Assembly: GCF_000378345.1 (NCBI RefSeq)
Contig: NZ_KB899544.1
Location: 186,001-250,000 of the forward strand
Reading direction: 5' to 3'
Source: Hirschia maritima DSM 19733
GTDB taxonomy: Bacteria; Pseudomonadota; Alphaproteobacteria; Caulobacterales; Hyphomonadaceae
Length of the DNA: 64,000 nucleotides
The position numbers and the translations under genes were made by a program. Below the pieces are notes generated by a model that saw only the letters and a list, made by a program, of their open reading frames with translations, ran no database searches and was not told the origin of the DNA. Positions 1-64,000 of the stretch are shown one piece after another; the first letter of the stretch is position 1, and each line of letters begins with the position of its first letter.

Positions 1-750
1 GAGGAGGGGGCTGTTGCGCTCTTTGGTCAATCAGAAGCATTAAATGGCTTTGCTATGGAATTTGTATCCGGAGAAAATGTATATCTCTGGAAAGATCACT
101 TGCTTGATGGAATAGCAACCCCAGCAGATGCGGTCAGTGTCGCGCGTTGTTTGGGGCAGATACAGTCAGCATCGACCGCAGCCGACTTTGACCGCTCGAA
201 GTTTGAAAATCAGGATGATTTTCGTGCCCTGCGTCTTGAGCCTTATTTGACATTTCTTGTTTCTAAACACCTCGATCTAAAGGCACTTATTACAGAAATA
301 GAAACGACACTCTATGAAAGTTCAAAAGTGCTGGTGCATGGAGATGTCAGTCCTAAAAACATCATGTTCAAAAACGGTCAGCCGATATTGCTTGATGCAG
401 AGTGCGCGACTTTAGGGGATGCGAGTTTTGACCCTGCTTTCTGCATGAATCATCTAATTTTAAAGGCAGCGTATTTGCCAGACCATACCGATGAAATGTT
501 GGGACTAGTCGATGTGTTCTGGGGCGAGTATTCTTCCTGTATCGATTGGGAAGATGAGCAAGCGTTGGAGAAACGCATTTGTGCACTTTTGCCGATTTTG
601 ATGTTGGCACGTGTCGATGGGAAATCGCCTGTAGAATATCTAAAACCCAAAGCTCAAGCACAAGTTCGGGCGTTGTCAATTTCCCTTATTCAAAATCCAA
701 AATCTACAATTTCAGAATTCCTTTTGGAAGTGAAAAAAGGTCTAGTATGA
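1..750 (+). CDS. Aminoglycoside-phosphotransferase-fold small-molecule kinase (5' partial)
   Basis: The reading frame is open from the first base, so the gene is truncated by the window edge; the ATG at 55 is probably internal. The 249 visible residues hold the C-lobe of an APH/choline-kinase fold: a catalytic loop HGDVSPKN (bases about 340-360) with the catalytic Asp and metal-binding Asn, followed by LLDAE, the DFG-like metal site. The LWKxxLL motif near the start resembles methylthioribose kinase. The family phosphorylates hydroxyls of small metabolites with ATP in the cytoplasm. The stop overlaps the next gene's start (ATGA at 747-750), so the two are translationally coupled. I infer that the substrate is a sugar or sugar acid handled by the enolase-like, FAH and SDR genes downstream. 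The exact substrate is unknown. Confidence 0.75.
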   Translation, partial: EEGAVALFGQSEALNGFAMEFVSGENVYLWKDHLLDGIATPADAVSVARCLGQIQSASTAADFDRSKFENQDDFRALRLEPYLTFLVSKHLDLKALITEIETTLYESSKVLVHGDVSPKNIMFKNGQPILLDAECATLGDASFDPAFCMNHLILKAAYLPDHTDEMLGLVDVFWGEYSSCIDWEDEQALEKRICALLPILMLARVDGKSPVEYLKPKAQAQVRALSISLIQNPKSTISEFLLEVKKGLV

Positions 751-2048
751 GCTCTTCGATAATCAGCAAAGTTTTTGCACGTCGCGTGTGGGATTCTCGC
801 GGTAATCCAACTGTTGAAACAGATATTTATCTCGCAAATGGTTCGATGGGGCGCGCAATAGCGCCTGCAGGTGCATCTCGCGGGACACGCGAAGCTGTCG
901 ATCTTCGTGATGGTGGCGAGCATCTAGGCGGTATGGACGTGATGGGGGCTGTTCGTAATGTAAATGAAAAGCTAGCACCTTCATTGATTGGTATGGATGT
1001 TTTGGATCAAAAAGCGATTGATACGCAATTGATCGAGATTGACGGCACAAAACTAAAATCAGCGATCGGTGGCAATGCTATGATCGCAACATCATTGGCG
1101 ACACTTCACGCTGCAGCTGCTTTCAATGAAAAGCCTTTGTGGGCGCATGTTGCTAATGCTTATGACCGCAAGCCGACTATCCCATTGCCGGAAATTCAGA
1201 TTTTTGGTGGTGGCGCACATGCTGGTCGTCGCGTGGATGTGCAGGATTTCATGGTGATGGTGCCAGGTGCGTCGTCATTTGATGAAGCCATGGAGATTAC
1301 ATCCAATGTTTACCGCGCGGCGGGTAAAATTATGGAAGCGCGTGGTAACCTTGCAGGTGTTGCTGATGAAGGTGGATGGTGGCCAGTCTTCTCAAACAAT
1401 GAAGAAGCATTGGAAACACTGACACAAGCGATCGAAGATGCTGGCGAAGTTCCGGGTGAACGTGTGATTATTTCGCTCGATATCGCAGCTTCTGAGTTCG
1501 GAAACAAAGACGGCTATAAACTCGCTCTTGAAGATCGCGCTATTGATACAGACGGTATGATTGAGATCCTTGGCAAATGGATTGAGAAATATCCAATCGC
1601 ATCTATCGAAGACCCTCTTGCTGAGGATGATGTAGACGGGATCAAAGCTTTCACCAAAGCGTTCGGCGACAAAGTTCAGATCATTGGTGATGATTACCTG
1701 GTAACCAATGCTGATCTAGTTCGTGAAGCTGCCAAAGATAAAGCCTGTAACGCGGTGCTTGTGAAGGTGAATCAAGCAGGGACTGTATCTGAAGCAATCG
1801 ACACATTTGAAGCGGCTAATGAAGCAGGCTTCCGTTCTGTTGTGTCTGCCCGTTCGGGAGAAACTGAAGATGTGTCGATTACACATCTTTCAGTTGGTTT
1901 GGGGGCTGGTCAGCTAAAAGTGGGATCATTCACGCGCTCAGAGCGCATGGCGAAATGGAATGAGTGTATTCGCCTTCAGGAAGAAAAAGAAATTGGTGCT
2001 TTCGTAGGTGGAGAGCCGTTGAAAAACACTTGGTGGAAAAAACAATAG
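747..2048 (+). CDS. Enolase-superfamily paralogue with altered active site
   Basis: A 433-residue protein aligned by eye with enolase (2-phosphoglycerate dehydratase) along its whole length. Conserved features are the mobile-loop GASRGT (41-46), DEGG with Glu208, metal ligands Asp245, Glu288 and Asp315, Lys340 in LVKVNQAGT, and Lys391 in AGQLKVGS. Several near-invariant positions differ. The SHRSGETED motif reads SARSGETED, so the substrate-binding His is Ala368. QEFM is QDFM (Asp167), and the usual NGGxHA motif reads FGGGAHAG. A housekeeping enolase would not normally carry these changes. The start at ATG 747 overlaps the kinase stop; the longer frame from 579 only reads through the kinase gene. 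The context (kinase, FAH hydrolase, SDR) suggests dehydration of a phosphorylated sugar acid rather than glycolysis. A divergent true enolase remains possible. Confidence 0.82.
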   Translation: MSSSIISKVFARRVWDSRGNPTVETDIYLANGSMGRAIAPAGASRGTREAVDLRDGGEHLGGMDVMGAVRNVNEKLAPSLIGMDVLDQKAIDTQLIEIDGTKLKSAIGGNAMIATSLATLHAAAAFNEKPLWAHVANAYDRKPTIPLPEIQIFGGGAHAGRRVDVQDFMVMVPGASSFDEAMEITSNVYRAAGKIMEARGNLAGVADEGGWWPVFSNNEEALETLTQAIEDAGEVPGERVIISLDIAASEFGNKDGYKLALEDRAIDTDGMIEILGKWIEKYPIASIEDPLAEDDVDGIKAFTKAFGDKVQIIGDDYLVTNADLVREAAKDKACNAVLVKVNQAGTVSEAIDTFEAANEAGFRSVVSARSGETEDVSITHLSVGLGAGQLKVGSFTRSERMAKWNECIRLQEEKEIGAFVGGEPLKNTWWKKQ

Positions 2049-2063
2049 GTAGGAGACACGACA

Positions 2064-2921
2064 ATGCAATTCATACGTTTTGGAGATCGTTACGGCAAAA
2101 AGACACCATGTGTTGTTGATGCTGATGGTAAGTACATAGACATTTCTTCTATTGTTGAGGATGTAAATCCCGAAACAATCGAAGCTGGCTTAAAGGATAA
2201 AGTGGCAGCAGCTGATTTGTCTGCTCTCCCAAAATTTGATGCCGCTGGAAAGCGTCTTGCGCCGCCATCCGCTCAACCAAGAAACATTTGGTGTGTAGGT
2301 TTGAACTTCTCAGATCATGCTGCTGAAGCCGGTTTGCCAATTCCTGAGGAGCCAATTTTGTTTAACAAATCTTCTGCGACTTATTGTGGTCCGAACGATC
2401 CAATCCTGTTCTCTCCTAAAATGACGAAGCTGGACTGGGAAGTTGAGCTTGGGATCGTGGTTGGCAAGAAAACTTTGAACATCACAAAAGAAGAAGCTTT
2501 GGATCATGTTCTGGGGCTAGTGCTCGTAAATGATGTGTCTGAACGTGCTTGGCAGATGGAACGCAGCGGTCAGTGGGTGAAGGGGAAAAGCTTCCCGAAT
2601 TTCTGTCCAACTGGTCCAGTTATAAGAACACTTGATGATATTGAAGATCACAACAATCTTAACATGTGGCTTGATGTGAATGGGAAGCGTTGCCAGACAG
2701 GTAACACTGATAAAATGATCTTCGATGTTGCTACAATTGTATCTTACATGAGTGAGTTTTGTCAGTTGGAGCCAGGTGACCTAATCTGTACAGGTACTCC
2801 TCCAGGTGTCGGCGCAGGAATGAACCCTCAGCAATGGTTGAATGTTGGTGATAAAGTTGAACTTGGAATTGATGGTCTTGGTACGCAAAAACAGACAGTT
2901 ATCAATCTAGGTGACGCGTGA
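2064..2921 (+). CDS. Fumarylacetoacetate hydrolase (FAH) family protein
   Basis: A 285-residue cytoplasmic protein of the FAH / 2,4-diketo-3-deoxy-L-fuconate hydrolase family. Visible hallmarks are NIWCVGLNFSDHAAE, the acidic metal-binding WEVELGIVVG, KSFPNFCPTGP and the C-terminal GTPPGVG. The family uses Mg2+ or Mn2+ to hydrolyse C-C bonds of 2,4-diketo acids; members in sugar-acid operons release pyruvate. It lies 15 bases after the enolase-like gene with a GGAGA-type ribosome-binding site (AGGAGACACG) and overlaps the SDR start. Together with the SDR it matches the last two steps of the non-phosphorylating fuconate-type pathway. The substrate is inferred from context only. Confidence 0.85.
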   Translation: MQFIRFGDRYGKKTPCVVDADGKYIDISSIVEDVNPETIEAGLKDKVAAADLSALPKFDAAGKRLAPPSAQPRNIWCVGLNFSDHAAEAGLPIPEEPILFNKSSATYCGPNDPILFSPKMTKLDWEVELGIVVGKKTLNITKEEALDHVLGLVLVNDVSERAWQMERSGQWVKGKSFPNFCPTGPVIRTLDDIEDHNNLNMWLDVNGKRCQTGNTDKMIFDVATIVSYMSEFCQLEPGDLICTGTPPGVGAGMNPQQWLNVGDKVELGIDGLGTQKQTVINLGDA

Positions 2922-3667
2922 TGAGTAGATTTCAAAGCAAATCTGCCGTTATCACTGGTGCGGCTCGTGGTATGGGCTTTGAAATTGCAAACCAGATTCT
3001 GGAAGAGGGCGGTTCTGTGAGCCTTTGGGATTTTGATCAAGATGGTCTAAATTCAGCTCTGGATAAATTATCTTCTAAGGGTAATGTGCTTGGCCTGAAG
3101 GTTGATGTTAGCAACCTTGAAAATGTTGAAGCGGCTGCAAAAGATACGGCTGAAAAGCTTGGTGGTGTCGACATTCTGGTGACAAGTGCTGGTATTGCAG
3201 GACCAAATGCTCTCGTTGAAGAATTTCCAGCTGAATGGTGGCACCGCGTTATGGCAGTAAACCTTGGCGGTGTTTTCAATTGCTGTCGTTCTGTTGTTCC
3301 TTATATGCGCGAGAAAAACTATGGCCGTATCGTCAACGTAGCGTCTGTTGCAGGTAAAGAAGGTAATCCAAACGCGTCTGCTTACTCAGCTTCTAAAGCG
3401 GGTGTTTTAAGCCTCACAAAAAGCTTGGGTAAAGAGCTTGCGACAACAGGCATTTGTGTCAATGCAATAACGCCAGCTGTTATCAAAACCGAGATGCTTA
3501 AAGATGTAACGGAACAGCAGATTTCATACATGTTGGCCAAAATACCAATGGGCAGAATGGGAACTGTAGAAGAGGTCGCAAAGATGGCGCTTTTTCTAGC
3601 TTCAGAAGACTGTTCTTATTCAACGGCTGCTGTGTTTGATATGACGGGCGGTCGCGCGACTTACTAG
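2921..3667 (+). CDS. SDR oxidoreductase, 2-keto-3-deoxy-sugar-acid dehydrogenase-like
   Basis: A 248-residue classical short-chain dehydrogenase. TGAARGMG (nucleotide-binding TGxxxGxG) lies near residue 13, NVASVAG supplies the catalytic Ser region, and YSASK holds the catalytic Tyr and Lys. Asp at the end of the second strand (LWDFD) suggests NAD rather than NADP. ATG 2921 overlaps the FAH stop as TGATG; a GTG at 2918 is an alternative. The gene is last in the operon and is followed by a hairpin with a T-run. By analogy with the L-fucose route, it could oxidise C4 of a 2-keto-3-deoxy acid to give the diketo substrate of the FAH protein. SDR substrates cannot be read from sequence alone. Confidence 0.85.
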   Translation: MSRFQSKSAVITGAARGMGFEIANQILEEGGSVSLWDFDQDGLNSALDKLSSKGNVLGLKVDVSNLENVEAAAKDTAEKLGGVDILVTSAGIAGPNALVEEFPAEWWHRVMAVNLGGVFNCCRSVVPYMREKNYGRIVNVASVAGKEGNPNASAYSASKAGVLSLTKSLGKELATTGICVNAITPAVIKTEMLKDVTEQQISYMLAKIPMGRMGTVEEVAKMALFLASEDCSYSTAAVFDMTGGRATY

Positions 3668-4090
3668 CCTTTATAATTGCTTTTATTAGCTTTTTCAAAA
3701 TCCAGTACACACTGATTGCTTTGCTATTTTATGGGTAATCTGTCGTGCTGGATTTTTTTGTTTTAGATTAGTATTGATTGCATATCGGTATGGGATGCTC
3801 TTTATGGGGGATGCCAAAAAACACATGCTATAACCAATCGGCCTATTGGGAAGGGGCGTTATGTGTGTACTCTTTATGCCATAATACCAAGACGAGAAAA
3901 TTAAATTCGGAGCGAGAATGGGTTTGTTCAACAGTTGAATGTTGAATGGATTGTAGATCAAGTTGATCTATTCAGCCTGTTGCGGTCAAACTTCGCCTAA
4001 AGAATATCATATGAAAATATGGTCTAGTGGTCAGTTTTTAATTCGGTTTTCTTGTTGAGAAAAGAATAAAACATTTCGAGGGGTTTGAGG
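3668..4090 (+). promoter_or_regulatory. Promoter region of SSS symporter/GH42 with AraC-type box
   Basis: This 423-base gap holds the terminator above and, at 3813-3838, one of three copies of a conserved element: CCAAAAAACACATGC, five variable bases, then CCAAT. The 15-base core is identical to the copy at 8482-8496 in front of the alpha-galactosidase. A purine-rich ribosome-binding site (GAGGGG, 4078-4083) precedes ATG 4091. No ORF of note is seen in the gap. I infer that the box is the operator of the AraC regulator encoded at 7557-8462. Confidence 0.6.
3698..3759 (+). terminator. Probable terminator of the kinase/enolase-like operon
   Basis: AAATCCAGTAC (3698-3708) pairs with GTGCTGGATTT (3745-3755), with one G-U pair and a long 36-base loop, and runs into seven Ts. 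Its position 31 bases after the SDR stop fits a rho-independent end, though the loop is unusually long. Confidence 0.5.
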
Positions 4091-5539
4091 ATGCAACCAA
4101 TTCAGTTGGCAATTTTTGTCCTGATCACAGCGTTAATTGGATTAGCGACGTGGTGGCAATGTCGTAAAGCAGTCGGCGGCGATAAAAGTTCGGGCCATGA
4201 CTATTTCCTCGCGAACGGTGGATTGAATTGGTATTTTGTGGCTGGTTCTATCACCCTGACGAACCTATCAACCGACCAATTAGTTGGGATGAATGGCAAT
4301 CAGATGCTCTTGATTGTCTGGTGGGAATTGGCAGCTGTCTTTGGGTTGTTCGTTCTGACCTATGTTTTTCTTCCGATTTACTACCGAAATGATTGCACAA
4401 CAACGACTGAGCTGTTGCAGAAAAAATATGGCAATAAACATATTCGTGCTTTGATTTCATTGTTGTTTTTGTTGGGTAATTTGTTCATATTCTTGCCGGC
4501 AATTTTGTATGGGGGAGCACTGTTCCTTAAATCCATGACAGGAATTGAAGTACCGCTGCTGGCTATATCAATAGCATTTGCGGTTGCTGGAGCTTGTTAC
4601 GCAATTTTGGGCGGTCTTCGCGCCGTTGCGGTTTCTGATACCTTTAGCGGTTTTTTGATTTTATCATTGGCGGTGCTCGTTGCGGTTCTTGCAATGAAGG
4701 CCATCGATTTTGACTTTAGTGGAATACCGGCTGAGCGGTTGACCTTGTTTGGTGGGAATGATTCCCCCATTCCTTGGCATACTCTGTTTACAGGTATGAT
4801 ATTCATTCAGGTGTTTTATTGGAGTACCAATCAAACGATTACCCAGCGCGCAATGGCTTCACCGTCCTTAAAAGAGGGGCAAAAAGGTGTGCTGGTTGCA
4901 GCTCTCATTAGGTTCCTCATCATTCCTTCGATTGTCGTCATTCCTGGTATCGTAGCGTTTAAATTGTATGGTGACATAAATGATGCGGCTTATGGCCGTA
5001 TTGTCGGTGATGTGCTTCCCGCTTGGTTATCTGGTGCGTTCGCAGCAGGTATTGCTGCTGCCGTTTTGACGACATTTAATTCTATTCTGAATTCTTCAGC
5101 TGCACTTTATGTTTGTGATCTTCACGAGCCTTACATTGGAAAGATCAAACGTATTCCACGTGTAAGTGCTATCGCTTCTATCGTCATGACTATCTTGGCA
5201 ATCGCATTGGTTCCAGTTTTCGCTTCTCAAGAAAGCATAATCAACACAGTTCAACAGTTGTATGGACTTCTTTCGATGCCAATTTTGTCAGCATTTATTG
5301 TTGGCTTGGCGTTCAAAAATGTTGAGGCTTGGGCAGCTATTGCAGCAGTTATTATTGGGGTCGCTTTCTACGCATTCATGAGTTTCGTGTGGACGCCAGT
5401 TCACTATATTCACGCAATGGCGATTACTTTGGTCGTGAGTGTATTGTCTGCTCTTCTTGTAAATTTGGTTGTTTTTGGGCGTCGAGCACAATTGGTATTT
5501 TTTGAGAAAAAAGATGCCCAAACCGACCCAGCTCAGTAG
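4091..5539 (+). CDS. Sodium:solute symporter (SSS family), probable galactoside importer
   Basis: A 482-residue integral membrane protein with about 13 hydrophobic segments. It has the SSS signatures: YFLANGGLNWYFVAGSI near residue 35, the NLSTDQLVGMNG sodium-site region, and FAAGIAAAVLTTFNSILNSSAALYVCD around residue 320. It imports a solute with Na+ across the inner membrane. Both galactosidases downstream lack signal peptides, so an intact galactoside must enter the cell, and this carrier is the obvious route. It precedes the broken GH42 gene by 14 bases. The ATG at 4091 is preferred over TTG 4085 because GAGGGG lies upstream. Specificity is inferred from the neighbours. Confidence 0.85.
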   Translation: MQPIQLAIFVLITALIGLATWWQCRKAVGGDKSSGHDYFLANGGLNWYFVAGSITLTNLSTDQLVGMNGNQMLLIVWWELAAVFGLFVLTYVFLPIYYRNDCTTTTELLQKKYGNKHIRALISLLFLLGNLFIFLPAILYGGALFLKSMTGIEVPLLAISIAFAVAGACYAILGGLRAVAVSDTFSGFLILSLAVLVAVLAMKAIDFDFSGIPAERLTLFGGNDSPIPWHTLFTGMIFIQVFYWSTNQTITQRAMASPSLKEGQKGVLVAALIRFLIIPSIVVIPGIVAFKLYGDINDAAYGRIVGDVLPAWLSGAFAAGIAAAVLTTFNSILNSSAALYVCDLHEPYIGKIKRIPRVSAIASIVMTILAIALVPVFASQESIINTVQQLYGLLSMPILSAFIVGLAFKNVEAWAAIAAVIIGVAFYAFMSFVWTPVHYIHAMAITLVVSVLSALLVNLVVFGRRAQLVFFEKKDAQTDPAQ

Positions 5540-5553
5540 CTTGTTTGGATAAT

Positions 5554-7486
5554 ATGATGACTAATACTCCCAGCCTTGGCGTATGCTATTTTCCAGAGCA
5601 GCGATCGGAAAGTGAGTGGCAAAACGATATTGATCGTATGGTTGATCTTGGGCTTAAAAAAGTACGTATTGCTGAATTTTGTTGGTCATTAATTGAACCT
5701 GAAGAGGGGCAATACGAGTGCGGCTGGGCTTGAGGTTATTTTATGTACGCCAACTGCAACTCCCCCTAAATGGTTGATCGATAAGCATCCTGAAATATTG
5801 GCGATAGATGAGCAGGGGCGGCCTAGAAAATTTGGATCGCGACGCCATTATTGTTTTTCTTCCGTTATCTATAGAGAAAAAATGCAAGGCATCGTTCGCG
5901 CTTTTGCTGAACGCTATGGACAGAATAAATATGTGACAGCGTGGCAAACTGACAATGAATATGGTTGTCATGATACAACGCGAAGTTATTCGCAGGATGC
6001 AAAGCTTGGCTTCAGGAATTGGCTTGCTGAAAAGTATGGCAACATTTCAGTGCTCAACGAAGCGTGGGGAACTGTTTTTTGGAGTCAATTGTATTCGAGT
6101 TTTGAGCAAATAGACCTCCCGAATCTTACGGTAACAGAGCCAAATCCTTCGCATGTGTTGGATTTTTATCGGTATTCTTCTGATCAGGTGGTGTCGTACA
6201 ACAAACAACAAGTTGATATCCTGCGGGAATTATCACCCGGCCGTGATATTATTCATAATTTTATGGGTTTTTATCACGAGTTCGATCACTTCAAAGTGGG
6301 AGCTGACTTAGACATTGCTGCGTGGGATAGTTACCCAACAGGTTTCCTTGAAATGTTTTCTTTTTCTGATGAAGAAAAGAAGCGTTATTATCGTCAAGGG
6401 CATCCTGATATTGCTGCATTCCATCATGATTTATACAGGCGTTGCGGGAATGGGCGGTGGGCTGTCATTGAACAGCAGCCTGGTCCCGTAAACTGGGCGC
6501 ATCATAACTCAGTTCCTCTTCCTGGAATGATCAGATTGTGGACACATGAAGCGATTGCGCATGGAGCAGAATTTGTAACCTATTTTCGCTGGGATCAAGC
6601 CAGATATGCCCAAGAGCAAATGCATGCTGGCTTATTGAGACCTGATAATGAGCCTTCGCCCGCGTTTGAAGAGGCGCGTCAGGTTGTTTCTGAATGTGCG
6701 AACCTGCCAGATCTGAAAACAGAAAATGCTGATGTGGCACTTGTATTTAGCTATGATGCACTTTGGTTGTTTGAAGCACATCCGCAGGGAGCAAGTTGGT
6801 CTTATTCTGATTTGTGTTTTCGTTGGTATTCTCAATTACGACAACTGGGGCTAAATATTGATATAGTTGCACCAGGTGATGACTTGACCGCATACAAGCT
6901 TGTCGTAGTGCCTTCACTTCCTCACGTTGACCCTAAAACGATGGAAGCGTTGAAGCGGACCGACGCTGTTGTTTTGTTTGGCCCTCGAACGGGATCTAAA
7001 ACAGCAAATTTGCAGATACCTGAAAATCTTGCACCTGGGCCAATTCAAGAGCTTGTCCCAGTTAAAATAATTCAGTCGGAAAGTTTGTCGCCGATAGTAA
7101 ACGAAGCTGTTTCTTTCAAAGGCAAAGAGTATGAAGGACTGCAATGGTTAGACTATGTTGAGACAGATCTACCGGCGTTGGCTCAGAGGAAAACCGGAGA
7201 AGGAGTTTATTTTGGTGAGGGGCGTTATAGGCTCCTATGTACCGTGCCGGATAAGCGATTCTTAGGAGATATATTCGCAGAGTTGCTTTTTGAGGCAGAG
7301 ATTGAATTCCATCCTTTAGGTAATGATGTACGCTCCCGAATTAAGGGAGGATGCACTTATCATATGAACTATGGGCCTGAAGCCTTGCCGGAACAGTTTG
7401 GTACTCTTTTGAAAGAAAAAGATGTGGCTTTTGGGTCAGAAAACTTTGGTCCTGCTGAGGTTGTCGCGCAACTAAAGAAAGTTTAG
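5554..7486 (+). pseudogene. GH42 beta-galactosidase, disrupted by a frameshifting deletion
   Basis: Two frames together make one GH42 enzyme. The first (from ATG 5554) encodes the start of the barrel ([36 protein letters not shown]) and stops with TGA at 5731-5733. The second continues from about 5724 ([18 protein letters not shown]) to 7486 in another frame. Intact GH42 proteins carry about ten more residues (WLDxAI...LA) between these parts, so roughly 35 bases (3n+2) appear lost near 5717-5724. The downstream part keeps the acid/base Glu of TDNEYG (5957-5959), the nucleophile Glu of VIEQQPG (6470-6472), and most of the C-terminal domains. No signal peptide is visible, so the enzyme would act in the cytoplasm on imported beta-galactosides. 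A local assembly error is an alternative, although losing about 35 bases is unlike a simple base-call error. Confidence 0.85.
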
Positions 7487-7556
7487 TTATAAAACATATT
7501 GTATAGTAAAATTAAGATTGCCAGATAAGTAAAGATTTTGCTGACCGAAAGCATGC

Positions 7557-8462
7557 ATGAATGGGGAGAAGGAGCTCGCATTAAAAATGCAGGAAGGTAT
7601 CTCTGTAGAAGACGTAAACTGGGAAGATAGCGAGTTAAATCGAGTTGTAATTCGCAACACGGCGATTTCTCCTTTGGGAGGGTTGCGCATTGCCGGAATT
7701 CTCGAAGCAGCGTCTGGAATGGCAGAAGCTTCGCGTGTGTTTCAGAGATATTCAATCGCTTATGTTGTTTCGGGTAAGGGCTATTATTACGGTAAAACGA
7801 CAGGTCGTTTTGCGGTGAATCCTGGCGATGCTATTCTTGTGAGGCCAAATGAAGAGCATCACTATCGTCCCGATTGGGGGACGGTTTGGAGTGAGATTTT
7901 CTTTGAATTTGAAGGACCTGTTTTTGATCTGTGGTTTGATGAAACCAAGATGGATTGGAGTGAGGCTGTTTTCCGTTTAGAACCAATTAGTTATTGGAAA
8001 AGTAGGTTCCTTGAAACTATCGGGGAATCAAATAATGGAAATCCAGCAAAAATGCTTTCAGAGTGTTTGAGAATCCAAGCGCTCTTAAATGATATTCAAG
8101 CGCTCTTAAATGATATTCAAGCGACTTCTCAAGCCTATGCTGTTGATGAACTCGCATGGTTGGATGACGCGAAGAAAGCACTGGTTGATCAGCCGGATGG
8201 AAAGGCAGCGGCTCAAGTATTGGGTGTTAATTATGAAGTGTTTCGAAAGCGTTTCAAAAAAATGGTTGGCATGTCGCCGGGGAAATTTAGAAACTCGCTT
8301 ATTATGGATAAGGCCTGTCATATGCTGGAGGGAAGTGACGTTACAGTAAAAAGCGTCGCTGAGGAGCTTGGGTTTTGTGATGAGTATCACTTCAGTAAGC
8401 AGTTTAAGCGCACGATAGGGTGGACGCCCCGTGATTATCGAAAGCGCTTTTATAACTTCTAG
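7557..8462 (+). CDS. AraC-family transcriptional regulator of the galactoside locus
   Basis: About 301 residues. The N-terminal half is a cupin sensor (YVVSGKGYYYG, FAVNPGDAILVRPNEEHHYRP). The C-terminal half holds two helix-turn-helix units (AAAQVLGVNYEVFRKRFKKMVGMSP and VKSVAEELGFCDEYHFSKQFKR, ending GWTPRDYRKRF). Such proteins bind sugars and activate tandem direct-repeat sites. It lies between the symporter/GH42 genes and the alpha-galactosidase operon. A conserved box starts only 19 bases after its stop. The start is uncertain: ATG 7557 has a weak site, and ATG 7587 lies 13 bases after AAGGAG. A 21-base perfect tandem duplication inside the gene (8076-8117) inserts seven residues into the inter-domain linker. 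Confidence 0.88.
   Translation: MNGEKELALKMQEGISVEDVNWEDSELNRVVIRNTAISPLGGLRIAGILEAASGMAEASRVFQRYSIAYVVSGKGYYYGKTTGRFAVNPGDAILVRPNEEHHYRPDWGTVWSEIFFEFEGPVFDLWFDETKMDWSEAVFRLEPISYWKSRFLETIGESNNGNPAKMLSECLRIQALLNDIQALLNDIQATSQAYAVDELAWLDDAKKALVDQPDGKAAAQVLGVNYEVFRKRFKKMVGMSPGKFRNSLIMDKACHMLEGSDVTVKSVAEELGFCDEYHFSKQFKRTIGWTPRDYRKRFYNF
8076..8117 (+). repeat. 21-bp tandem direct repeat within the AraC gene
   Basis: Two identical 21-base units (8076-8096 and 8097-8117), followed by the first six bases of a third, encode a repeated IQALLND. The frame is kept, and the extra copy lies in the linker between the sensor and DNA-binding domains. It looks like a recent slippage duplication. Confidence 0.95.
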
Positions 8463-8675
8463 TGCAAAGTAATTTTCAATACCAAAAAACACATGCGGAC
8501 GCCAATGGAGCCATGGAATAGAGCTGTTATTGCCGCTATATTTTGTCCATATTGTAAATAATGGTTGTTGGGTGAACATGGTCTGCATTCTGGTTTGAAT
8601 GCTTGAGGTGATATATCTACTGTATGACTTCTCTTCCATGACATTCTTTAACCTGTATTGTGGAAGTTTGATTGC
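8463..8675 (+). promoter_or_regulatory. Alpha-galactosidase operon promoter with AraC-type box
   Basis: The 213-base gap contains the second box copy: ACC at 8481, core CCAAAAAACACATGC at 8482-8496, five bases, CCAAT at 8502-8506. It lies about 170 bases before the operon's first codon. The ribosome-binding site TGGAAG (8661-8666) precedes ATG 8676 by 9 bases. No hairpin terminator was seen after the AraC gene. Confidence 0.6.
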
Positions 8676-10811
8676 ATGCCTACCGAATTTATTTCAATTG
8701 CGTCGGCCAATACTCAGCTAGTACTTGATGTGAAAATTGGTGCGCGCCCAAGAATTCTCTATTGGGGAAGTGTGCTGAAAACAGCAGAGGCCGAAGAGCT
8801 GAAACTGCTTCATCAACGTCAGTGGGTGCATGGTGGTGCTGGGGTAGATATACACTCTTCACTTTCAAATGAGCTTGGGGCAGGCAAAGCCGGAGCGTCC
8901 GGCTTTTTAGCCCATAGAAATGGTTTGGATTGGGCGGCGGTTTTTAAAGTTGTTGCTGTAGAACAAACTTCCGAAGGGCGTGTGCGGATCAAGTGTGAAG
9001 ATCAAAACCTAAAGCTGAAGGTTGATTACGACTTATCAATCGATCCTTTCAGTGATGTGTTAGAGGCTTCAACAGAGATCACAAACTGCTCTGACCGTGA
9101 ATTAGAATTAGATTGGTGTGCTTCTATCTGTATGCCTCTTGATCAACGATTGGATCGAATTGTTGGGTTCACGGGGCGGTGGGCTTTTGAATTTTCTCAA
9201 GAAGATGTTGAGTTGTTCAGGGGAAGTTATGTTCGCGAAAATAAAAATGGGCGTACGAGCCATGACAATTTTCCAGGACTGCTAGTTAAATCAAAATTCA
9301 CTGGAGAAGAGCAAGGGATTGCCGCGGGGTTCCACCTTGGTTGGAGTGGGAATAATCGTGTTCGCGCAGATAAAAATGCCGACCAATGTAGCTTTGTTCA
9401 GATGGGGGAGATGTTTTTCCCTGGCGAAATGAAGCTTGCTGCAAATGAGTGCTACAAAACACCTGTTTTGTATGCGGCGTGGTCTGAAAATGGCTTGAAT
9501 GGTGTATCCCAACAATTCCACAAGCATGTACGCAATAGCGTGTTGGATGGCCGTATTCGTGATCGGGTACGACCAGTACATTACAACACTTGGGAAGCTG
9601 TATATTTCGATCACTCTGAAGAAAAGCTGATGACTTTAGCGCAAAAAGCATCTGAAATCGGGGTTGAGAGATTTGTGCTGGATGATGGTTGGTTTGGATC
9701 TCGTCGTAGTGATAAATCTGGTCTCGGTGATTGGGATGTGTCACTCGATGTCTATGAGCGAGGCCTGCAACCATTAGCGGACAAAGTGCGTAATCTTGGA
9801 ATGGAATTTGGTATCTGGTTCGAACCTGAAATGGTGAATCCGGATAGTGATCTTTACAGAAAACACCCTGATTGGGTTTTAGAGGCTCCGGGTGTTGAGC
9901 AAGTTCCTTTTAGAGACCAATATGTACTTAATCTGACCATACCCGAGGTTAGTGATTATCTCTTTGATAAAATGAGTCATACAGTAGATGCACTCAATGT
10001 TGCCTATGTTAAGTGGGATATGAATAGAGAATTGCATCACCCTGGAAGTGCTGGGCGAGGCTCCGTGCACGAGCAGACAAAAGCGGTGTATGCTTTGATG
10101 CGTCGCTTGCGCGATGCCCACCCTCAGCTTGAGATAGAAAGCTGTGCGTCTGGTGGTGGACGTACTGATTACGGCGTGCTTCGTCATACTGACAGAATTT
10201 GGACATCAGATAGCAATGATGCGTTGGATCGCCAACGTATCCAAAAAGGTGCGAGCTATTTCTTCCCGCTTGATATAATGGGTGCCCACATTGGCCCTAA
10301 ACATTGTCACATAACTGGACGGGTCTTTTCTATAGAATATCGTGCTGCGACTGCGATTTTCGGACATATGGGGCTTGAATTAAATCTTCTGAGTGAGGAA
10401 GTTGATGAGCTCGAAGTTATCAAGAAGGCAATTGAGATTTATAAGTCTCACAGAGAATTGCTTCACGCTGGTGAGTTGCATCGTGTTGAAAGTCCAGATT
10501 ATCTGAATGTGATAAATGTAGTCGCACCAGATCAATCTGAAGCTCTAATGTCGTGTGCGAAATTAGATTCTTATGCAACTTCTTTGCCCGAACGTGTCCG
10601 TTTTGCGGGGTTGAAGCCTGAGATGAAATATCGTGTGCAATTGATTTGGCCAGGTGGTGAAATTAGTCGAACTGGGCCATCAATTGTTGAACGTGCAGAT
10701 TTAATGGGCAAAGGGAGTGTGTTCTCTGGGGAAGCCCTCATGAAACATGGTTTGCAATTGCCTGAAACTTTTCCAGACATGTGTCTGATTTTTAAAGTTA
10801 AATCTGAATAA
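8676..10811 (+). CDS. GH36 alpha-galactosidase (cytoplasmic)
   Basis: A 711-residue retaining alpha-galactosidase of clan GH-D. The N-terminal beta-sandwich is followed by the barrel, with VLDDGWFGSRR, the nucleophile Asp448 in YVKWDMNRE, the substrate-binding CASGGGR and the acid/base Asp512 in TSDSNDALDR. The length is typical of the large GH36 type. There is no signal peptide, so it hydrolyses alpha-galactosides inside the cell after uptake. It is the first gene of an operon that continues with glpD and glpK. This implies that galactose and glycerol are both released from the substrate, as expected for floridoside or other galactosyl-glycerols. ATG 8676 is chosen over 8658 because of its ribosome-binding site. 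Confidence 0.92.
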   Translation: MPTEFISIASANTQLVLDVKIGARPRILYWGSVLKTAEAEELKLLHQRQWVHGGAGVDIHSSLSNELGAGKAGASGFLAHRNGLDWAAVFKVVAVEQTSEGRVRIKCEDQNLKLKVDYDLSIDPFSDVLEASTEITNCSDRELELDWCASICMPLDQRLDRIVGFTGRWAFEFSQEDVELFRGSYVRENKNGRTSHDNFPGLLVKSKFTGEEQGIAAGFHLGWSGNNRVRADKNADQCSFVQMGEMFFPGEMKLAANECYKTPVLYAAWSENGLNGVSQQFHKHVRNSVLDGRIRDRVRPVHYNTWEAVYFDHSEEKLMTLAQKASEIGVERFVLDDGWFGSRRSDKSGLGDWDVSLDVYERGLQPLADKVRNLGMEFGIWFEPEMVNPDSDLYRKHPDWVLEAPGVEQVPFRDQYVLNLTIPEVSDYLFDKMSHTVDALNVAYVKWDMNRELHHPGSAGRGSVHEQTKAVYALMRRLRDAHPQLEIESCASGGGRTDYGVLRHTDRIWTSDSNDALDRQRIQKGASYFFPLDIMGAHIGPKHCHITGRVFSIEYRAATAIFGHMGLELNLLSEEVDELEVIKKAIEIYKSHRELLHAGELHRVESPDYLNVINVVAPDQSEALMSCAKLDSYATSLPERVRFAGLKPEMKYRVQLIWPGGEISRTGPSIVERADLMGKGSVFSGEALMKHGLQLPETFPDMCLIFKVKSE

Positions 10812-10821
10812 AGAGCTGGAT

Positions 10822-12354
10822 ATGACAGACGTGAGTGAAGTCAAAGACCTTTTAGTTATCGGTGGTGGAATCAACGGTGTTGGTATTGCACGAGACGCTG
10901 CGGGTCGCGGTATGAATGTGACATTGGTTGAGAAAGATGACCTAGCTCAACACACATCTTCTTCGAGTACTAAGCTTATTCATGGTGGTTTGAGATATTT
11001 GGAACACTATGATTTTGGGTTGGTTGCCAAAGCGTTGGCAGAGCGCGAAGTCCTATTACGTGCTGCGCCTCACATTATCTGGCCTATGCGATTTGTGTTA
11101 CCGCATCAAAAAGGGCAGAGGCCGGCTTGGTTGGTTCGCTTGGGATTGTTTCTATACGACAATTTGGGTGGCCGAAAATTGCTTCCGGGCACTAAGGTGT
11201 TACGTCGCAAATCTTCAAATAAGTTTGCCCCGTTAAAAGAAGAGTTCAAGTTTGCATTTGAATTCTCAGATTGTTGGGTAGATGACGCCCGTCTTGTTAT
11301 TCTAAATGCAATGGCAGCGCGTGAACAAGGAGCAGACATTCGTACACGCACGCAATGTATAGGTTTGCACCGTCACACAGATTTTTGGGAAGCAGAGCTG
11401 AAGACACCAGACGGCAACATTGAAAAAATAAAAGCCAAAGTCATAGTCAACGCAGCTGGTCCGTGGGTGGAAGAGTTAAGCAATTTAGCTGTAGGCGGAA
11501 GCAATGTAGCTAAGGTCCGACTGGTAAAAGGTTCCCACATTATCACGGCAAAGCGCTTTGAAGGTGAGCATAGCTATTTCTTTCAGAATGGTGACGGCCG
11601 GATAATGTTTGCTATTCCCTACGAAGAAGGAAGAATGACTCTCATAGGAACGACTGATGAGTTGTATGAGGGGGATAAGGATGCGGTTGAGATTTCAGAT
11701 GGTGAAGTTGATTACCTTATCTCGTGCGCAAATGAGTATCTGGAGAACCCGATTGCGCGAGAAGATATAACATCAACTTATTCAGGTGTTCGACCGTTAT
11801 ATGACGATCAAACAGAAAATGTCTCCAAGGTAACGCGTGACTATGTGTTGGCTTACAATGATAGAGATGGTGCACCTATCTTGTCTGTTTTCGGCGGTAA
11901 AATCACGACATACCGCACCTTAGCAGAAGCGGTTTTAAAGGACTTACATACCGTTTTTCCAAATATGAATGGACAATGGACGAAAGATGCAAGCCTTCCG
12001 GGAGGGGATATCGCTGAAGCTGATTTTGATGCTTTCTTGATGCAGCTTGAATCTAATTATCCGTGGTTTGATAAGACTAATTTGAAGCGTCTAGCCCGCG
12101 CCTATGGCACTAGAGTGAATGAAATATTCGACGACGCCTCGTCTATGGAAGATTTAGGGCGTGTGTATGGAGCCGGACTTTCAGAACGAGAGCTGGAATA
12201 TCTTGTCGAGAAGGAATTTGTCACCAGCGCGGACGACATTCTTTATAGGCGTTCAAAACTTGCACTGCACTTGAGTGAAAAAGAAGTTCAAGAAATCAAT
12301 GACTGGTTTGACAGTACGGCAAAAGCCAAAGATCTCGATCAAGTCACAGCGTAA
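10822..12354 (+). CDS. glpD: FAD-dependent glycerol-3-phosphate dehydrogenase
   Basis: A 510-residue GlpD-type flavoprotein that oxidises sn-glycerol-3-phosphate to dihydroxyacetone phosphate and passes electrons to quinone at the inner membrane. Visible are the dinucleotide fold VIGGGINGVGIARDAAGRG (17-35), SSSSTKLIHGGLRYLE, the central FSDCWVDDARLV, SVFGGKITTYR near residue 355, and a C-terminal helical domain. It lies 10 bases after the alpha-galactosidase and 18 before glpK, so the three are almost certainly co-transcribed. GlpD is usually found with glpF/glpK or alone; its placement in a galactose operon is the strongest clue that the galactoside carries glycerol. Confidence 0.93.
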   Translation: MTDVSEVKDLLVIGGGINGVGIARDAAGRGMNVTLVEKDDLAQHTSSSSTKLIHGGLRYLEHYDFGLVAKALAEREVLLRAAPHIIWPMRFVLPHQKGQRPAWLVRLGLFLYDNLGGRKLLPGTKVLRRKSSNKFAPLKEEFKFAFEFSDCWVDDARLVILNAMAAREQGADIRTRTQCIGLHRHTDFWEAELKTPDGNIEKIKAKVIVNAAGPWVEELSNLAVGGSNVAKVRLVKGSHIITAKRFEGEHSYFFQNGDGRIMFAIPYEEGRMTLIGTTDELYEGDKDAVEISDGEVDYLISCANEYLENPIAREDITSTYSGVRPLYDDQTENVSKVTRDYVLAYNDRDGAPILSVFGGKITTYRTLAEAVLKDLHTVFPNMNGQWTKDASLPGGDIAEADFDAFLMQLESNYPWFDKTNLKRLARAYGTRVNEIFDDASSMEDLGRVYGAGLSERELEYLVEKEFVTSADDILYRRSKLALHLSEKEVQEINDWFDSTAKAKDLDQVTA

Positions 12355-12372
12355 TCAAAGGGGAGTTGTAAA

Positions 12373-13890
12373 ATGAAATCTGGTCAGGTCATCTTGGCGG
12401 TTGATAGTGGAACTACATCTTGTCGTACTTTGGCATTCGATCATAATGGTCAGATTTTAGCGACTGAACAACTCCCGTTAACGCAGCACTTTCCTGAAGA
12501 TGGGTGGGTTGAGCACGACGCCGTTGAAATATGGCTAAACACGCTGAAAACAATCCGTGGTGCGATTCAAACGTGTAAGGATATTCACCAAACACCCATA
12601 GCTATTGGTATAACAAATCAACGTGAAACAGTTATTGTTTGGGACCGTGAAACAGGAACGCCGATACATAAAGCTCTTGTCTGGCAAGACCGTAGAACAG
12701 CAGATTTTTGTAATAAGCTCTCTGAAGAAGGGCTGACTGAAGAGGTGCAGGGTGCAACAGGTTTGTTGTTGGATCCGTATTTTTCTGCGTCCAAAATTGC
12801 ATGGATTTTAGATAAAGTGCCTGGTGCACGAGAGCGCGCTGAAAAAGGTGAGTTGGCCTGTGGAACGGTTGATTCCTACATTATATGGCAGCTGACGGGT
12901 GGCGAGAAACATCTCACTGATGAAACTAATGCATCTCGCACAAGCCTCTATAATATTCATGAGGGCAATTGGGATGAACGTATGTTGGAGATTTTCAACG
13001 TGCCAGCTTCGCTGCTGCCTAATGTGCTTCCGAGTATGGCTGATTTTGGCAAGGCAGACATTGAGACTCTTGGCGTAAGTCTACCTATTTGTGGTGTGGC
13101 AGGTGACCAACAGGCCGCATCATTCGGACAGGGCTGTTTTGAGGCAGGTATGTCCAAAGCAACATATGGAACAGGTTGTTTTGTATTGGTGAATACTGGA
13201 AATACGCCAGTGACCTCCTCACATAAATTGCTCACCACGATTGCCTGCCGTGCTGGCGGCGATGTTCAATATGCAGTGGAAGGATCAATTTTCATTGCAG
13301 GTGCGGTGGTGCAGTGGATGAAAGAGCGCATGCAGCTTGTCGAGGCGAGTGGGGATACAGAGGAGCTTGCGGCGGCACTTGAAAGCAATCGTGGTGTGTA
13401 CCTTGTACCAGCTTTCACCGGGCTAGGTGCTCCTCATTGGGATAGCGAAGCGCGTGGGGCAGTTTTTGGTTTGAGACGAGAAACTGGAAAACGTACTATG
13501 GTCCGCGCGGGATTGGAATCGGTGGCTTACCAGACGCATGATTTGGTTTCAGCACTTCAAGCAGATGGTTTTGAATTAAGCGCTTTGCGCGTTGATGGCG
13601 GTATGTCTCAAAACAATTGGCTGATGCAATTCTTGAGCGACGTTCTTCAAATGCCTGTTGAGCGTTCCTCAACAATTGAATCTACCGCTCTTGGTGTGGC
13701 GATGCTTGCGGGATTGCAAGTTGGATTTTGGAAAGATCAAGAGGATCTCAGATCTTGTCTTGGGACAACTCAGACCTTCCCGCCCAAACTAGATAAGACA
13801 ACAAGAGATCAGCAATTAGCTGGCTGGGATGTTGCCGTGAAATCGGTGAGATACCACGCTCAATTGACAAAAGAAATTTCAGGCGATTGA
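12373..13890 (+). CDS. glpK: Glycerol kinase
   Basis: A 505-residue FGGY-family kinase phosphorylating glycerol to glycerol-3-phosphate. The N-terminus has [14 protein letters not shown] (ATPase P-loop-like phosphate 1), then [17 protein letters not shown] and [10 protein letters not shown] typical of GlpK. GYGTG-like [14 protein letters not shown] follows, then [20 protein letters not shown] and [17 protein letters not shown]. It lies between glpD and the galactonate dehydratase in the same orientation with short gaps, so it should be expressed with the alpha-galactosidase. No glycerol facilitator is present, consistent with glycerol being generated inside the cell by glycoside hydrolysis. 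Confidence 0.94.
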
Positions 13891-13924
13891 CGCCTTCAAA
13901 CAAGAAAAAGACAGAGTTATTCAC

Positions 13925-15070
13925 GTGAAGATTACATCTATAAAGACTTTTATCGTACCGCCTCGTTGGTGTTTCTTGAAGATAGAAACTGATGAAGGTG
14001 TTGTGGGGTGGGGTGAGCCTGTCATTGAAGGAAAAGCTGCAACAGTTGCTACGGCGGTTGATGAATTATCGGACTATTTAATCGGAAAAGATCCAGCTTT
14101 TATCGAAGACCATTGGAACGTTATGTATCGCGGCGGTTTTTACCGCGGCGGCCCAATTTTGATGAGTGCGATAGCGGGCATAGATCAAGCTTTGTGGGAT
14201 ATAAAAGGAAAAGTGATGGGGCAACCCATTCATGCCCTTCTTGGTGGTGCTTGCCGAACAAGCATGAAAACCTATAGCTGGGTTGGTGGTGACCGCCCAG
14301 CCGATGTTGCCAATGCTGTGCGTGAACGAATTGCGCAGGGCTTTGACTCTGTAAAATTGAATGGTGCCCAAGAACTTCAGATTGTTGATAGTCACAAAAA
14401 GATAGATGAAATTGTTGAAACAATCAGTACCGTTCGTGATGCGGCTCCTGATGTGAATATTGGTGTGGACTTCCACGGGCGTGTTCACAAACCAATGGTG
14501 AAGACATTGGTAAAAGCGCTAGAGCCTTTCAATCTGATGTTTATCGAAGAGCCAGTTCTATCTGAGAACTTTGAAGCAATTCGGGACATCGCGTCCAATA
14601 CGCACACACCAATTGCTTTGGGTGAACGACTGTATTCTAGATGGGATTTTAAAAACATTCTCGCGTCAGGTTATGTCGATATCATTCAACCAGATTTGTC
14701 TCACGCTGGTGGTATTACAGAGTGTCGTAAGATTGCATCGATGGCGGAAGCGTATGACATAGCATTAGCGCCTCATTGTCCGCTTGGTCCAATTGCGTTG
14801 GCCGCATGTCTTCATGTTGATGCTGTCAGCTACAATGCCTTCATTCAAGAGCAGAGCGTCGGGATCCACTATAATGCTGGTGCGGATCTTTTAGATTACA
14901 TCACAAACAAAGAAGTGTTCGATGTTGAAGACGGCATGATGAAATTACCACAAGGACCAGGGCTTGGTGTCGATGTGGACGAAGAGTTTGTAAAGAAAAT
15001 GGCAGAGACAGGACACAACTGGAAAAACCCGGTTTGGCGTCACAAGGATGGCTCAGTTGCCGAATGGTAG
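13925..15070 (+). CDS. dgoD: D-galactonate dehydratase
   Basis: A 381-residue mandelate-racemase-subgroup enolase-superfamily protein, close in length and motifs to E. coli DgoD. It converts D-galactonate to 2-keto-3-deoxygalactonate. Visible are the N-terminal capping strand [23 protein letters not shown] carrying the first metal Asp and catalytic His, FIEEPV (metal Glu), [10 protein letters not shown] (metal Glu), and the C-terminal [15 protein letters not shown] with the general-base His. It is fourth in the alpha-galactosidase operon and first of the three De Ley-Doudoroff genes. The start is a GTG at 13925 with a weak AGACAGAG upstream; no better ATG gives the full N-terminal strand. Confidence 0.92.
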
Positions 15071-15100
15071 AAAAAACTCTTTGGTTTGAGTGATCAAGAT

Positions 15101-16033
15101 ATGTCGAATTCTAAATACATTGTTGGCAATTGGGGCACAACGAGCCTCAAACTCATGCTCATCGAAGTTTGTGATGAGGATGTCAAAGTCCTAGAAGACC
15201 GAGAAGGACCTGGTGCTAAGAAAGTACAGCAGGATCAGTTTGGTAATGTGCTTTTCGAGGTCGCCGCAGATTGGCTCGACAGAAGTGATGGCAATCCTAT
15301 TTTTCTAGCTGGCATGGTTGGTTCGACTATTGGCTGGAAAGAAATTGATTACTTAGACGTCGCCATTTGCGAGAAGTCCAAATTCCTTGAGACAGTCTGT
15401 TTTCAGGAGCAGGGGCGTGAAATTCAAATCGTGAAGGGGCTTAAATATCAGTCCAGTGATGGTGAATTTGATGTCATGCGTGGTGAAGAAGTAGAGATTG
15501 CGGGGGCGTTAGCTGAATTCCCTGAACTAAGTATTGGTGAGCAGGTTTTGTGTGTTCCTGGGACGCACGCCAAATGGGTAAAATTGCTCGATGGTCAGAT
15601 TCAATCATTTTCAACATCTGTTGCTGGAGAGTTATTTGCTGGCCTTAAACAAAATGGTGTGTTGATACCATCCAATTCACAATTGCCAGTGGAACCAAGC
15701 GCGTATTTTGAAAAAGGCGTGAAGTCTGCTTTAGCGACGCAAAAGGCATTTGTGCATCAGTTATTTAGCGCGAGAACCGGCCAGCTTCTAAAGGGAGAAA
15801 CCGCAGCGCAGGCCGCAGAACGTTTGTCTGGCCTTATAATCGCGAATGATGTCGCTGGTGCGTTGATGCGATTGGATGATCTAGATCAAAACATAGTGGT
15901 GATCGGAAATGATAGCCTTGTGGACCGTTATTGTCTCACCATCCGAGCGTGCGGAAAGCGCGCCACGCCTATGGTGACCCTGAAAGCTTCATCTCTTGGG
16001 TTTTCGCAAATAATTCAATCAATGAAACTATAA
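15101..16033 (+). CDS. dgoK: 2-dehydro-3-deoxygalactonokinase
   Basis: A 310-residue DgoK-family sugar kinase using ATP to phosphorylate 2-keto-3-deoxygalactonate at C6. Recognisable parts are the N-terminal VGNWGTTSLKLML (phosphate-1 loop), LAGMVGSTIGW near residue 75, CVPGTHAKWVKLLDGQIQSFSTSVAGELF around residue 155, and a C-terminal IVVIGNDSLVDRY. It lies between dgoD and the aldolase, 30 bases after dgoD. ATG 15101 is preferred over the in-frame TTG 15086. The order dehydratase-kinase-aldolase matches the Dgo pathway. Confidence 0.9.
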   Translation: MSNSKYIVGNWGTTSLKLMLIEVCDEDVKVLEDREGPGAKKVQQDQFGNVLFEVAADWLDRSDGNPIFLAGMVGSTIGWKEIDYLDVAICEKSKFLETVCFQEQGREIQIVKGLKYQSSDGEFDVMRGEEVEIAGALAEFPELSIGEQVLCVPGTHAKWVKLLDGQIQSFSTSVAGELFAGLKQNGVLIPSNSQLPVEPSAYFEKGVKSALATQKAFVHQLFSARTGQLLKGETAAQAAERLSGLIIANDVAGALMRLDDLDQNIVVIGNDSLVDRYCLTIRACGKRATPMVTLKASSLGFSQIIQSMKL

Positions 16034-16051
16034 ATTGATGGTAGATAAAAA

Positions 16052-16693
16052 ATGAAATTTAACACCATAGATACTCAATTGGATGCAATGCCATTGATTG
16101 CAATTCTTAGAGGAATAAAGCCTAGCGAAGTGCTAGAGATTGGCCAAGTTTTGGTAGAGGCCGGTGTTCATGTCATCGAAGTTCCTCTTAATTCTCCAGA
16201 ACCTTTGGATAGTATTCGTCTCTTGGTAGAGAAACTGGGAGATCAAGCTTGGGTCGGTGCTGGAACAGTTTTGTCACCTGATGATGTGCGTGCAGTCAAA
16301 GAAGTAGGTGGGCAATTGATTGTATCCCCCAATGCAGATGTTGATGTGGTGAAAGAAACTGTTGCCAATAACATGGCGTCTTTCCCAGGGGTGCTAACGC
16401 CAACCGAAGCATTTGCAGTTGTTAGAGCGGGGGCCAAGAATATCAAAATATTCCCAGCTGGAGCCAATGGTCCAACATTTATCAAAGACCTTAAATCAGT
16501 TTTACCAAAAGAAGTCCGTGTTTGTGCTGTGGGAGGAGCTAACGCTGAAAACGCCCATGTATGGTTTGAAAATAAAGCTGATGGGGTGGGTATAGGTTCA
16601 GGAATATACAAAGCTGGGGACACGGCTGAAATAGTGAAAGCGAAAGCTGAAGAGCTAGTATCTGTTATCAACGCTTTTAGATCCAAGAAATAG
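16052..16693 (+). CDS. dgoA: 2-dehydro-3-deoxy-6-phosphogalactonate aldolase
   Basis: A 213-residue class I KDPG/KDPGal aldolase. MPLIAILRGIKPSE is nearly the family N-terminus. VIEVPLNSPEPLDSI is the KDPGal-type (Leu-Asn-Ser) version rather than the KDPG type. GAGTVLSPDDV, FPGVLTPTEAF, and KIFPAGANGP with the Schiff-base Lys follow. The product splits KDPGal into pyruvate and glyceraldehyde-3-phosphate in the cytoplasm. It is the last of the three dgo genes, 18 bases after dgoK and 15 before the lactonase. Confidence 0.93.
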   Translation: MKFNTIDTQLDAMPLIAILRGIKPSEVLEIGQVLVEAGVHVIEVPLNSPEPLDSIRLLVEKLGDQAWVGAGTVLSPDDVRAVKEVGGQLIVSPNADVDVVKETVANNMASFPGVLTPTEAFAVVRAGAKNIKIFPAGANGPTFIKDLKSVLPKEVRVCAVGGANAENAHVWFENKADGVGIGSGIYKAGDTAEIVKAKAEELVSVINAFRSKK

Positions 16694-16708
16694 TCACGAG
16701 GCCTATCT

Positions 16709-17611
16709 ATGCAAGCACAACTCATTGAAACTATAGACGTTGGGAATACTCTCGGTGAAGGTGTGCTTTTTCGAGAGAGTGATTCCACTGTTTGGTGGAC
16801 AGATATCCAATCTTCAAAACTCTATTGTCTTGCTTGGCCTAGTTTAGTCTTGAATTCTTATCCTACTCCAGAACGAGTTTGTGCATTTGCTTTTGTTGAG
16901 GGGGCTGATGATAAACTGCTCGTCGCTTTTGAGACGGGGTTTGCATACTTTCTTCCTAGCTCTGAGCAAGTTATTTGGATTGCAAAAACCTATGAGCAAG
17001 GGTGTGGTGTTCGCATGAATGACGGGCGTACGGACCCAAATGGCAATTTCTGGGTCGGATCAATGGTTGAGCGCCCATTGGAAAGCGGTGAAGCTCCTTC
17101 TGGTCAGTTGTATCGACTGATAGGAAAAGACAAAACAATTGTGGGACGTAGTGGGATTCATATCTCAAACGGGTTGTGTTGGTCAGCAGATGGAAAATAT
17201 GTGTATTTTGCCGACAGCCCAACGGGAGTGGTTCAGCGAGCATCTTATGATTTGAATTCTTGTCAGATTGGCGTTTTTGAAGATGTCTATAAATTTGATG
17301 GTGTGAACCCAGACGGCGCTATCACAGATAGAGCTGGGAATTATCTGTCTGCTTTGTGGAATGGAAGCTGTGTAGCGGTCATTTCCGAACAAGGAAAACG
17401 TGTTTTCGATATTGAATTGCCAACGCCTCAGATCACTTGTCTGGCTTTGGGCGGGCCCAAACTAAATTTACTGTTCGTGACATCAGCTTCTGATGGATTA
17501 CCTCAAGATGATAATGGTGCATCACTCGATAAACAGGCGGGAAATCTATTTATTTTAGAGACTGACTTCGACGGTTGTCCTTCCGTTCCCGCCAAGCTGA
17601 ATCTTGCTTAA
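16709..17611 (+). CDS. SMP-30/gluconolactonase family, probable galactonolactonase
   Basis: A 300-residue cytoplasmic six-bladed propeller of the SMP-30/gluconolactonase/LRE family. The metal-site Glu of LGEGVLF sits near residue 17, with VRMNDGRTDPNGNFWVGSM, GIHISNGLCWSADGK, and the late PDGAITDRAGNY supplying the Asn/Asp ligands. These enzymes open aldonolactones. As the last gene of the alpha-galactosidase/dgo operon, it most likely hydrolyses D-galactono-lactone made by a galactose dehydrogenase, feeding DgoD. It lacks a signal peptide, unlike the lipoprotein lactonase at 39243-40277, so the two should act in different compartments. Confidence 0.87.
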   Translation: MQAQLIETIDVGNTLGEGVLFRESDSTVWWTDIQSSKLYCLAWPSLVLNSYPTPERVCAFAFVEGADDKLLVAFETGFAYFLPSSEQVIWIAKTYEQGCGVRMNDGRTDPNGNFWVGSMVERPLESGEAPSGQLYRLIGKDKTIVGRSGIHISNGLCWSADGKYVYFADSPTGVVQRASYDLNSCQIGVFEDVYKFDGVNPDGAITDRAGNYLSALWNGSCVAVISEQGKRVFDIELPTPQITCLALGGPKLNLLFVTSASDGLPQDDNGASLDKQAGNLFILETDFDGCPSVPAKLNLA

Positions 17612-17961
17612 ATTGTTATTTCCTAATGATCATTATGATGAGCTTTGATTAAATTCCGCTAGGGAAGTGGTTCGATAGACTACGCAAAACCGTTACATTT
17701 TGGTCACTGTCACATGGAGAAATGCATGAGACGCTTGCATTTTTGTATGAGTGAAAATGTATCAAAATATACCATTATTTTTGATATACTCGCTTTGAAT
17801 GCTGTATTACACCGTAAAATGGGCGTTGTTGGTGTGATTTGGGCTAAAGGTAACACGATATAGAATACCAAAAAGCACAAGCGAACTCCATATCAACCAT
17901 GGTTCATCAGGTTTAGTGTCATAATATGCAAGCATAAGATACTAAAAACCGGGAGGACTGA
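17612..17961 (+). promoter_or_regulatory. TonB-receptor promoter region with third AraC-type box
   Basis: This 350-base gap contains the third box: CCAAAAAGCACAAGC at 17868-17882, five bases, CCATA at 17888-17892, about 70 bases before the receptor start. An ATCAAAA/TTTTGAT inverted repeat (17761-17785) and a 12-base palindrome TAATGATCATTA (17624-17635) are also present, with unknown roles. GGGAGG (17951-17956) is the ribosome-binding site. No gene is evident. Confidence 0.55.
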
Positions 17962-20772
17962 ATGAAGAGTTTTAAAGATATCCTGCTTGGAGCAAGTTGT
18001 TGTACAGCGATGCTTGCAATGGCTCCAATCGCAATCGCTCAAGAGAGTGTTGAAGAACCTGCAGCCGAAGAAAAAGCATATCAGGACGTTATTGTTGTAA
18101 CTGGAATTCGGAAGAGTTTGCAGCAAGCAATGGATGTAAAGCGTGCTGCAAAAGGTGTGACAGATTCTATCGCTTCTGAAGATCTAGGTAAGTTTCCTGA
18201 CCTGAATGTTGCTGAGTCGCTACAACGTGTACCAGGTATTGCGATCGACCGTTCAGGTGGTGAAGGTCAAGCGGTAACGGTGCGTGGACTTGGTCCGCAG
18301 TTCAACACAGTTCTGTTAAATGGTCGCCAAGTTGCAACTGATAGTGGTGGTCGTGAGTTTAATTTTGACACATTAGCTGCTGAACAAATCACGGGCGCGA
18401 CTGTATATAAGAGTGGTCAGGCTTTCCTCCAAGAGGGCGGTATCGGTGGTACTATCAACGTAACTACAGCGCGTCCATTTGATAACCCAGGTCTGCAAAT
18501 GGCTGGTTCTGTTAAGGGTGTATATGAGAGCCTTTCAGAAGAAGTTTCTCCGGCTGCTTCTTTCTTGATCAGCAACACTTTTGGTGCAAATGATGAGTTT
18601 GGTGTTCTCGCGGCATTGAGCCACCAAGAGCGTAAGGTGCAGATCAACCGCATTGAAACAGCGGGTTGGAGACCTGGTCAGACAATTTCAAACACTGTTG
18701 ACCCAGATAATGATCCAGCCACTGACAATAGCGTAACAACAACACTTTTCGAGAACGCTTATATTCCTCGGAACTGGGACCAAATTGTTGATGATCAAGA
18801 GCGTACACGTACAAACGCCAGTCTTGCGCTTCAATATGCACCATCCGACAGCATTACTCTTACTTTGGACGGTTTTTATTCAAAGTTTGAAGTGGATTCA
18901 GAGGTAACTGACCTTGCTTCATGGTTTGAGCCAGATCGTGTTGGAAGTGCTACAATTGATGAAAATGGTACTCTAACTTCATTTACTCAAGAGATTGGTT
19001 TGAGTGGTGGTTCTGGTAACCCTGCGACTGACTTTGTGTCTCACACACGAAATTCTCGCGATTCAGAAACGCTAGGTTTCGGTTTCAATGTTGATTGGGA
19101 TATTTCAGATAACCTAAATGCTAACATTGATCTGTCTCACTCAACGGCTGAAAATGACCGTGCAGGGCGCGACCGTTTCAACGTGATCGGGATTATCAAC
19201 AACTACTCATTTGATGGTACGGGTGGAACACCAACTGTTGCACATGATGGTTTTGTGGATGGAAGTCTTCCGGACGCAAGCTTAAGTCGCCTGCACTACA
19301 ATGAAAAAGGTAACCGTCCTACGGATGAGGACGAGATCACTGAGTTCAAAGCTGACTTTACTTACACACCAGATGTTGAAGGTGTAGAAGAGGTTCGTTT
19401 TGGTTTCTACAATCAATCTCGTGAGAAATCACAATTCCAAATCTTTGGTAACCAATGTGCATTCTGTGGATACGGCACACCGGCACCAAATGATGTTTTG
19501 AACTTCAGACCATTCACGGCAAACAACTTCTTCAGCGGGTTGATTGATACGTTCTACACTTACGATGGTGATGCATACGTTCAGTATCTTGCTGATCAAG
19601 GTGTTCCGATTGTTCCTGTTCTTCAAAACAACCGTTACACAGTTGAAGAGAACATCATCAGTGCATACGCCGATTTCACATTCGGATTTGATGCTGGTTC
19701 TGTTCCGGTAGAAATCAATGCAGGAATGCGTTACTCAGACACTGAAACAGATGTTGCTGCAGTTCAAAGTTTCATCGCAGATGTTATTCCAACATCTGAC
19801 CTAACATTGTTCTCCAACGTGTTTGGTCCTGCAACTGACTTTTCAGAAAGCGGCGAGTACGACAATTTCCTTGGAAACTTGAACGTTACTTTTGATGTGA
19901 CAGAAGACATGAAGCTTCGTTTCGCAGCTTATGAGTCTCTTACGCGTCCAACTCTTTCTGAATTGTCGCCTGCGACAAACTTTGGTGAGCCGCGTCGTCA
20001 GAACTTGACTGCTTCTGGTGGTAACCCAGCGCTAAACCCATTCTTATCTACGAATTTCGAAATTTCGTATGAGTGGTACTATTCAGACGACAGCGTGTTC
20101 TCGATTGCTGCTTTCCGCAAAGATATTGACAACATCATTGTTAACTTGACGGGTACTGAAGAGTTTACGCTGACCAACCGTACTGCTGCAGACGGTTTCC
20201 GCTGTGCTGATGCGCTTTGTGTGAATGGGGCTTTGGATCCAAACAACGACATCGTAGCAAACACAGAAGAGCTAAATGGTGCTTCTGAAATTTACACTGT
20301 TACACGTCCTCGAAACGGTGAATCTGCATCTGTAGAAGGTGTGGAAATCGCTATCACTCACGTGTTTGATATGGGTTTTGGTATTGCTGCTAACGCAACT
20401 CTAGTAAGCAGTGACGTAACAATCGACCCAACTTCTTCAACGAACTTCTCGCTTGAGGGTATTGGTGACTCATTCAACCTGGTTGGTTTCTATGAGAATG
20501 ATCGATTGCAAGCACGTATCGCTTATAACTACCGTGATGAATTCCTGCGTCAGATCGATAACGGATTTAACGGTGAGCCAGTGAATACAGAAGCCTTTGG
20601 ACAGGTGGATGTAAGTGCTAGCTTCGACATCACAGACCAATACACAGTCTTCTTTGAAGGTATCAACATTACTGAAGAAGAGCTAAGACAGTATGGTCGT
20701 TTCCCGAACCAGATCTACAACATTGAAGACAATGGTTCGCGTTACGCTGTAGGTGTTCGTGCTACTTGGTAA
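17962..20772 (+). CDS. TonB-dependent receptor, Caulobacter (TIGR01782) type
   Basis: A 936-residue outer-membrane receptor. A signal peptide ends near AIAQ (residues 24-27), followed by the TonB box-like DVIVVTGIRKSLQQAMDVKR, typical of the oligosaccharide-transporting subgroup. The plug domain (FPDLNVAESLQRVPGIAIDR, VTVRGLGPQFNTVLLNGR, GGIGGTINVTTARP) precedes a long beta-barrel ending in the terminal aromatic residue (GVRATW). Such receptors import glycans or glycosides larger than porin limits. It shares the AraC-type box with the symporter and alpha-galactosidase promoters, so it probably takes up the same galactoside. It is followed by a terminator and then halogenase-like and SapC genes. 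Confidence 0.93.
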   Translation: MKSFKDILLGASCCTAMLAMAPIAIAQESVEEPAAEEKAYQDVIVVTGIRKSLQQAMDVKRAAKGVTDSIASEDLGKFPDLNVAESLQRVPGIAIDRSGGEGQAVTVRGLGPQFNTVLLNGRQVATDSGGREFNFDTLAAEQITGATVYKSGQAFLQEGGIGGTINVTTARPFDNPGLQMAGSVKGVYESLSEEVSPAASFLISNTFGANDEFGVLAALSHQERKVQINRIETAGWRPGQTISNTVDPDNDPATDNSVTTTLFENAYIPRNWDQIVDDQERTRTNASLALQYAPSDSITLTLDGFYSKFEVDSEVTDLASWFEPDRVGSATIDENGTLTSFTQEIGLSGGSGNPATDFVSHTRNSRDSETLGFGFNVDWDISDNLNANIDLSHSTAENDRAGRDRFNVIGIINNYSFDGTGGTPTVAHDGFVDGSLPDASLSRLHYNEKGNRPTDEDEITEFKADFTYTPDVEGVEEVRFGFYNQSREKSQFQIFGNQCAFCGYGTPAPNDVLNFRPFTANNFFSGLIDTFYTYDGDAYVQYLADQGVPIVPVLQNNRYTVEENIISAYADFTFGFDAGSVPVEINAGMRYSDTETDVAAVQSFIADVIPTSDLTLFSNVFGPATDFSESGEYDNFLGNLNVTFDVTEDMKLRFAAYESLTRPTLSELSPATNFGEPRRQNLTASGGNPALNPFLSTNFEISYEWYYSDDSVFSIAAFRKDIDNIIVNLTGTEEFTLTNRTAADGFRCADALCVNGALDPNNDIVANTEELNGASEIYTVTRPRNGESASVEGVEIAITHVFDMGFGIAANATLVSSDVTIDPTSSTNFSLEGIGDSFNLVGFYENDRLQARIAYNYRDEFLRQIDNGFNGEPVNTEAFGQVDVSASFDITDQYTVFFEGINITEEELRQYGRFPNQIYNIEDNGSRYAVGVRATW

Positions 20773-20806
20773 TTTGCAGATAGCAAATTAACTTAACGCT
20801 CAATTT

Positions 20807-20839
20807 GGGCCGGTAGCATTGTGACTATCGGCCCTTTTT
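20807..20839 (+). terminator. Rho-independent terminator after the TonB receptor
   Basis: GGGCCGGTAG (20807-20816) pairs with CTATCGGCCC (20825-20834) with one G-U pair, an 8-base loop and a following T-run. Transcription of the abundant receptor would stop or be reduced here before the halogenase-like gene, which has its own GGGAG site. Confidence 0.85.
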
Positions 20840-20854
20840 ATTGGGAGACTGAAG

Positions 20855-22366
20855 ATGCAGAAATCGATTTTGATTGTTGGCGGTGGTACAGCTGGTTGGT
20901 TAAGTGCGGCTATCATTGCGGCGCACCATAAAAATCGGCCTGATGGTCAATTGAAAATCAGTTTGGTTGAAGCCGCTGATGTCCCAACAGTTGGTGTAGG
21001 TGAGGGAACATGGCCAACGCTTCGTAATACAATACGATCAATCGGAATTGACGAAAAAACACTCTTCAAAACGTGTTTTGCAGGCTTCAAGCAGGGGGCA
21101 AAATTTGTAAACTGGGCAAGCAATGATGATTTCTACTATCATCCTTTTACCGTGCCGCTTGGTTATGGGAATATAGATTTAGCGCCTTACCTTGATGATG
21201 TTGCTAGCTTTGCAAAGGAATCCAATTACCAAGAGGCTGTTTGTCAGGCGGGTTTGGCTCCGCGAGCTCCAACAGAAGGCGAATATCAAGGTATTTGCAA
21301 TTACGCCTATCATCTGGATGCTGGGGCTCTGGGTGATTTGCTTAAGAATTATTGTCGAGATGAATTAGGTGTAGAGCACATTATAGGCACGGTGCGAGAT
21401 GTGCAGCTGGGCGAAGATGGAGGCATTGCTGGTTTATCTCTTGAGAATGATGGTAAAGCTTTTGAATTGTGTGCCGATTTGTTTGTGGATTGTACAGGGT
21501 TTAGATCACTCCTGTTGGGGAAGGCGCTTGGCGTAAAGTATAAATCTGTAGATGATATTCTCTTTAATGACACAGCGTTGGCTTTGCGCGTTCCCTATGA
21601 AAACGAGAATGACCCCATTGCTTGTCATACGATCGCAGAGGGTCAGAATGCTGGATGGATATGGGATATCGGCCTCACGAATAGGCGGGGTGTAGGGCAT
21701 GTTTTCGCTAGCGATTATTTATCCGAAGATGAAGCCATGCATAATCTTCAGAATTATGTTGGTAGATCGATCGCAGATTTGGATGTGAACAAAATCAGCT
21801 TTTCCGCAGGGCATCGAGAAGTCGGGTGGAAGAAAAATTGTGTAGCGGTTGGTTTGGCAACAGGATTTGTGGAACCATTAGAGGCTACCGCTATAATGCT
21901 TGTCGAAGTCGTTGCGCGTTATGTGGCAGAGAATTTATTCTCTGATGAGGCCGCAATGGAAGTTGTATCAAAGCGCTTCAATCAGCAAATGGATTATCGT
22001 TGGCAGCGTATCGTAGACTTTTTGAAATTACACTACATGCTAACTAAGCGAGAAGAGCCTTATTGGAAGGCGCATACAAATCCTGACACAATTCCGGAAA
22101 CGCTCCAAGAAGATTTGGCTATTTGGCAGAACAGAGGTCCAATCAAATCCGACTTTGACGGCGTTGCAGAGCTTTTTCCGGCAGCGAGTTATCAATATGT
22201 TTTGTATGGGATGGGATTTAAGCCAAACTTTTCTGAGCAATCCTATTTGTATGATCAGCAACAACAAGCAAATCGCATTATTGAGAAGAATCGAACGGTA
22301 ACTCAGCAATTATTGAGGGACTTACCCCCGCATCGAAATTATATAAACCACTGGCTAAGCGCCTGA
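20855..22366 (+). CDS. Tryptophan-halogenase-like flavoprotein
   Basis: A 503-residue member of the flavin-dependent tryptophan halogenase family. The N-terminal FAD fold SILIVGGGTAGWLSA and VGVGEGTWPT are clear. The Lys equivalent to the catalytic one of PrnA/RebH is in AGFKQGAKFVNW (near residue 80), and the late FAD-site motif FVEPLEATAIML is present. The halogenase WxWxIP signature is altered to GWIWDIGL, so the Pro is missing. Proteins of this group often sit beside TonB receptors and SapC in sugar-degrading bacteria, and their real reaction is unknown. Halogenation of tryptophan should not be assumed. It lies 12 bases before sapC and is probably co-transcribed with it. Confidence 0.83.
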   Translation: MQKSILIVGGGTAGWLSAAIIAAHHKNRPDGQLKISLVEAADVPTVGVGEGTWPTLRNTIRSIGIDEKTLFKTCFAGFKQGAKFVNWASNDDFYYHPFTVPLGYGNIDLAPYLDDVASFAKESNYQEAVCQAGLAPRAPTEGEYQGICNYAYHLDAGALGDLLKNYCRDELGVEHIIGTVRDVQLGEDGGIAGLSLENDGKAFELCADLFVDCTGFRSLLLGKALGVKYKSVDDILFNDTALALRVPYENENDPIACHTIAEGQNAGWIWDIGLTNRRGVGHVFASDYLSEDEAMHNLQNYVGRSIADLDVNKISFSAGHREVGWKKNCVAVGLATGFVEPLEATAIMLVEVVARYVAENLFSDEAAMEVVSKRFNQQMDYRWQRIVDFLKLHYMLTKREEPYWKAHTNPDTIPETLQEDLAIWQNRGPIKSDFDGVAELFPAASYQYVLYGMGFKPNFSEQSYLYDQQQQANRIIEKNRTVTQQLLRDLPPHRNYINHWLSA

Positions 22367-22378
22367 TAGGGATCGGAT

Positions 22379-23143
22379 ATGAGTAATTTAACGCCATTGA
22401 GCAACATTGCGGATAAAACGATTAAAGTCAGTTCGCAAAGGTCGATGTTGTATGCGGAGGGGCGACACATGATGGCGCTCAACGTCGCGGAAGTGAGTCG
22501 AGCTATTGTGGACTTTCCGGTTTTGATTAGTCGAATTCAAGGCACAGGTAGTTTTTCTCTATCGGCTCTGACCAGTTTTGAACCCAATAAAAATGTCTAT
22601 TTATCAGGTGGTCTTTGGGGTTCGAGTTTCTTGCCTGCGGAAATGCACACATTTCCTTTTCAGTTATTGCCCAATGAAGATAAGAGCCAGTCACCTGTCA
22701 TAGGAGCCGAATTAAATTCTCCGTGCTTTTCGGGCGAAGAGGGGGAGGCTCTGTTCGATGGGGCGGGGCAACCTGCTTTATGGGTTAGCCAAATTCAAGC
22801 GCAGTTGGTCGAAAATGCTAAAAATGCAGTCCTAACCGATGAGTTTTTCAAAACGATTGATAGTTTAAATCTGCATGTACCGATTGTTATATCTCTGCAT
22901 CTGGCAGATGGCCCAATAAATAAAATCGGTGGCCTGTCTATTGTTAATGAAGATAAGCTCAAATCGCTAACTTCCGAGCAATTGGCTATGCTCAATGAAA
23001 AGGGTTTTTTAGGGCCATTGTATGCGATGCTCTTTTCAATCTTTCAGTTAAATGGCCTCATCCGTAAACACAATGAAACTGAGGGATTTGTGAAGATTGC
23101 TAAATTGGAGATTGAAATCGCCAAAGCTAATAGTTTGATCTAA
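22379..23143 (+). CDS. SapC family protein
   Basis: A 254-residue protein with the SapC-family pattern: an N-terminal strand-rich part (YAEGRHMMALNVAEVSRAIVDFPVLISR), the central YLSGGLWGSSFLPAEMHTFPFQLLPNED, and ALWVSQIQAQLVENA followed by LNEKGFLGPLYAMLFSIFQLNGLIRKHN. No signal peptide is visible. The name derives from a Campylobacter S-layer-related operon, but the biochemical role is not established. Here it accompanies a TonB receptor and a halogenase-like flavoprotein, a recurrent trio in marine and sphingomonad-type carbohydrate loci. I can say only that it probably supports the receptor or the flavoprotein. Confidence 0.82.
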   Translation: MSNLTPLSNIADKTIKVSSQRSMLYAEGRHMMALNVAEVSRAIVDFPVLISRIQGTGSFSLSALTSFEPNKNVYLSGGLWGSSFLPAEMHTFPFQLLPNEDKSQSPVIGAELNSPCFSGEEGEALFDGAGQPALWVSQIQAQLVENAKNAVLTDEFFKTIDSLNLHVPIVISLHLADGPINKIGGLSIVNEDKLKSLTSEQLAMLNEKGFLGPLYAMLFSIFQLNGLIRKHNETEGFVKIAKLEIEIAKANSLI

Positions 23144-23176
23144 AAAAATGCCCATAACCAGAAGGATTATGGGCAA
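23142..23176 (-). terminator. Terminator of the minus-strand SDR, also serving sapC
   Basis: TGCCCATAA (23149-23157) and TTATGGGCA (23167-23175) form a perfect 9-bp stem with a 9-base loop. On the minus strand the stem is followed by seven Ts. It lies between convergent sapC and the SDR. Confidence 0.85.
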
Positions 23177-23226
23177 GTTTAGATAGTACCAATTTACGGA
23201 ACACAGATCAGGGAGATCAATTGGAA

Positions 23227-23973
23227 CTAACAGGGATCGTGTAAACGGGAGAGGACACCGCCATCCGCATAAAGCGTGGCTCCCGTGATAAAACTGGCAT
23301 TGTCTGAACAAAGAAAGAGTGCAGCTTTTGCAATCTCAGATACATCAGCAACACGGCCAATCGGGTGTGCGTCTGCTAGCTCTTGATAGGCTTCGGGTTT
23401 GCCTTCGAAGCCAGCCTTGAGCATTGGAGTTTCAGTCGCTGCTGGCGCTAGTGTGTTCACACGAATTTTCTTACCTAGGTCCACTGCAAGCGATCTTGTT
23501 AGTCCGTGCATCGCTGTTTTTGTTGTGGCATAAGCGGGAAATTCAGCTTTTGTCGCCTGGGCGTGCACAGTGCCTATGTTTAAGATTGAGCCTTTATTTG
23601 CAGTGAGTTGTTCTAGAAACTGTTGAGTGAGAACGAATGGTGCAAGTACATTTACGTTGAAGCTTAAAGTGAGGTCTTCAGGTTTTAAATCTTCAGTGCT
23701 ACCCAAAATTTGTATGGCTGCGTTATTGATCAGCGCTTTCAATGGTGATTGAGCTGTATACTCGCTGACTTTCGAGGTAAATTCAGTTGCTTTTTCGGGG
23801 GAGGAAGCAATCTCATTTAAATCTGCTGGGATAAAAGCATCAAAATCACTGGAAGTTGTTTGGTTGGTTGAGCGACCAGTCGCAATTACAAACCATCCTT
23901 CGGCTTTGAAGGCTTGGCACAGGGCCATTCCGATGCCGCCTTGCGCGCCTGTTATTATAACTGATTTCTTCAA
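23227..23973 (-). CDS. SDR oxidoreductase, candidate galactose dehydrogenase
   Basis: A 248-residue short-chain dehydrogenase. The nucleotide-binding TGAQGGIG starts at residue 8. NNAAIQ, the catalytic YATTK (Tyr and Lys) and a C-terminal ADGGVLSRLHDPC are visible. The start is uncertain: TTG 23973 (GAG 7 bases upstream, normal SDR N-terminus) is preferred over TTG 24003. It faces the sapC gene at the end of the galactoside locus. The locus has a lactonase, galactonate dehydratase, kinase and aldolase but no recognised galactose dehydrogenase, so this SDR is the best local candidate for oxidising galactose to galactonolactone. That is inference; the SDR fold alone does not define the substrate. 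Confidence 0.78.
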   Translation of the reverse strand: MKKSVIITGAQGGIGMALCQAFKAEGWFVIATGRSTNQTTSSDFDAFIPADLNEIASSPEKATEFTSKVSEYTAQSPLKALINNAAIQILGSTEDLKPEDLTLSFNVNVLAPFVLTQQFLEQLTANKGSILNIGTVHAQATKAEFPAYATTKTAMHGLTRSLAVDLGKKIRVNTLAPAATETPMLKAGFEGKPEAYQELADAHPIGRVADVSEIAKAALFLCSDNASFITGATLYADGGVLSRLHDPC

Positions 23974-24003
23974 AATAAATCTCAAGTTTTCCAAATACTT
24001 CAA

Positions 24004-24564
24004 TTGCTAAAGTTAGCTTATTTTTTTTGGTATTTCCATGTGCTGAATGGATTGAGCACAAATCAAATAATGAAATTTGCTCGCTGCTTTTTAATCAAGA
24101 TAACAAAAGTAAGGTTCATGGGGCGGTAATGGCCTTTAGATGCAATGTTAGAGCGAGTGGTGGCTAGTATTATTTTATTGAACAATTTTCAAATTCGATA
24201 GATTTAGTTCAAAAACTAACCTCAAATCTGGAGTGAACGAGGTAGGAGTTATTATTACAGTTAGTGTGACATTTAAACAGTGCTCGATTTGACGTGCTTG
24301 ATATTGATGTGTTTTGAAAAATTTCATAAAACATGTTAAAAACAATAATTTAAAAAGAGTTTTGCTTGTGCTCCACTAAAGAGCACTTCAATTTTTTCTT
24401 AAATGATTTCGCGCGTTGATTATCATAGATTTTCAAAAAAAAGCGAATTTTTGAAAAATCTCCTCTTGCCAATAAATTAATTGTAGCCAATCTTTATTGA
24501 CTAAAATTATAATAAAAATGTTCGGGCAGATAAAAAAGCGGGTCCGACGCAGTGGAGGAAGCAA
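24004..24564. promoter_or_regulatory. Long AT-rich divergent intergenic region
   Basis: These 561 bases separate the SDR (-) from a TonB receptor (+). They contain a partial match to the AraC-type box on the minus strand (24006-24034; 13 of 15 core bases, but no CCAWW part). A hairpin GTGCTC-CACTAAA-GAGCAC (24368-24386) is followed by a T-rich stretch. An inverted repeat ATTTTCAAAAA/TTTTTGAAAAAT lies around 24429-24460. The receptor start has GTGGAGGAAG (24551-24560). No convincing ORF is present. A small RNA ending at the 24368 hairpin is possible but unproven. Confidence 0.5.
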
Positions 24565-27084
24565 ATGTCAAAGAAGGTTACTGGGTTAATTCATCAGGCT
24601 TGGGGTAAGGGGACAAAGCTTGGGTTGAGTGCAAGTGTTGGGGTTGCCGCGATACTGGGCTTGCCAGCTTATGCTCAAGAGCAGCAGGCTGATACTGAAG
24701 CTGAAAGAAGAGTGCTGGACGCTATAACAGTTACAAGTACAAAAAGAGCAACGACACTTCAGGATACACCTATAGCTGTGTCAGTTGTATCTGATGAAGA
24801 GATATTGAAAGCTGAAATTCAAGATATCGCTGATATTCAGTCTCTTGTCCCATCATTGCGAGTTACAACTGGATCGACCATAGACAGCACAGCCTTCAGT
24901 ATCCGCGGATTTGCTAGCGGCAGCGGTGGCGGAGGTATTGAGCCTTCTGTAGGTGTATTTGTTGATGGTGTTTATCGTTCTAGAGCATCATCATCCATTA
25001 CTGATTTGCCTAACCTCGAACGTGTTGAAGTGTTGCGTGGACCGCAATCAACTCTATTTGGGAAAAATGCCTCGATCGGTGTGATTTCATTGGTTACGAA
25101 GGCTCCAGAATTTGAGTGGGGAGGTTATGCTTCGGCTACGGCAGGAAACTATGGATTGTTGCGTTCGCGAGCAGGTATGACAGGCCCTCTGACAGATAAA
25201 TTGGCGTTTAGTCTGGATGGCAACTTTCAGATGCGGGATGGGTATGGTCAGAACCTGCAAACTGGACAAGATTTAAACGATAAGGATCGTTGGTCAATTC
25301 GTGGTCAATTGCAGTATGAGCCAACTGAAGACACCACCTTTCGTCTGATTGTCGATCGCGACGAAATCAACGAAAGTTGTTGCTTAACGTCAAACATAGT
25401 TGCCGGTACTACAACCAGATTTGTCTTTTCTCAGTTTGGAGACATAGTTCTAGAAGATCCATTCAGCTATGATACGTATACTGATATCCAGCCTCGCTCT
25501 GAGATATCAAATTCAGGTGTTTCATTGCAGTTGGATCAGAATTTTGATCCGTTCACTTTAACATCAATCACTTCGTACCGTACTTCAGAAAACTATCGAT
25601 TCGCTGATGGTGATGGAGGTTCTTCTGCTGACATCGCATTGAGTGTAAATGATTCTGAATTGGATACTTTTTCTCAGGAAATCCGTCTGACATCTAACTC
25701 CAGTGATTCTTCATTCGACTGGATGGTGGGTGGTTATTATTTCAAAGAAAACCTGGATGTTGAAGGGCAGTTTACTTTCGGAGCGGACCTTAGACGTTTT
25801 GTTGACATTGCATCCAGAGGTGCGGTCAATGGGCTTGAGGCTACTTTGGGTCTACCACCGGGAGGGGCGTTTTTCCAGGATGGTCAAGGCGCATTTGAAA
25901 ACAGAGGGCAGGAAAATGAAGCATGGTCTATTTTTGGAACTCTAGATTGGCGCATCACTGATAAATTAACAGCTACTGTAGGGATGAATTACACTGCAGA
26001 TGAAAAAGAAGTGTATGTGAATCAGGTAAATACAGATAGTTTTGCTGCTCTAGATTTCGTCGGGCTTGGTGTCGTTGCATTTGGTTTAACGCCTGCTCAA
26101 GCTCAAACCCCTGGAGTAAACCCATTGTTGGGTTTCCGTAGTTTCCAATTCCTTCGTCCTTTTGTTGATTTCCCAAATGCGGTTGAAGATGGCCGTTCTG
26201 ATGACAGTGATACGACTTATACGGTGCGTTTGGCTTATGACATGACGGATTCTGTCAATCTTTATGGGTCATACGCGACCGGTTTCAAGGCCACGTCTTG
26301 GAATCTTGGTCGAGACAGCAAGCCAACTGCAGACCTGTTTACAGCAGGTTTCCCTCTGCCTTCATCTCCAATTGCAGACGCTGGATTAGCTGTTCCCAAC
26401 TTGGTTCCAGGAACACGAAATGCCGCCCCTGAAACAACTGAAGTGATTGAAATTGGGATGAAAGCTCAATGGGATCGCTTTTCTGTAAACTTGGCTGTGT
26501 TTGATCAAAAAGTTGAAAACTTCCAAGCTACTCTATTCTTGGGTGGTGAAACAGGCGGATTTGCTTTTGCTAATGCTGGGGAGCAGTCAACGCAAGGTGT
26601 TGAAATTGAAACAAATTGGGCGATCACTGATAATCTGAGGCTAGGTGTAAATGGTACTTGGATGGATGCTAACTATGACGATTTCCAAGGCGCACCAGGG
26701 CCGGGTGGAACTGTTGTGGATTTATCAGGTACTAAACCTGCGAATAGACCGGATCTGACGACAACAACTTCAATATCTTATGACCGTGATATTGGTTCAG
26801 CTAATTGGTATATACGCGCGGATTGGAGGCACCAAAGCGGAGCGCCTTACTTTGATAACCCAACTAATCAGCAATTGATTGGCATTGAGCAAGAGTACGA
26901 TCTTGTGAATGCCTCTTCTGGGATCACGCTTGATAATGATCTCTCATTTTCAGTTTGGGGAAGAAATATATTTGAAGAAGAATATATCACCGGTGCATTC
27001 CCAACATTGCTTCAAACAGGCTCAATTTCTGGGTTTACCAATCAGCCTGCCACGTATGGTGTGACTGTTAGGAAGGTGTTTTAG
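24565..27084 (+). CDS. TonB-dependent receptor
   Basis: An 839-residue outer-membrane receptor with an N-terminal signal sequence ending near PAYAQ (about residue 32). A TonB box-like DAITVTSTKRATTLQDTPIAVSVV follows, then the plug (IADIQSLVPSLRVTT, FSIRGFASGSGGGGIEPSVGVFVDGVYRSR, LERVEVLRGPQSTLFGKNASIGVISLVTK). The barrel ends GVTVRKVF with the terminal Phe. The FGKNA/IG plug style is common in sphingomonad and alteromonad receptors for aromatic or sugar compounds. It is 2 bases from the VOC lipoprotein and upstream of a PQQ dehydrogenase, so the imported ligand is probably oxidised in the periplasm. The ligand is unknown. Confidence 0.92.
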   Translation: MSKKVTGLIHQAWGKGTKLGLSASVGVAAILGLPAYAQEQQADTEAERRVLDAITVTSTKRATTLQDTPIAVSVVSDEEILKAEIQDIADIQSLVPSLRVTTGSTIDSTAFSIRGFASGSGGGGIEPSVGVFVDGVYRSRASSSITDLPNLERVEVLRGPQSTLFGKNASIGVISLVTKAPEFEWGGYASATAGNYGLLRSRAGMTGPLTDKLAFSLDGNFQMRDGYGQNLQTGQDLNDKDRWSIRGQLQYEPTEDTTFRLIVDRDEINESCCLTSNIVAGTTTRFVFSQFGDIVLEDPFSYDTYTDIQPRSEISNSGVSLQLDQNFDPFTLTSITSYRTSENYRFADGDGGSSADIALSVNDSELDTFSQEIRLTSNSSDSSFDWMVGGYYFKENLDVEGQFTFGADLRRFVDIASRGAVNGLEATLGLPPGGAFFQDGQGAFENRGQENEAWSIFGTLDWRITDKLTATVGMNYTADEKEVYVNQVNTDSFAALDFVGLGVVAFGLTPAQAQTPGVNPLLGFRSFQFLRPFVDFPNAVEDGRSDDSDTTYTVRLAYDMTDSVNLYGSYATGFKATSWNLGRDSKPTADLFTAGFPLPSSPIADAGLAVPNLVPGTRNAAPETTEVIEIGMKAQWDRFSVNLAVFDQKVENFQATLFLGGETGGFAFANAGEQSTQGVEIETNWAITDNLRLGVNGTWMDANYDDFQGAPGPGGTVVDLSGTKPANRPDLTTTTSISYDRDIGSANWYIRADWRHQSGAPYFDNPTNQQLIGIEQEYDLVNASSGITLDNDLSFSVWGRNIFEEEYITGAFPTLLQTGSISGFTNQPATYGVTVRKVF

Positions 27085-27086
27085 AA

Positions 27087-28145
27087 ATGCGGAAACGAGT
27101 TAAACACTTAAATGCTCTGCTAATCGGAATGGGGGCTTTGTTATTTGTATCTGCATGTAACAAAGCGCCAAGCACCGATCACTATTCTCAGTCGGAACTA
27201 ATCAAAGGTGTCAACTATATTGGAATATCTGTTTCTGACTTGGCGGCTGCTGAAGCTTTCTATTCAAATTCAATAGAAGGCTTGGAAGTTGTGGAGAGAA
27301 AGGTGCTGGAGCAAACTTCAGTACTGGATTCACTCGCAGGTGAAGACGGGCTAGTTGTGGATTCAGTTATGTTGAGGAGCAGCAATGCTCAATTGCGTCT
27401 AATGCAGTTTGCGGAGAATGATCATACAGAAGTTGATGCTGTTCCCGTGAATGGTCCAGGCATGATGCATGTCTGCTTTCAGGTGGACGAAAAGATTCAA
27501 GCTTACCAGAAGTTTTTAAACAATGGTGCCAAGACTATAGGTGATCCAGAAATGGTTCAGCTAAATCCTCTTCGACCCGTCAAATATGCTTATGTAAAAG
27601 ATCTCGATGACACGATTGTTGAAATTGAACACGTCGACATCAAAGCGGCAAAGTTGAAAGAGCCACCCAAACATAACCATCGAATGCGCCATATTGCGCT
27701 AGCAACTGGTGATGTTGAGAGGTTGGCTTTATTTTATCAGAAGCTTCTTGAAGCAAAAGCTCCTAGACGTTTTGACAATATCTCTTCTAAAAAGATTGAT
27801 AGGGTTGCTGGTATGGAAGGTTCTAAACTCACTATGGCTTGGTTTCATATTGGAAATTTGGAACTAGAGCTGGCCCAATATCATAGTCATCCACCTCAAG
27901 AGTTGAGTGGGACCCGTCCGATCCAGGCGCATGGATACAACATGATTATGCTTGATGTGACGGACGCCGATGCTGTTAGCAGTTTGGTTGTTGCAGCCGG
28001 TGGTACAATTGTTTCTGAGAAAGAGATGCTTGATGGTGGGGAGGTGATTTTTGCTCGTGACCCAGATGGCAATCTACTTGGGCTACAAGAAGCGTCGCCG
28101 GAATCCATAATTTCATCAGACAATTTTTTGAGCAATCTAATGTAG
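27087..28145 (+). CDS. Lipoprotein with two VOC (glyoxalase/bleomycin-resistance) domains
   Basis: A 352-residue protein with a lipoprotein signal (lipobox VSAC, Cys24; the next residue Asn suggests outer-membrane retention). Two VOC modules follow. The first spans about residues 42-185 (VNYIGISVSDLAAAEAFYSNSI, MMHVCFQVD, YVKDLDDTIVEIEHVD). The second spans about 200-335 (MRHIALATGDVERLALFYQKLL, YNMIMLDVTDADA, FARDPDGNLLGLQE). His and Glu residues sit at the usual metal positions of VOC dioxygenases or lyases. An exported double-VOC enzyme next to a TonB receptor and a PQQ dehydrogenase is unusual; it may act on an aromatic or keto substrate in the periplasm. The function is not known. Confidence 0.82.
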   Translation: MRKRVKHLNALLIGMGALLFVSACNKAPSTDHYSQSELIKGVNYIGISVSDLAAAEAFYSNSIEGLEVVERKVLEQTSVLDSLAGEDGLVVDSVMLRSSNAQLRLMQFAENDHTEVDAVPVNGPGMMHVCFQVDEKIQAYQKFLNNGAKTIGDPEMVQLNPLRPVKYAYVKDLDDTIVEIEHVDIKAAKLKEPPKHNHRMRHIALATGDVERLALFYQKLLEAKAPRRFDNISSKKIDRVAGMEGSKLTMAWFHIGNLELELAQYHSHPPQELSGTRPIQAHGYNMIMLDVTDADAVSSLVVAAGGTIVSEKEMLDGGEVIFARDPDGNLLGLQEASPESIISSDNFLSNLM

Positions 28146-28186
28146 TGTTTTTCCTCTCCCAAGTGGAATGCACGGGTGAGCCTGTG

Positions 28187-28217
28187 GGGAAGGAGTAAAT
28201 AGGATCTACTCCTTCCC
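28187..28217 (+). terminator. Strong hairpin between VOC lipoprotein and dehydrogenase genes
   Basis: GGGAAGGAGTA (28187-28197) pairs perfectly with TACTCCTTCCC (28207-28217) around a 9-base loop. Only a short TTTT follows, after 5 bases. It probably attenuates transcription from the receptor/VOC pair into the dehydrogenase gene. Confidence 0.65.
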
Positions 28218-28271
28218 GAAGGCTTTTAACAAATTCACTAAGCCAGCGAGTTTAGATTTAAGGCAAATGTA

Positions 28272-30737
28272 ATGGTAGCAAGAATTTTCAACTGGGCTTT
28301 TATAATATTTCTTATGCTGGTCGGTATATACCTGACTTTGCTTGGTGGATTTTTAACCTACCTGGGAGGCAGCCTATATTATGTGGTAGCCGGAATAGGA
28401 ATGTTGGTAGTTGGAACTCTCTACATTCGCAAAAATGAATGGGCTGTTCGTATTTATGCTTTGATGCTCGGATTGACTATTGTTTGGTCACTTTTCGAGG
28501 CAGGGTTAGATTTTATGGCCTTACTTCCACGCCTTGCTGCTTGGATCGTCGTTGGTGGTTGTTTCTTATTGCCTTGGAGGCGTGAATTTGTAAGGGGGCT
28601 TGCGGTTGCAAAATTTCCAAAATTACCGGCGTCGCAAATTCTATTGAAATGCGGAATGGGAGTAGGGGGAGTTGCCCTGCTATTGTCAGCGGTTCAAGGC
28701 TATGAACGAAATTCTACCGGATCTGAATTTGATTCACAAAGCCCGGAAACGGTTCAAGATTGGCGTCAATATGGTAATGATGATGGGGGGACTCGATTTG
28801 CTCAAATTGATCAGATCAACACTGAGAATGTTTCGAAATTAAAAGAAGTATGGCGCTTTCGTACTGGTGTGTCAGATGACTTCAAAATGACACCTCTTCA
28901 AGTGAATGGTCTGTTGTATCTTTGCGGGGCAAACAATGTGTTGATCGCTGTCGATGATACGACAGGCAAAGAGGTTTGGCGATATGACACAAAGTCTGAA
29001 CCCACTGCGCAACATCAATACGCAAAAACATGCCGCGGTATTAGCTATTTTGAAGCGCCTGAAAGTTATCAGGGTGAGTGTAAAAAGCGCATAGTCACTG
29101 GTACTGTCGATGCCCGAATGATGACTGTCGATGCTATGACAGGTGAGCTGTGTACGGAATTTGGGGAAGAGGGGGCAATCGACCTGCGCAAGGGTATGAG
29201 TCCTCATGCGCCTGATGATTATTACGTGACATCACCACCTCTTGTTGCGGGCGATGTGTTTGTTGTTGGTGGTTTAGTCCTGGACTCTCAAGATTTAGGT
29301 CTGCCTTCAGGTGTTGTCCGCGCGTATGATGCTATTACTGGTGAATTTCGCTGGGCGTGGGATGTTGGAAACCCAGACTACAAAGGCGAACCAAAAGAAG
29401 GTGAGACCTATACGCCGGGAACGCCAAATGTTTGGTCTATAATGAGTTATGATGCCGAATTGGATCTCATTTATGCGCCTACTGGTAATGCATCACCAGA
29501 TTACTATGGGGGGGAACGCAGGCAATTTGATGATGAATATTCATCTGCAGTCGTAGCCATAGATGCTGAAACGGGAAATACTGTTTGGAAGTTTCAAACA
29601 GTGTATCACGATGTGTGGGATTATGATGTTCCTGCTCAACCTGTATTGTTGGATGTGCGCAAAGATGGAGAGCAGGTACCTTCTGTTGCAGTGCCAACAA
29701 AACGTGGTGAAATTTTCTTGCTAGATCGCCGTGATGGAAGTCCGGTGCACCCAATTGAAGATCGCCCAGTTCCGCAAGATCCAGTGATAGGGGATTATCT
29801 TGCTGAGACGCAACCTTTCTCTTCGTTGCCGCATTTTCGTCCATTCTTGCATGAAAAGGATATGTGGGGCCTAACACCTTTGGATCAGCTACTGTGCCGC
29901 GTTGAATATAAAATGATGCGATATGAGGGGCATTTTACACCGCCTACAGAGAAAGGCAGTTTGCTATTTCCTGCCAATTTCGGAGGGTTTAATTGGGGAA
30001 GTGTATCTGTTGATGCTGACAATGGATTATTGGTAGCTGCACCTATGTTGCTCGCAAACCGCATTCTTCAAGTAACACCTGAGCAAGTGGCTGATGCTGG
30101 TCCTAGAGCTGCTTTGTTGTTGGGTAAAAATCATCCAGCTGTTCGTTTGGACCCGGAGGGACCAATGCCTGAAATGGGGGAAGCTGATGCAAGCGACCCT
30201 TACGACCATCGCCGTATCAAATTTTATGCAGTGACCATGCCATTTATGTCTCGATTTGCGTTGCCTTTGCTCGGTGGCACGCAGGTTCCTTGTTTTGAGC
30301 CGCCTTGGTCTCAGATTGCTGTTATCGATTTGAATACCAACGAACTTATGTGGAAACGCCCGCTGGGAAGCATGAAGGAATCCGGTCCATTTGGTTGGCG
30401 TTCTGGATTGCCATTTAGTGTGGGTACTCCTGTGCGAGCAGGTACGATGACAACGCGCGGCGGATTGACTTTTATGAGTTCTACTATGGACAGAACGGTG
30501 CGAGCATTTGACGTAAGAACAGGTAAGGTGGAGTGGTCGCAAGAATTGCCTGGAAACGGGCAGGCCACGCCCATGAGTTATGTGTCTGAGAAGTCCGGCA
30601 AGCAATACATCATTGTAACAGTGCCAAATCCAGGATGGAGATATCCGAGAGATCCAGTCAGTGGGAACTACACAGATAGTCAAAGTGTTATTGATGGGAA
30701 GGGCGGATATGTTATCGCCTATGCGCTTGATGAATAG
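28272..30737 (+). CDS. Membrane-bound PQQ-dependent dehydrogenase, glucose/quinate/shikimate family
   Basis: An 821-residue protein. The first 150 residues form about five membrane helices (FIIFLMLVGIYLTLLGGFLTYLGG and following), typical of the Gcd/QuiA quinone-linked anchor. A large periplasmic eight-bladed PQQ propeller follows, starting at DWRQYGNDDGGTRFAQIDQINTENVSKLKEVWRFRTG. YDVWDYDVPAQPVL and GWRSGLPFSVGTPVRAG match the Gcd core. The family oxidises D-glucose or quinate in the periplasm and reduces ubiquinone. The locus elsewhere has a lipoprotein gluconolactonase, a GntP permease and gluconokinase, which would complete direct glucose oxidation. The immediate neighbours (TonB receptor, VOC lipoprotein) leave quinate-like substrates open. 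No pqq genes are in the window. Confidence 0.9.
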   Translation: MVARIFNWAFIIFLMLVGIYLTLLGGFLTYLGGSLYYVVAGIGMLVVGTLYIRKNEWAVRIYALMLGLTIVWSLFEAGLDFMALLPRLAAWIVVGGCFLLPWRREFVRGLAVAKFPKLPASQILLKCGMGVGGVALLLSAVQGYERNSTGSEFDSQSPETVQDWRQYGNDDGGTRFAQIDQINTENVSKLKEVWRFRTGVSDDFKMTPLQVNGLLYLCGANNVLIAVDDTTGKEVWRYDTKSEPTAQHQYAKTCRGISYFEAPESYQGECKKRIVTGTVDARMMTVDAMTGELCTEFGEEGAIDLRKGMSPHAPDDYYVTSPPLVAGDVFVVGGLVLDSQDLGLPSGVVRAYDAITGEFRWAWDVGNPDYKGEPKEGETYTPGTPNVWSIMSYDAELDLIYAPTGNASPDYYGGERRQFDDEYSSAVVAIDAETGNTVWKFQTVYHDVWDYDVPAQPVLLDVRKDGEQVPSVAVPTKRGEIFLLDRRDGSPVHPIEDRPVPQDPVIGDYLAETQPFSSLPHFRPFLHEKDMWGLTPLDQLLCRVEYKMMRYEGHFTPPTEKGSLLFPANFGGFNWGSVSVDADNGLLVAAPMLLANRILQVTPEQVADAGPRAALLLGKNHPAVRLDPEGPMPEMGEADASDPYDHRRIKFYAVTMPFMSRFALPLLGGTQVPCFEPPWSQIAVIDLNTNELMWKRPLGSMKESGPFGWRSGLPFSVGTPVRAGTMTTRGGLTFMSSTMDRTVRAFDVRTGKVEWSQELPGNGQATPMSYVSEKSGKQYIIVTVPNPGWRYPRDPVSGNYTDSQSVIDGKGGYVIAYALDE

Positions 30738-30866
30738 CTTTAACAATTGAGGGGCATGTCAAAGGCTTTCTTCAATTTTAAATTACGCATAGTGTTATAG
30801 AATCAAGAATAATCTGGAGGGTGCAGCGGCTTATTGTGTGCCCTCTCTTGCGTAAAAGTATATAAC

Positions 30867-31490
30867 ATGACTGAAGAAGCGACAAAAACCAGAACACGGC
30901 TCAGTCCCGAGAAGCGAAGGTCACTTATATTGGACAGTGCCGCGATTATTGTCGCGCGTGATGGGGTTGCTCAAGTTTCGATGGATGCGATTGGGCGTGA
31001 GGCTGGAGTCAGTAAATCGCTTGTTTATAATTACTTTGAAAACTTAACTGAGCTTTTGAAGGAGCTTTTGGAGCGTGAGCTGAAAGAGCAACGCTTTCAT
31101 CAAGCAAAAGCTGCGGAGAATGCTGAAACTTTTGAAGAATTGGTCAGGGGCGTGACGCATGAGTATCTGTCGTATATTGCCAAGCGTGGTTTGTTGATTG
31201 AGCGTTTGCAGTCAGAGCCAAGCCTATCTGATATATCCAATCCGACTGACTATAGTAGAGAGACTTCTGTTGAATACCTCACCGAGATAGTGGTCCGCAA
31301 TTTCGGACTGGATCCAGATATTGCGCGCGCAGCAACGGATATTTCGTTTGGATTGCCTGCAGCCGCTGGAAATTATCTTTTGCATTCGGAAATGGAACTA
31401 AAAAAAATAGAAGATCTGACAGTGACAATGATTTTGGGATCATTGTCAGCTGTCAATAATGATAATTCCATACGGAAGTTGAAGATTTAA
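30867..31490 (+). CDS. TetR-family transcriptional regulator
   Basis: A 207-residue repressor-type protein. The N-terminal helix-turn-helix is clear: PEKRRSLILDSAAIIVARDGVAQVSMDAIGREAGVSKSLVYNYFENLTELLKELLERE (shown in part; residues about 13-68). The C-terminal domain is the variable ligand-binding half. ATG 30867 is chosen over 30834 because the family N-terminus is short. It lies 129 bases after the PQQ dehydrogenase and converges on an SDR, so it may control either. No clear operator palindrome was found. Confidence 0.88.
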   Translation: MTEEATKTRTRLSPEKRRSLILDSAAIIVARDGVAQVSMDAIGREAGVSKSLVYNYFENLTELLKELLERELKEQRFHQAKAAENAETFEELVRGVTHEYLSYIAKRGLLIERLQSEPSLSDISNPTDYSRETSVEYLTEIVVRNFGLDPDIARAATDISFGLPAAAGNYLLHSEMELKKIEDLTVTMILGSLSAVNNDNSIRKLKI

Positions 31491-31501
31491 AAAGAATAAA
31501 G

Positions 31502-32260
31502 CTAGAAAACGTTGACTGACTGGCCGCCATCTAAAACGATCGATTGACCAGTCATATAATTGCTTTTTTGTGATGCCAGATAAACAGCGATTCCTTCCAT
31601 GTCTTCTAGTTGGCCGCCTTTTCCATTTGCCGTTCTGCGCATGCAAGTTTCTCGAAATATTGCTGGTGCGTTTAGGGACATTTCAGTCTCGATATAGCCA
31701 GGTAGAATAGCATTTGCTTGGATGTTCATTGGTCCAAGTTCAATTGCAAGTGCTCGAATTAATCCGTTTACTGCTGCTTTGGTTGCGGAATAGGTTGTAT
31801 TTCTAGGTGTGCCTACAATAGCTGCGGCTGAAGACGTAACGATTAGTTTTCCAGGAGATTGTTGCTTTAGGAATTCGCGTATAGCTGCCTGAAATGTAAG
31901 GATTACACTGGTGAGGTTTAGGTCAACATTGAACCGCCAATCATCCATAGATAATTCGTGAAGGGGGCCAGTTACTCCGCCGCCTCCCGCGTTTGCGAAA
32001 AAGCTGTCTATTTTTCCAAACCTTGAAATAGTGGATGCCATTGCTTCTTTGACATTCTTTTCATTTGTAACGTCACAAGTGAAGCTTTCTACATCGCCCC
32101 CAAGTTCTTTGAGTTCACTTAGGGCTAATTGATTTTTTTCGCTGTTTCTTCCCCAGATCGCAATCTTTGCATTTGCTTTGACAAGACCTTTCGCCATTGC
32201 GAGGCCGAGTCCGCCGTTTCCGCCCGTGATAACTGCAACGTGGTTGGTGAGGTCCATCAT
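31502..32260 (-). CDS. SDR oxidoreductase
   Basis: A 252-residue classical short-chain dehydrogenase. VITGGNGGLGLAMA gives the cofactor loop (residues about 10-23), NAGGGG follows, SSAAAIVG carries the catalytic Ser, and YSATKAAVNGL holds the Tyr and Lys. LPGYIETEM and TGQSIVLDGGQSVNVF are at the C-terminus. Arg in IWGRNSEK suggests NADP preference. It converges on the TetR gene with an 11-base gap. The substrate is unknown; glucose, polyol or 3-keto substrates are all possible. Confidence 0.87.
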   Translation of the reverse strand: MMDLTNHVAVITGGNGGLGLAMAKGLVKANAKIAIWGRNSEKNQLALSELKELGGDVESFTCDVTNEKNVKEAMASTISRFGKIDSFFANAGGGGVTGPLHELSMDDWRFNVDLNLTSVILTFQAAIREFLKQQSPGKLIVTSSAAAIVGTPRNTTYSATKAAVNGLIRALAIELGPMNIQANAILPGYIETEMSLNAPAIFRETCMRRTANGKGGQLEDMEGIAVYLASQKSNYMTGQSIVLDGGQSVNVF

Positions 32261-32508
32261 AATTCATTCTGCCGTGGTTGCTATAAGTGCTGCCTCTAAG
32301 GATGAGGTTATTGGAAAAAAAGTCAATAACAATTTCAAAATTAGCGGAAAATTGATATTTTAAGTGGTTTTAGTAGACGTCAGAGTGTTTTGTTGGCTTA
32401 TTGGTCAGCAAGCGGGTGGGGCGTTTTGTTCCACTTTAGGTTCGTATCATTGACAATTCGAGATGTTCCTTTTAGGTGCCCGATATGTTGAGGAACGGCT
32501 ATCAAACT

Positions 32509-32901
32509 ATGAGTACGAAACAATCCTTCATTGCATTTGCTGCAATGATTGTCTTTGTGCGCGCTTTAGTTCCTGCCGGATGGATGTTGGCACCTAGTGA
32601 AAACGGGGACAGCATTAAAATTCAAGTTTGTGATGGGCATTGGGTAAATTGGAATCCAATTACAGGTCAGACCGATGAGAGTGATCTCGATGGAAATGAA
32701 TATCCTCAAGACAGTGCTGACCTCTATAATAAATGTGCATTTTCAATATCAGTGGATGTGGAGAAAACGGTCGAATATGACCATCTCGTTCAAACGAGCG
32801 TGTGGGCTAGCCTCACGATCCCGCGTCCTTCAACTGGACCACCGATAGGGCGTCAAAACCAATACCAATTACCCGCCAGAGGGCCTCCATACCCAGCCTA
32901 A
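32509..32901 (+). CDS. DUF2946-like small exported/membrane protein
   Basis: About 130 residues with an N-terminal hydrophobic stretch (SFIAFAAMIVFVRALVPAGWML), Cys-containing QVCDGHW, a later Cys and a C-terminal PARGPP. The RALVPAGWM...C...RGPP arrangement resembles DUF2946 proteins, which often lie beside TonB-dependent metal (copper) receptors. That fits, because a TonB receptor and a PepSY membrane protein follow immediately. ATG 32485 and GTG 32476 are alternative starts. The function is not known; the Cys and His residues could bind metal. I assign the family by pattern only. Confidence 0.6.
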   Translation: MSTKQSFIAFAAMIVFVRALVPAGWMLAPSENGDSIKIQVCDGHWVNWNPITGQTDESDLDGNEYPQDSADLYNKCAFSISVDVEKTVEYDHLVQTSVWASLTIPRPSTGPPIGRQNQYQLPARGPPYPA

Positions 32902-32976
32902 ATCTATTTGATTTTTTGGTTGGTTGTCCTGCGTTTCATTAAAAGAAAAGTGCGCAGGTTATTGGAGAATAAATTC

Positions 32977-35160
32977 GTGAATTTTTATCTTAAAACGGCT
33001 GCAAGTCTTGCGGTCCTTTCTGCGTCATCTGTCTTTTTTTCTGGCACCGCTTCGGCCCAAGGGGTGGGCCAACGTTCAGAGCGCATGCAGATGGATACAG
33101 TTGTGCTAACAGGCACTCAATTGAGTGGAACGGCAATTGATTCAGCCGCAGCTCGTGAAATTCTTGAGCGCGTACCTGGAGCCGTTGGTTTAGTTGAAGC
33201 TGATGTCTTCCTTGATGATTTTGCGCAAAGCATCGGGGATGCTTTGACATACACGCCGGGTGTCTTTGCTGATGTTTCAGCGCAGCGAGAAAGTCGTTTG
33301 TCAATTCGAGGATCCGGATTGAACTCCACTTTTGAGCGTCGTGGTTTGACTGTTTTGCGTGATGGTGTGCCAATTTCTCGTGCGAGTGGAGCGACTGAGT
33401 TCCAAGAAGTGGATCCACTTACAATCGACTATATCGAGGTTTTTAAAGGTGCAAATGGATTGCGCTACGGTGCTTCTTCTTTAGGAGGGGCGGTTAATAT
33501 TGTAACTCCAACAGGACGAACCCGTGACGAAACCGCATCATTGCGCTTAGAGACGGGAAGCTTCAATACATTTAGAGGAAGCGCAAGCCTTTCCCATGCA
33601 GGTGAAAAATGGGATTTTTATACCGGTCTGACAGGATTGAAATCAGACGGCTTTAGAGATCATTCCGATGTGAACAGTGTCTATAGTCATTCAAATTTAG
33701 GATACAAGTTCGATTCCGGAATTGATACGCGCTTTTATCTTACAGCGTTAAGCGACAACTTTGAATTATCTGGTAGCCTAACTTTTGATGAGGCAATGAA
33801 TAACCCGCGGGCCAACCCACCTGGTGTGTCTATCGGTCCATTTTTTCCGGGCGGTCCGGTTGTTGTTCTGGATGCAGGCCCTGAAGGGGATGATTGGGAT
33901 CGAAACCTCGACGTATATCGTTTGGCTAATAAAACGGTGATGCCATTTGAAAGCTTCAATATGGAAGTGGGTGCTTGGTACGCATATCGTGATCTTGATC
34001 ACGCGATTACGCGATTTGCGGGTATTATTGTTCAGCAAGAGGATGAGGTGGGAGCGTCTATTCGATTGGATGGTCAGACAAGTGTACTTGGCTTGGATGC
34101 TGGTTGGATTTTTGGAGCCCAGATTAGCTCATCAGAGAATGATGCGCGGAGATATGTAAACGACTTTGGTCGCCGAGGGGAACAAAGTTCAAGAAGTGAT
34201 CAATCAGCTGAAAATATTGTCTCATATGGGCAGTTTGACCTGTCTCTCACTAGCAACCTGACAGCAATTGCAGGTGTTCAGTATGTGAATGTCATTCGTG
34301 AAACCGAAGATGTCATGAATGGCGAGGCAGGTGAAAACGGTAAGGTTACAAAAGCTCAGTTTAGTCCAAAAATTGGTTTGCTTTGGGATGTAAATGACGA
34401 CGTTCAAATATTCATGAATGCCAATAAGTCCTTTGAACCAGCCAACATGTCTGACTTAACGGCTGGCGGTGCTTTGGACTTTACACCTTTGCAGGCCCAA
34501 AAAGCATGGACGGTAGAACTGGGGTCTCGTGGACAGAAAGGGCGTTACTCTTGGGATGTCGCTGTATATCGCAGTGAAATCGAGAATGAGTTTGTTGAAC
34601 TTCCATTCCCAGGATCCCGCGGAGCGGTATCGGCAACATTTAACGCAGGAGATACAATTCACCAAGGATTGGAGCTTGGGTTTGATGTGGATTTATCATC
34701 TGAAGAAATGAATGAAAATGGCGCGTCTTTTGTTTGGAGAAATGCGTATACATTTAATGATTTCACATTCGATAGTGAGCCATTAGATCCATTTGGACGT
34801 CTCAATGATTTATCCTTGAGTGGAAACAAATTGGCTGGGATACCTGAGCAAATTTATGTGACTGAGCTACGTTATGAAACGGATGGTTTTTACACTTCTG
34901 TAAATATGCGGCATGTGCCTGAGGGACCTTGGGGTGACTATGCAAACACATTCATGGTTGAGGGATACACTCTCTTTGGATTGAATGCTGGTTTCGATTT
35001 GACTGAAACGGTGAGTCTATTTGGTTCTATCGAGAACATTGGCAATAAAAACTATATTTCCAATGTATCAACTGTTGGAGACTTCTCTCAACAAGGCGGG
35101 AATATCTTCACACCTGGCACAGGCCGAGCAGTGTATGTCGGTTTGAAATCTTCATTTTAA
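32977..35160 (+). CDS. TonB-dependent receptor, siderophore/metal type
   Basis: A 727-residue outer-membrane receptor. The GTG at 32977 has GGAG 9 bases upstream and gives a clean signal peptide (MNFYLKTAASLAVLSASS... ending TASAQ), so it is preferred to the longer frame from 32908. TonB-box-like MDTVVLTGTQ follows, then the plug with FAQSIGDALTYTPGVFADVSAQ, SRLSIRGSGLNSTFERRGLTVLRDGVPIS and IDYIEVFKGANGLRYGASSLGGAVNIVTPTG (shown in pieces). The barrel ends VYVGLKSSF. The short loops and the PepSY and DUF2946 neighbours favour an iron-chelate or copper ligand rather than a glycan. The exact ligand is unknown. Confidence 0.9.
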   Translation: MNFYLKTAASLAVLSASSVFFSGTASAQGVGQRSERMQMDTVVLTGTQLSGTAIDSAAAREILERVPGAVGLVEADVFLDDFAQSIGDALTYTPGVFADVSAQRESRLSIRGSGLNSTFERRGLTVLRDGVPISRASGATEFQEVDPLTIDYIEVFKGANGLRYGASSLGGAVNIVTPTGRTRDETASLRLETGSFNTFRGSASLSHAGEKWDFYTGLTGLKSDGFRDHSDVNSVYSHSNLGYKFDSGIDTRFYLTALSDNFELSGSLTFDEAMNNPRANPPGVSIGPFFPGGPVVVLDAGPEGDDWDRNLDVYRLANKTVMPFESFNMEVGAWYAYRDLDHAITRFAGIIVQQEDEVGASIRLDGQTSVLGLDAGWIFGAQISSSENDARRYVNDFGRRGEQSSRSDQSAENIVSYGQFDLSLTSNLTAIAGVQYVNVIRETEDVMNGEAGENGKVTKAQFSPKIGLLWDVNDDVQIFMNANKSFEPANMSDLTAGGALDFTPLQAQKAWTVELGSRGQKGRYSWDVAVYRSEIENEFVELPFPGSRGAVSATFNAGDTIHQGLELGFDVDLSSEEMNENGASFVWRNAYTFNDFTFDSEPLDPFGRLNDLSLSGNKLAGIPEQIYVTELRYETDGFYTSVNMRHVPEGPWGDYANTFMVEGYTLFGLNAGFDLTETVSLFGSIENIGNKNYISNVSTVGDFSQQGGNIFTPGTGRAVYVGLKSSF

Positions 35161-35185
35161 TTTAAGTTGAGAAGGGAGCACTGTT

Positions 35186-36655
35186 ATGCGTGTATTCTCG
35201 ATAAAGTATCATCGCATGCTAGGGCTGATTGCTGGAATAGCTTTGCTAATCTGGGGAATTTCAGGCCTTTTGCATCCGATTATGACGACGTGGGGACCGC
35301 AACAAGCAGTGTTCTTTCCTCCTAAGCAGGCGATAAATTTGCAAGGAGTTCATCCCTTGTCAGAGACGCTAGCAACTGCAGGCATAGAAAAGGCAAGTGC
35401 TGTTCGTGTTGTTCCATCTGATGGTAAAAATGTTCTTCAGGTCACGATTGAAGCCAATCAACCAAGGCAGTATTTTGAGCTGGTAAATGGAACAGAACTT
35501 ATCAACTATGATGTAAAGCATGCTGAGTATTTGGCGCGTTATTATACAAAGGCAGAAGAAGATATTCGGTCAGTTGAGTGGGTAGATGAATTTACTCCAG
35601 AATATCCTTGGGTGAATCGTCTCTTGCCGGTTTACAAAGTCAGTTTTGATAGACCCGATAATCTTTCAATCTTTGTGTATACCGAAACCAATGCATCGGC
35701 GGGATTATCCAATAATTTCAAGCACACAGTGCAAACAGGATTTCGCTGGCTTCATACTTGGAGCTGGTTTCCAAGGGATGCCGATTGGGCTCGTGTTGTT
35801 CTGATTTCACTCTTTATGCTGTCTCTTTTTTCAATTGCAGTGACAGGTATTGGAATGTTGCTGTTGATCAAGAGAAAAGCTCGTGCGCCGGGTGTGCGAG
35901 GATGGCATAGATTGGCTGGTTATGTATTGGCTTTACCGATCTTGTCTTATTCAGCCAGTGGTCTGTTTCACTTGCTTACATTTGCTGCGGTGCCGCCTGT
36001 GAGCAATCTACAATTATCTGAACCTATCGATCTCAATAAAGCTCATTTTCCAATTCATGAACAATGGGAAGAGATTAGCGCGGGGCTGAATGTATCAACG
36101 GTTTCTATCATTGAGGATGTAAACGGTAACCTCTTATATCGTTTGGGTATTGCAAAACCTCGCAGTGGTGGTCCGAACACAGCCGCAGAAATTCGAAATG
36201 CAAGATATGATGGGGTGGAGCGTACCGGTCCAGCTATTTATTTAGATGCATCCACAGGATTACCTGTAGAGCAGGGTGACAAAGAGTTGGCATTGCAGTT
36301 GAGTGAAAAATTCACGCAGAATGATCGTGAATTGATAGAAGATGCTGGCATAGTCACACGATTTGGTTCGGGATACGATTTTCGAAATAAGCGATTGCCT
36401 GTATGGCGCTTTGACTATGGAGCGCCTGTGAATGCGACAGTATTCGTAGATACAACAACAGGTGTATTGGCTGATGTAACACTCCATTCTGCAAAGCCTG
36501 AACAATGGAGTTTCTCTCAACTTCACAAGTTCGATTTTTTGCGAATGGCGGGGCGTGATGGGCAAAACGTAATTATCGCAATTATAGTGCTGTTATGTCT
36601 TGGTTTTCTTGCGGCGTTGGGTTTGCAAATGGATATCAAACGCCGCCGACGTTAG
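35186..36655 (+). CDS. PepSY-associated transmembrane protein
   Basis: A 489-residue inner-membrane protein of the PepSY-TM type. The first helix carries the usual His (KYHRMLGLIAGIALLIWGISGLLHP), a second pair lies around residues 195-235 (HTWSWFP, VVLISLFMLSLFSIAVTGIGMLLL), a further one follows at RLAGYVLALPILSYSASGLFH, and the last is near the C-terminus before KRRRR. PepSY-like periplasmic domains lie between the helices. Such proteins follow TonB siderophore receptors and are thought to act as ferric-reductase-like partners. It begins 25 bases after the receptor stop and is clearly in the same operon. Confidence 0.85.
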   Translation: MRVFSIKYHRMLGLIAGIALLIWGISGLLHPIMTTWGPQQAVFFPPKQAINLQGVHPLSETLATAGIEKASAVRVVPSDGKNVLQVTIEANQPRQYFELVNGTELINYDVKHAEYLARYYTKAEEDIRSVEWVDEFTPEYPWVNRLLPVYKVSFDRPDNLSIFVYTETNASAGLSNNFKHTVQTGFRWLHTWSWFPRDADWARVVLISLFMLSLFSIAVTGIGMLLLIKRKARAPGVRGWHRLAGYVLALPILSYSASGLFHLLTFAAVPPVSNLQLSEPIDLNKAHFPIHEQWEEISAGLNVSTVSIIEDVNGNLLYRLGIAKPRSGGPNTAAEIRNARYDGVERTGPAIYLDASTGLPVEQGDKELALQLSEKFTQNDRELIEDAGIVTRFGSGYDFRNKRLPVWRFDYGAPVNATVFVDTTTGVLADVTLHSAKPEQWSFSQLHKFDFLRMAGRDGQNVIIAIIVLLCLGFLAALGLQMDIKRRRR

Positions 36656-36665
36656 ATTTGGATTG

Positions 36666-36704
36666 GTCGCCGTGTTCTATCTTATTTTAATGGAACACGG
36701 TGAC
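36666..36704. terminator. Hairpin between convergent PepSY and LacI genes
   Basis: GTCGCCGTGTTC (36666-36677) pairs with GAACACGGTGAC (36693-36704) with one G-U pair and a 15-base loop. T-tracts are weak on both sides, so it is only a likely bidirectional terminator. Confidence 0.55.
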
Positions 36705-36719
36705 TGTATTCTAAAAAGT

Positions 36720-37760
36720 TCAATCGATGTGAGCAGGTTGTTTAACAGATTCTCTGACAACAAGTTTGTGCGGCAAGTATTTCTGGGGCTCGATGCCTGA
36801 CAGTTTTTGACTTCTAGCGATAAGGAGGTTTGTGGCTGTTTCTCCAAGCTCCAGCAATGGTTGTCTGATTGTAGTCAGGGTAGGCCACATTTTGTCGGCG
36901 ATTTCTGAGTCATCGAATCCAACGACTGAAAGTTCGGATGGAACGCTAATTCCTTTGCGGTGAGCAGCGCTTAAAACACCAGCAGCCATATCATCATTTG
37001 CAGCGAAAACAGCTTGTGGTGGTTTTTCCATATCTAGGAGTTTTTCACCCGCTTTTAATCCGCCTTCAAATTCGAAATTCCCTGAATAGACTAATGATTC
37101 ATCCAGAAGTATGCGAGAATCAAGTAGGGCTTGCTTGTATCCTGCATAACGTTCGATTGTAGCGTTTTGATCTTCTTTCCCTCGGATAAAGCCGATGCGT
37201 GTATGACCTGAATCAATTAGATATTGTGTAATTTCACGTGCTGCTTCGCGTTCATTGATTTTCACTTCAATTTGGTCGTCATCGATGTCATTTGGCCCGA
37301 TACGCGCGATAGGAACGCCCATGTCCTTGAGGGTTGTGTTGATGCGCTCATCGTTTGACAACGGGGAAACCAAAATAGCACCATCCGGAACCCCCAGCGT
37401 TGGGAGGCGAGATAACTTCTCTTCAATTTGTTTTTTGCTTAAATTTTGACTGTCCATAATCATGGAAACTATCAATTGGTAGCCATTGTCCTGACAGGCT
37501 TTGATAATTCCGGCCTGGATAGCGTTCACATAATTGCTTCGATTATTATGAATTATGAAGTGGATTGTGTAACCACGATTACTGCGCAGACTGCGTGCAT
37601 TCGCACTGGGTACATATCCTAATTCTTCGACAGCAGATTTTACTTTGTCGCGCAGTTCTTCTTTGACATGTGGCTCGTTGTTTAAAACACGCGAAACAGT
37701 CTTAATCGAAACGCCTGCTAACTTTGCAACATCCTTCATTTTGGGAGCACTTTGAGGCAT
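36720..37760 (-). CDS. LacI-family transcriptional regulator of beta-glucoside genes
   Basis: A 346-residue regulator. The helix-turn-helix MKDVAKLAGVSIKTVSRVLNNEPHV and hinge YVPSANARSLRSNRG are followed by a periplasmic-binding-protein-like sensor (IHFIIHNNRSNYVNAIQAG, GFIRGKEDQNATIERYAGYKQAL, VFAANDDMAAG, VVGFDDSEIADKMWPTLTTIRQP). It is the last gene of a minus-strand operon after a GH3 beta-glucosidase, a lactonase and a GPH transporter. It probably controls that operon through the GACAACGTTGTC-like sites in the 42692-42971 promoter region. The effector is likely glucose, a glucoside or gluconate. Confidence 0.9.
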   Translation of the reverse strand: MPQSAPKMKDVAKLAGVSIKTVSRVLNNEPHVKEELRDKVKSAVEELGYVPSANARSLRSNRGYTIHFIIHNNRSNYVNAIQAGIIKACQDNGYQLIVSMIMDSQNLSKKQIEEKLSRLPTLGVPDGAILVSPLSNDERINTTLKDMGVPIARIGPNDIDDDQIEVKINEREAAREITQYLIDSGHTRIGFIRGKEDQNATIERYAGYKQALLDSRILLDESLVYSGNFEFEGGLKAGEKLLDMEKPPQAVFAANDDMAAGVLSAAHRKGISVPSELSVVGFDDSEIADKMWPTLTTIRQPLLELGETATNLLIARSQKLSGIEPQKYLPHKLVVRESVKQPAHID

Positions 37761-37784
37761 AAGCGTTTTCCTGTTTTCAATAGT

Positions 37785-39158
37785 CTATTTTTCAACCGAA
37801 TCCGCAGATTCAGATAATTCATCAATAATTTGGGCGTGTCTGCTGCGACTTAACGGTAAGATATAAATCACAACTGCCGATAAAGTTAATAGCACTCCAG
37901 GCATTATAGAAATGTATAACCTGATTCCATCTACTACAGCGTCTGATTGAGCTTCTATTTGGGCGTCATAGCCTAAATAGGACAGAACTATTCCTACGCC
38001 CAATCCAGTTAATCCGCCTGATATTTTTTGAACTAATGTGACCGAGCCAAACACAGCGGCTTCATTTCTAATACCAGTCTTCCATTGTCCATATTCTACA
38101 GTATCAGGGATGAAGGACCAAACAAGCACACCAAATGCGCTGCAGCCAAAGCCCAGCCCCGCTGTTTCAGGTGGGATTCCTGAAATCAGAGGAAGGTTCA
38201 TAAATGCCAAACTGATACCACATATAGATACGATGAAGGTCGCAGAGATCCACGCCGTTTTTTTATTCAGTTTGCTAATCACGTATGTCCAAACTGGAGC
38301 TCCGATAAGAGAAGCAATTGCGGAAATTGTGAAGATCGTTTCTTTGGAAGCAAAGGTGGATTGATTGATCTCAATAAAAAACGCCAGAGGAATAAGGTAA
38401 CTTGCAGTTCCGGCGGCCTGAAAGAAAACAGCTAAAAGCATCAGGGTAAGGGCTTTATTGCTGACAGCGCTTGTTAGGAAAAGTAGAAAATTATTGGTAG
38501 GTGCCTGACGGCGACCCGGAGGGGGGCGTTCTCTAGTATTGAAAAAACAAGAGAGGAGAGCAAGCGTTGCGACACTGCTTCCGACAAATGCTGTCATGAA
38601 GAAGCCGTGGCCATCAGTTTCCGAGCCGTTGTTGAAAAACCTCACAAGTGGGAACCACAATAATGAAACAGTTAGCAAGCCAGAAAAGGCGAAGAACATC
38701 CTTGTGCCAGAGATAACAGTTCTGTCTCGGCTATTGAATGATAATCTTGAAGAAAGCGCTGAGTAGGGCACTGCTACAAACGTATAACAAGTGCGGAATA
38801 TCATGTGTGTCACAGCAAGATGGATGATCAATCCATTGCCTTCAAACGGTGGGATCCAGAACAAGAAAGTGAATACTAACCCCAATACGCCGCACCCATA
38901 TAATATAAATGGACGATAAGTTCCAAACTTTGTTCTCGTACGCTCGGCTAGAAAGGCAACTATTGGATCTGAGATTGCATCCCAAAACAAACCAATGAAG
39001 TAGATACCCCCTGCTATGGTGGGTGGGAGGCCGAGAATATCCGCATACCAAAAAACGAGAATGAGCGATAAGCTATTCCAGTATATGTTTATCCCGAAAT
39101 CACCAATTCCGTAGCCAACAAGGGTACGCCACGAAAGTGAGGTGTTTCGAGAATGCAT
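37785..39158 (-). CDS. GPH-family sugar:cation symporter (MFS)
   Basis: A 457-residue inner-membrane carrier with 12 predicted helices. GPH (glycoside-pentoside-hexuronide) signatures are visible: YGIGDFGINIYWN at the start, SDPIVAFLAERTRTKFGTYRPFIL in the first loop, VPYSALSSRL, and DTVEYGQWKTGIRNEAAVFG after helix 9. The family imports glycosides or uronides with H+ or Na+. It lies between the lipoprotein lactonase and the LacI gene, 24 bases before the latter. It most likely imports a beta-glucoside or an oxidised glucose product generated by the upstream GH3 enzyme and lactonase. Confidence 0.88.
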   Translation of the reverse strand: MHSRNTSLSWRTLVGYGIGDFGINIYWNSLSLILVFWYADILGLPPTIAGGIYFIGLFWDAISDPIVAFLAERTRTKFGTYRPFILYGCGVLGLVFTFLFWIPPFEGNGLIIHLAVTHMIFRTCYTFVAVPYSALSSRLSFNSRDRTVISGTRMFFAFSGLLTVSLLWFPLVRFFNNGSETDGHGFFMTAFVGSSVATLALLSCFFNTRERPPPGRRQAPTNNFLLFLTSAVSNKALTLMLLAVFFQAAGTASYLIPLAFFIEINQSTFASKETIFTISAIASLIGAPVWTYVISKLNKKTAWISATFIVSICGISLAFMNLPLISGIPPETAGLGFGCSAFGVLVWSFIPDTVEYGQWKTGIRNEAAVFGSVTLVQKISGGLTGLGVGIVLSYLGYDAQIEAQSDAVVDGIRLYISIMPGVLLTLSAVVIYILPLSRSRHAQIIDELSESADSVEK

Positions 39159-39242
39159 GCTGATTAACCTCTAAGGACTCTTGTCGTTGCTAGTAGCGCA
39201 ACGAATCTTTGCAGGCTAATTGATGGATTTGGAACTAACAAG

Positions 39243-40277
39243 TCAGGTAGCTAATCCTCTACATAGTGTTGGTAGCTTTATCAGGCTATGACCAGCAGTT
39301 ATGAATAGTGACTGTCCGTCTTCTCCAAAAACACAATTAGCATTTGCTCGTCCTGTCGTGATGCGTCCAAGAGCCGTACCATCTGCTGATATGAGAAAGA
39401 CACCGCCCGGGCCCGTTACAAAAACAGACCCATCTGCACATACTGTCATGCCGTCGGGAAGGCCGGGCATGTCTTCATTTTGATATTGCGAGGCATCAAA
39501 CCAGATTTCATCATTTGTAGGCGTAAATTCGTTACTCAAAGTGAGGCGGCGTACGATTGCAGCCTCGGGATCTGATTGAGATATATAGAGATGACCTTCA
39601 TCTGGAGAGAGGACTACGCCATTTGGGAATGTCATGTCATCCAGCAAACGTGTAACTTCGCCATTGGGAGATAGTTTATACACTCCATTATGCGCCATTT
39701 CTTTGAGAGGCGAGGCGTCTAGATCTTTTAAGCCGTATGGAGGGTCAGTAAAAAATAGCGTTCCATCCTTGGCTTTGACAACATCGTTTGGGCTATTGAA
39801 CTTCTTGCCTTCAAATTGATGAGTTAGATCAACAGCCTCATTTGTTTGCAAATCCATTCTTTGAACCGAGCGCCGTCCATGATTGCAAATTATCAAACTG
39901 TCAGTGTCAGCTTCGTACCAAAGACCATTTGCACCAGGTTCTCTGAAGCCATCTTTTTCGCTTAAGTCTGCGCCGGAAGGTTTCAGAAATACAGATACTC
40001 CATCCTTTTGGGACCATGTATAAGCTACATTTTGGGGGACATCAGTAAAATACAGTTTTTGGCGTTTGGAATCCCAAGCGGGACCTTCCAGCCATTGATG
40101 CCCTGAGGATAATACACTCCACTCTGCGTTTGGTGCGATGTAATCAAAGAACCTTGGGTCAAACGCATGTAAGGCCGGATTAGGGTTTGAGTTTGGAGAA
40201 GTTCCAGCTTCCTTGGAACATGCAGCCAAAACTGCTGCAGCTCCAAGGCCCGTTACGTATTGACGTCGATTTATCAT
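39243..40277 (-). CDS. SMP-30/gluconolactonase family lipoprotein
   Basis: A 344-residue propeller lactonase with an exported N-terminus: an RR motif (NRRQYVTGLGAAAVLAAC) and a lipobox Cys20, suggesting a Tat-type lipoprotein facing the periplasm. Family motifs are WLEGPAWDSKRQKLYFTD (metal Glu), REPGANGLWYEADTDSLIICNHGRRSV, FNSPNDVVKAKDGTLFFTDPPYGL, FPNGVVLSPDEGHLYISQSDPEA and GLPDGMTVCADGSVFVTGPGGV. Its ATG overlaps the GH3 stop (ATGA, 40274-40277), so the two are coupled. It should hydrolyse gluconolactone released or oxidised in the periplasm, making gluconate for the GntP permease at 48107-49456. Confidence 0.9.
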   Translation of the reverse strand: MINRRQYVTGLGAAAVLAACSKEAGTSPNSNPNPALHAFDPRFFDYIAPNAEWSVLSSGHQWLEGPAWDSKRQKLYFTDVPQNVAYTWSQKDGVSVFLKPSGADLSEKDGFREPGANGLWYEADTDSLIICNHGRRSVQRMDLQTNEAVDLTHQFEGKKFNSPNDVVKAKDGTLFFTDPPYGLKDLDASPLKEMAHNGVYKLSPNGEVTRLLDDMTFPNGVVLSPDEGHLYISQSDPEAAIVRRLTLSNEFTPTNDEIWFDASQYQNEDMPGLPDGMTVCADGSVFVTGPGGVFLISADGTALGRITTGRANANCVFGEDGQSLFITAGHSLIKLPTLCRGLAT

Positions 40278-42691
40278 TTTGAAACTTCAACTTTTGTTTT
40301 GATCGCGGCAGCGGGGATTGAACCCCTTTTTTGATCAGTTACATTGATGGATGTTTCACTTTCTATATCTGATGAAGAGCGCCCAATAAAGAACTTTAGT
40401 TCTCCTGCTTGGGTGAGCCATTCATTTCGTTTGACATAAATGCCAGATTGTTCGGCTTGAACAGTGAATGTGATTTTTGCTGTTTCGCCAGGTTCAAGGG
40501 AAATGCGTTTATAGCCTCGCAATTCAATGCGAGGACGAGCTACGAATGCGTATGGGTCGCGCATGTAAAGTTGAACCACTTCTTCAGCAACCATGTCTCC
40601 AGTATTGGTTACGTCAGTGGTAAGTTGGACACTACCATCTGACGATATGGATGTGGTGTCTGCGGTTAGCTCACCGTATTCAAAGCTGGAATAACTCAGG
40701 CCATGCCCGAAAGGGTAGAGTGGAGTGGTCTCAACATCTATGGAACGATTGGTGTCTTTAGCCAGATTTGAGTGGGCTGGGCGACCACTTGGGTTTTCTG
40801 AGTATGAAAATGGAACTTGCCCGGTCTTTCTTGGGAAATTGATTGGAAGTCGACCAGCAGGAGACACCTCTCCATAAACGATATCGGCTAATGCGTTTCC
40901 AGCTTCAACACCGCTCATCCAAAAGTTAAGAATTGCGTCTGCTTTTTCATCTAATTCTGGGATAGCCATTGCACGGCCGGTCACGAGTACAACTGTTACT
41001 GGCTTGCCTGTTTTGAAAATAGCCTCTGCTAGTTTCATTTGATTTTCTGGGAGTTCAATATCTGTTCGCGCACGAGCTTCTCCTGACCAGTCATAGTGTT
41101 CACCAATCACTAAGACAACGCGATCAGCCGCTTCAGCTGTTTCGATGGCTTTAGCAAGATCAGCTTGAGGAGCAGAGTAGATGTTGTCTTCCACGGACAC
41201 TTGTCTATCTGGAGCATAGGAGAATGAAGATTCATAAACTTCAGTACCTTTGGCATAGCTGATCTCAATGCCTTCAGGAGCATTGTTTGTCAGACCATCA
41301 AGAAGTGAGACAACTTCATTTTTGTCACCCCGAGCACGCCAAGACCCAAGCTGAGTCATAGTGTCTTTTGCTAGCCCGCCGATCACCGCAATTTTTTGTG
41401 GTTCTGTTATGGGGAGCGCGTTGTTTTCATTTTTCAGCAATACGGCAGTTTTTTGTGCTGCTTTACGCGCCAAGGCTCTGTTCTCGTCTTTGAGAATTTC
41501 AGCGCGTTCGCGTTCAACGTCATGGTATTGCAATCCTTTGTCAAACAGTCCGAGTTGCTCTTTAACAGTGATGATCCGGCCTGCGGCTAGGTTAAGGTCA
41601 TTTTCAAGGTTAGGGTTTTCTTTGATCGCGTTTATGAGGTCTTTTTTGTAGACTTCACTTGTCATATCCATGTCGACACCCGCTTGAAGGGCTAGAGAGC
41701 CTGCTTCAGCGCGGTCTTTGGCGATCCCGTGATTGGTAAGTTCATGGATGGCATTCCAGTCACTAACAATCATGCCGCAAAAGCCCCAATCAGAACGTAA
41801 CACACCATCAACAAGTTCTTCATTTGCGGTTGTTGGAATGCCAGCAATGTCATTGAAAGCTGTCATGTATGACCCGCTTCCAGCTTGGTTGGCTGCATAG
41901 AAGGGAGGAAGGTAGACCTCATTTACAGTCCGTTCTGACACATCGCTAGTTCCGTAATCTCGGCCGCCAGTAGGGGCACCATAGACACCAATGTGCTTAG
42001 TTGTGGCGAGAACAGTATCTTCTGCTGAAAGATCCCCGTTTTGAAAACCCTTAACCTGAGCCTCTGACATTCTAGAGCCTAAATAAGGGTCAGATCCAGC
42101 ACCTTCTACAATGCGCCCCCAGCGAGGGTCTCGCGCGATATCCACCATTGGTGCAAATGTCCAATGAAGCCCTGAAGAAGCTGACTCGCGACCCGCCATG
42201 CGAGAAGCTTCTTCCATTAGTTCATCGTCCCATGATGCTGCCATGGCGATTGGAACGGGATAAATTGTCCGATATCCGTGAACAACATCCATTGCAAAAA
42301 GGAGGGGAATTCCATGTGTACTTTCTTCTAAAGCTACACGTTGAATTTCTTTCAATTCAGCTGCGCCGGCAACATGCAGATAGGAGCCAATTTCTCCGCG
42401 GCGTACTTTATCAAATTCTTCTTCGTTCAGGCGTGAATTTAAGTTTTTACTGCGCCCACCTGCTGCTTGATGAAGTTGCCCGATCTTCTCTTCCAATGTC
42501 ATTTTTGAAAGAAGTTCAATAGCGCGTGGGGAGAGGCATTTTTCGAAAGAGGAAGTTGTGTCAGAGGTTTTCTGAATCTCATCGACTAATGCAGTTGGAG
42601 CCGGGTTCACTTGTGTTGAAAGAGCCTGACATCCTGTCAGAAAAGTGCTGCATAACGCAATGGACGCGAATGTTTTCAAGGTCTGTTTCAT
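40274..42691 (-). CDS. bglX: GH3 beta-glucosidase, BglX type, lipoprotein
   Basis: An 805-residue enzyme with a lipoprotein signal (lipobox LTGC, Cys21). The (beta/alpha)8 domain has TLEEKIGQLHQA, HGIPLLFAMDVVHGYRTIYPVP, WTFAPMVDIARDPRWGRIVEG, ATTKHIGVYG and the nucleophile Asp in GMIVSDWNAIHEL. The alpha/beta sandwich carries VVLVIGEHYDWSGEARARTDIELPENQ and the C-terminal fibronectin-III-like domain GEVSPAGRLPINFPR...YPFGHGLSYSSFEYG. It removes glucose from beta-glucosides at the outer-membrane/periplasm interface. It heads a four-gene operon with a lactonase, transporter and LacI regulator. Confidence 0.92.
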   Translation of the reverse strand: MKQTLKTFASIALCSTFLTGCQALSTQVNPAPTALVDEIQKTSDTTSSFEKCLSPRAIELLSKMTLEEKIGQLHQAAGGRSKNLNSRLNEEEFDKVRRGEIGSYLHVAGAAELKEIQRVALEESTHGIPLLFAMDVVHGYRTIYPVPIAMAASWDDELMEEASRMAGRESASSGLHWTFAPMVDIARDPRWGRIVEGAGSDPYLGSRMSEAQVKGFQNGDLSAEDTVLATTKHIGVYGAPTGGRDYGTSDVSERTVNEVYLPPFYAANQAGSGSYMTAFNDIAGIPTTANEELVDGVLRSDWGFCGMIVSDWNAIHELTNHGIAKDRAEAGSLALQAGVDMDMTSEVYKKDLINAIKENPNLENDLNLAAGRIITVKEQLGLFDKGLQYHDVERERAEILKDENRALARKAAQKTAVLLKNENNALPITEPQKIAVIGGLAKDTMTQLGSWRARGDKNEVVSLLDGLTNNAPEGIEISYAKGTEVYESSFSYAPDRQVSVEDNIYSAPQADLAKAIETAEAADRVVLVIGEHYDWSGEARARTDIELPENQMKLAEAIFKTGKPVTVVLVTGRAMAIPELDEKADAILNFWMSGVEAGNALADIVYGEVSPAGRLPINFPRKTGQVPFSYSENPSGRPAHSNLAKDTNRSIDVETTPLYPFGHGLSYSSFEYGELTADTTSISSDGSVQLTTDVTNTGDMVAEEVVQLYMRDPYAFVARPRIELRGYKRISLEPGETAKITFTVQAEQSGIYVKRNEWLTQAGELKFFIGRSSSDIESETSINVTDQKRGSIPAAAIKTKVEVSK

Positions 42692-42971
42692 ATACCAAAA
42701 ATGTTAAATCCAGCAATCGAACACGATCAGCGGGATTTAAGCTCCTTCTTTATTAGCCATTATTCTTTGCCGCATTTATTCACTGACATACTCTAAATGT
42801 CAACGTTGTCAGTCTGTGAATTTGCATGGAGCATTTTTATATCAAAGCATATCTGCTTGATTGAGAGCAGCGTGAGTTATTGATGGAATCAAATGTGCAT
42901 TGATTGTCGTTGACAACGTAATCAATATTGGGCAGTTATAGTCAAAACAGGTGTTTCAAGAGGAAGTCGGA
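42692..42971. promoter_or_regulatory. Divergent GH3/GH3 promoter with two LacI-type operators
   Basis: Two related sites lie between the divergent beta-glucosidase genes: GTCAACGTTGTC (42799-42810, within TGTCAACGTTGTCA) and GACAACGTAATC (42912-42923). They differ from the perfect palindrome GACAACGTTGTC at 47535-47546 by one and two bases. One site lies about 110 bases before bglX and the other about 50 before the second GH3 gene. A LacI-family repressor is the expected binder. Confidence 0.6.
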
Positions 42972-45482
42972 ATGTCATATCAGCGTTTATTTGTAGCCAT
43001 GTTGATGGGGACAACGATTTTAGGGTGTCAGGGGAATAATTCTGTGCAAACCCAAAATGGTGCAGAAGTAGAAGTGTCAAAAGCTGCCGCTGAGAAGCAT
43101 CCGGCTGAGGCTAACCCTGAAATTTGGCCGAGCCTTGAGCCATTGCCGCTAGATCCAGAAATTGAACAGCGTATCGACGTCTTGCTGTCCAAGATGACGT
43201 TGGAACAAAAAGTCGGTCAGGTTATTCAAGCAGATTCTGAATCTGTTACGCCTGAAGAAGTGAAAAAGTATCGATTAGGTTCCGTTCTTAGTGGTGGAAA
43301 TTCTGCTCCAGGTGAAAAGCCTTACGCAGATGCATCATTGTGGCTGGAGGATGCGGATAAGTATTTCCAGGCATCTCTAGATTTGGATGGTGTTGAAGTT
43401 GCTATTCCAGTTATTTGGGGAATTGATGCTGTTCATGGTCACGCCAATCTGACTGGCGCAATTGTGTTTCCGCATAATATTGGTCTGGGTGCAGCAAATA
43501 ACCCAGATTTGATAGAGAAAATATCACAAATTACAGCACATGAATTGGTCGTTTCGGGGCATGATTGGACATTTGCTCCCACGCTTGCTGTTCCACGTGA
43601 TGTACGTTGGGGGCGTAGCTATGAAGGCTTCTCGAGCAAAAGCGACATTCAATCATCATATTCTGCGAGAATTGTAGAAGGTTTGCAGGGCAAATTTGGT
43701 GACGAAGATTTCATGAAAGATGGCCGTGTAATCTCTAGCGCCAAGCACTTCCTGGGTGATGGTGCAACGGAAAAAGGTCGCGACCAAGGTGATGCCATCA
43801 TCTCAGAAGAAGAGCTGCGAGATATTGACGGTGCTGGATACATAGGTGCCGTGGAGTCTGGTGTGCAGACTATTATGGCTTCCTTTTCTGGTTGGCATGG
43901 CAAGAAAATGCACGGCAACAAATCCTTGTTAACGGGCGTCCTTAAAGAACAAATGAATTTTCAAGGGTTCATCGTTGGTGACTGGAACGGTCATGGACAG
44001 GTGGAAGGGTGTACGAACACAGATTGTCCTCAAGCGCTGAATGCTGGACTAGACATGTATATGGCTCCGGACAGTTGGAAAGGTTTGTATGAATCTACGC
44101 TTGAACACGTCAAATCGGGAGTGGTTTCACAAGAACGATTGGATGATGCTGTTCGCCGTATTTTGCGAGTGAAGATTGCTTCTGGTATTTTTGAAAAACC
44201 TCTTCCTAGCCAACGTAAATATGCTGGTGACAATAACGAGCTAGGAAAAGCAGAACACCGAGAAGTTGCGCGTCAGGCTGTTCGAGAGTCTCTTGTTCTT
44301 CTGAAAAACAATGACAGCGTTCTACCAATAGATGCAGGGAAAACTGTGCTTGTTGTTGGTGATGGCGCTGATAGTATTTCCAAGGCTGCGGGTGGTTGGA
44401 CACTTTCATGGCAAGGCGGAGATGCAGAGAACTCTGATTTTCCAAACGGAAACAGTATCCTTGATGGAATTAAAGAAGCTGTTGAAGCTGCCGGCGGAAA
44501 GGTTATTTTTTCTCCAGAAGGTGATACCGATATCGCAGCTGATGTCGTAATCGCGGTGTATGGCGAAGACCCTTATGCTGAATTTCAAGGTGATATTGAT
44601 CACCTAGATTTCAAACCAAAAGGTTTCGATGTTTCAAAGTTGTCCGCTTATAAAGAGGCTGGTGCAGACGTTGTTTCTGTTTTCCTCTCTGGTCGCCCAT
44701 TGTGGACTAATCCTGAGATCAATGCGTCCGATGCCTTTGTGGCAGCCTGGTTGCCTGGTAGTGAAGGGGCCGGAGTGTCTGATGTCTTGTTCCAAGTACA
44801 ACCAGAATACGACTTTACTGGCCGTCTTTCTTTTCCTTGGCCCGCGACTGCTGATGCCGATAAAGCCTTAGCTGGCGATTATCTATTCGATCTAGGGTAT
44901 GGGCTGAATTATTCAAGTGATGCTCAATTAGATGTTTTGTCCTTAGAATCCGGTGTGTCTGACCATGGGGTGGACAAAGGAAACTTTTATTCCAAAGGGT
45001 TGATAAATCCGGATTGGAAATGGCGTGTGAATGGATCGAGCGGCATTGATATGAATGCCGTTGAGTTCGGTAAAGTTGATCACAAAGCTCAAGAAGATGC
45101 CGTGTCTATAAGTTGGAAAAAACCAGATATTATGGTGTCAATTATTTCAGACAAGGGTGAAGATTTCTCTCGTGAATCTAATGGTGCATTGGAATTGTCG
45201 TTTACGTTGAAAAGTCTCAGCGGAGATGTAGACGGTGTCAAAATGGCTATGGGGTGCATGGGTAGTTCGGAATGTACATCTTTAGCAAAGGATCTTGGAA
45301 CTGTTTCATCTGAATGGACAGAATACCGATTCAGCTTGAGTTGTTTTGCTGAAGACGGTGTTGATATGACCAAATTGCAATCTGCAATCAATTTGGTCGC
45401 TCCCGAGGGCGCACAGTTAGGTGTGAGCAATGTGATGTTGGCTCAAGATGAAGATGGGGTTGCCAACTGCTCGGTTAAGTAA
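42972..45482 (+). CDS. GH3 exo-beta-glucanase/beta-glucosidase (ExoP-like), lipoprotein
   Basis: An 836-residue enzyme. ATG 42972, after AGAGGAAG, gives a lipoprotein signal with lipobox ILGC (Cys19). The barrel shows MTLEQKVGQVIQAD, VAIPVIWGIDAVHGHANLTGA, WTFAPTLAVPRDVRWGRSYEGFS, SSAKHFLGDGATEKGRDQGDA and the nucleophile Asp in FIVGDWNGHGQ. The second domain ends FSWPATADADK-like (LSFPWPATADADKALA). About 170 further residues (from about 660) form a C-terminal beta-sandwich as in exo-1,3/1,4-beta-glucanases such as ExoP. It is divergent from bglX and shares its operator region, so the two enzymes probably act in sequence on beta-glucans such as laminarin or cellulose fragments. Confidence 0.9.
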   Translation: MSYQRLFVAMLMGTTILGCQGNNSVQTQNGAEVEVSKAAAEKHPAEANPEIWPSLEPLPLDPEIEQRIDVLLSKMTLEQKVGQVIQADSESVTPEEVKKYRLGSVLSGGNSAPGEKPYADASLWLEDADKYFQASLDLDGVEVAIPVIWGIDAVHGHANLTGAIVFPHNIGLGAANNPDLIEKISQITAHELVVSGHDWTFAPTLAVPRDVRWGRSYEGFSSKSDIQSSYSARIVEGLQGKFGDEDFMKDGRVISSAKHFLGDGATEKGRDQGDAIISEEELRDIDGAGYIGAVESGVQTIMASFSGWHGKKMHGNKSLLTGVLKEQMNFQGFIVGDWNGHGQVEGCTNTDCPQALNAGLDMYMAPDSWKGLYESTLEHVKSGVVSQERLDDAVRRILRVKIASGIFEKPLPSQRKYAGDNNELGKAEHREVARQAVRESLVLLKNNDSVLPIDAGKTVLVVGDGADSISKAAGGWTLSWQGGDAENSDFPNGNSILDGIKEAVEAAGGKVIFSPEGDTDIAADVVIAVYGEDPYAEFQGDIDHLDFKPKGFDVSKLSAYKEAGADVVSVFLSGRPLWTNPEINASDAFVAAWLPGSEGAGVSDVLFQVQPEYDFTGRLSFPWPATADADKALAGDYLFDLGYGLNYSSDAQLDVLSLESGVSDHGVDKGNFYSKGLINPDWKWRVNGSSGIDMNAVEFGKVDHKAQEDAVSISWKKPDIMVSIISDKGEDFSRESNGALELSFTLKSLSGDVDGVKMAMGCMGSSECTSLAKDLGTVSSEWTEYRFSLSCFAEDGVDMTKLQSAINLVAPEGAQLGVSNVMLAQDEDGVANCSVK

Positions 45483-45556
45483 GTTTTATGAAGAGCACTC
45501 ATGACCAGCCAATCTCCCGAATGGTTATCTCAAATTGATGTTCTTTGTCCCAAACT

Positions 45557-45590
45557 GGCCCTCTGTTTTACAACAGGGGGCCATTTTTTT
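45557..45590 (+). terminator. Rho-independent terminator after the ExoP-like gene
   Basis: GGCCCTCTGTT (45557-45567) pairs with AACAGGGGGCC (45572-45582) with one mismatch and a 4-base loop, followed by seven Ts. Confidence 0.88.
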
Positions 45591-45756
45591 ATGTTGCAAC
45601 GTTGGTGCGGGTAAATTGGATATTGGTATCCTATGTTGCTGCTCACATTCATCAGTTGCGAGGAGCAACTTCAATTATATCTCAGGGGAATGGATGGATT
45701 GGGAGGGGCTTCACTCAACCATACTGAGAGGTAATTGCGTTATGCTGAATGTAGTT

Positions 45757-45795
45757 ATAAAAAAACCTGATGCTTTGTTGAGAGCATCAGGTTTT
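45757..45795 (-). terminator. Rho-independent terminator of the SGLT-type gene
   Basis: AAAACCTGATGCT (45763-45775) and AGCATCAGGTTTT (45783-45795) form a perfect stem. On the minus strand the stem is followed by further Ts, ending transcription of the transporter at 45859-47439. The rest of the 45483-45858 gap holds the opposite terminator and no gene. Confidence 0.85.
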
Positions 45796-45858
45796 AGTTT
45801 TCGTCTAAATGTACACAGCAAACGCTTACAAGTGCACTTTTAGTTCAATATCAACAAG

Positions 45859-47439
45859 CTACCAGAATAGTGCGTACAGGGCTGCAACAGCTGCAACGAC
45901 TACAAGAGCACCGACATTGTATGCTGAGCTTGTTCCAAACTTGATTCCGTTTAGATCGATTGCCTTCTCTGGCATTTTTCTATCAATGAATGACATGATT
46001 GCAATGACAGCGCAGCAGCCAAGAAATACATATAGTACACGATCCATGAATGGGATGTGTGCAAAATAAAACTTCCCTACAACTGAGAATGCGAATGAAC
46101 CTATTGCTGCGAGCAATGCTCCATTTGCGGTCGATCCTTTCCAGAACACACCAAGTATGAAGATCGCACAAATTCCTGGAGTGAAGAAGCCTGTGAATTC
46201 CTGAATAAACTGAAATGCTTGCTCTGATTTTCCAAGGAGTGGTTGTGCAACTAACACAGCAATGATGATTGCAGTTAAGCTTGCAAAACGTCCGATTTTC
46301 ACCAATTCACCTTCAGACTCCTCGCCTTTGTGCCAAGGACGATAAATGTCGAGTGTAAAAATGGTTGAAATCGAGTTCATCATTGAACCAAGAGAGGACA
46401 CGATGGCTGCTACTAGTGCAGCAAAGATGAGGCCTCTGATTCCGATAGGGGCGAGGGCCATCACAGTTGGGTATGCCTGATCGGGACGGCCAACATATAG
46501 ACCACTGTTTGGGTCTTGAGACAAAACGTAAGCAGCAATACCCGGAATAACAATAATTAGCGGCATTAACAGCTTAAGGAATGCTGCAAACACGATACCT
46601 TTTTGAGCTTCATCTTGCGATTTGGCACCAAGGGCACGTTGAATAATGTATTGATTGAACCCCCAATAGGATAGGTTCATCATCCACATTCCACCGATTA
46701 ACACACCAATACCAGGTAGGTTCATGTACTCAGGATTATCTTTGGAAAGGATCATGTCGAACTTTCCAGGTGCTTGTTCAAGTAATACGCTCATACCTTC
46801 AATAGGGCCGGCACCGCCAGATACCTTATCGAGCGCGATCCAGGTGATTAGCATCCCACCTAGAACCAGTAGCACGACCTGAATGATATCAGTCATGGCT
46901 ACAGCTTTCAGACCACCATAGAGAGAGTAAGCAACTGCGAAAACGGCCAATACGATTAGACCGTATGTGATATCAAACCCTGTTAATGCATTGATGGCAG
47001 TTGCACCGAGCCACAGAATGGCCGTCAAATTCACGAATGTGTAGAGCAGTAGCCAGAAAATCGACATGACTGTTTTAACGCGAACGTCAAATCGTTTTTC
47101 AAGGAATTGCGGCATTGTGTAAATGCCATGCTTGAGGAATACGGGTAAGAAAAACTTACCAACTATCAACAAGGTAATACCTGCCATCCATTCATAAGAA
47201 GCAATAGCAAGGCCAACTACATACCCCGAACCCGACATTCCAATGATTTGCTCAGCAGAAATATTGGCTGCAATAAGCGATGCACCAACAGCCCACCAAG
47301 GAAGTGCTTTTCCGGCCAGAAAATAATCTTCTGAATCCTTTTGATGACCTGCTTTCTCGCGCGACAAAAGTGTAGCTATTGCGATGAGCGCAACAGCGTA
47401 CCCAATCACAATCGCCAAATCTATTGTTTCCAATCCCAT
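45859..47439 (-). CDS. Sodium/glucose cotransporter (SSS family, SGLT type)
   Basis: A 526-residue membrane protein with about 14 helices. DYFLAGKALPWWAVGASLIAANISAEQIIGMSGSGY and ASYEWMAG match the bacterial SGLT core sodium and sugar sites; WMMNLSYWGFNQYIIQRALGAKSQDEAQKG and FAALVAAIVSSLGSMMNSISTIFTLDIYR match the later signature helices. It imports glucose or galactose with Na+. It is divergent from gntK, with the perfect LacI-type palindrome between them, so it is probably part of the same glucose regulon as the GH3 enzymes, whose product it would import. Confidence 0.9.
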   Translation of the reverse strand: MGLETIDLAIVIGYAVALIAIATLLSREKAGHQKDSEDYFLAGKALPWWAVGASLIAANISAEQIIGMSGSGYVVGLAIASYEWMAGITLLIVGKFFLPVFLKHGIYTMPQFLEKRFDVRVKTVMSIFWLLLYTFVNLTAILWLGATAINALTGFDITYGLIVLAVFAVAYSLYGGLKAVAMTDIIQVVLLVLGGMLITWIALDKVSGGAGPIEGMSVLLEQAPGKFDMILSKDNPEYMNLPGIGVLIGGMWMMNLSYWGFNQYIIQRALGAKSQDEAQKGIVFAAFLKLLMPLIIVIPGIAAYVLSQDPNSGLYVGRPDQAYPTVMALAPIGIRGLIFAALVAAIVSSLGSMMNSISTIFTLDIYRPWHKGEESEGELVKIGRFASLTAIIIAVLVAQPLLGKSEQAFQFIQEFTGFFTPGICAIFILGVFWKGSTANGALLAAIGSFAFSVVGKFYFAHIPFMDRVLYVFLGCCAVIAIMSFIDRKMPEKAIDLNGIKFGTSSAYNVGALVVVAAVAALYALFW

Positions 47440-47534
47440 CCTTTTTCAACTCTCATTTTTATTAGTGTTTTAGATTTTGATTTTTTCAACGCGGTAAAAA
47501 CGCGATATTGTGTATAAGAGCTTTCACTGATAAG

Positions 47535-47546
47535 GACAACGTTGTC
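47535..47546. promoter_or_regulatory. Perfect LacI-type operator GACAACGTTGTC
   Basis: A 12-base perfect palindrome centred between the SGLT-type gene (-) and gntK (+), 96 bases and 79 bases from their starts. It is the best copy of the element also found at 42799, 42912 and 49505. Confidence 0.65.
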
Positions 47547-47624
47547 AACAGCATGCTTTCGTTGGGCGAGTATACTCAGTGCGGAAATGTGGTTGTGATT
47601 TTTTGCTACAAAAAGAGGGAAAGA

Positions 47625-48110
47625 ATGACTGTCTTTATTGTGATGGGGGTTTCTGGGGCAGGTAAATCCACGATTGGTCGTAAGTTAGCTGACCAGCTTC
47701 AAATACCCTTTTTTGAAGGCGATGATTTTCATCCAGAAACAAACAAAGCTAAAATGAGCCAAGGGATAGCTCTTCAAAATGCTGACCGTCATGCTTGGAT
47801 TGTGTCATTGGCTAATTCAATTAATGAGATAGATTCTGATTGTGTCGTTTCTTGTTCTGCTCTTAATCCGATAGTTCGAGACTGGATAAATCAAGAATTT
47901 GAGCAAGATGTTCGATTTGTTTGTTTGAGTGCGACGAAGGAAGTATTGCTAAAGCGTCTGCAGGCGAGAAGTGAGCACTTCTTCCCACCCGAGCTTTTGG
48001 ATTCGCAACTCGATGCATTAGAATTGAGCGCTGAAATCCCATGCGTAAATGTTCAGCAGCCTATTGAAAAAGTCATTCGGGATGTTCTGGATATCTTTGA
48101 GGAAACTTAG
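47625..48110 (+). CDS. gntK: Gluconokinase
   Basis: A 161-residue P-loop kinase. Walker A GVSGAGKST lies at residues 8-16, with FFEGDDFHPETNKAKMSQGIALQNADRHAWI (substrate region, in part) and SCSALNPIVRDW. The family phosphorylates D-gluconate to 6-phosphogluconate for the Entner-Doudoroff or pentose phosphate pathways. ATG 47625 has AGAGGGA upstream and gives the usual N-terminus; the longer frame from 47508 would run through the operator. Its stop overlaps that of the convergent gntP gene by a TTAG shared at 48107-48110. Confidence 0.93.
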   Translation: MTVFIVMGVSGAGKSTIGRKLADQLQIPFFEGDDFHPETNKAKMSQGIALQNADRHAWIVSLANSINEIDSDCVVSCSALNPIVRDWINQEFEQDVRFVCLSATKEVLLKRLQARSEHFFPPELLDSQLDALELSAEIPCVNVQQPIEKVIRDVLDIFEET

Positions 48111-49456
48111 ACAAACATCCAAAGAATGCAGGTGATTGCGAATGCTGTAAATCCAATAAGTGTCGTGGATATCGTCCAGCTTCTTAGTGTCTGGTTTTCA
48201 TCAAGGTTTAGATAACGGCTCACCAACCAAAAACCAGAATCGTTTACGTGAGAAATTACAGTTGCACCAGCGGCGATCGCAATGACCAGTAGGGCAAGCG
48301 CAGGTCCTGCCAAGCCTATAGTTTCTGCGACTGGGGCAGTTAGGCCGGCTGCTGTAATCATGGCGACCGTGGCTGAACCCTGAGCTACCCTAACGATAGC
48401 GGCAACTAGAAAAGCAAAGCCGATTATCGGCATTGAGTTGGATTGTAAAACCGCGGCGAGGTCAGCACCAGCACCTGATGTGACAAGTATTTGTTTAAAC
48501 ACTCCCCCAGCACCTGTTACGAGAACGACAATACCTGCAGGCTCTAGCGCTTTGGTCATAGCTTGCATTAGCCCATCCGCAGGGACGCCTCTGCGTATCC
48601 CCAAGGCATACCAGCTCACTAAACAGCCAAGCAGCAGAGAAATAAAAGGATGGCCGAGAAAAAGAATAATCTGTTGAGTAGGGGAAAGAGTTTCGGTGTC
48701 ACCTAATTGCATTTTAGTAAGTGTTGCAGCGAGGATCAGGGCAAGTGGTAGTAAAATTGCCAACATTGCAGCAGAAAAACTAATTGGGTTTTCAGGTTCT
48801 ACAATTTCGTGCTCGGTTTCATGTATAGCGTGTGTGTTGAACACGTCCTGAGACATAAGGTGTTTGGTTAATAGGGGGCCGCCAACAAAGGCGGCTGGTA
48901 AGCCTGCTAGAGCTCCAAAAAGAATAACCCACCCTAAGTCAGCATTCAGAATATCGGCAACGGCTATCGGACCGGGTGTGGGTGGAATAAACGAGTGGGT
49001 GACCGCAAGTCCTGCAAGTAGTGGCATTGCGAAGTAGATTAGTGGTTTTTGCGTTTTTTTCTGTAGGCCTAGCAATACAGGCATTAGGATTATGAAAGCA
49101 ATATCGAAGAATACAGGGATGGCGACAAGAAAACCAATAAGTCCAAGAGCCAATTGAGATTTTTCGATTCCAAAACGCTTTAGAATCGTTGAAGAAATAG
49201 CTTGAACGCCTCCTGATTGTTCCAGCAATGCCCCCATCATTGCACCTAGTCCGACGACAACTGCCACAAACCCTAAAGTGCCACCCATTCCATCTTTTAC
49301 AGCGTTGATGACATCATCCGGTGTCATGCCGACACTGATACCAAATCCAAGGCTCACCAACAGCAATGCGATAAAAGCTGGTAGTTTCACGCGCAAAACT
49401 AAGAAAAGTAGAGCTACAATCGATATTGAAGTGGCGATTAGGGGAAGGGTGGGCAT
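48107..49456 (-). CDS. gntP: Gluconate permease, GntP family
   Basis: A 449-residue inner-membrane symporter. GntP-family motifs are GLGAMMGALLEQSGGVQAIS, AIPVFFDIAFIILMPVL, THSFIPPTPGPIAVADIL, VTGAGGVFKQIL, RVAQGSATVAMITAAGL and ISHVNDSGFWLVSRYL. It imports gluconate (or a related aldonate) with protons. It converges with gluconokinase, and its promoter has an operator-like GACAACGATGTC (49505-49516). It should take up gluconate made in the periplasm by the PQQ dehydrogenase and lipoprotein lactonase. Confidence 0.92.
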   Translation of the reverse strand: MPTLPLIATSISIVALLFLVLRVKLPAFIALLLVSLGFGISVGMTPDDVINAVKDGMGGTLGFVAVVVGLGAMMGALLEQSGGVQAISSTILKRFGIEKSQLALGLIGFLVAIPVFFDIAFIILMPVLLGLQKKTQKPLIYFAMPLLAGLAVTHSFIPPTPGPIAVADILNADLGWVILFGALAGLPAAFVGGPLLTKHLMSQDVFNTHAIHETEHEIVEPENPISFSAAMLAILLPLALILAATLTKMQLGDTETLSPTQQIILFLGHPFISLLLGCLVSWYALGIRRGVPADGLMQAMTKALEPAGIVVLVTGAGGVFKQILVTSGAGADLAAVLQSNSMPIIGFAFLVAAIVRVAQGSATVAMITAAGLTAPVAETIGLAGPALALLVIAIAAGATVISHVNDSGFWLVSRYLNLDENQTLRSWTISTTLIGFTAFAITCILWMFV

Positions 49457-49704
49457 CTAACTAGTTCCAATTTGCGGCGGAGAAAGTAAGATCTTCATTA
49501 TTTAGACAACGATGTCAATAACTGTTTCGATGGTACCAGCGTGGACTGTTCGGGGCTGTTTTGGGGTTTTGATAGAGTTCCAATGTTAGGTTTTAAAGCA
49601 TATACCGCACAGGTTTTCTATCTTTGATGGAATAGAACCGCTCAAAACAATGTGAAAACTGAGCTCAAGTCTAATGCAATTGTGTGGTCACACATATGGG
49701 AGGT
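49457..49704 (-). promoter_or_regulatory. gntP promoter region with LacI-type operator
   Basis: GACAACGATGTC at 49505-49516 is one base off the perfect palindrome at 47535 and lies about 50 bases before the gntP start. No gene or strong hairpin was seen in the remaining bases toward the LacI stop at 49705. Confidence 0.55.
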
Positions 49705-50733
49705 TTAACCTCCGCAGGTATCTCTAACGATTAAGTTAGTTGGAAGTCTTTCAGAGCGACTAACATGACCTCTTGTATCCAGAAGTTTTGAGACAAGCAT
49801 ACGCCCGGCTTTTCGGGTGTCTTGAGAGATTGTTGATAGTGCAGGTGACGATAGACTTGCAAAAGGGATGTTGTCGTATCCAATCACTGATACGTCCTCA
49901 GGGACGTTTCTGTCGTTTTTCTGCAAGGCGCGGATTGCACCTAGAGCTAGCATGTCACTTGCAGCTACAATGCCGTCAAATTTTTTGCCCGATGCGATCA
50001 AACTTTCGATGGCTGCTTCTGCTGATTCTACTTCAAAATGAGCAGGTATTTGCATGTCTTCATTGACGCTTAAGCCATGTTCTGCGTGTGCTTCTAGATA
50101 ACCCCTATATCTTTGTGAAGCTTCAGGTGCCTGCGTATCACCTAGGAAAACAATATTTTGTCGATCAAGTCGGATCAGGTGAGATGTTGCTCGTTTTCCA
50201 CCCTCAGGGTTGTCACTTCCAACGCAGCAATATTCTTGATCTGAAAACTCTGCTCCCCAGACGACGAATCTATCATCTTCTTGGCTCAATTTATTAAATT
50301 CTGACCTCAAGTAACTTTGACCGATATAAATTACGCCATCGGCTCTGCTAGTTTTCATCGCAGAAGTAAGGTCTTCATAATTGCGAGGATAGATGTGACT
50401 GATAAGGACATCGCATTGGCGTTCTCTTGCTGCAGCGCTGATGCTGTCCAAAAGTTGGATTAAAAAAGGGTCGGAGCGTTGCTCATTTCGAGATTGCGGT
50501 TGAGGAACAACAATAGCAATTGTTGCATCCGCTCCAATGGGGCCTGCAGGCATGGATTGACGAAATGGGTAATCCATTTGGCGGGCAAGTTGCCATATGT
50601 GTTCTTTAGTTCTGCGATTGATCGCCGGACTATCGTTTAGTGCTCTTGAAACGGTAGAGACTGAAACGCCTGCCAATTGAGCTAAATCCTCTAGTCGAGT
50701 AGCTTTTCTAAGAGGAGTAGGCGTGTTGCCCAT
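49705..50733 (-). CDS. LacI-family transcriptional regulator of maltodextrin genes
   Basis: A 342-residue regulator. Helix-turn-helix EDLAQLAGVSVSTVSRALNDSPAIN and hinge-like RQMDYPFRQSMP precede the sensor domain (IAIVVPQPQSRNEQRSDPFLIQLLDSI, ADGVIYIGQSYL, IVFLGDTQAPEASQRYRGYLEAHAEHGL, GIVAASDMLALGAIRAL, VIGYDNIPFASLSSPALSTISQD). It is the last gene of the operon with two GH13 enzymes, 17 bases after the glucosidase. It probably regulates the divergent maltodextrin promoter at 54366-54616, with maltose or glucose as effector. Confidence 0.9.
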   Translation of the reverse strand: MGNTPTPLRKATRLEDLAQLAGVSVSTVSRALNDSPAINRRTKEHIWQLARQMDYPFRQSMPAGPIGADATIAIVVPQPQSRNEQRSDPFLIQLLDSISAAARERQCDVLISHIYPRNYEDLTSAMKTSRADGVIYIGQSYLRSEFNKLSQEDDRFVVWGAEFSDQEYCCVGSDNPEGGKRATSHLIRLDRQNIVFLGDTQAPEASQRYRGYLEAHAEHGLSVNEDMQIPAHFEVESAEAAIESLIASGKKFDGIVAASDMLALGAIRALQKNDRNVPEDVSVIGYDNIPFASLSSPALSTISQDTRKAGRMLVSKLLDTRGHVSRSERLPTNLIVRDTCGG

Positions 50734-50750
50734 ATGTCAGCTCCATGCGT

Positions 50751-52400
50751 TTAAGTTTCCTTAGTCGCTGCCCATATACCGCTCCAAGGTCTCATTATCT
50801 TATCAGGTGTTTTATTGATATCAATTGCGCCCATTTCGTTAGCAAGCGATGTGAGTGTTGCATCGAGTCGCAAGGTTGCTGGGGCTGAAGACAGATTGAA
50901 ACAACAATACACATCTCTATTGGCAGATTCGCGTTTAAAAACCAATAATTGATCTTCAACTGAAACTAATTCAAGTTTTCCGTCGATGAGGGACGGTAAT
51001 CCTTTTCTCAATTGAAGTAGGCTTTTCACAGAATTTAGGCATGAAGTGTTTTGGGTGCTCTGGATTTCAACAGACTTGCCGTAATGGCGAGGATCTACAG
51101 GAAGCCAAGGATCTTGGTTTGAAAAACCTGCATTGGGAAGATCTCTTTGCCAAGGCATAGGAGTTCTAACGCCATCTCTTCCTAAAGTTAAAGGCCAGTT
51201 TGTTATTGCTTCTGGATCGGTTAATCGGTCGAAAGGGACATGGCCTTGTTCGAGACCTAATTCTTCCCCTTGGTATATTATTGGGTTTCCGCGTATGGAA
51301 AGTAAAAGCATCATTATGGTTTGGCTGGCATGCGGGAAAGCTTCTATATCAAACCATCGAGATGTGGCGCGAGGAGCATCATGGTTTGAGAACGCCCAAC
51401 TAGGCCAACCTTCGTTTTCCGATTGTGTCCAAGCAGATATGGAATCAGCAACAATCTTTGGGTTGAGTGATTTTGCATATAGAAAATCGAAGTTATAAGC
51501 AGAATTTAGCCTTTTGCCATTGGCTGTAAATGCAAGCATTTCATCCATCGGGTCTGGGCCGCCAACTTCCGCGACACTAAATGTGGCTCCATAATCGTCC
51601 AGAAGGCTGCGGACTCTTTCTAGGAAGGCTGGGATCTCAGGTTGAGATTGATTGTGGATGTGTAGCTGCATGTCGAAAGGGCGCGTGACATCACTCTCTG
51701 GTGTGTTGGACATTGGATTGTCGGTCAATTCTCGATTGTGCATGGAGAAATTGATTGCATCCAATCGAAATCCATCGACTCCACGATCAAGCCAAAATTT
51801 CGAAGCGGCTAAAAGTGCGTTTTGTACTTCTGGATTGTGCACGTTGAGCTGCGGCTGTTCCTTCAAAAAGTTGTGCAAATAATATTGTTTGCGACGTGCA
51901 TCCCAGGTCCAAGCTGGCCCACCAAACACTGATTGCCAGTTTGAGGGAGGGCTTCCATCAGGCTTCGCATTTTCCCACACATACCAGTCAGATTTTGCGT
52001 TGGTTTTGTCTAGTCGACTTTCAGCGAACCACGCGTGTTCATCAGATGTATGTGAAAACACCTGGTCAATTATGACTTTAAGGTCGAGATTATGTGCTTT
52101 TTCAATGAGTTTGTCGAAATCGGATAAGTTTCCAAAAATCGGATCTACATCACAATAGTCTGCCACATCATATCCAAAATCTTTCATGGGAGATGTGTAG
52201 AATGGAGATATCCAAACGCCATCAACTCCCAATTCAGATAGATAATCGAGTTTTGAAAGAATTCCGTTGAGGTCACCAATGCCGTCATTATTGCTATCAA
52301 AGAAGCTTCTTGGATAAATTTGATAAATAACGGCTCCCCGCCACCATTCAGAATTGGCCGCACGGGAAGATGTAATGGAAGAAGTCAAGGCGTTCATCAT
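50751..52400 (-). CDS. GH13 alpha-glucosidase (oligo-1,6-glucosidase type), cytoplasmic
   Basis: A 549-residue enzyme with no signal peptide. Conserved GH13 regions are WWRGAVIYQIYPRSFFDSNNDGIGDLNG, the region I motif around DQVFSHTSDEHAWF, GFRLDAINF with the nucleophile Asp, SVAEVGGPD with the acid/base Glu, and FSNHDAPRATSRW with the transition-state Asp. QVFSHTS and the overall length suit the alpha-glucosidase subfamilies (GH13_23-like). It would release glucose from maltose and maltodextrins imported by the MalT-like carrier. It lies 18 bases after the lipoprotein amylase gene. Confidence 0.9.
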   Translation of the reverse strand: MMNALTSSITSSRAANSEWWRGAVIYQIYPRSFFDSNNDGIGDLNGILSKLDYLSELGVDGVWISPFYTSPMKDFGYDVADYCDVDPIFGNLSDFDKLIEKAHNLDLKVIIDQVFSHTSDEHAWFAESRLDKTNAKSDWYVWENAKPDGSPPSNWQSVFGGPAWTWDARRKQYYLHNFLKEQPQLNVHNPEVQNALLAASKFWLDRGVDGFRLDAINFSMHNRELTDNPMSNTPESDVTRPFDMQLHIHNQSQPEIPAFLERVRSLLDDYGATFSVAEVGGPDPMDEMLAFTANGKRLNSAYNFDFLYAKSLNPKIVADSISAWTQSENEGWPSWAFSNHDAPRATSRWFDIEAFPHASQTIMMLLLSIRGNPIIYQGEELGLEQGHVPFDRLTDPEAITNWPLTLGRDGVRTPMPWQRDLPNAGFSNQDPWLPVDPRHYGKSVEIQSTQNTSCLNSVKSLLQLRKGLPSLIDGKLELVSVEDQLLVFKRESANRDVYCCFNLSSAPATLRLDATLTSLANEMGAIDINKTPDKIMRPWSGIWAATKET

Positions 52401-52418
52401 AGTCTCGATTATAAAGTC

Positions 52419-54365
52419 TTATTTCGATATTTTTGAGCGGCACAGCGCGTAGCCGAGGGCGGGCATTTCAATTTTAAATGTCCCTACACTTGAGCTCTTA
52501 GTTGGGCAGGTGCCTTCAATGGATTCCCAATCGTTTGTGCGGCCATCGACGGCAAAAGTAACAGTTTGAGCTTCATTTTCGGCGTTAAACACAGCGACAT
52601 AATCATACTCAGCATTTTCCAAGGTGCGGGAGATAGCCAGAATGCTTTTGTCTGTGTGTGCTAGGCGAGTGGTTTGTTCGCCTTTCCTGAGTGCGGTGTG
52701 TGATAAACGTTGCTGCGCTAATTCGGCAATGGTGACGTAAAGCGGGTGGCTTGTGTCAAAGTTGCGTTCTGCTGTCGTGGCGTCTGTTCCCAATAAATCG
52801 TTGTCATTGTAAACATCGACTGTACTGGCGAACATGTTTTCTCTGGCGTCCTGATCGTTTCCATCGGAAACAAAGCCTTGTTCATCACCATAATAAATGG
52901 TTGGGACACCGCGAGAATACATCATGATTGCATGGGCTAGTTTTGTGCGTTTCAGTTTTTCTTCATCAGTCATATCCGGGTGCGCGATGTTAAGCATTCC
53001 TGCGAAGCGACCCATGTCATGGTTTCCCAGAAAGGTAGGCAGCCTGCGGCCTTCAGCTGCGGCTTCTCCATATAAAGAATCTACGAAGAACATGCTGGCC
53101 ATTTCTTCGCCTGTTGACCCGTTGATAACGAATTCTGCTGCGCTATTTTGAAACGCAAAATCTAAAACTGTTGGCAGCTCATCTCTGCGTGTAAACACAG
53201 CCAGCTGTCCTGGGTTTGGTTCATAGACTTCTCCAAAAATATGGAAATGCTCTATACCTTCCTCTTTGGCGACCGCTTCTAAGTGCGGAATGAGTTCTTG
53301 CCAAAATTCTGGACGCACATGGCGGGCAGTATCAATTCTATACCCATCGACTTTAAAGTCTCTGATCCATTGAGCGTATACGTCTTTAAAGCCTTCCACG
53401 ACACGCGGATGTTCGGTCATGAAATCGTCTAGGCCTGCAAAGTCTCCATAGAGAGAGTCTTCGCCCTTGAATGTTGTATGGCCGCGATTGTGATAATAAA
53501 TAGTGTCATTCATCCACGCAGGATTTTTGACGTTTTTTTCGGCTTCGGGAACGTATGCATTGTAAGCATAATTGGGGTCAGTAAGCTTGCTGAAATTGTC
53601 TTCGTTTAGGTGAGCAGCATCATCTCCTAAAAAGCCGGTATTGGTTGGTTTTCCATTAATGTCGCCGGAGGTTGTGTATGGATAATCCCCAAGGGTGCGG
53701 TAGGGGCATTCATTCGCCTGCTTTAATTCATCAATAGCGTTTTCACCATGGCATTCTTCGTATTGTATAACATCTGCGGAATGGTTGGTAATGATGTCCA
53801 TGTAGACGCGCATATCGCGGCCATGTGCTTCATCAACGAGTTGTTTGAAATCTTCTCGAGTCCCAATGTGAGGGTCCACATTGAGGAAGTCTGTGATCCA
53901 ATATCCGTGATATCCTGAAGATTCATTTCCAGGAGTGCCTTGTACAGCCTTGTTTTCAAATATGGGTGTTAGCCAGATCGCTGTTATACCGAGGCCTTGA
54001 AGATAATCTAATTGCTTGATGAGGCCTTGAAGGTCTCCGCCATTATAAAAGCCCTTATGGGTAGGGTCAAAGCCGTGTTGGAGGCGATCGCCAGCAATCC
54101 CGCCAGTATCATTCGATGTATCGGCATTGTCGAAGCGGTCAGGTAGTACAAAATAAATGATTTCGTCTTCTGGCCCTCTTTGGGAGGTGACGGATGGTGT
54201 AGTGTCGACTGCTTTAGTAGTTAAGGGAGTGGCGTTGGTATCTGCACTGACCGGAGCATTTAGTGTTGAGCAGGCTCCAAGTCCTATTGCGCATGTTGCA
54301 ATAAGGCTGGATCTCAATCGGGATGGTGAGTGGTTTTCTCGTTCTCCAAAAAGTGAGATGGTCAT
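52419..54365 (-). CDS. GH13 alpha-amylase family lipoprotein
   Basis: A 648-residue enzyme. ATG 54365, preceded by GGGAG, gives a lipoprotein signal (lipobox LGAC, Cys32); a longer frame to 54464 lacks support. Catalytic regions are DIITNHSADVI (region I), GYRIDTARHV (nucleophile Asp), HIFGEVYEPN (acid/base Glu) and FLGNHDMGRF (stabiliser Asp). PEDEIIYFVLPDRFDNADTSND, GYHGYWITDFLNVDPH and a C-terminal beta domain ending in ALCRSK complete it. It would cut starch or maltodextrins at the outer membrane or in the periplasm. It heads a minus-strand operon with a glucosidase and LacI, divergent from the GH97 gene. Confidence 0.9.
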   Translation of the reverse strand: MTISLFGERENHSPSRLRSSLIATCAIGLGACSTLNAPVSADTNATPLTTKAVDTTPSVTSQRGPEDEIIYFVLPDRFDNADTSNDTGGIAGDRLQHGFDPTHKGFYNGGDLQGLIKQLDYLQGLGITAIWLTPIFENKAVQGTPGNESSGYHGYWITDFLNVDPHIGTREDFKQLVDEAHGRDMRVYMDIITNHSADVIQYEECHGENAIDELKQANECPYRTLGDYPYTTSGDINGKPTNTGFLGDDAAHLNEDNFSKLTDPNYAYNAYVPEAEKNVKNPAWMNDTIYYHNRGHTTFKGEDSLYGDFAGLDDFMTEHPRVVEGFKDVYAQWIRDFKVDGYRIDTARHVRPEFWQELIPHLEAVAKEEGIEHFHIFGEVYEPNPGQLAVFTRRDELPTVLDFAFQNSAAEFVINGSTGEEMASMFFVDSLYGEAAAEGRRLPTFLGNHDMGRFAGMLNIAHPDMTDEEKLKRTKLAHAIMMYSRGVPTIYYGDEQGFVSDGNDQDARENMFASTVDVYNDNDLLGTDATTAERNFDTSHPLYVTIAELAQQRLSHTALRKGEQTTRLAHTDKSILAISRTLENAEYDYVAVFNAENEAQTVTFAVDGRTNDWESIEGTCPTKSSSVGTFKIEMPALGYALCRSKISK

Positions 54366-54616
54366 GTTATTCTCCCGGCGACGAATTGAATTAGTTTTGT
54401 TTATGCAAAATATTGCAAAATATATAAGGCTGTGTCTAGTCGTTAGTGGCGGCAATTGTGCCAAAATAGCAAATAAATGTCGATAAATGGCGGTTTTTTA
54501 TTAGAAAACTATTTGTTTTGATCGTTGTTTCTTGCTTTTTTACATTGCAAAAATATGAAAATTGTGGAATTTTATGCAAAAAATAACATGGCATGCATGA
54601 TTGGGAGAAATTAGGT
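54366..54616. promoter_or_regulatory. Divergent maltodextrin promoter with TGCAAAATAT repeats
   Basis: A perfect tandem pair TGCAAAATAT (54404-54413, 54414-54423) contains the inverted element TGCAA-AATA-TTGCA (54404-54417). Two further close copies are TGCAAAAATAT (54546-54556) and TGCAAAAAATA (54575-54585). One pair lies just upstream of each divergent gene. They are candidate sites for the LacI regulator at 49705-50733. The region is otherwise AT-rich and non-coding. Confidence 0.5.
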
Positions 54617-57553
54617 ATGGGTTGTCGTCTATTAGGAGTGTTACTGGGTGCGTCTGCGTTTTTTGTAGGGTGTCAGTCCGTGATTGCTGATGAAATCAGT
54701 GGAGAAAAAACTCAAGCATTAATGCCGGTTCAACCTTCTGTTTCTTCACCTAACGGGGCTTTGGAATTTCGTGTAACTTCCGAAGCTGGAATCCCGCGCT
54801 ATACTATAATGAAAGGCGAGGAGGTGGTGGTCGATGCCTCGCGGTTAGGGTTGCGCTTTGCGAATGGTGCCAATCTAGATGATGATATTGAGATTACTTC
54901 GATTGAGAGTTCTCAACATAGTGAAACATGGGAGCAGCCCTGGGGTGAGCGACGCTTTATTGATGATGCTCACAATGAGTTGTTGGTAAATTTCAAAACA
55001 AAAGATACGCAAAGCGAATTTGGCGTCAGGATTCGGGTATTTGATGATGGCGTGGGGTTTCGATATGAAGTCCCTGATACAGGTAAGCGTGTCATTGTTG
55101 ATGAATTGACAGAGTTTTCTGTTGATCCTGATGCTACAGCCTGGTGGACTCCTGCGGGAGAATTCAATCGCTATGAATACATTTACAAAACAACGCCTGT
55201 AAGAGATTTAGAAGGAGCGCACACTCCATTTACTTTGCGTGTACCAGAGACAAATACTCATATCGCAATACATGAGGCGGCTTTGGTTGATTATTCAGGA
55301 ATGTGGCTGGATCAACGTAGGTCAGGCATTTTGGAGGCTGATCTTGCGCCTCGCCATGACGGAACCAAAGTGCATGTTGAAGGTGCTTTCAATACGCCAT
55401 GGCGTGTTATTCAGGTGTCAGATGACGCTGAAGGGTTGGTCAATGGTTCTGACATTTATTTGAATTTGAACGAACCCAATAAACTGGGCGATGTATCTTA
55501 CTTCAAGCCGGGCAAGTATATTGGAATATGGTGGGGGATGCATATTGGAAAATATACTTGGGGCTCCGGGCCGATCCATGGTGCAACGACAGAAAATACA
55601 AAACAATATATCGATTTTGCAGCCGAAAATGGTTTCAGTGGTGTCTTAGTTGAAGGCTGGAATACTGGTTGGGATGGAGATTGGTTTCACAATGGAGATC
55701 TCTTCAGTTTTACGGAAAGTTATGAAGATTTCGATCTTGAAGAGTTGACCGAATATGCGCGTAAAAGAGGTGTTCACATTATCGGTCACCACGAAACGTC
55801 TGGAAGTATCTCCAACTATGAAGATCAGTTGGAGGATGCGTTCGACTTATATGAAAGAGTTGGTGTGCCAGCTGTTAAAACAGGTTACGTAGCGGATGGA
55901 AGTGATCTGAAATATGTCGATGAAGATGGCAATGCGCGGTATACGTGGCACGCGAGCCAAGAGCGTGTGAATCATGATTTGCATGTTTTGAAACGTGCTC
56001 ACGAACACAAAATCGCGATCAATGCGCATGAGCCAGTGAAGGATACAGGTTTGCGCAGAACTTACCCCAATGCAATTTCGCGTGAAGGAGCACGTGGGAT
56101 GGAGTTTAATGCCTGGGGAACGCCGCCAAATCCGCCTGAGCATCAGGCCATCTTGCCATTTACACGCATGTTGTCAGGACCATTTGATTTCACACCGGGT
56201 ATATTTGATCTTGCGCCAAATGGAGAGGACGACCAGAACAAGGTTCCTTCCACATTAGCTAAACAGCTTGCTTTGTATGTTACGGTGTATAGCCCTATTC
56301 AAATGGCGGCTGATTTGCCTGAAAACTATGAGAAACACCCTGAAGCCTTTCAATTTATCAAAGATGTTCCGACAGACTGGGATGAATCTATCGCCCTGGA
56401 TGGGGAGGTTGGAGACTTCATAGTAATGGCTCGCAAAGAGCGCGGAAGCGAAGATTGGTTTCTTGGAGCCGTTTCTGATGAGGAAAAGCGGAACGTTCAA
56501 CTAACCTTCGAATTTTTGGATGCAGATAGAGCATATCGTGCAGATATTTATAGAGACGGATCTGAAGCTGATTGGGAAAAAAATCCATACGATATTACTA
56601 TCGAGCAGCGGGTGATATCCGCGGATTCTGTGATTGGTTTGAATTTGGCTGCTGGAGGCGGCGCAGCCTTCCGAATAACGCCAATGGAAGAGGCTGCTGA
56701 AAAAATCATTGATGTCCCGGCGATGAAGAAAGTGGTTTTTGATAACATGGGAAGCGATGAAATTTCTTCCCGCAAAGTAACGGTTGTTCTTCCGGCGGAC
56801 TATGATTCACAAGATCGGCATTACCCAGTTTTGTACATGCATGATGGCAACAATACATTGGAATCTGGCGCAACAATTACGGGTGACGGTTGGAAAGTGC
56901 ATGAAGCATTTGCTCAGTTGATAGCCGAGGAAAAAACTGAACCCGCTATCTTGGTTGCGATAGATAATAGTTCCGAACGTTGGCGTGAATATGCACCTCA
57001 GAAATTTGTTTCCAAACTGAATCTGCAAGATTCAAATGGTAGCGAAGCGGTTATTTCTGATGCTTATCTTTCATTCATAGTAGAGAAAGTTAAACCAAGA
57101 ATTGATGCTGAATTTCGAACGCTTTCGGACAAAGACAATACCAAAATAATGGGATCTTCTATGGGAGGGTTGATTTCATTATATGCGGTGTCTGAATACC
57201 CTGAGGTATTTGGAGGTGCGGCTTGTTTGTCGACGCATTGGCCGCTCGTCATTAGTCATGAAATGGCAAGTTCCACTTCGAGAGAAGAGACGATTAAAGC
57301 GATACAATCAAGCCTTTCTGATGGCGGGATAGATCCAACTGAGCATCGCTTCTGGTTTGATCGTGGGACGCTCAATTTGGATGCATTTTATCCTGAATAC
57401 CAGGATTCTATGGATGAATATTTTAAGGCTCAAGGGTTTGGTGAAGGCAACTTTGAAACCCGTGTTTATGAAGGAGCAGATCACAATGAGGCCAGCTGGG
57501 CTTCACGAATTGAAGATCCACTGCTCTTTTTGTTTGGTTTAGAGAATAAATAA
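54617..57553 (+). CDS. GH97 alpha-glucosidase fused to an esterase-type alpha/beta-hydrolase, lipoprotein
   Basis: A 978-residue two-enzyme protein. ATG 54617, 9 bases after GGGAG, gives lipobox FVGC (Cys19). Residues about 45-695 are GH97 (SusB-like): N-terminal beta-sandwich with SPNGALEFRVTSEAG, barrel with YIGIWWGMH, GVLVEGWNTGWDGDW and INAHEPVKDTGLRRTYPNAISREGARG. The Glu of HEPV suggests an inverting alpha-glucosidase. From about residue 705, a separate domain has RKVTVVLPADYDSQDRHYPVLYMHDGNN, GSSMGGLISLYA (nucleophile Ser) and a late GADHNEASW (His), matching the esterase D/feruloyl-esterase family. It starts the plus-strand maltodextrin operon. The esterase may remove acyl groups from the glycan or ligand. 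Confidence 0.9.
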   Translation: MGCRLLGVLLGASAFFVGCQSVIADEISGEKTQALMPVQPSVSSPNGALEFRVTSEAGIPRYTIMKGEEVVVDASRLGLRFANGANLDDDIEITSIESSQHSETWEQPWGERRFIDDAHNELLVNFKTKDTQSEFGVRIRVFDDGVGFRYEVPDTGKRVIVDELTEFSVDPDATAWWTPAGEFNRYEYIYKTTPVRDLEGAHTPFTLRVPETNTHIAIHEAALVDYSGMWLDQRRSGILEADLAPRHDGTKVHVEGAFNTPWRVIQVSDDAEGLVNGSDIYLNLNEPNKLGDVSYFKPGKYIGIWWGMHIGKYTWGSGPIHGATTENTKQYIDFAAENGFSGVLVEGWNTGWDGDWFHNGDLFSFTESYEDFDLEELTEYARKRGVHIIGHHETSGSISNYEDQLEDAFDLYERVGVPAVKTGYVADGSDLKYVDEDGNARYTWHASQERVNHDLHVLKRAHEHKIAINAHEPVKDTGLRRTYPNAISREGARGMEFNAWGTPPNPPEHQAILPFTRMLSGPFDFTPGIFDLAPNGEDDQNKVPSTLAKQLALYVTVYSPIQMAADLPENYEKHPEAFQFIKDVPTDWDESIALDGEVGDFIVMARKERGSEDWFLGAVSDEEKRNVQLTFEFLDADRAYRADIYRDGSEADWEKNPYDITIEQRVISADSVIGLNLAAGGGAAFRITPMEEAAEKIIDVPAMKKVVFDNMGSDEISSRKVTVVLPADYDSQDRHYPVLYMHDGNNTLESGATITGDGWKVHEAFAQLIAEEKTEPAILVAIDNSSERWREYAPQKFVSKLNLQDSNGSEAVISDAYLSFIVEKVKPRIDAEFRTLSDKDNTKIMGSSMGGLISLYAVSEYPEVFGGAACLSTHWPLVISHEMASSTSREETIKAIQSSLSDGGIDPTEHRFWFDRGTLNLDAFYPEYQDSMDEYFKAQGFGEGNFETRVYEGADHNEASWASRIEDPLLFLFGLENK

Positions 57554-57563
57554 GAAAATGTAA

Positions 57564-57588
57564 GTGTTTGAGGAATGATCTCAAACAC
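57564..57588 (+). other. Intergenic hairpin between GH97 and MFS genes
   Basis: GTGTTTGAG (57564-57572) and CTCAAACAC (57580-57588) form a perfect 9-bp stem without a T-run, just before the GGGAGG ribosome-binding site. It may stabilise the upstream message or tune expression rather than terminate it. Confidence 0.6.
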
Positions 57589-57602
57589 ACTGGGAGGATA
57601 GT

Positions 57603-59147
57603 ATGCAAAAGCCGAATTTAAGTTTCGGACAATTATGGAACATGAGTTTTGGTTTTTTGGGAATCCAAATCGGCTTTGATCTCCAGGTTGGGAATATGAG
57701 CCGAATTTTCCAAACTCTTGGCGCAGAGATGGATTCTCTTGCCGTTTTGTGGGTTGCTGCTCCTTTGACAGGTTTGTTGGTTCAACCCATTGTGGGATAT
57801 TTTTCTGATAGAACATGGGGGAAATGGGGACGTAGACGTCCTTACTTTATGATTGGGGCGACATTGGCAAGTTTGTCTTTGTTCTTAATGCCCAACAGTC
57901 CAAGTCTTTGGGTCGCAGCAGGTTTGTTGTGGATTTTGGATGCATCTTTAAATGTTACCATGGAGCCTAAGCGCGCTTTTGTTGGTGATATGTTGCCTGA
58001 TGAACAGCGGACAACTGGTTTTGCGATGCAGAGCTTCTTCATTGGTCTCGGGGCTGTTTTGGCCGGTTCATTGCCGTGGTTATTGACCCAGTTTGGAGTC
58101 GCCAATACAGCACCTGAAGGGCAAATACCTCTCACGGTGCATATTGCATTTTATGTTGGTGGAGCAGCTATGTTTTTAGCTGTGATGTATACTGTTCTTA
58201 AAGTAAAAGAATACACTCCTGAGCAATTGGAGGCTTTTGAAAAAGCTAAATCTGAACAGCAGGGTCAGTCCTCGGATGATGAGGGCGTCACGATCGAAAA
58301 AACTGTAAGTTTTTTTGTACGCGCGGGATCCCTTTGGGTGTTGGCTGGCGCTTTGTTTGCTGCATTTATTTTTATTTCGCGCTCAGAAGCGAGACCAAAT
58401 TGGTTGGGAGGTCTCCAGTTTGAGCAAGACATGTATGTTCTTGCTGGGTTGGTTGCGGGTTTTGGAGTTGTTCAACTTGTCGCTGGATTTTTCAGAAGCA
58501 AAAACCAGCCGTCGAATGGCTTTTTGGAAGTTGTAAACGACTTGTTTTCTATGCCTAAAACGATGCAACAATTGGCTGTAGTCCAATTCTTTTCATGGTT
58601 TGGATTGTTTGCAATGTGGATATACGGAACACCTGCTGTTGCGGACTTTCACTATCAAGCAGAAGAAGCATCTAGTGCCTTATACCAAGAGGCAGGTAAT
58701 TGGTGGAGCTTGTTGGGGGCTGTGCGTAATGGAGTAGCAGCGATCGCCGCATTGGCTATTATTTGGCTTGCTTCGAAATTAGATCGCCGTTTCTTGCATT
58801 CGGCGTGTTTGGGGCTTGGGGCGCTGGGTTTTCTAGGGATGACGCTTATTCAAACACCTGCGGCTTTGGTGTTCCCAATGATGGGAGTTGGAATAGCGTG
58901 GGCCGCAATAGTGTCGGTACCATATGCAATGCTATCCGCATCTGTTCCTCAGAAAAAAATGGGAATCTATATGGGGGTGTTCAACATCTTTATCGTGGTG
59001 CCGCAATTGTTGGCGGCGACTCTGTTGGGTTTCCTTCTAAGAACATTTTTTAACAGTGAGCCGATTGGGGCGTTTGTAATTGCTTCGACATCGTTTGCTT
59101 TGGCAGCCATAGCTGTGTTTTTTGTGCGGGAGAGCGAAGATGCTTAA
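57603..59147 (+). CDS. MFS maltose/maltodextrin transporter (MalT/MalY-like)
   Basis: A 514-residue inner-membrane carrier with 12 helices. The opening FGQLWNMSFGFLGIQIGFDLQVGNMSRIFQTLGA is typical of the proteobacterial/Caulobacter maltose MFS and the GPH-related sucrose carriers. LVQPIVGYFSDRTWGKWGRRRPYFMIGA is the cytoplasmic loop signature. A charged linker (KEYTPEQLEAFEKAKSEQQGQSSDDEG, near residue 200) separates the halves. It should import maltose and short maltodextrins for the cytoplasmic GH13 enzyme. It sits between the GH97 fusion and a GH13 gene, overlapping the latter by 8 bases. Confidence 0.9.
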   Translation: MQKPNLSFGQLWNMSFGFLGIQIGFDLQVGNMSRIFQTLGAEMDSLAVLWVAAPLTGLLVQPIVGYFSDRTWGKWGRRRPYFMIGATLASLSLFLMPNSPSLWVAAGLLWILDASLNVTMEPKRAFVGDMLPDEQRTTGFAMQSFFIGLGAVLAGSLPWLLTQFGVANTAPEGQIPLTVHIAFYVGGAAMFLAVMYTVLKVKEYTPEQLEAFEKAKSEQQGQSSDDEGVTIEKTVSFFVRAGSLWVLAGALFAAFIFISRSEARPNWLGGLQFEQDMYVLAGLVAGFGVVQLVAGFFRSKNQPSNGFLEVVNDLFSMPKTMQQLAVVQFFSWFGLFAMWIYGTPAVADFHYQAEEASSALYQEAGNWWSLLGAVRNGVAAIAALAIIWLASKLDRRFLHSACLGLGALGFLGMTLIQTPAALVFPMMGVGIAWAAIVSVPYAMLSASVPQKKMGIYMGVFNIFIVVPQLLAATLLGFLLRTFFNSEPIGAFVIASTSFALAAIAVFFVRESEDA

Positions 59148-60564
59148 AGGATTATATTTAAGAAAAGCTTTAGTCGCAATTTGCGCTGCAACAGCGTTGG
59201 GTTGCTCCGCTGATGGCGCTCAGAGTGACAAGGTGCAGGTTGAATCAAATACAGCCTCGAAAGTGGATTACACGCCCAAACCATATGTGCAGATTGAGCA
59301 TCCGGAGTGGTCAAGAGACGCAGTTCTTTATCAATTGAACACGCGTCAATTTACACAAGAAGGAACATTTGAAGCTGCTCAACAACAATTGCCGCGACTA
59401 GCTGAGTTGGGCGTAGATATTATTTGGCTTATGCCAATTCATCCAATTGGAGAAGCAGAACGCAAAGGAACTCTTGGTTCTCCCTATGCTGTAAAAGACT
59501 ATAGGGCCGTTAATCCCGATTATGGTTCGGTTGATGATTTGAGGGCGTTTGTAGCTGAGGCGCATTCTCTTGGATTGCATGTTATATTGGATTGGGTCGC
59601 TAACCATTCAGCATGGGATAATCATCTCGTTGAAGATCATCCAGAATGGTATGCGCGAGATGAAAGTGGGAATTTACAACCTACACCTTGGGTCGATTGG
59701 GCTGATATCATCGATCTAGATTACTCTCAAAAGGAGCTTCGCGAATATATGGGTGGAGCCATGCGATACTGGGTTGAAGATGTTGGCATTGACGGTTTTC
59801 GTGCTGATATGGCTGGCATGGTCCCGTTAGATTTTTGGGAAGACGTGCGTGCGGATTTGGAGAAGGTAAAGCCTGTCTTTATGTTGGCAGAATATGATCA
59901 ACGTGATGTGCTCGCCAAAGCATTTGATGCGAGTTATTCTTGGGCATGGAAAAATACTGTGCAGTCAGTTACATTGCAGGGCGACGATGCAAGCAGCTTT
60001 ATGTGGTATTATTTCGAGAATGAGGGAATTTGGCCGCGTGATGGCTACCGATTACTCTACACCTCCAATCATGATCAAAATTCTTGGGATGAAGCCGCGC
60101 CTGTATTGTATGGGGATGCGTATCGAAATGTTGTAGTCATGTCTTTTGTATCAGAGGGAATACCGATGATCTACAATGGGCAAGAAGCCTACAATGAAAA
60201 AATGCTTGAGTTTTTTGAGCGTGATCCGATTGAGTGGCGTGAGCATGAAATTTCAGATCTGTTTAAGCGTCTCATTTCCTTGAAAAAAGAAAACACAGCA
60301 CTTCACAATGGTGCTGCCGGTGCGCGCATGATTGCCATTTCTCATGACAATCCAAAACAGATATTTGCGTTTAGACGCGGTGATAAAAATTCAAACATTA
60401 TAAGTGTGTTTAACATGTCTTCTGAAGCTGCAGTTGTTAGTTTGACAGACGAAAGCATTTCCGGAACGTTTACTGACGTATTTTCAGGTGAAGAGGTAGA
60501 AATTTCATCCGATACCAGTTGGGAAATGGCTGCTTGGAGTCATAAAATTCTGGTGAAGAATTAG
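59140..60564 (+). CDS. GH13 alpha-amylase family lipoprotein (maltodextrin-active)
   Basis: A 474-residue enzyme. ATG 59140 overlaps the MFS stop and gives lipobox ALGC (Cys22). GH13 regions are AVLYQLNTRQFTQEGTF, LPRLAELGVDIIWLMPIHPIGE, DWVANHSAWDN, GFRADMAGMVPLDFW (nucleophile Asp), VFMLAEYDQRD (acid/base Glu) and YTSNHDQNSWDE (stabiliser Asp). The compact single barrel plus a short C-terminal beta domain is common among periplasmic or cell-surface maltodextrin-degrading enzymes. The WVANHSAWDN pattern differs from the other two GH13 proteins, so the three probably have different specificities. It ends the plus-strand operon. Confidence 0.9.
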   Translation: MLKGLYLRKALVAICAATALGCSADGAQSDKVQVESNTASKVDYTPKPYVQIEHPEWSRDAVLYQLNTRQFTQEGTFEAAQQQLPRLAELGVDIIWLMPIHPIGEAERKGTLGSPYAVKDYRAVNPDYGSVDDLRAFVAEAHSLGLHVILDWVANHSAWDNHLVEDHPEWYARDESGNLQPTPWVDWADIIDLDYSQKELREYMGGAMRYWVEDVGIDGFRADMAGMVPLDFWEDVRADLEKVKPVFMLAEYDQRDVLAKAFDASYSWAWKNTVQSVTLQGDDASSFMWYYFENEGIWPRDGYRLLYTSNHDQNSWDEAAPVLYGDAYRNVVVMSFVSEGIPMIYNGQEAYNEKMLEFFERDPIEWREHEISDLFKRLISLKKENTALHNGAAGARMIAISHDNPKQIFAFRRGDKNSNIISVFNMSSEAAVVSLTDESISGTFTDVFSGEEVEISSDTSWEMAAWSHKILVKN

Positions 60565-60566
60565 AT

Positions 60567-61244
60567 TCATTTCGCACGCATGAATGTGTTTAAAGTCATG
60601 CGTGCGTTTTGGGGTGCTCCACCAATATTTTGAGGTTGGTTTATGTTGCCTGAATGAAGATGCAGGCCGTTATATATCACCATGCGATTGAATTTAGCTT
60701 CGACGTGACCAATCTTTTCGAACATTTTGTTGGAGTTTGAAAAATATTCGGATTTAGGCATGCCGTATTTTTTTATCTCCGACTGCAGAGAAGAGTCGTA
60801 GGTTTTGAGGCGTTCTTGAGTGATTGATTCAAAACCAGTGCTACGATGACGGTAAAAAGAAGTTCCGCCTTCTTCTTCGTCGCAAAGATAATGCAGGAGC
60901 GCTAGGTTGTCGGGCATGGTTCCATCAAAATGTGGAATGCGTTGAATAGGAGTGAGGGCGCTAGGAGGGGTGGTGACAATTGAGTAATTGCATTCAATGA
61001 TTGCGGCTCCGTTGCGAAAACCAAAAACATCTCTGATTATGGATTGTAGAAGTGTATTTTGAGGTTTTAAGTAACTGGCTGATGCGGGTGCCCGGTGCCC
61101 AGGATAGTGGCGACCGCCTTTTGAATAATGACTGTTCAAACCTGTCTCGCGTAAGGTTTCTGGTGCTTCTGAAAAATCATCGATGATTGCAACAGGAAAT
61201 TCTTCGTTACCAAGTTTGATGAGTGTATAATCTTTGTTTTGCAT
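60567..61244 (-). CDS. DUF6445-like protein (2OG-oxygenase-like fold possible)
   Basis: A 225-residue cytoplasmic protein. IQRIPHFDGTMPDNLALLHYLCDEEEGGTSFYRHRSTG and, later, MVIYNGLHLHSGNI give an HxD...H pattern like that of iron/2-oxoglutarate-dependent oxygenases. The protein resembles the DUF6445 family that accompanies halogenase-like flavoproteins. It is divergent from one such gene (61345) with a 100-base shared promoter. Its 3' end overlaps the terminator stem of the GH13 gene. The activity is unknown; the family name is given from memory of its pattern. Confidence 0.68.
   Translation of the reverse strand: MQNKDYTLIKLGNEEFPVAIIDDFSEAPETLRETGLNSHYSKGGRHYPGHRAPASASYLKPQNTLLQSIIRDVFGFRNGAAIIECNYSIVTTPPSALTPIQRIPHFDGTMPDNLALLHYLCDEEEGGTSFYRHRSTGFESITQERLKTYDSSLQSEIKKYGMPKSEYFSNSNKMFEKIGHVEAKFNRMVIYNGLHLHSGNINQPQNIGGAPQNARMTLNTFMRAK
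60573..60610 (+). terminator. Terminator of the GH13 operon embedded in the convergent gene
   Basis: CGCACGCATGA (60573-60583) pairs perfectly with TCATGCGTGCG (60596-60606) around a 12-base loop, followed by TTTT. The stem lies within the last codons of the minus-strand DUF6445-like gene. Confidence 0.8.
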
Positions 61245-61344
61245 ACTGATTTTTATAGCACATTGTGGTAAGGTTTATCAAAATAAAGTTCAATCATTTT
61301 AATTGGATAGAGTAATTTCGAAAACGTTGTTTAGGAACTAAATT

Positions 61345-62859
61345 ATGACTTCTAATGCAATCCGAAAAATAGCAATTATCGGAGGTGGATCTGCGGGGTG
61401 GATGACAGCCTCGGCGCTTTCCAATGCATTGCAGGGAAGTTGTGAAATTACACTCATTGAATCTGAAGAAATAGGCACAATTGGTGTGGGCGAGGCTACC
61501 ATCCCTCCTGTCAAATATTTCAATGCTCAACTTGGTATTGAAGAAGCTGAATTTATGCGTGAAACCAATGCAACATTTAAATTAGGGATTGAGTTTATAG
61601 ATTGGTCCAAATGTGGAAAAAGTTATTTTCATCCGTTTGGCCAATATGGTGCGGAATTTGATCAGACCCCATTTTATCAATATTGGATGCGTGAGGCTAT
61701 AAATGGCAATACAGCACCTGATATTGATGAATTTTCTATGGCTTGGGCCGCTGGCGCAAATGGCAAATTTCAACATCCGGAAAAAGATAAACGTAAAATT
61801 CAATCAACCTTTGATTATGCTTACCATTTTGATGCCAATTTGTATGCTCGCTATTTGCGTGGGTATAGTCAAAAGCGAGGAGTGCAAAGGATAGAAGGTA
61901 AGGTTGGGAATGTCTCACTGGCACCTGAAAATGGTTTTATTCAATCGGTTTCCATGGATGATGGGCGAATAATCGAGGCAGACCTCTTCATTGATTGTAC
62001 TGGATTTTACGGTGTATTGATCGAGCAATCTCTCGAAACAGGATATGAAGACTGGTCGCATTGGCTTCCGTGTAATCGCGCGGTTGCGGTGCCTTGTGAG
62101 AATGCTTCAGGGCAACTGCTTCCTTATACCAAATCTTCTGCAAATAGAGCGGGTTGGCAGTGGCGTATCCCATTACAGCATCGTATAGGCAATGGAGTTG
62201 TCTATTGTTCTGAATTTATGGGTTCAAGTGAGGCAGAGCAATCATTACTTGAGAATTTAGATGCTGAGCCACTGCAAGACCCTAGGCATTTAAAATTTGT
62301 AACTGGTCGTCGCAAAAAGTTCTGGAACAAAAATTGTGTCGCAATAGGTTTGGCGGCTGGATTTATGGAGCCATTGGAATCCACAAGTCTTCATCTCATT
62401 CAATACGGTATCATGAGGCTGTTGGCTCTATTTCCTGACAACAATTTTTCACCAATGTTAGAGCAAGAATATAATGCGCTTACTTCAGCGGAGTATGAAC
62501 GCATCAGAGATTTTCTTATTTTGCATTACAAAGCGACTGAAAGAGAGGACTCAGAATTCTGGAAGTATTGTAAAAACATGCAGGTACCAGATCGATTAGC
62601 TTATAAAATTGATCAGTTCAGAAGCAATGGAATCTTGTCTTCGGATGAACGCGAATTGTTTCATAACCCAAGCTGGATAGCAGTATATTTGGGGCAGGGG
62701 GTTTTTCCTCAACGCGCACCAGCTTTAGCAAATTATCGTAGCAAAGTACCGGTCAATGAGCGTTTGGGACAAATTCGAATAGCAATGAAAGAAGCTGTGG
62801 AGGCTATGCCCGATCACAGAGCTTATGTAGATAACTATTGTAAATCAGCTGCGCAATGA
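61345..62859 (+). CDS. Tryptophan-halogenase-like flavoprotein
   Basis: A 504-residue member of the flavin-dependent halogenase family. FAD-binding IAIIGGGSAGWMTASAL and TIGVGEATIPPVKYFN start the protein. The Lys aligned with the catalytic one is in TFKLGIEFIDW, YAYHFDANLYARYLR follows, and the WxWxIP signature is intact as GWQWRIPLQHRIGNG. FMEPLESTSLHLIQ is the late FAD/chloride-site motif. It differs from the copy at 20855-22366, which lacks the Pro. It is divergent from the DUF6445-like gene, and its end overlaps that of a convergent paralogue by 25 bases. The substrate is unknown; sugar-locus members need not halogenate. Confidence 0.87.
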   Translation: MTSNAIRKIAIIGGGSAGWMTASALSNALQGSCEITLIESEEIGTIGVGEATIPPVKYFNAQLGIEEAEFMRETNATFKLGIEFIDWSKCGKSYFHPFGQYGAEFDQTPFYQYWMREAINGNTAPDIDEFSMAWAAGANGKFQHPEKDKRKIQSTFDYAYHFDANLYARYLRGYSQKRGVQRIEGKVGNVSLAPENGFIQSVSMDDGRIIEADLFIDCTGFYGVLIEQSLETGYEDWSHWLPCNRAVAVPCENASGQLLPYTKSSANRAGWQWRIPLQHRIGNGVVYCSEFMGSSEAEQSLLENLDAEPLQDPRHLKFVTGRRKKFWNKNCVAIGLAAGFMEPLESTSLHLIQYGIMRLLALFPDNNFSPMLEQEYNALTSAEYERIRDFLILHYKATEREDSEFWKYCKNMQVPDRLAYKIDQFRSNGILSSDERELFHNPSWIAVYLGQGVFPQRAPALANYRSKVPVNERLGQIRIAMKEAVEAMPDHRAYVDNYCKSAAQ

Positions 62860-64000
62860 TTTTGAATGAAAGTGTCGTGATCAGGTAGTGGTGCTATTGC
62901 TTGTGAGATGATTGATTGGATGTCACTTATGAATTTCGAGACCTGCTCGTTAGAAAGTCTATCTGCCATAGGATGATAAGTATCAGGGATCAGCCCTTGA
63001 CCAATCATTACCTGCACCCAGCTGGATTCTTTGAATAGGTCCTCAGACTTTTTGTACAACCGACCTGATTGAGAAAACAAATCCATCTTATCCTTTAGAG
63101 TGTCTGGGATTTGCATGTGTTTACAATAGCGCCAGAATTCACTGTCCTCTCGCTGTGTCTGGTGATAGTGTAGAATTAGAAAATCTCGAATAAGTTCAAA
63201 TTCTTCTGATACTTGTCTGTTATATTCTCTGATATTGGTGTCTTCTTGAGTATTGCTTGGGAAAAGTTCTATCAGCCTTGAAATGTTTGATTGGATTAAA
63301 TGAATAGACGTTGATTCTAAGGGTTCCATGAAGCCACTTGAAAGGCCAATTGCGACACAGTTTTTGTGCCAGAATGCGTCCCTACGTCCGGTGGAAAACT
63401 TCAAATGGTTTGGGTCGCCAAGTGGTTCTCCATCCAGATTAGATAGTAGAGTATTTAGTGCTACGTCATCATCAAGGAATTCTCCACTATAGACATGACC
63501 GTTTCCAGTGCGGTGTTGGAGAGGAATTCGCCATTGCCATCCAGCACTTTGAGCTATGGATTTTGTATAGGGTAAAAGGGTAGATGTTCGTTCGCTCGGA
63601 ATAGCAATGGCGCGATTGCATGGGAGCCATTTTGACCAATCTTGATAGCCAATACCTAATGATTTCTCAATTAGTAATCCTCGAAACCCAGAGCAATCGA
63701 TGAAGAAGTCACCTTCGATAATTTCACCGTTTTGTAGTTTCACGCATTTGATATTTCCGGTGGTTTCATCAAGAAGGGTGTCTTGGATTAGTCCTTCAAT
63801 GCGAGTTGTGCCATTTTTCTCTGCGTGTTGCCTTAGGTGTGCGGAGTATAGCCCGGCATCAAAGTGAAAAGCGTAAGAAAGCCCTGTCATCGATGTTTGG
63901 CCAATGTGATCCAATCGACCGAATTTATTTTGATCTATTGCTTGTTTGTGGAGTGAAAAATCCCATAGATTTTTTGTCAAACCAAGGGATCTGGCTTTGA
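62835..64000 (-). CDS. Tryptophan-halogenase-like flavoprotein (5' part beyond window)
   Basis: The frame is open to the window end, so the N-terminal FAD-binding part is missing; 387 residues are visible. They include YAFHFDAGLYSAHLRQHAEKNGTTRIEG, DFFIDCSGFRGLLIEKSLGIGYQDW, GWQWRIPLQHRTGNGHVYSGEFLDD with the intact WxWxIP signature, and FMEPLESTSIHLIQSNISRLIELFP. It is close to the neighbour at 61345-62859 (same motif order and similar C-terminus), so the two are probably an old tandem-inverted duplication. A TonB receptor or SapC gene may lie beyond the window. Confidence 0.87.
   Translation of the reverse strand, partial: KARSLGLTKNLWDFSLHKQAIDQNKFGRLDHIGQTSMTGLSYAFHFDAGLYSAHLRQHAEKNGTTRIEGLIQDTLLDETTGNIKCVKLQNGEIIEGDFFIDCSGFRGLLIEKSLGIGYQDWSKWLPCNRAIAIPSERTSTLLPYTKSIAQSAGWQWRIPLQHRTGNGHVYSGEFLDDDVALNTLLSNLDGEPLGDPNHLKFSTGRRDAFWHKNCVAIGLSSGFMEPLESTSIHLIQSNISRLIELFPSNTQEDTNIREYNRQVSEEFELIRDFLILHYHQTQREDSEFWRYCKHMQIPDTLKDKMDLFSQSGRLYKKSEDLFKESSWVQVMIGQGLIPDTYHPMADRLSNEQVSKFISDIQSIISQAIAPLPDHDTFIQNHCAADLQ

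Follow-up and report, generated by a model that had tools for sequence, protein, structure and literature searches.

Glycolytic enolase (EC 4.2.1.11; TIGR01060, PF00113/PF03952) combines the enolase fold with a two-metal site, a Lys base, an acid Glu, and phosphate-binding Arg and Ser residues. Carboxyphosphonoenolpyruvate synthase, an enolase relative of phosphinothricin biosynthesis, is a case of an enolase-subgroup enzyme recruited elsewhere; the protein considered here would be a similar case, but carboxyphosphonoenolpyruvate synthase differs from it in being biosynthetic and acting on another substrate. In the available part of the SAR202 paper (PMC6946804), the term "enolase paralogs" denotes mandelate-racemase (MR)-type enzymes. 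The non-phosphorylating L-fucose/L-rhamnose pathway known as route 3 employs an L-KDF 4-dehydrogenase and a 2,4-diketo-3-deoxy acid hydrolase (PMC11199699, available part). 5-Methylthioribose (MTR) kinase is an APH-type kinase (PF01636), and the serine-cycle block brings together hydroxypyruvate reductase, glycerate 2-kinase, enolase, and phosphoenolpyruvate (PEP) carboxylase.

The window analyzed here, a stretch of 64,000 nucleotides from Hirschia maritima DSM 19733 (contig NZ_KB899544.1, positions 186,001 to 250,000), begins within a four-gene operon on the forward strand that encodes a kinase, an enolase paralogue, an FAH-family hydrolase, and an SDR dehydrogenase, all four of which had been named in the initial annotation. 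The kinase (333 amino acids, APH/methylthioribose-kinase fold) occupies window positions 1 to 750; its TTG start lies at G000:C1:185749, 252 bases ahead of window position 1, and the entire gene spans G000:C1:185749-186750. Its stop codon is overlapped (ATGA) by the ATG of the enolase paralogue (747 to 2048, 433 amino acids), a proposed phospho-acid dehydratase. The FAH gene (2064 to 2921; PF01557, 231.6 bits) is followed by the SDR gene (2918 to 3667; PF13561, 211 bits), which starts at GTG 2918 or ATG 2921. The FAH protein is a candidate 2,4-diketo-3-deoxy-aldonate hydrolase: its best solved relative is L-2,4-diketo-3-deoxyrhamnonate hydrolase (8gsr, 258 bits), and it scores 330.5 bits against NF053535, under that model's cutoff of 500. 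The SDR, a proposed 4-dehydrogenase of a 3-deoxy acid, matches only general SDR families in NCBIfam and is 27% identical to an L-KDF dehydrogenase (L-KDFDH)-like SDR of Paracoccus, which itself matches L-KDFDH structures. Such L-KDF-dehydrogenase-like SDRs are carried by many relatives' loci and, together with the hydrolase closest to 8gsr, constitute the likeness to route 3; unlike route 3, the paralogue loci add a kinase and an enolase-type enzyme, often with no linked aldonate dehydratase.

The paralogue is 43% identical to the canonical enolase of its own genome, a separate copy at G000:C2:492355-493611. Relative to this copy, it retains D245, E288, D315, K340, E208, K391, R369, S370, S44, and H158 and is changed at A368 (His; codon at 1848 to 1850), D167 (Glu; 1245 to 1247), and G154 (Asn; 1206 to 1208). 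Two substitutions beside E208, W212 (Ala; 1380 to 1382) and A206 (Gly), are nearly as diagnostic. Residues were counted in 110 rows of paralogues, 105 of them distinct, and in 53 rows of canonical enolases, after 6 of 172 matched loci had been left out as partial or interrupted. A368, D167, G154, and W212 were present in 110/110 paralogue and 0/53 canonical rows, the latter having His, Glu, Asn, and Ala in 53/53; A206 was present in 108/110 and 0/53. Invariant in both sets were D245, E288, D315, R369, S370, and the conserved C2 base K340 (1764 to 1766; 110/110 and 53/53). The active-site change is thus a fixed trait of the family and more than chance. Earlier claims that the metal ligands and Lys base are kept, and that Ala replaces the His of SHRSGETED and Asp the Glu of QEFM, hold across the family; in the NGGxHA motif, also described as changed, the Asn is lost (G154), while the His (H158) is retained. 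By motif, Asp167 corresponds to Glu163 of the Mycobacterium tuberculosis enzyme, and we take its position to be that of yeast Glu168. The accessible portion of PMC10619443 describes how Lys335, Glu163, and Glu204 function in enolase; from it, together with motif equivalence, the pocket geometry was deduced.

The paralogues form a single clade (SH-aLRT 100). The window protein scores 467.8 bits against TIGR01060 (cutoff, 300), compared with 690.8 bits for the canonical copy, and 291.9 bits against PF00113; its structure model (pLDDT 87.8) aligns to solved enolases at a Foldseek TM score of about 0.9. A deeper enolase lineage (40% identity) adjoins the same kinase in two genomes (G405 and G140), and its changes in common with the paralogues are exactly D167, A206, and A368.

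The separate canonical gene rules out the paralogue as the sole enolase of the genome, and the paralogue is therefore, as first suspected, not the housekeeping enzyme. A second enolase was found in all 28 carrier genomes checked, 27 of them also confirmed by residues. An ordinary isozyme, acting on 2-phospho-D-glycerate and kept for separate flux or regulation, would be consistent with what the paralogue shares with glycolytic enolase (fold, two-metal site, Lys base, acid Glu208, and phosphate-binding Arg/Ser) and with its NCBIfam label of eno. It would also fit three genomes (G064, G377, and G398) in which the kinase is present with just one enolase, of canonical type, which may therefore replace the paralogue. 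We nonetheless judge an isozyme improbable, given that three residues invariant in every canonical row are replaced in every paralogue row, that a canonical copy is also present in every genome checked, and that a kinase of unrelated fold is nearly always present. Its own clade, the fixed A368/D167/G154/W212 signature, the kinase partner, and the co-resident canonical copy set the paralogue apart from glycolytic enolase.

Partnership with the kinase is near-obligate, in agreement with the pairing described earlier. Of 98 usable paralogue loci, 95 contain the kinase, which lies immediately upstream in 89, and it was detected in 33/33 paralogue-carrying genomes from a sample of 385 (Fisher p 5.6e-42, uncorrected for kinship); because scoring in these class samples was limited to 4 to 5 candidates from each genome, a copy may have escaped detection. 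In G355 and G139, the kinase is retained although the two genes stand apart. The nearly constant unit is therefore kinase plus enolase. The only domain match of the kinase is PF01636 (58.2 bits); PF13660 and PF02595, the domains of known glycerate kinases, are not matched, and NCBIfam gave no match at E 1e-10. A phmmer search with the window kinase returned weak matches (2pyw, best E 0.086; MTR kinase 2olc, 0.96). The catalytic HGDVSPKN and DAEC motifs are invariant or nearly so among 30 kinase relatives, and for an AlphaFold2 model of one relative (L059; pLDDT 94), Foldseek returned MTR kinase as the closest PDB fold (TM 0.83). The likeness to MTR kinase and other APH-type kinases thus lies in fold and kinase motifs, whereas identity in the fold match is 17%. 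We propose that this protein is a 2-O-kinase of a 2,3-dihydroxy acid.

The remaining genes are far less constant. A close FAH accompanies the kinase-enolase pair in 32 of 98 loci, a 2-hydroxyacid dehydrogenase is present in another 25, and 41 have neither. These counts rule out the four genes as one conserved unit, a point that the initial annotation had marked for checking. A close FAH and a 2-hydroxyacid dehydrogenase were never found together (0/98), yet strict exclusion fails for distant FAH relatives: some (33 to 60% identical to a Rhizobium one) reside in dehydrogenase loci (L126, L136, L139, and L140), and in G140 a 37% identical FAH is found with a CtBP-type dehydrogenase. Within high-GC loci, genes were called roughly, by script, and a call was used only when backed by a homology match.

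Sugar-acid dehydratases were sought with one IlvD and two MR queries. No match was obtained in 20 of the 32 FAH loci, leaving the enolase paralogue as the sole dehydratase-type enzyme in the stretch examined; the other 12 gave an IlvD or MR match, and IlvD lies inside the operon in five loci (L055, L059, L065, L069, and L094). The four-gene operon of the window holds no aldonate dehydratase. Roughly 10 kb downstream, a different operon contains an MR-family gene, and the two IlvD/EDD proteins of the genome, both unlinked, show approximately 30% identity to the IlvD in the L059 operon. Other neighbors were rejected as clues to the substrate, each candidate occurring in one or few loci. They include a DMSP demethylase (L095; below cutoff in L099), a BhcA-like aminotransferase (L124, below cutoff), a pyruvate kinase (L134), a PEP carboxylase gene near the pair in two Rhizobium plasmids, and several different transporters.

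Regulation connects the pair to sugar uptake in one class of loci, of which the window locus is a member. A LacI operator, TGTTCACGTGAACA, defines a regulon that takes in a sugar ABC transporter along with the kinase, enolase, FAH, and SDRs, and so the original grouping of the pair with FAH and SDR stands in many genomes. The operator is exact in 27 of 32 LacI-kinase gaps, with one mismatch in the remaining 5; a search of 14 genomes recovered 14 sites in 12 of them, and the reversed control gave 0. Additional sites precede a sugar ABC operon (G444) and a displaced kinase (G442). An aldose 1-dehydrogenase-like SDR, an L-KDF-dehydrogenase-like SDR, and a sugar-binding protein are found within the same operons as the pair. 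In this operator class, the pair probably takes part in breaking down an imported aldose or the corresponding acid.

Every substrate and reaction considered below is proposed from the genes, residues, pairing, and regulon just described. The kinase and paralogue probably form a two-step unit whose substrate is a 2,3-dihydroxy acid, though not D-glycerate. The kinase would phosphorylate O2, Lys340 would abstract the proton at C2 once the phospho-acid is bound to Mg, and the C3 hydroxyl would depart to give an enol phosphate. The changes fall on the C3-hydroxyl side (Glu to Asp, His to Ala, and Asn to Gly, together with two beside Glu208, Gly to Ala and Ala to Trp), with the metal ligands, 2-phosphate site, and base unchanged; the difference between the substrate and 2-phospho-D-glycerate should therefore lie at C3 or close to it. 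Neither a phosphatase nor a pyruvate-kinase-like enzyme is a regular neighbor, which counts against the two-step unit, as do the paralogue's score well over NCBI's enolase cutoff and the possible substitution by a canonical-type enolase noted above. If the kinase instead acted on O3, the paralogue could expel phosphate rather than water and yield a 2-keto-3-deoxy acid directly, which would account for both the rebuilding on the side of the leaving group and the absence of a phosphatase; invariance throughout the paralogue family of R369, S370, S44, and H158, the 2-phosphate holders in enolase, makes this very improbable.

As for where the two-step unit would act, we tentatively place it, as the initial annotation did, on the aldonate itself, replacing the aldonate dehydratase by phosphorylation-assisted dehydration. 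The product would be a 2-phosphoenol-3-deoxy sugar acid, the SDR would then oxidize C4 and render the enol phosphate labile, and FAH would split the 2,4-diketo acid into pyruvate and a shorter acid. A role confined to sugar acids fails to explain the 41 loci lacking both close FAH and 2-hydroxyacid dehydrogenase, and the dehydratases matched in 12 FAH loci would be redundant. The 2-phospho-aldonate of the initial annotation is unsupported as stated, like the four-gene set as a conserved unit; the non-housekeeping enolase with its active-site change, the kinase partnership, and the grouping with FAH and SDR that it described are retained. Gene content is fitted almost equally well if SDR and FAH act first and the pair works on the glycerate released.

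In that order of events, which we regard as rather unlikely, an ordinary IlvD/MR dehydratase, linked or unlinked, would make the 2-keto-3-deoxy acid, SDR and FAH would convert it into pyruvate and glycerate, and the pair would turn the glycerate into PEP. Since carriers usually have a canonical glycerate kinase and enolase as well, L-glycerate would be the likeliest form, with the paralogue rebuilt for 2-phospho-L-glycerate. Every step closes without a phosphatase, the IlvD genes inside five operons find a use, and the association of the unit with differing feeders and transporters is accommodated. The window genome itself has neither a PF13660 nor a PF02595 glycerate kinase. The 2-hydroxyacid dehydrogenase family is D-specific, which speaks against an L-acid in the dehydrogenase context. 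L-Glycerate is expected from L-galactose-type sugars, and, according to the available part of PMC11199699, L-KDF dehydrogenase also takes L-2-keto-3-deoxygalactonate, use of which would lead to L-glycerate. In two Rhizobium plasmids, the unit is accompanied by genes for a 2-hydroxyacid dehydrogenase and PEP carboxylase, arranged in serine-cycle order; the same four families are together there, but the kinase is of another fold, the enolase is of the altered type, and aromatic-cleavage-like genes lie between. Weighing against a glycerate substrate, 20 of 28 carriers already possess a PF13660 glycerate kinase, all 28 have a second enolase, and most FAH loci gave no dehydratase match. Inversion at C2 alone may underlie the residue changes, but their clustering on the C3 side, with the base side unchanged, would better fit a change at C3.

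A limited literature search covering the kinase-enolase pair, a second bacterial enolase function, and L-glycerate routes yielded no paper that we recognized as a description of the pair. Annotation pipelines label the paralogues phosphopyruvate hydratase, and a possible second function in a well-known enzyme family is therefore hidden. Most likely, the paralogue dehydrates a phosphorylated acid other than the glycolytic substrate and marks a sugar-acid route not yet worked out. If the unit acts on sugar acids or L-glycerate, it would add to the sugar-breakdown routes of marine and soil proteobacteria and would offer a natural experiment in how a few substitutions can switch the substrate of an enolase. 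If phosphorylation-assisted dehydration is true, it would give the enolase subgroup a catabolic, non-glycolytic role across many alphaproteobacteria and some other proteobacteria.

The altered enolase of Hirschia maritima (747-2048, plus strand) sits in a compact operon. The predicted kinase gene upstream starts with TTG at G000:C1:185749 (contig C1 of the window genome), 252 bases before the window, and runs on the plus strand to 750, where its stop overlaps the enolase start as ATGA. Genes for an FAH-family hydrolase (2064-2921, plus strand), a proposed 2,4-diketo-3-deoxy-aldonate hydrolase, and an SDR (2918-3667, plus strand), a proposed 4-dehydrogenase, follow nearly without gaps. The initial annotation had set this enolase apart from the housekeeping enzyme, which is borne out by a second, canonical PF00113 protein on contig C2. 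These are the only two PF00113 proteins in the genome (432.9 bits for the C2 copy versus 293.2 for the window copy) and share 43% identity; judged by eye, the C2 gene has tpiA-like, pyrG-like and pyruvate dehydrogenase-like neighbors. Because both copies exceed the cutoff of 300 bits of the NCBI enolase model (canonical, 690.8; paralogue, 467.8), pipelines call both phosphopyruvate hydratase. The same search for a separate enolase gave two or three PF00113 proteins in 28 of 28 carrier genomes, and the better-scoring copy was canonical by its residues in 27 of the 28 (27 checked).

For residue comparison, 166 near-full-length sequences were taken from 172 loci with a match, own-genome duplicates were removed, and the remainder yielded 110 paralogues (at least 50% identical to the window protein; 105 distinct) and 53 canonical enolases. 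The proposed replacements of His by Ala368 and of Glu by Asp167 proved to be fixed: A368, D167, G154 and W212 occur in 110/110 paralogues, versus H, E, N and A in 53/53 canonical enolases, and A206 in 108/110, versus G in 53/53. The predicted retention of D245, E288, D315 and K340 held as well, these being invariant in both groups along with E208, R369, S370, K391, S44, H158 and Q166. As such, the change ascribed to the NGGxHA motif stands for its Asn, replaced by G154, and not for its His, H158. According to the available excerpt of PMC10619443, Lys335 of the Mycobacterium tuberculosis enolase acts at C2, and Glu163 and Glu204 handle the terminal carbon. By motif, D167, E208 and K340 correspond to Glu163, Glu204 and Lys335, respectively; given this equivalence and these roles, we infer that the paralogue has retained the side that takes the proton and remodelled the side of the leaving group.

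A branch with SH-aLRT support of 100 separates the 110 paralogues from all other sequences in the tree, and a smaller, more careful tree returned 100/100 for this branch. In a draw of 385 genomes at the alphaproteobacterial level, using thresholds of E = 1e-120 for the paralogue (canonical copies score 1.7e-109 or weaker) and 1e-50 for the kinase, 33 genomes encoded the paralogue, and all 33, plus 6 others, encoded the kinase (Fisher p = 5.6e-42, genomes counted regardless of kinship). Outside the 33, G349 has the kinase and a cut-off paralogue. Two genomes (G405 and G140) carry a second, deeper enolase (40-41% identity) directly adjoining the kinase, with D167, A206 and A368 as in the paralogue and Ser at 154 and 212; in this second lineage, too, loss of the Glu and His goes with the kinase. 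The genomes G064, G377 and G398, where the kinase occurs with a single enolase of canonical type, count against an absolute pairing. The kinase is a PF01636 protein with catalytic motifs present. An AlphaFold2 model of a relative from locus L059 (pLDDT 94) is nearest to 5-methylthioribose kinases (TM 0.83, 17% identity). On these grounds, it is a predicted small-molecule kinase outside both glycerate kinase families searched (PF13660 and PF02595), neither of which was found in the window genome.

Among 84,980 species scanned, at least 587 stretches matched the pattern, and 534 of these encode a relative of the 81-residue query. The best 80 of 534, further genome loci and six plasmid records included 109 loci with an enolase match, and 98 had at least 1.5 kb on each side of the enolase. 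The suggested four-gene set was not conserved as a unit: the kinase was present in 95/98 loci, and a close FAH in only 32/98. In 89/98 loci the kinase gene immediately precedes the enolase in the same orientation. The two lie apart in L039, L041, L051, L139 and L140, and in L109 they are 331 bases from each other. The kinase was not found within the locus stretch at L082, L122 and L133; the genomes of the latter two (G355 and G139) encode it elsewhere. SDR4 occurs in 33/98 loci, SDR9 in 24/98 and a 2-hydroxyacid dehydrogenase in 25/98. No locus of the 98 combines the last with a close FAH, and 41 have neither (9 of these with SDR4). Since the residue changes are identical across these three classes, their paralogues likely share one chemistry.

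Loci with FAH often include a sugar ABC transporter and an aldose 1-dehydrogenase-like SDR (NF053674, 332 bits, below the cutoff of 400); the window operon lacks both, as well as SDR9. The binding protein is nearest to solved sugar-binding proteins (8hqq, 302 bits; glucose-binding protein, 83 bits), and SDR9 to structures of human BDH2/DHRS6 and of the L-2-keto-3-deoxyfuconate (L-KDF) dehydrogenase, with PDB codes from an excerpt of PMC11199699.

We tentatively favor the aldonate itself as substrate, with the kinase making a 2-phospho-aldonate and enolase-type elimination replacing an aldonate dehydratase. This reading is supported by the change on the C3 side, by 20/32 FAH loci without an IlvD or MR match, in which the enolase is thus the sole dehydratase-type enzyme seen, and by the canonical glycerate kinase and enolase that most carriers already have (PF13660 in 20/28). 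Glycerate released by FAH is a somewhat less likely substrate. It would make a phosphatase unnecessary and is consistent with five FAH operons that contain IlvD (at least 60% identity), with kinase-enolase contexts lacking FAH, and with PEP carboxylase and 2-hydroxyacid dehydrogenase nearby in two Rhizobium plasmids. The same excerpt of PMC11199699 reports that L-KDF dehydrogenase accepts L-2-keto-3-deoxygalactonate at ∼1/5 of its L-KDF efficiency, which makes it chemically reasonable for L-galactose to be degraded as far as L-glycerate. The remaining probability is shared by different acids, different positions of the phosphate and an ordinary isozyme. The two plasmids (L139 and L173) cluster the kinase, a CtBP-type dehydrogenase and a full PEP carboxylase gene near the paralogue, and also carry an HpaD-like dioxygenase and an HpaG-like FAH.

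Just upstream of the window, a divergent minus-strand operon (L003:6074-11758) adjoins an IclR regulator gene. Its products, identified by eye apart from one CaiB, are two CaiB-type CoA transferases, an aldehyde dehydrogenase, an enoyl-CoA hydratase-like protein and a solute-binding-protein-like protein that lacks a clear signal peptide. Other species have relatives of the binding protein (35%, L080), CaiB (47%) and IclR (39%, both L096) near their kinase-enolase operons. Sulfatase-like genes near the kinase-enolase operon in several loci (L003:4448-6001; L137, annotated so; L078; L080) hint at sulfated sugars as the source. Downstream, a GH42-type beta-galactosidase gene (by eye, 5554-7486) looks broken, with an N-terminal piece from 5554 stopping after 59 codons and the remainder open from ∼5693 in another frame; either a genuine mutation or a misassembly could explain this. 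Three tryptophan-halogenase-family-like genes (by eye; 20855-22366, 61345-62859 and 62835-63998) lie among TonB receptors and glycoside hydrolases.

No assigned function for the paralogue clade was found in NCBIfam, Pfam, the PDB or the literature excerpts searched. The paralogue is a variant within a known fold family and belongs to a single old family accompanied by the kinase. Its regulation links it to sugar uptake. A LacI gene (L003:12650-13690) diverges from the kinase, and a perfect palindrome, ATGTTCACGTGAACAT, lies between them, 24 bases 5' of the kinase start; the window genome contains this operator site only once. Of 32 LacI-kinase gaps, 27 contain an exact copy of the motif TGTTCACGTGAACA and 5 a copy with one mismatch. 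Across 14 whole genomes, this motif gave 14 sites in 12 genomes, and its reversed control gave none. One site adjoins the kinase-enolase operon in each of the 12, and the two extra sites precede the same sugar ABC operon located elsewhere (G444) and a kinase relocated away from the enolase (G442). This distribution is direct evidence for placing kinase, enolase and sugar uptake in one regulon.
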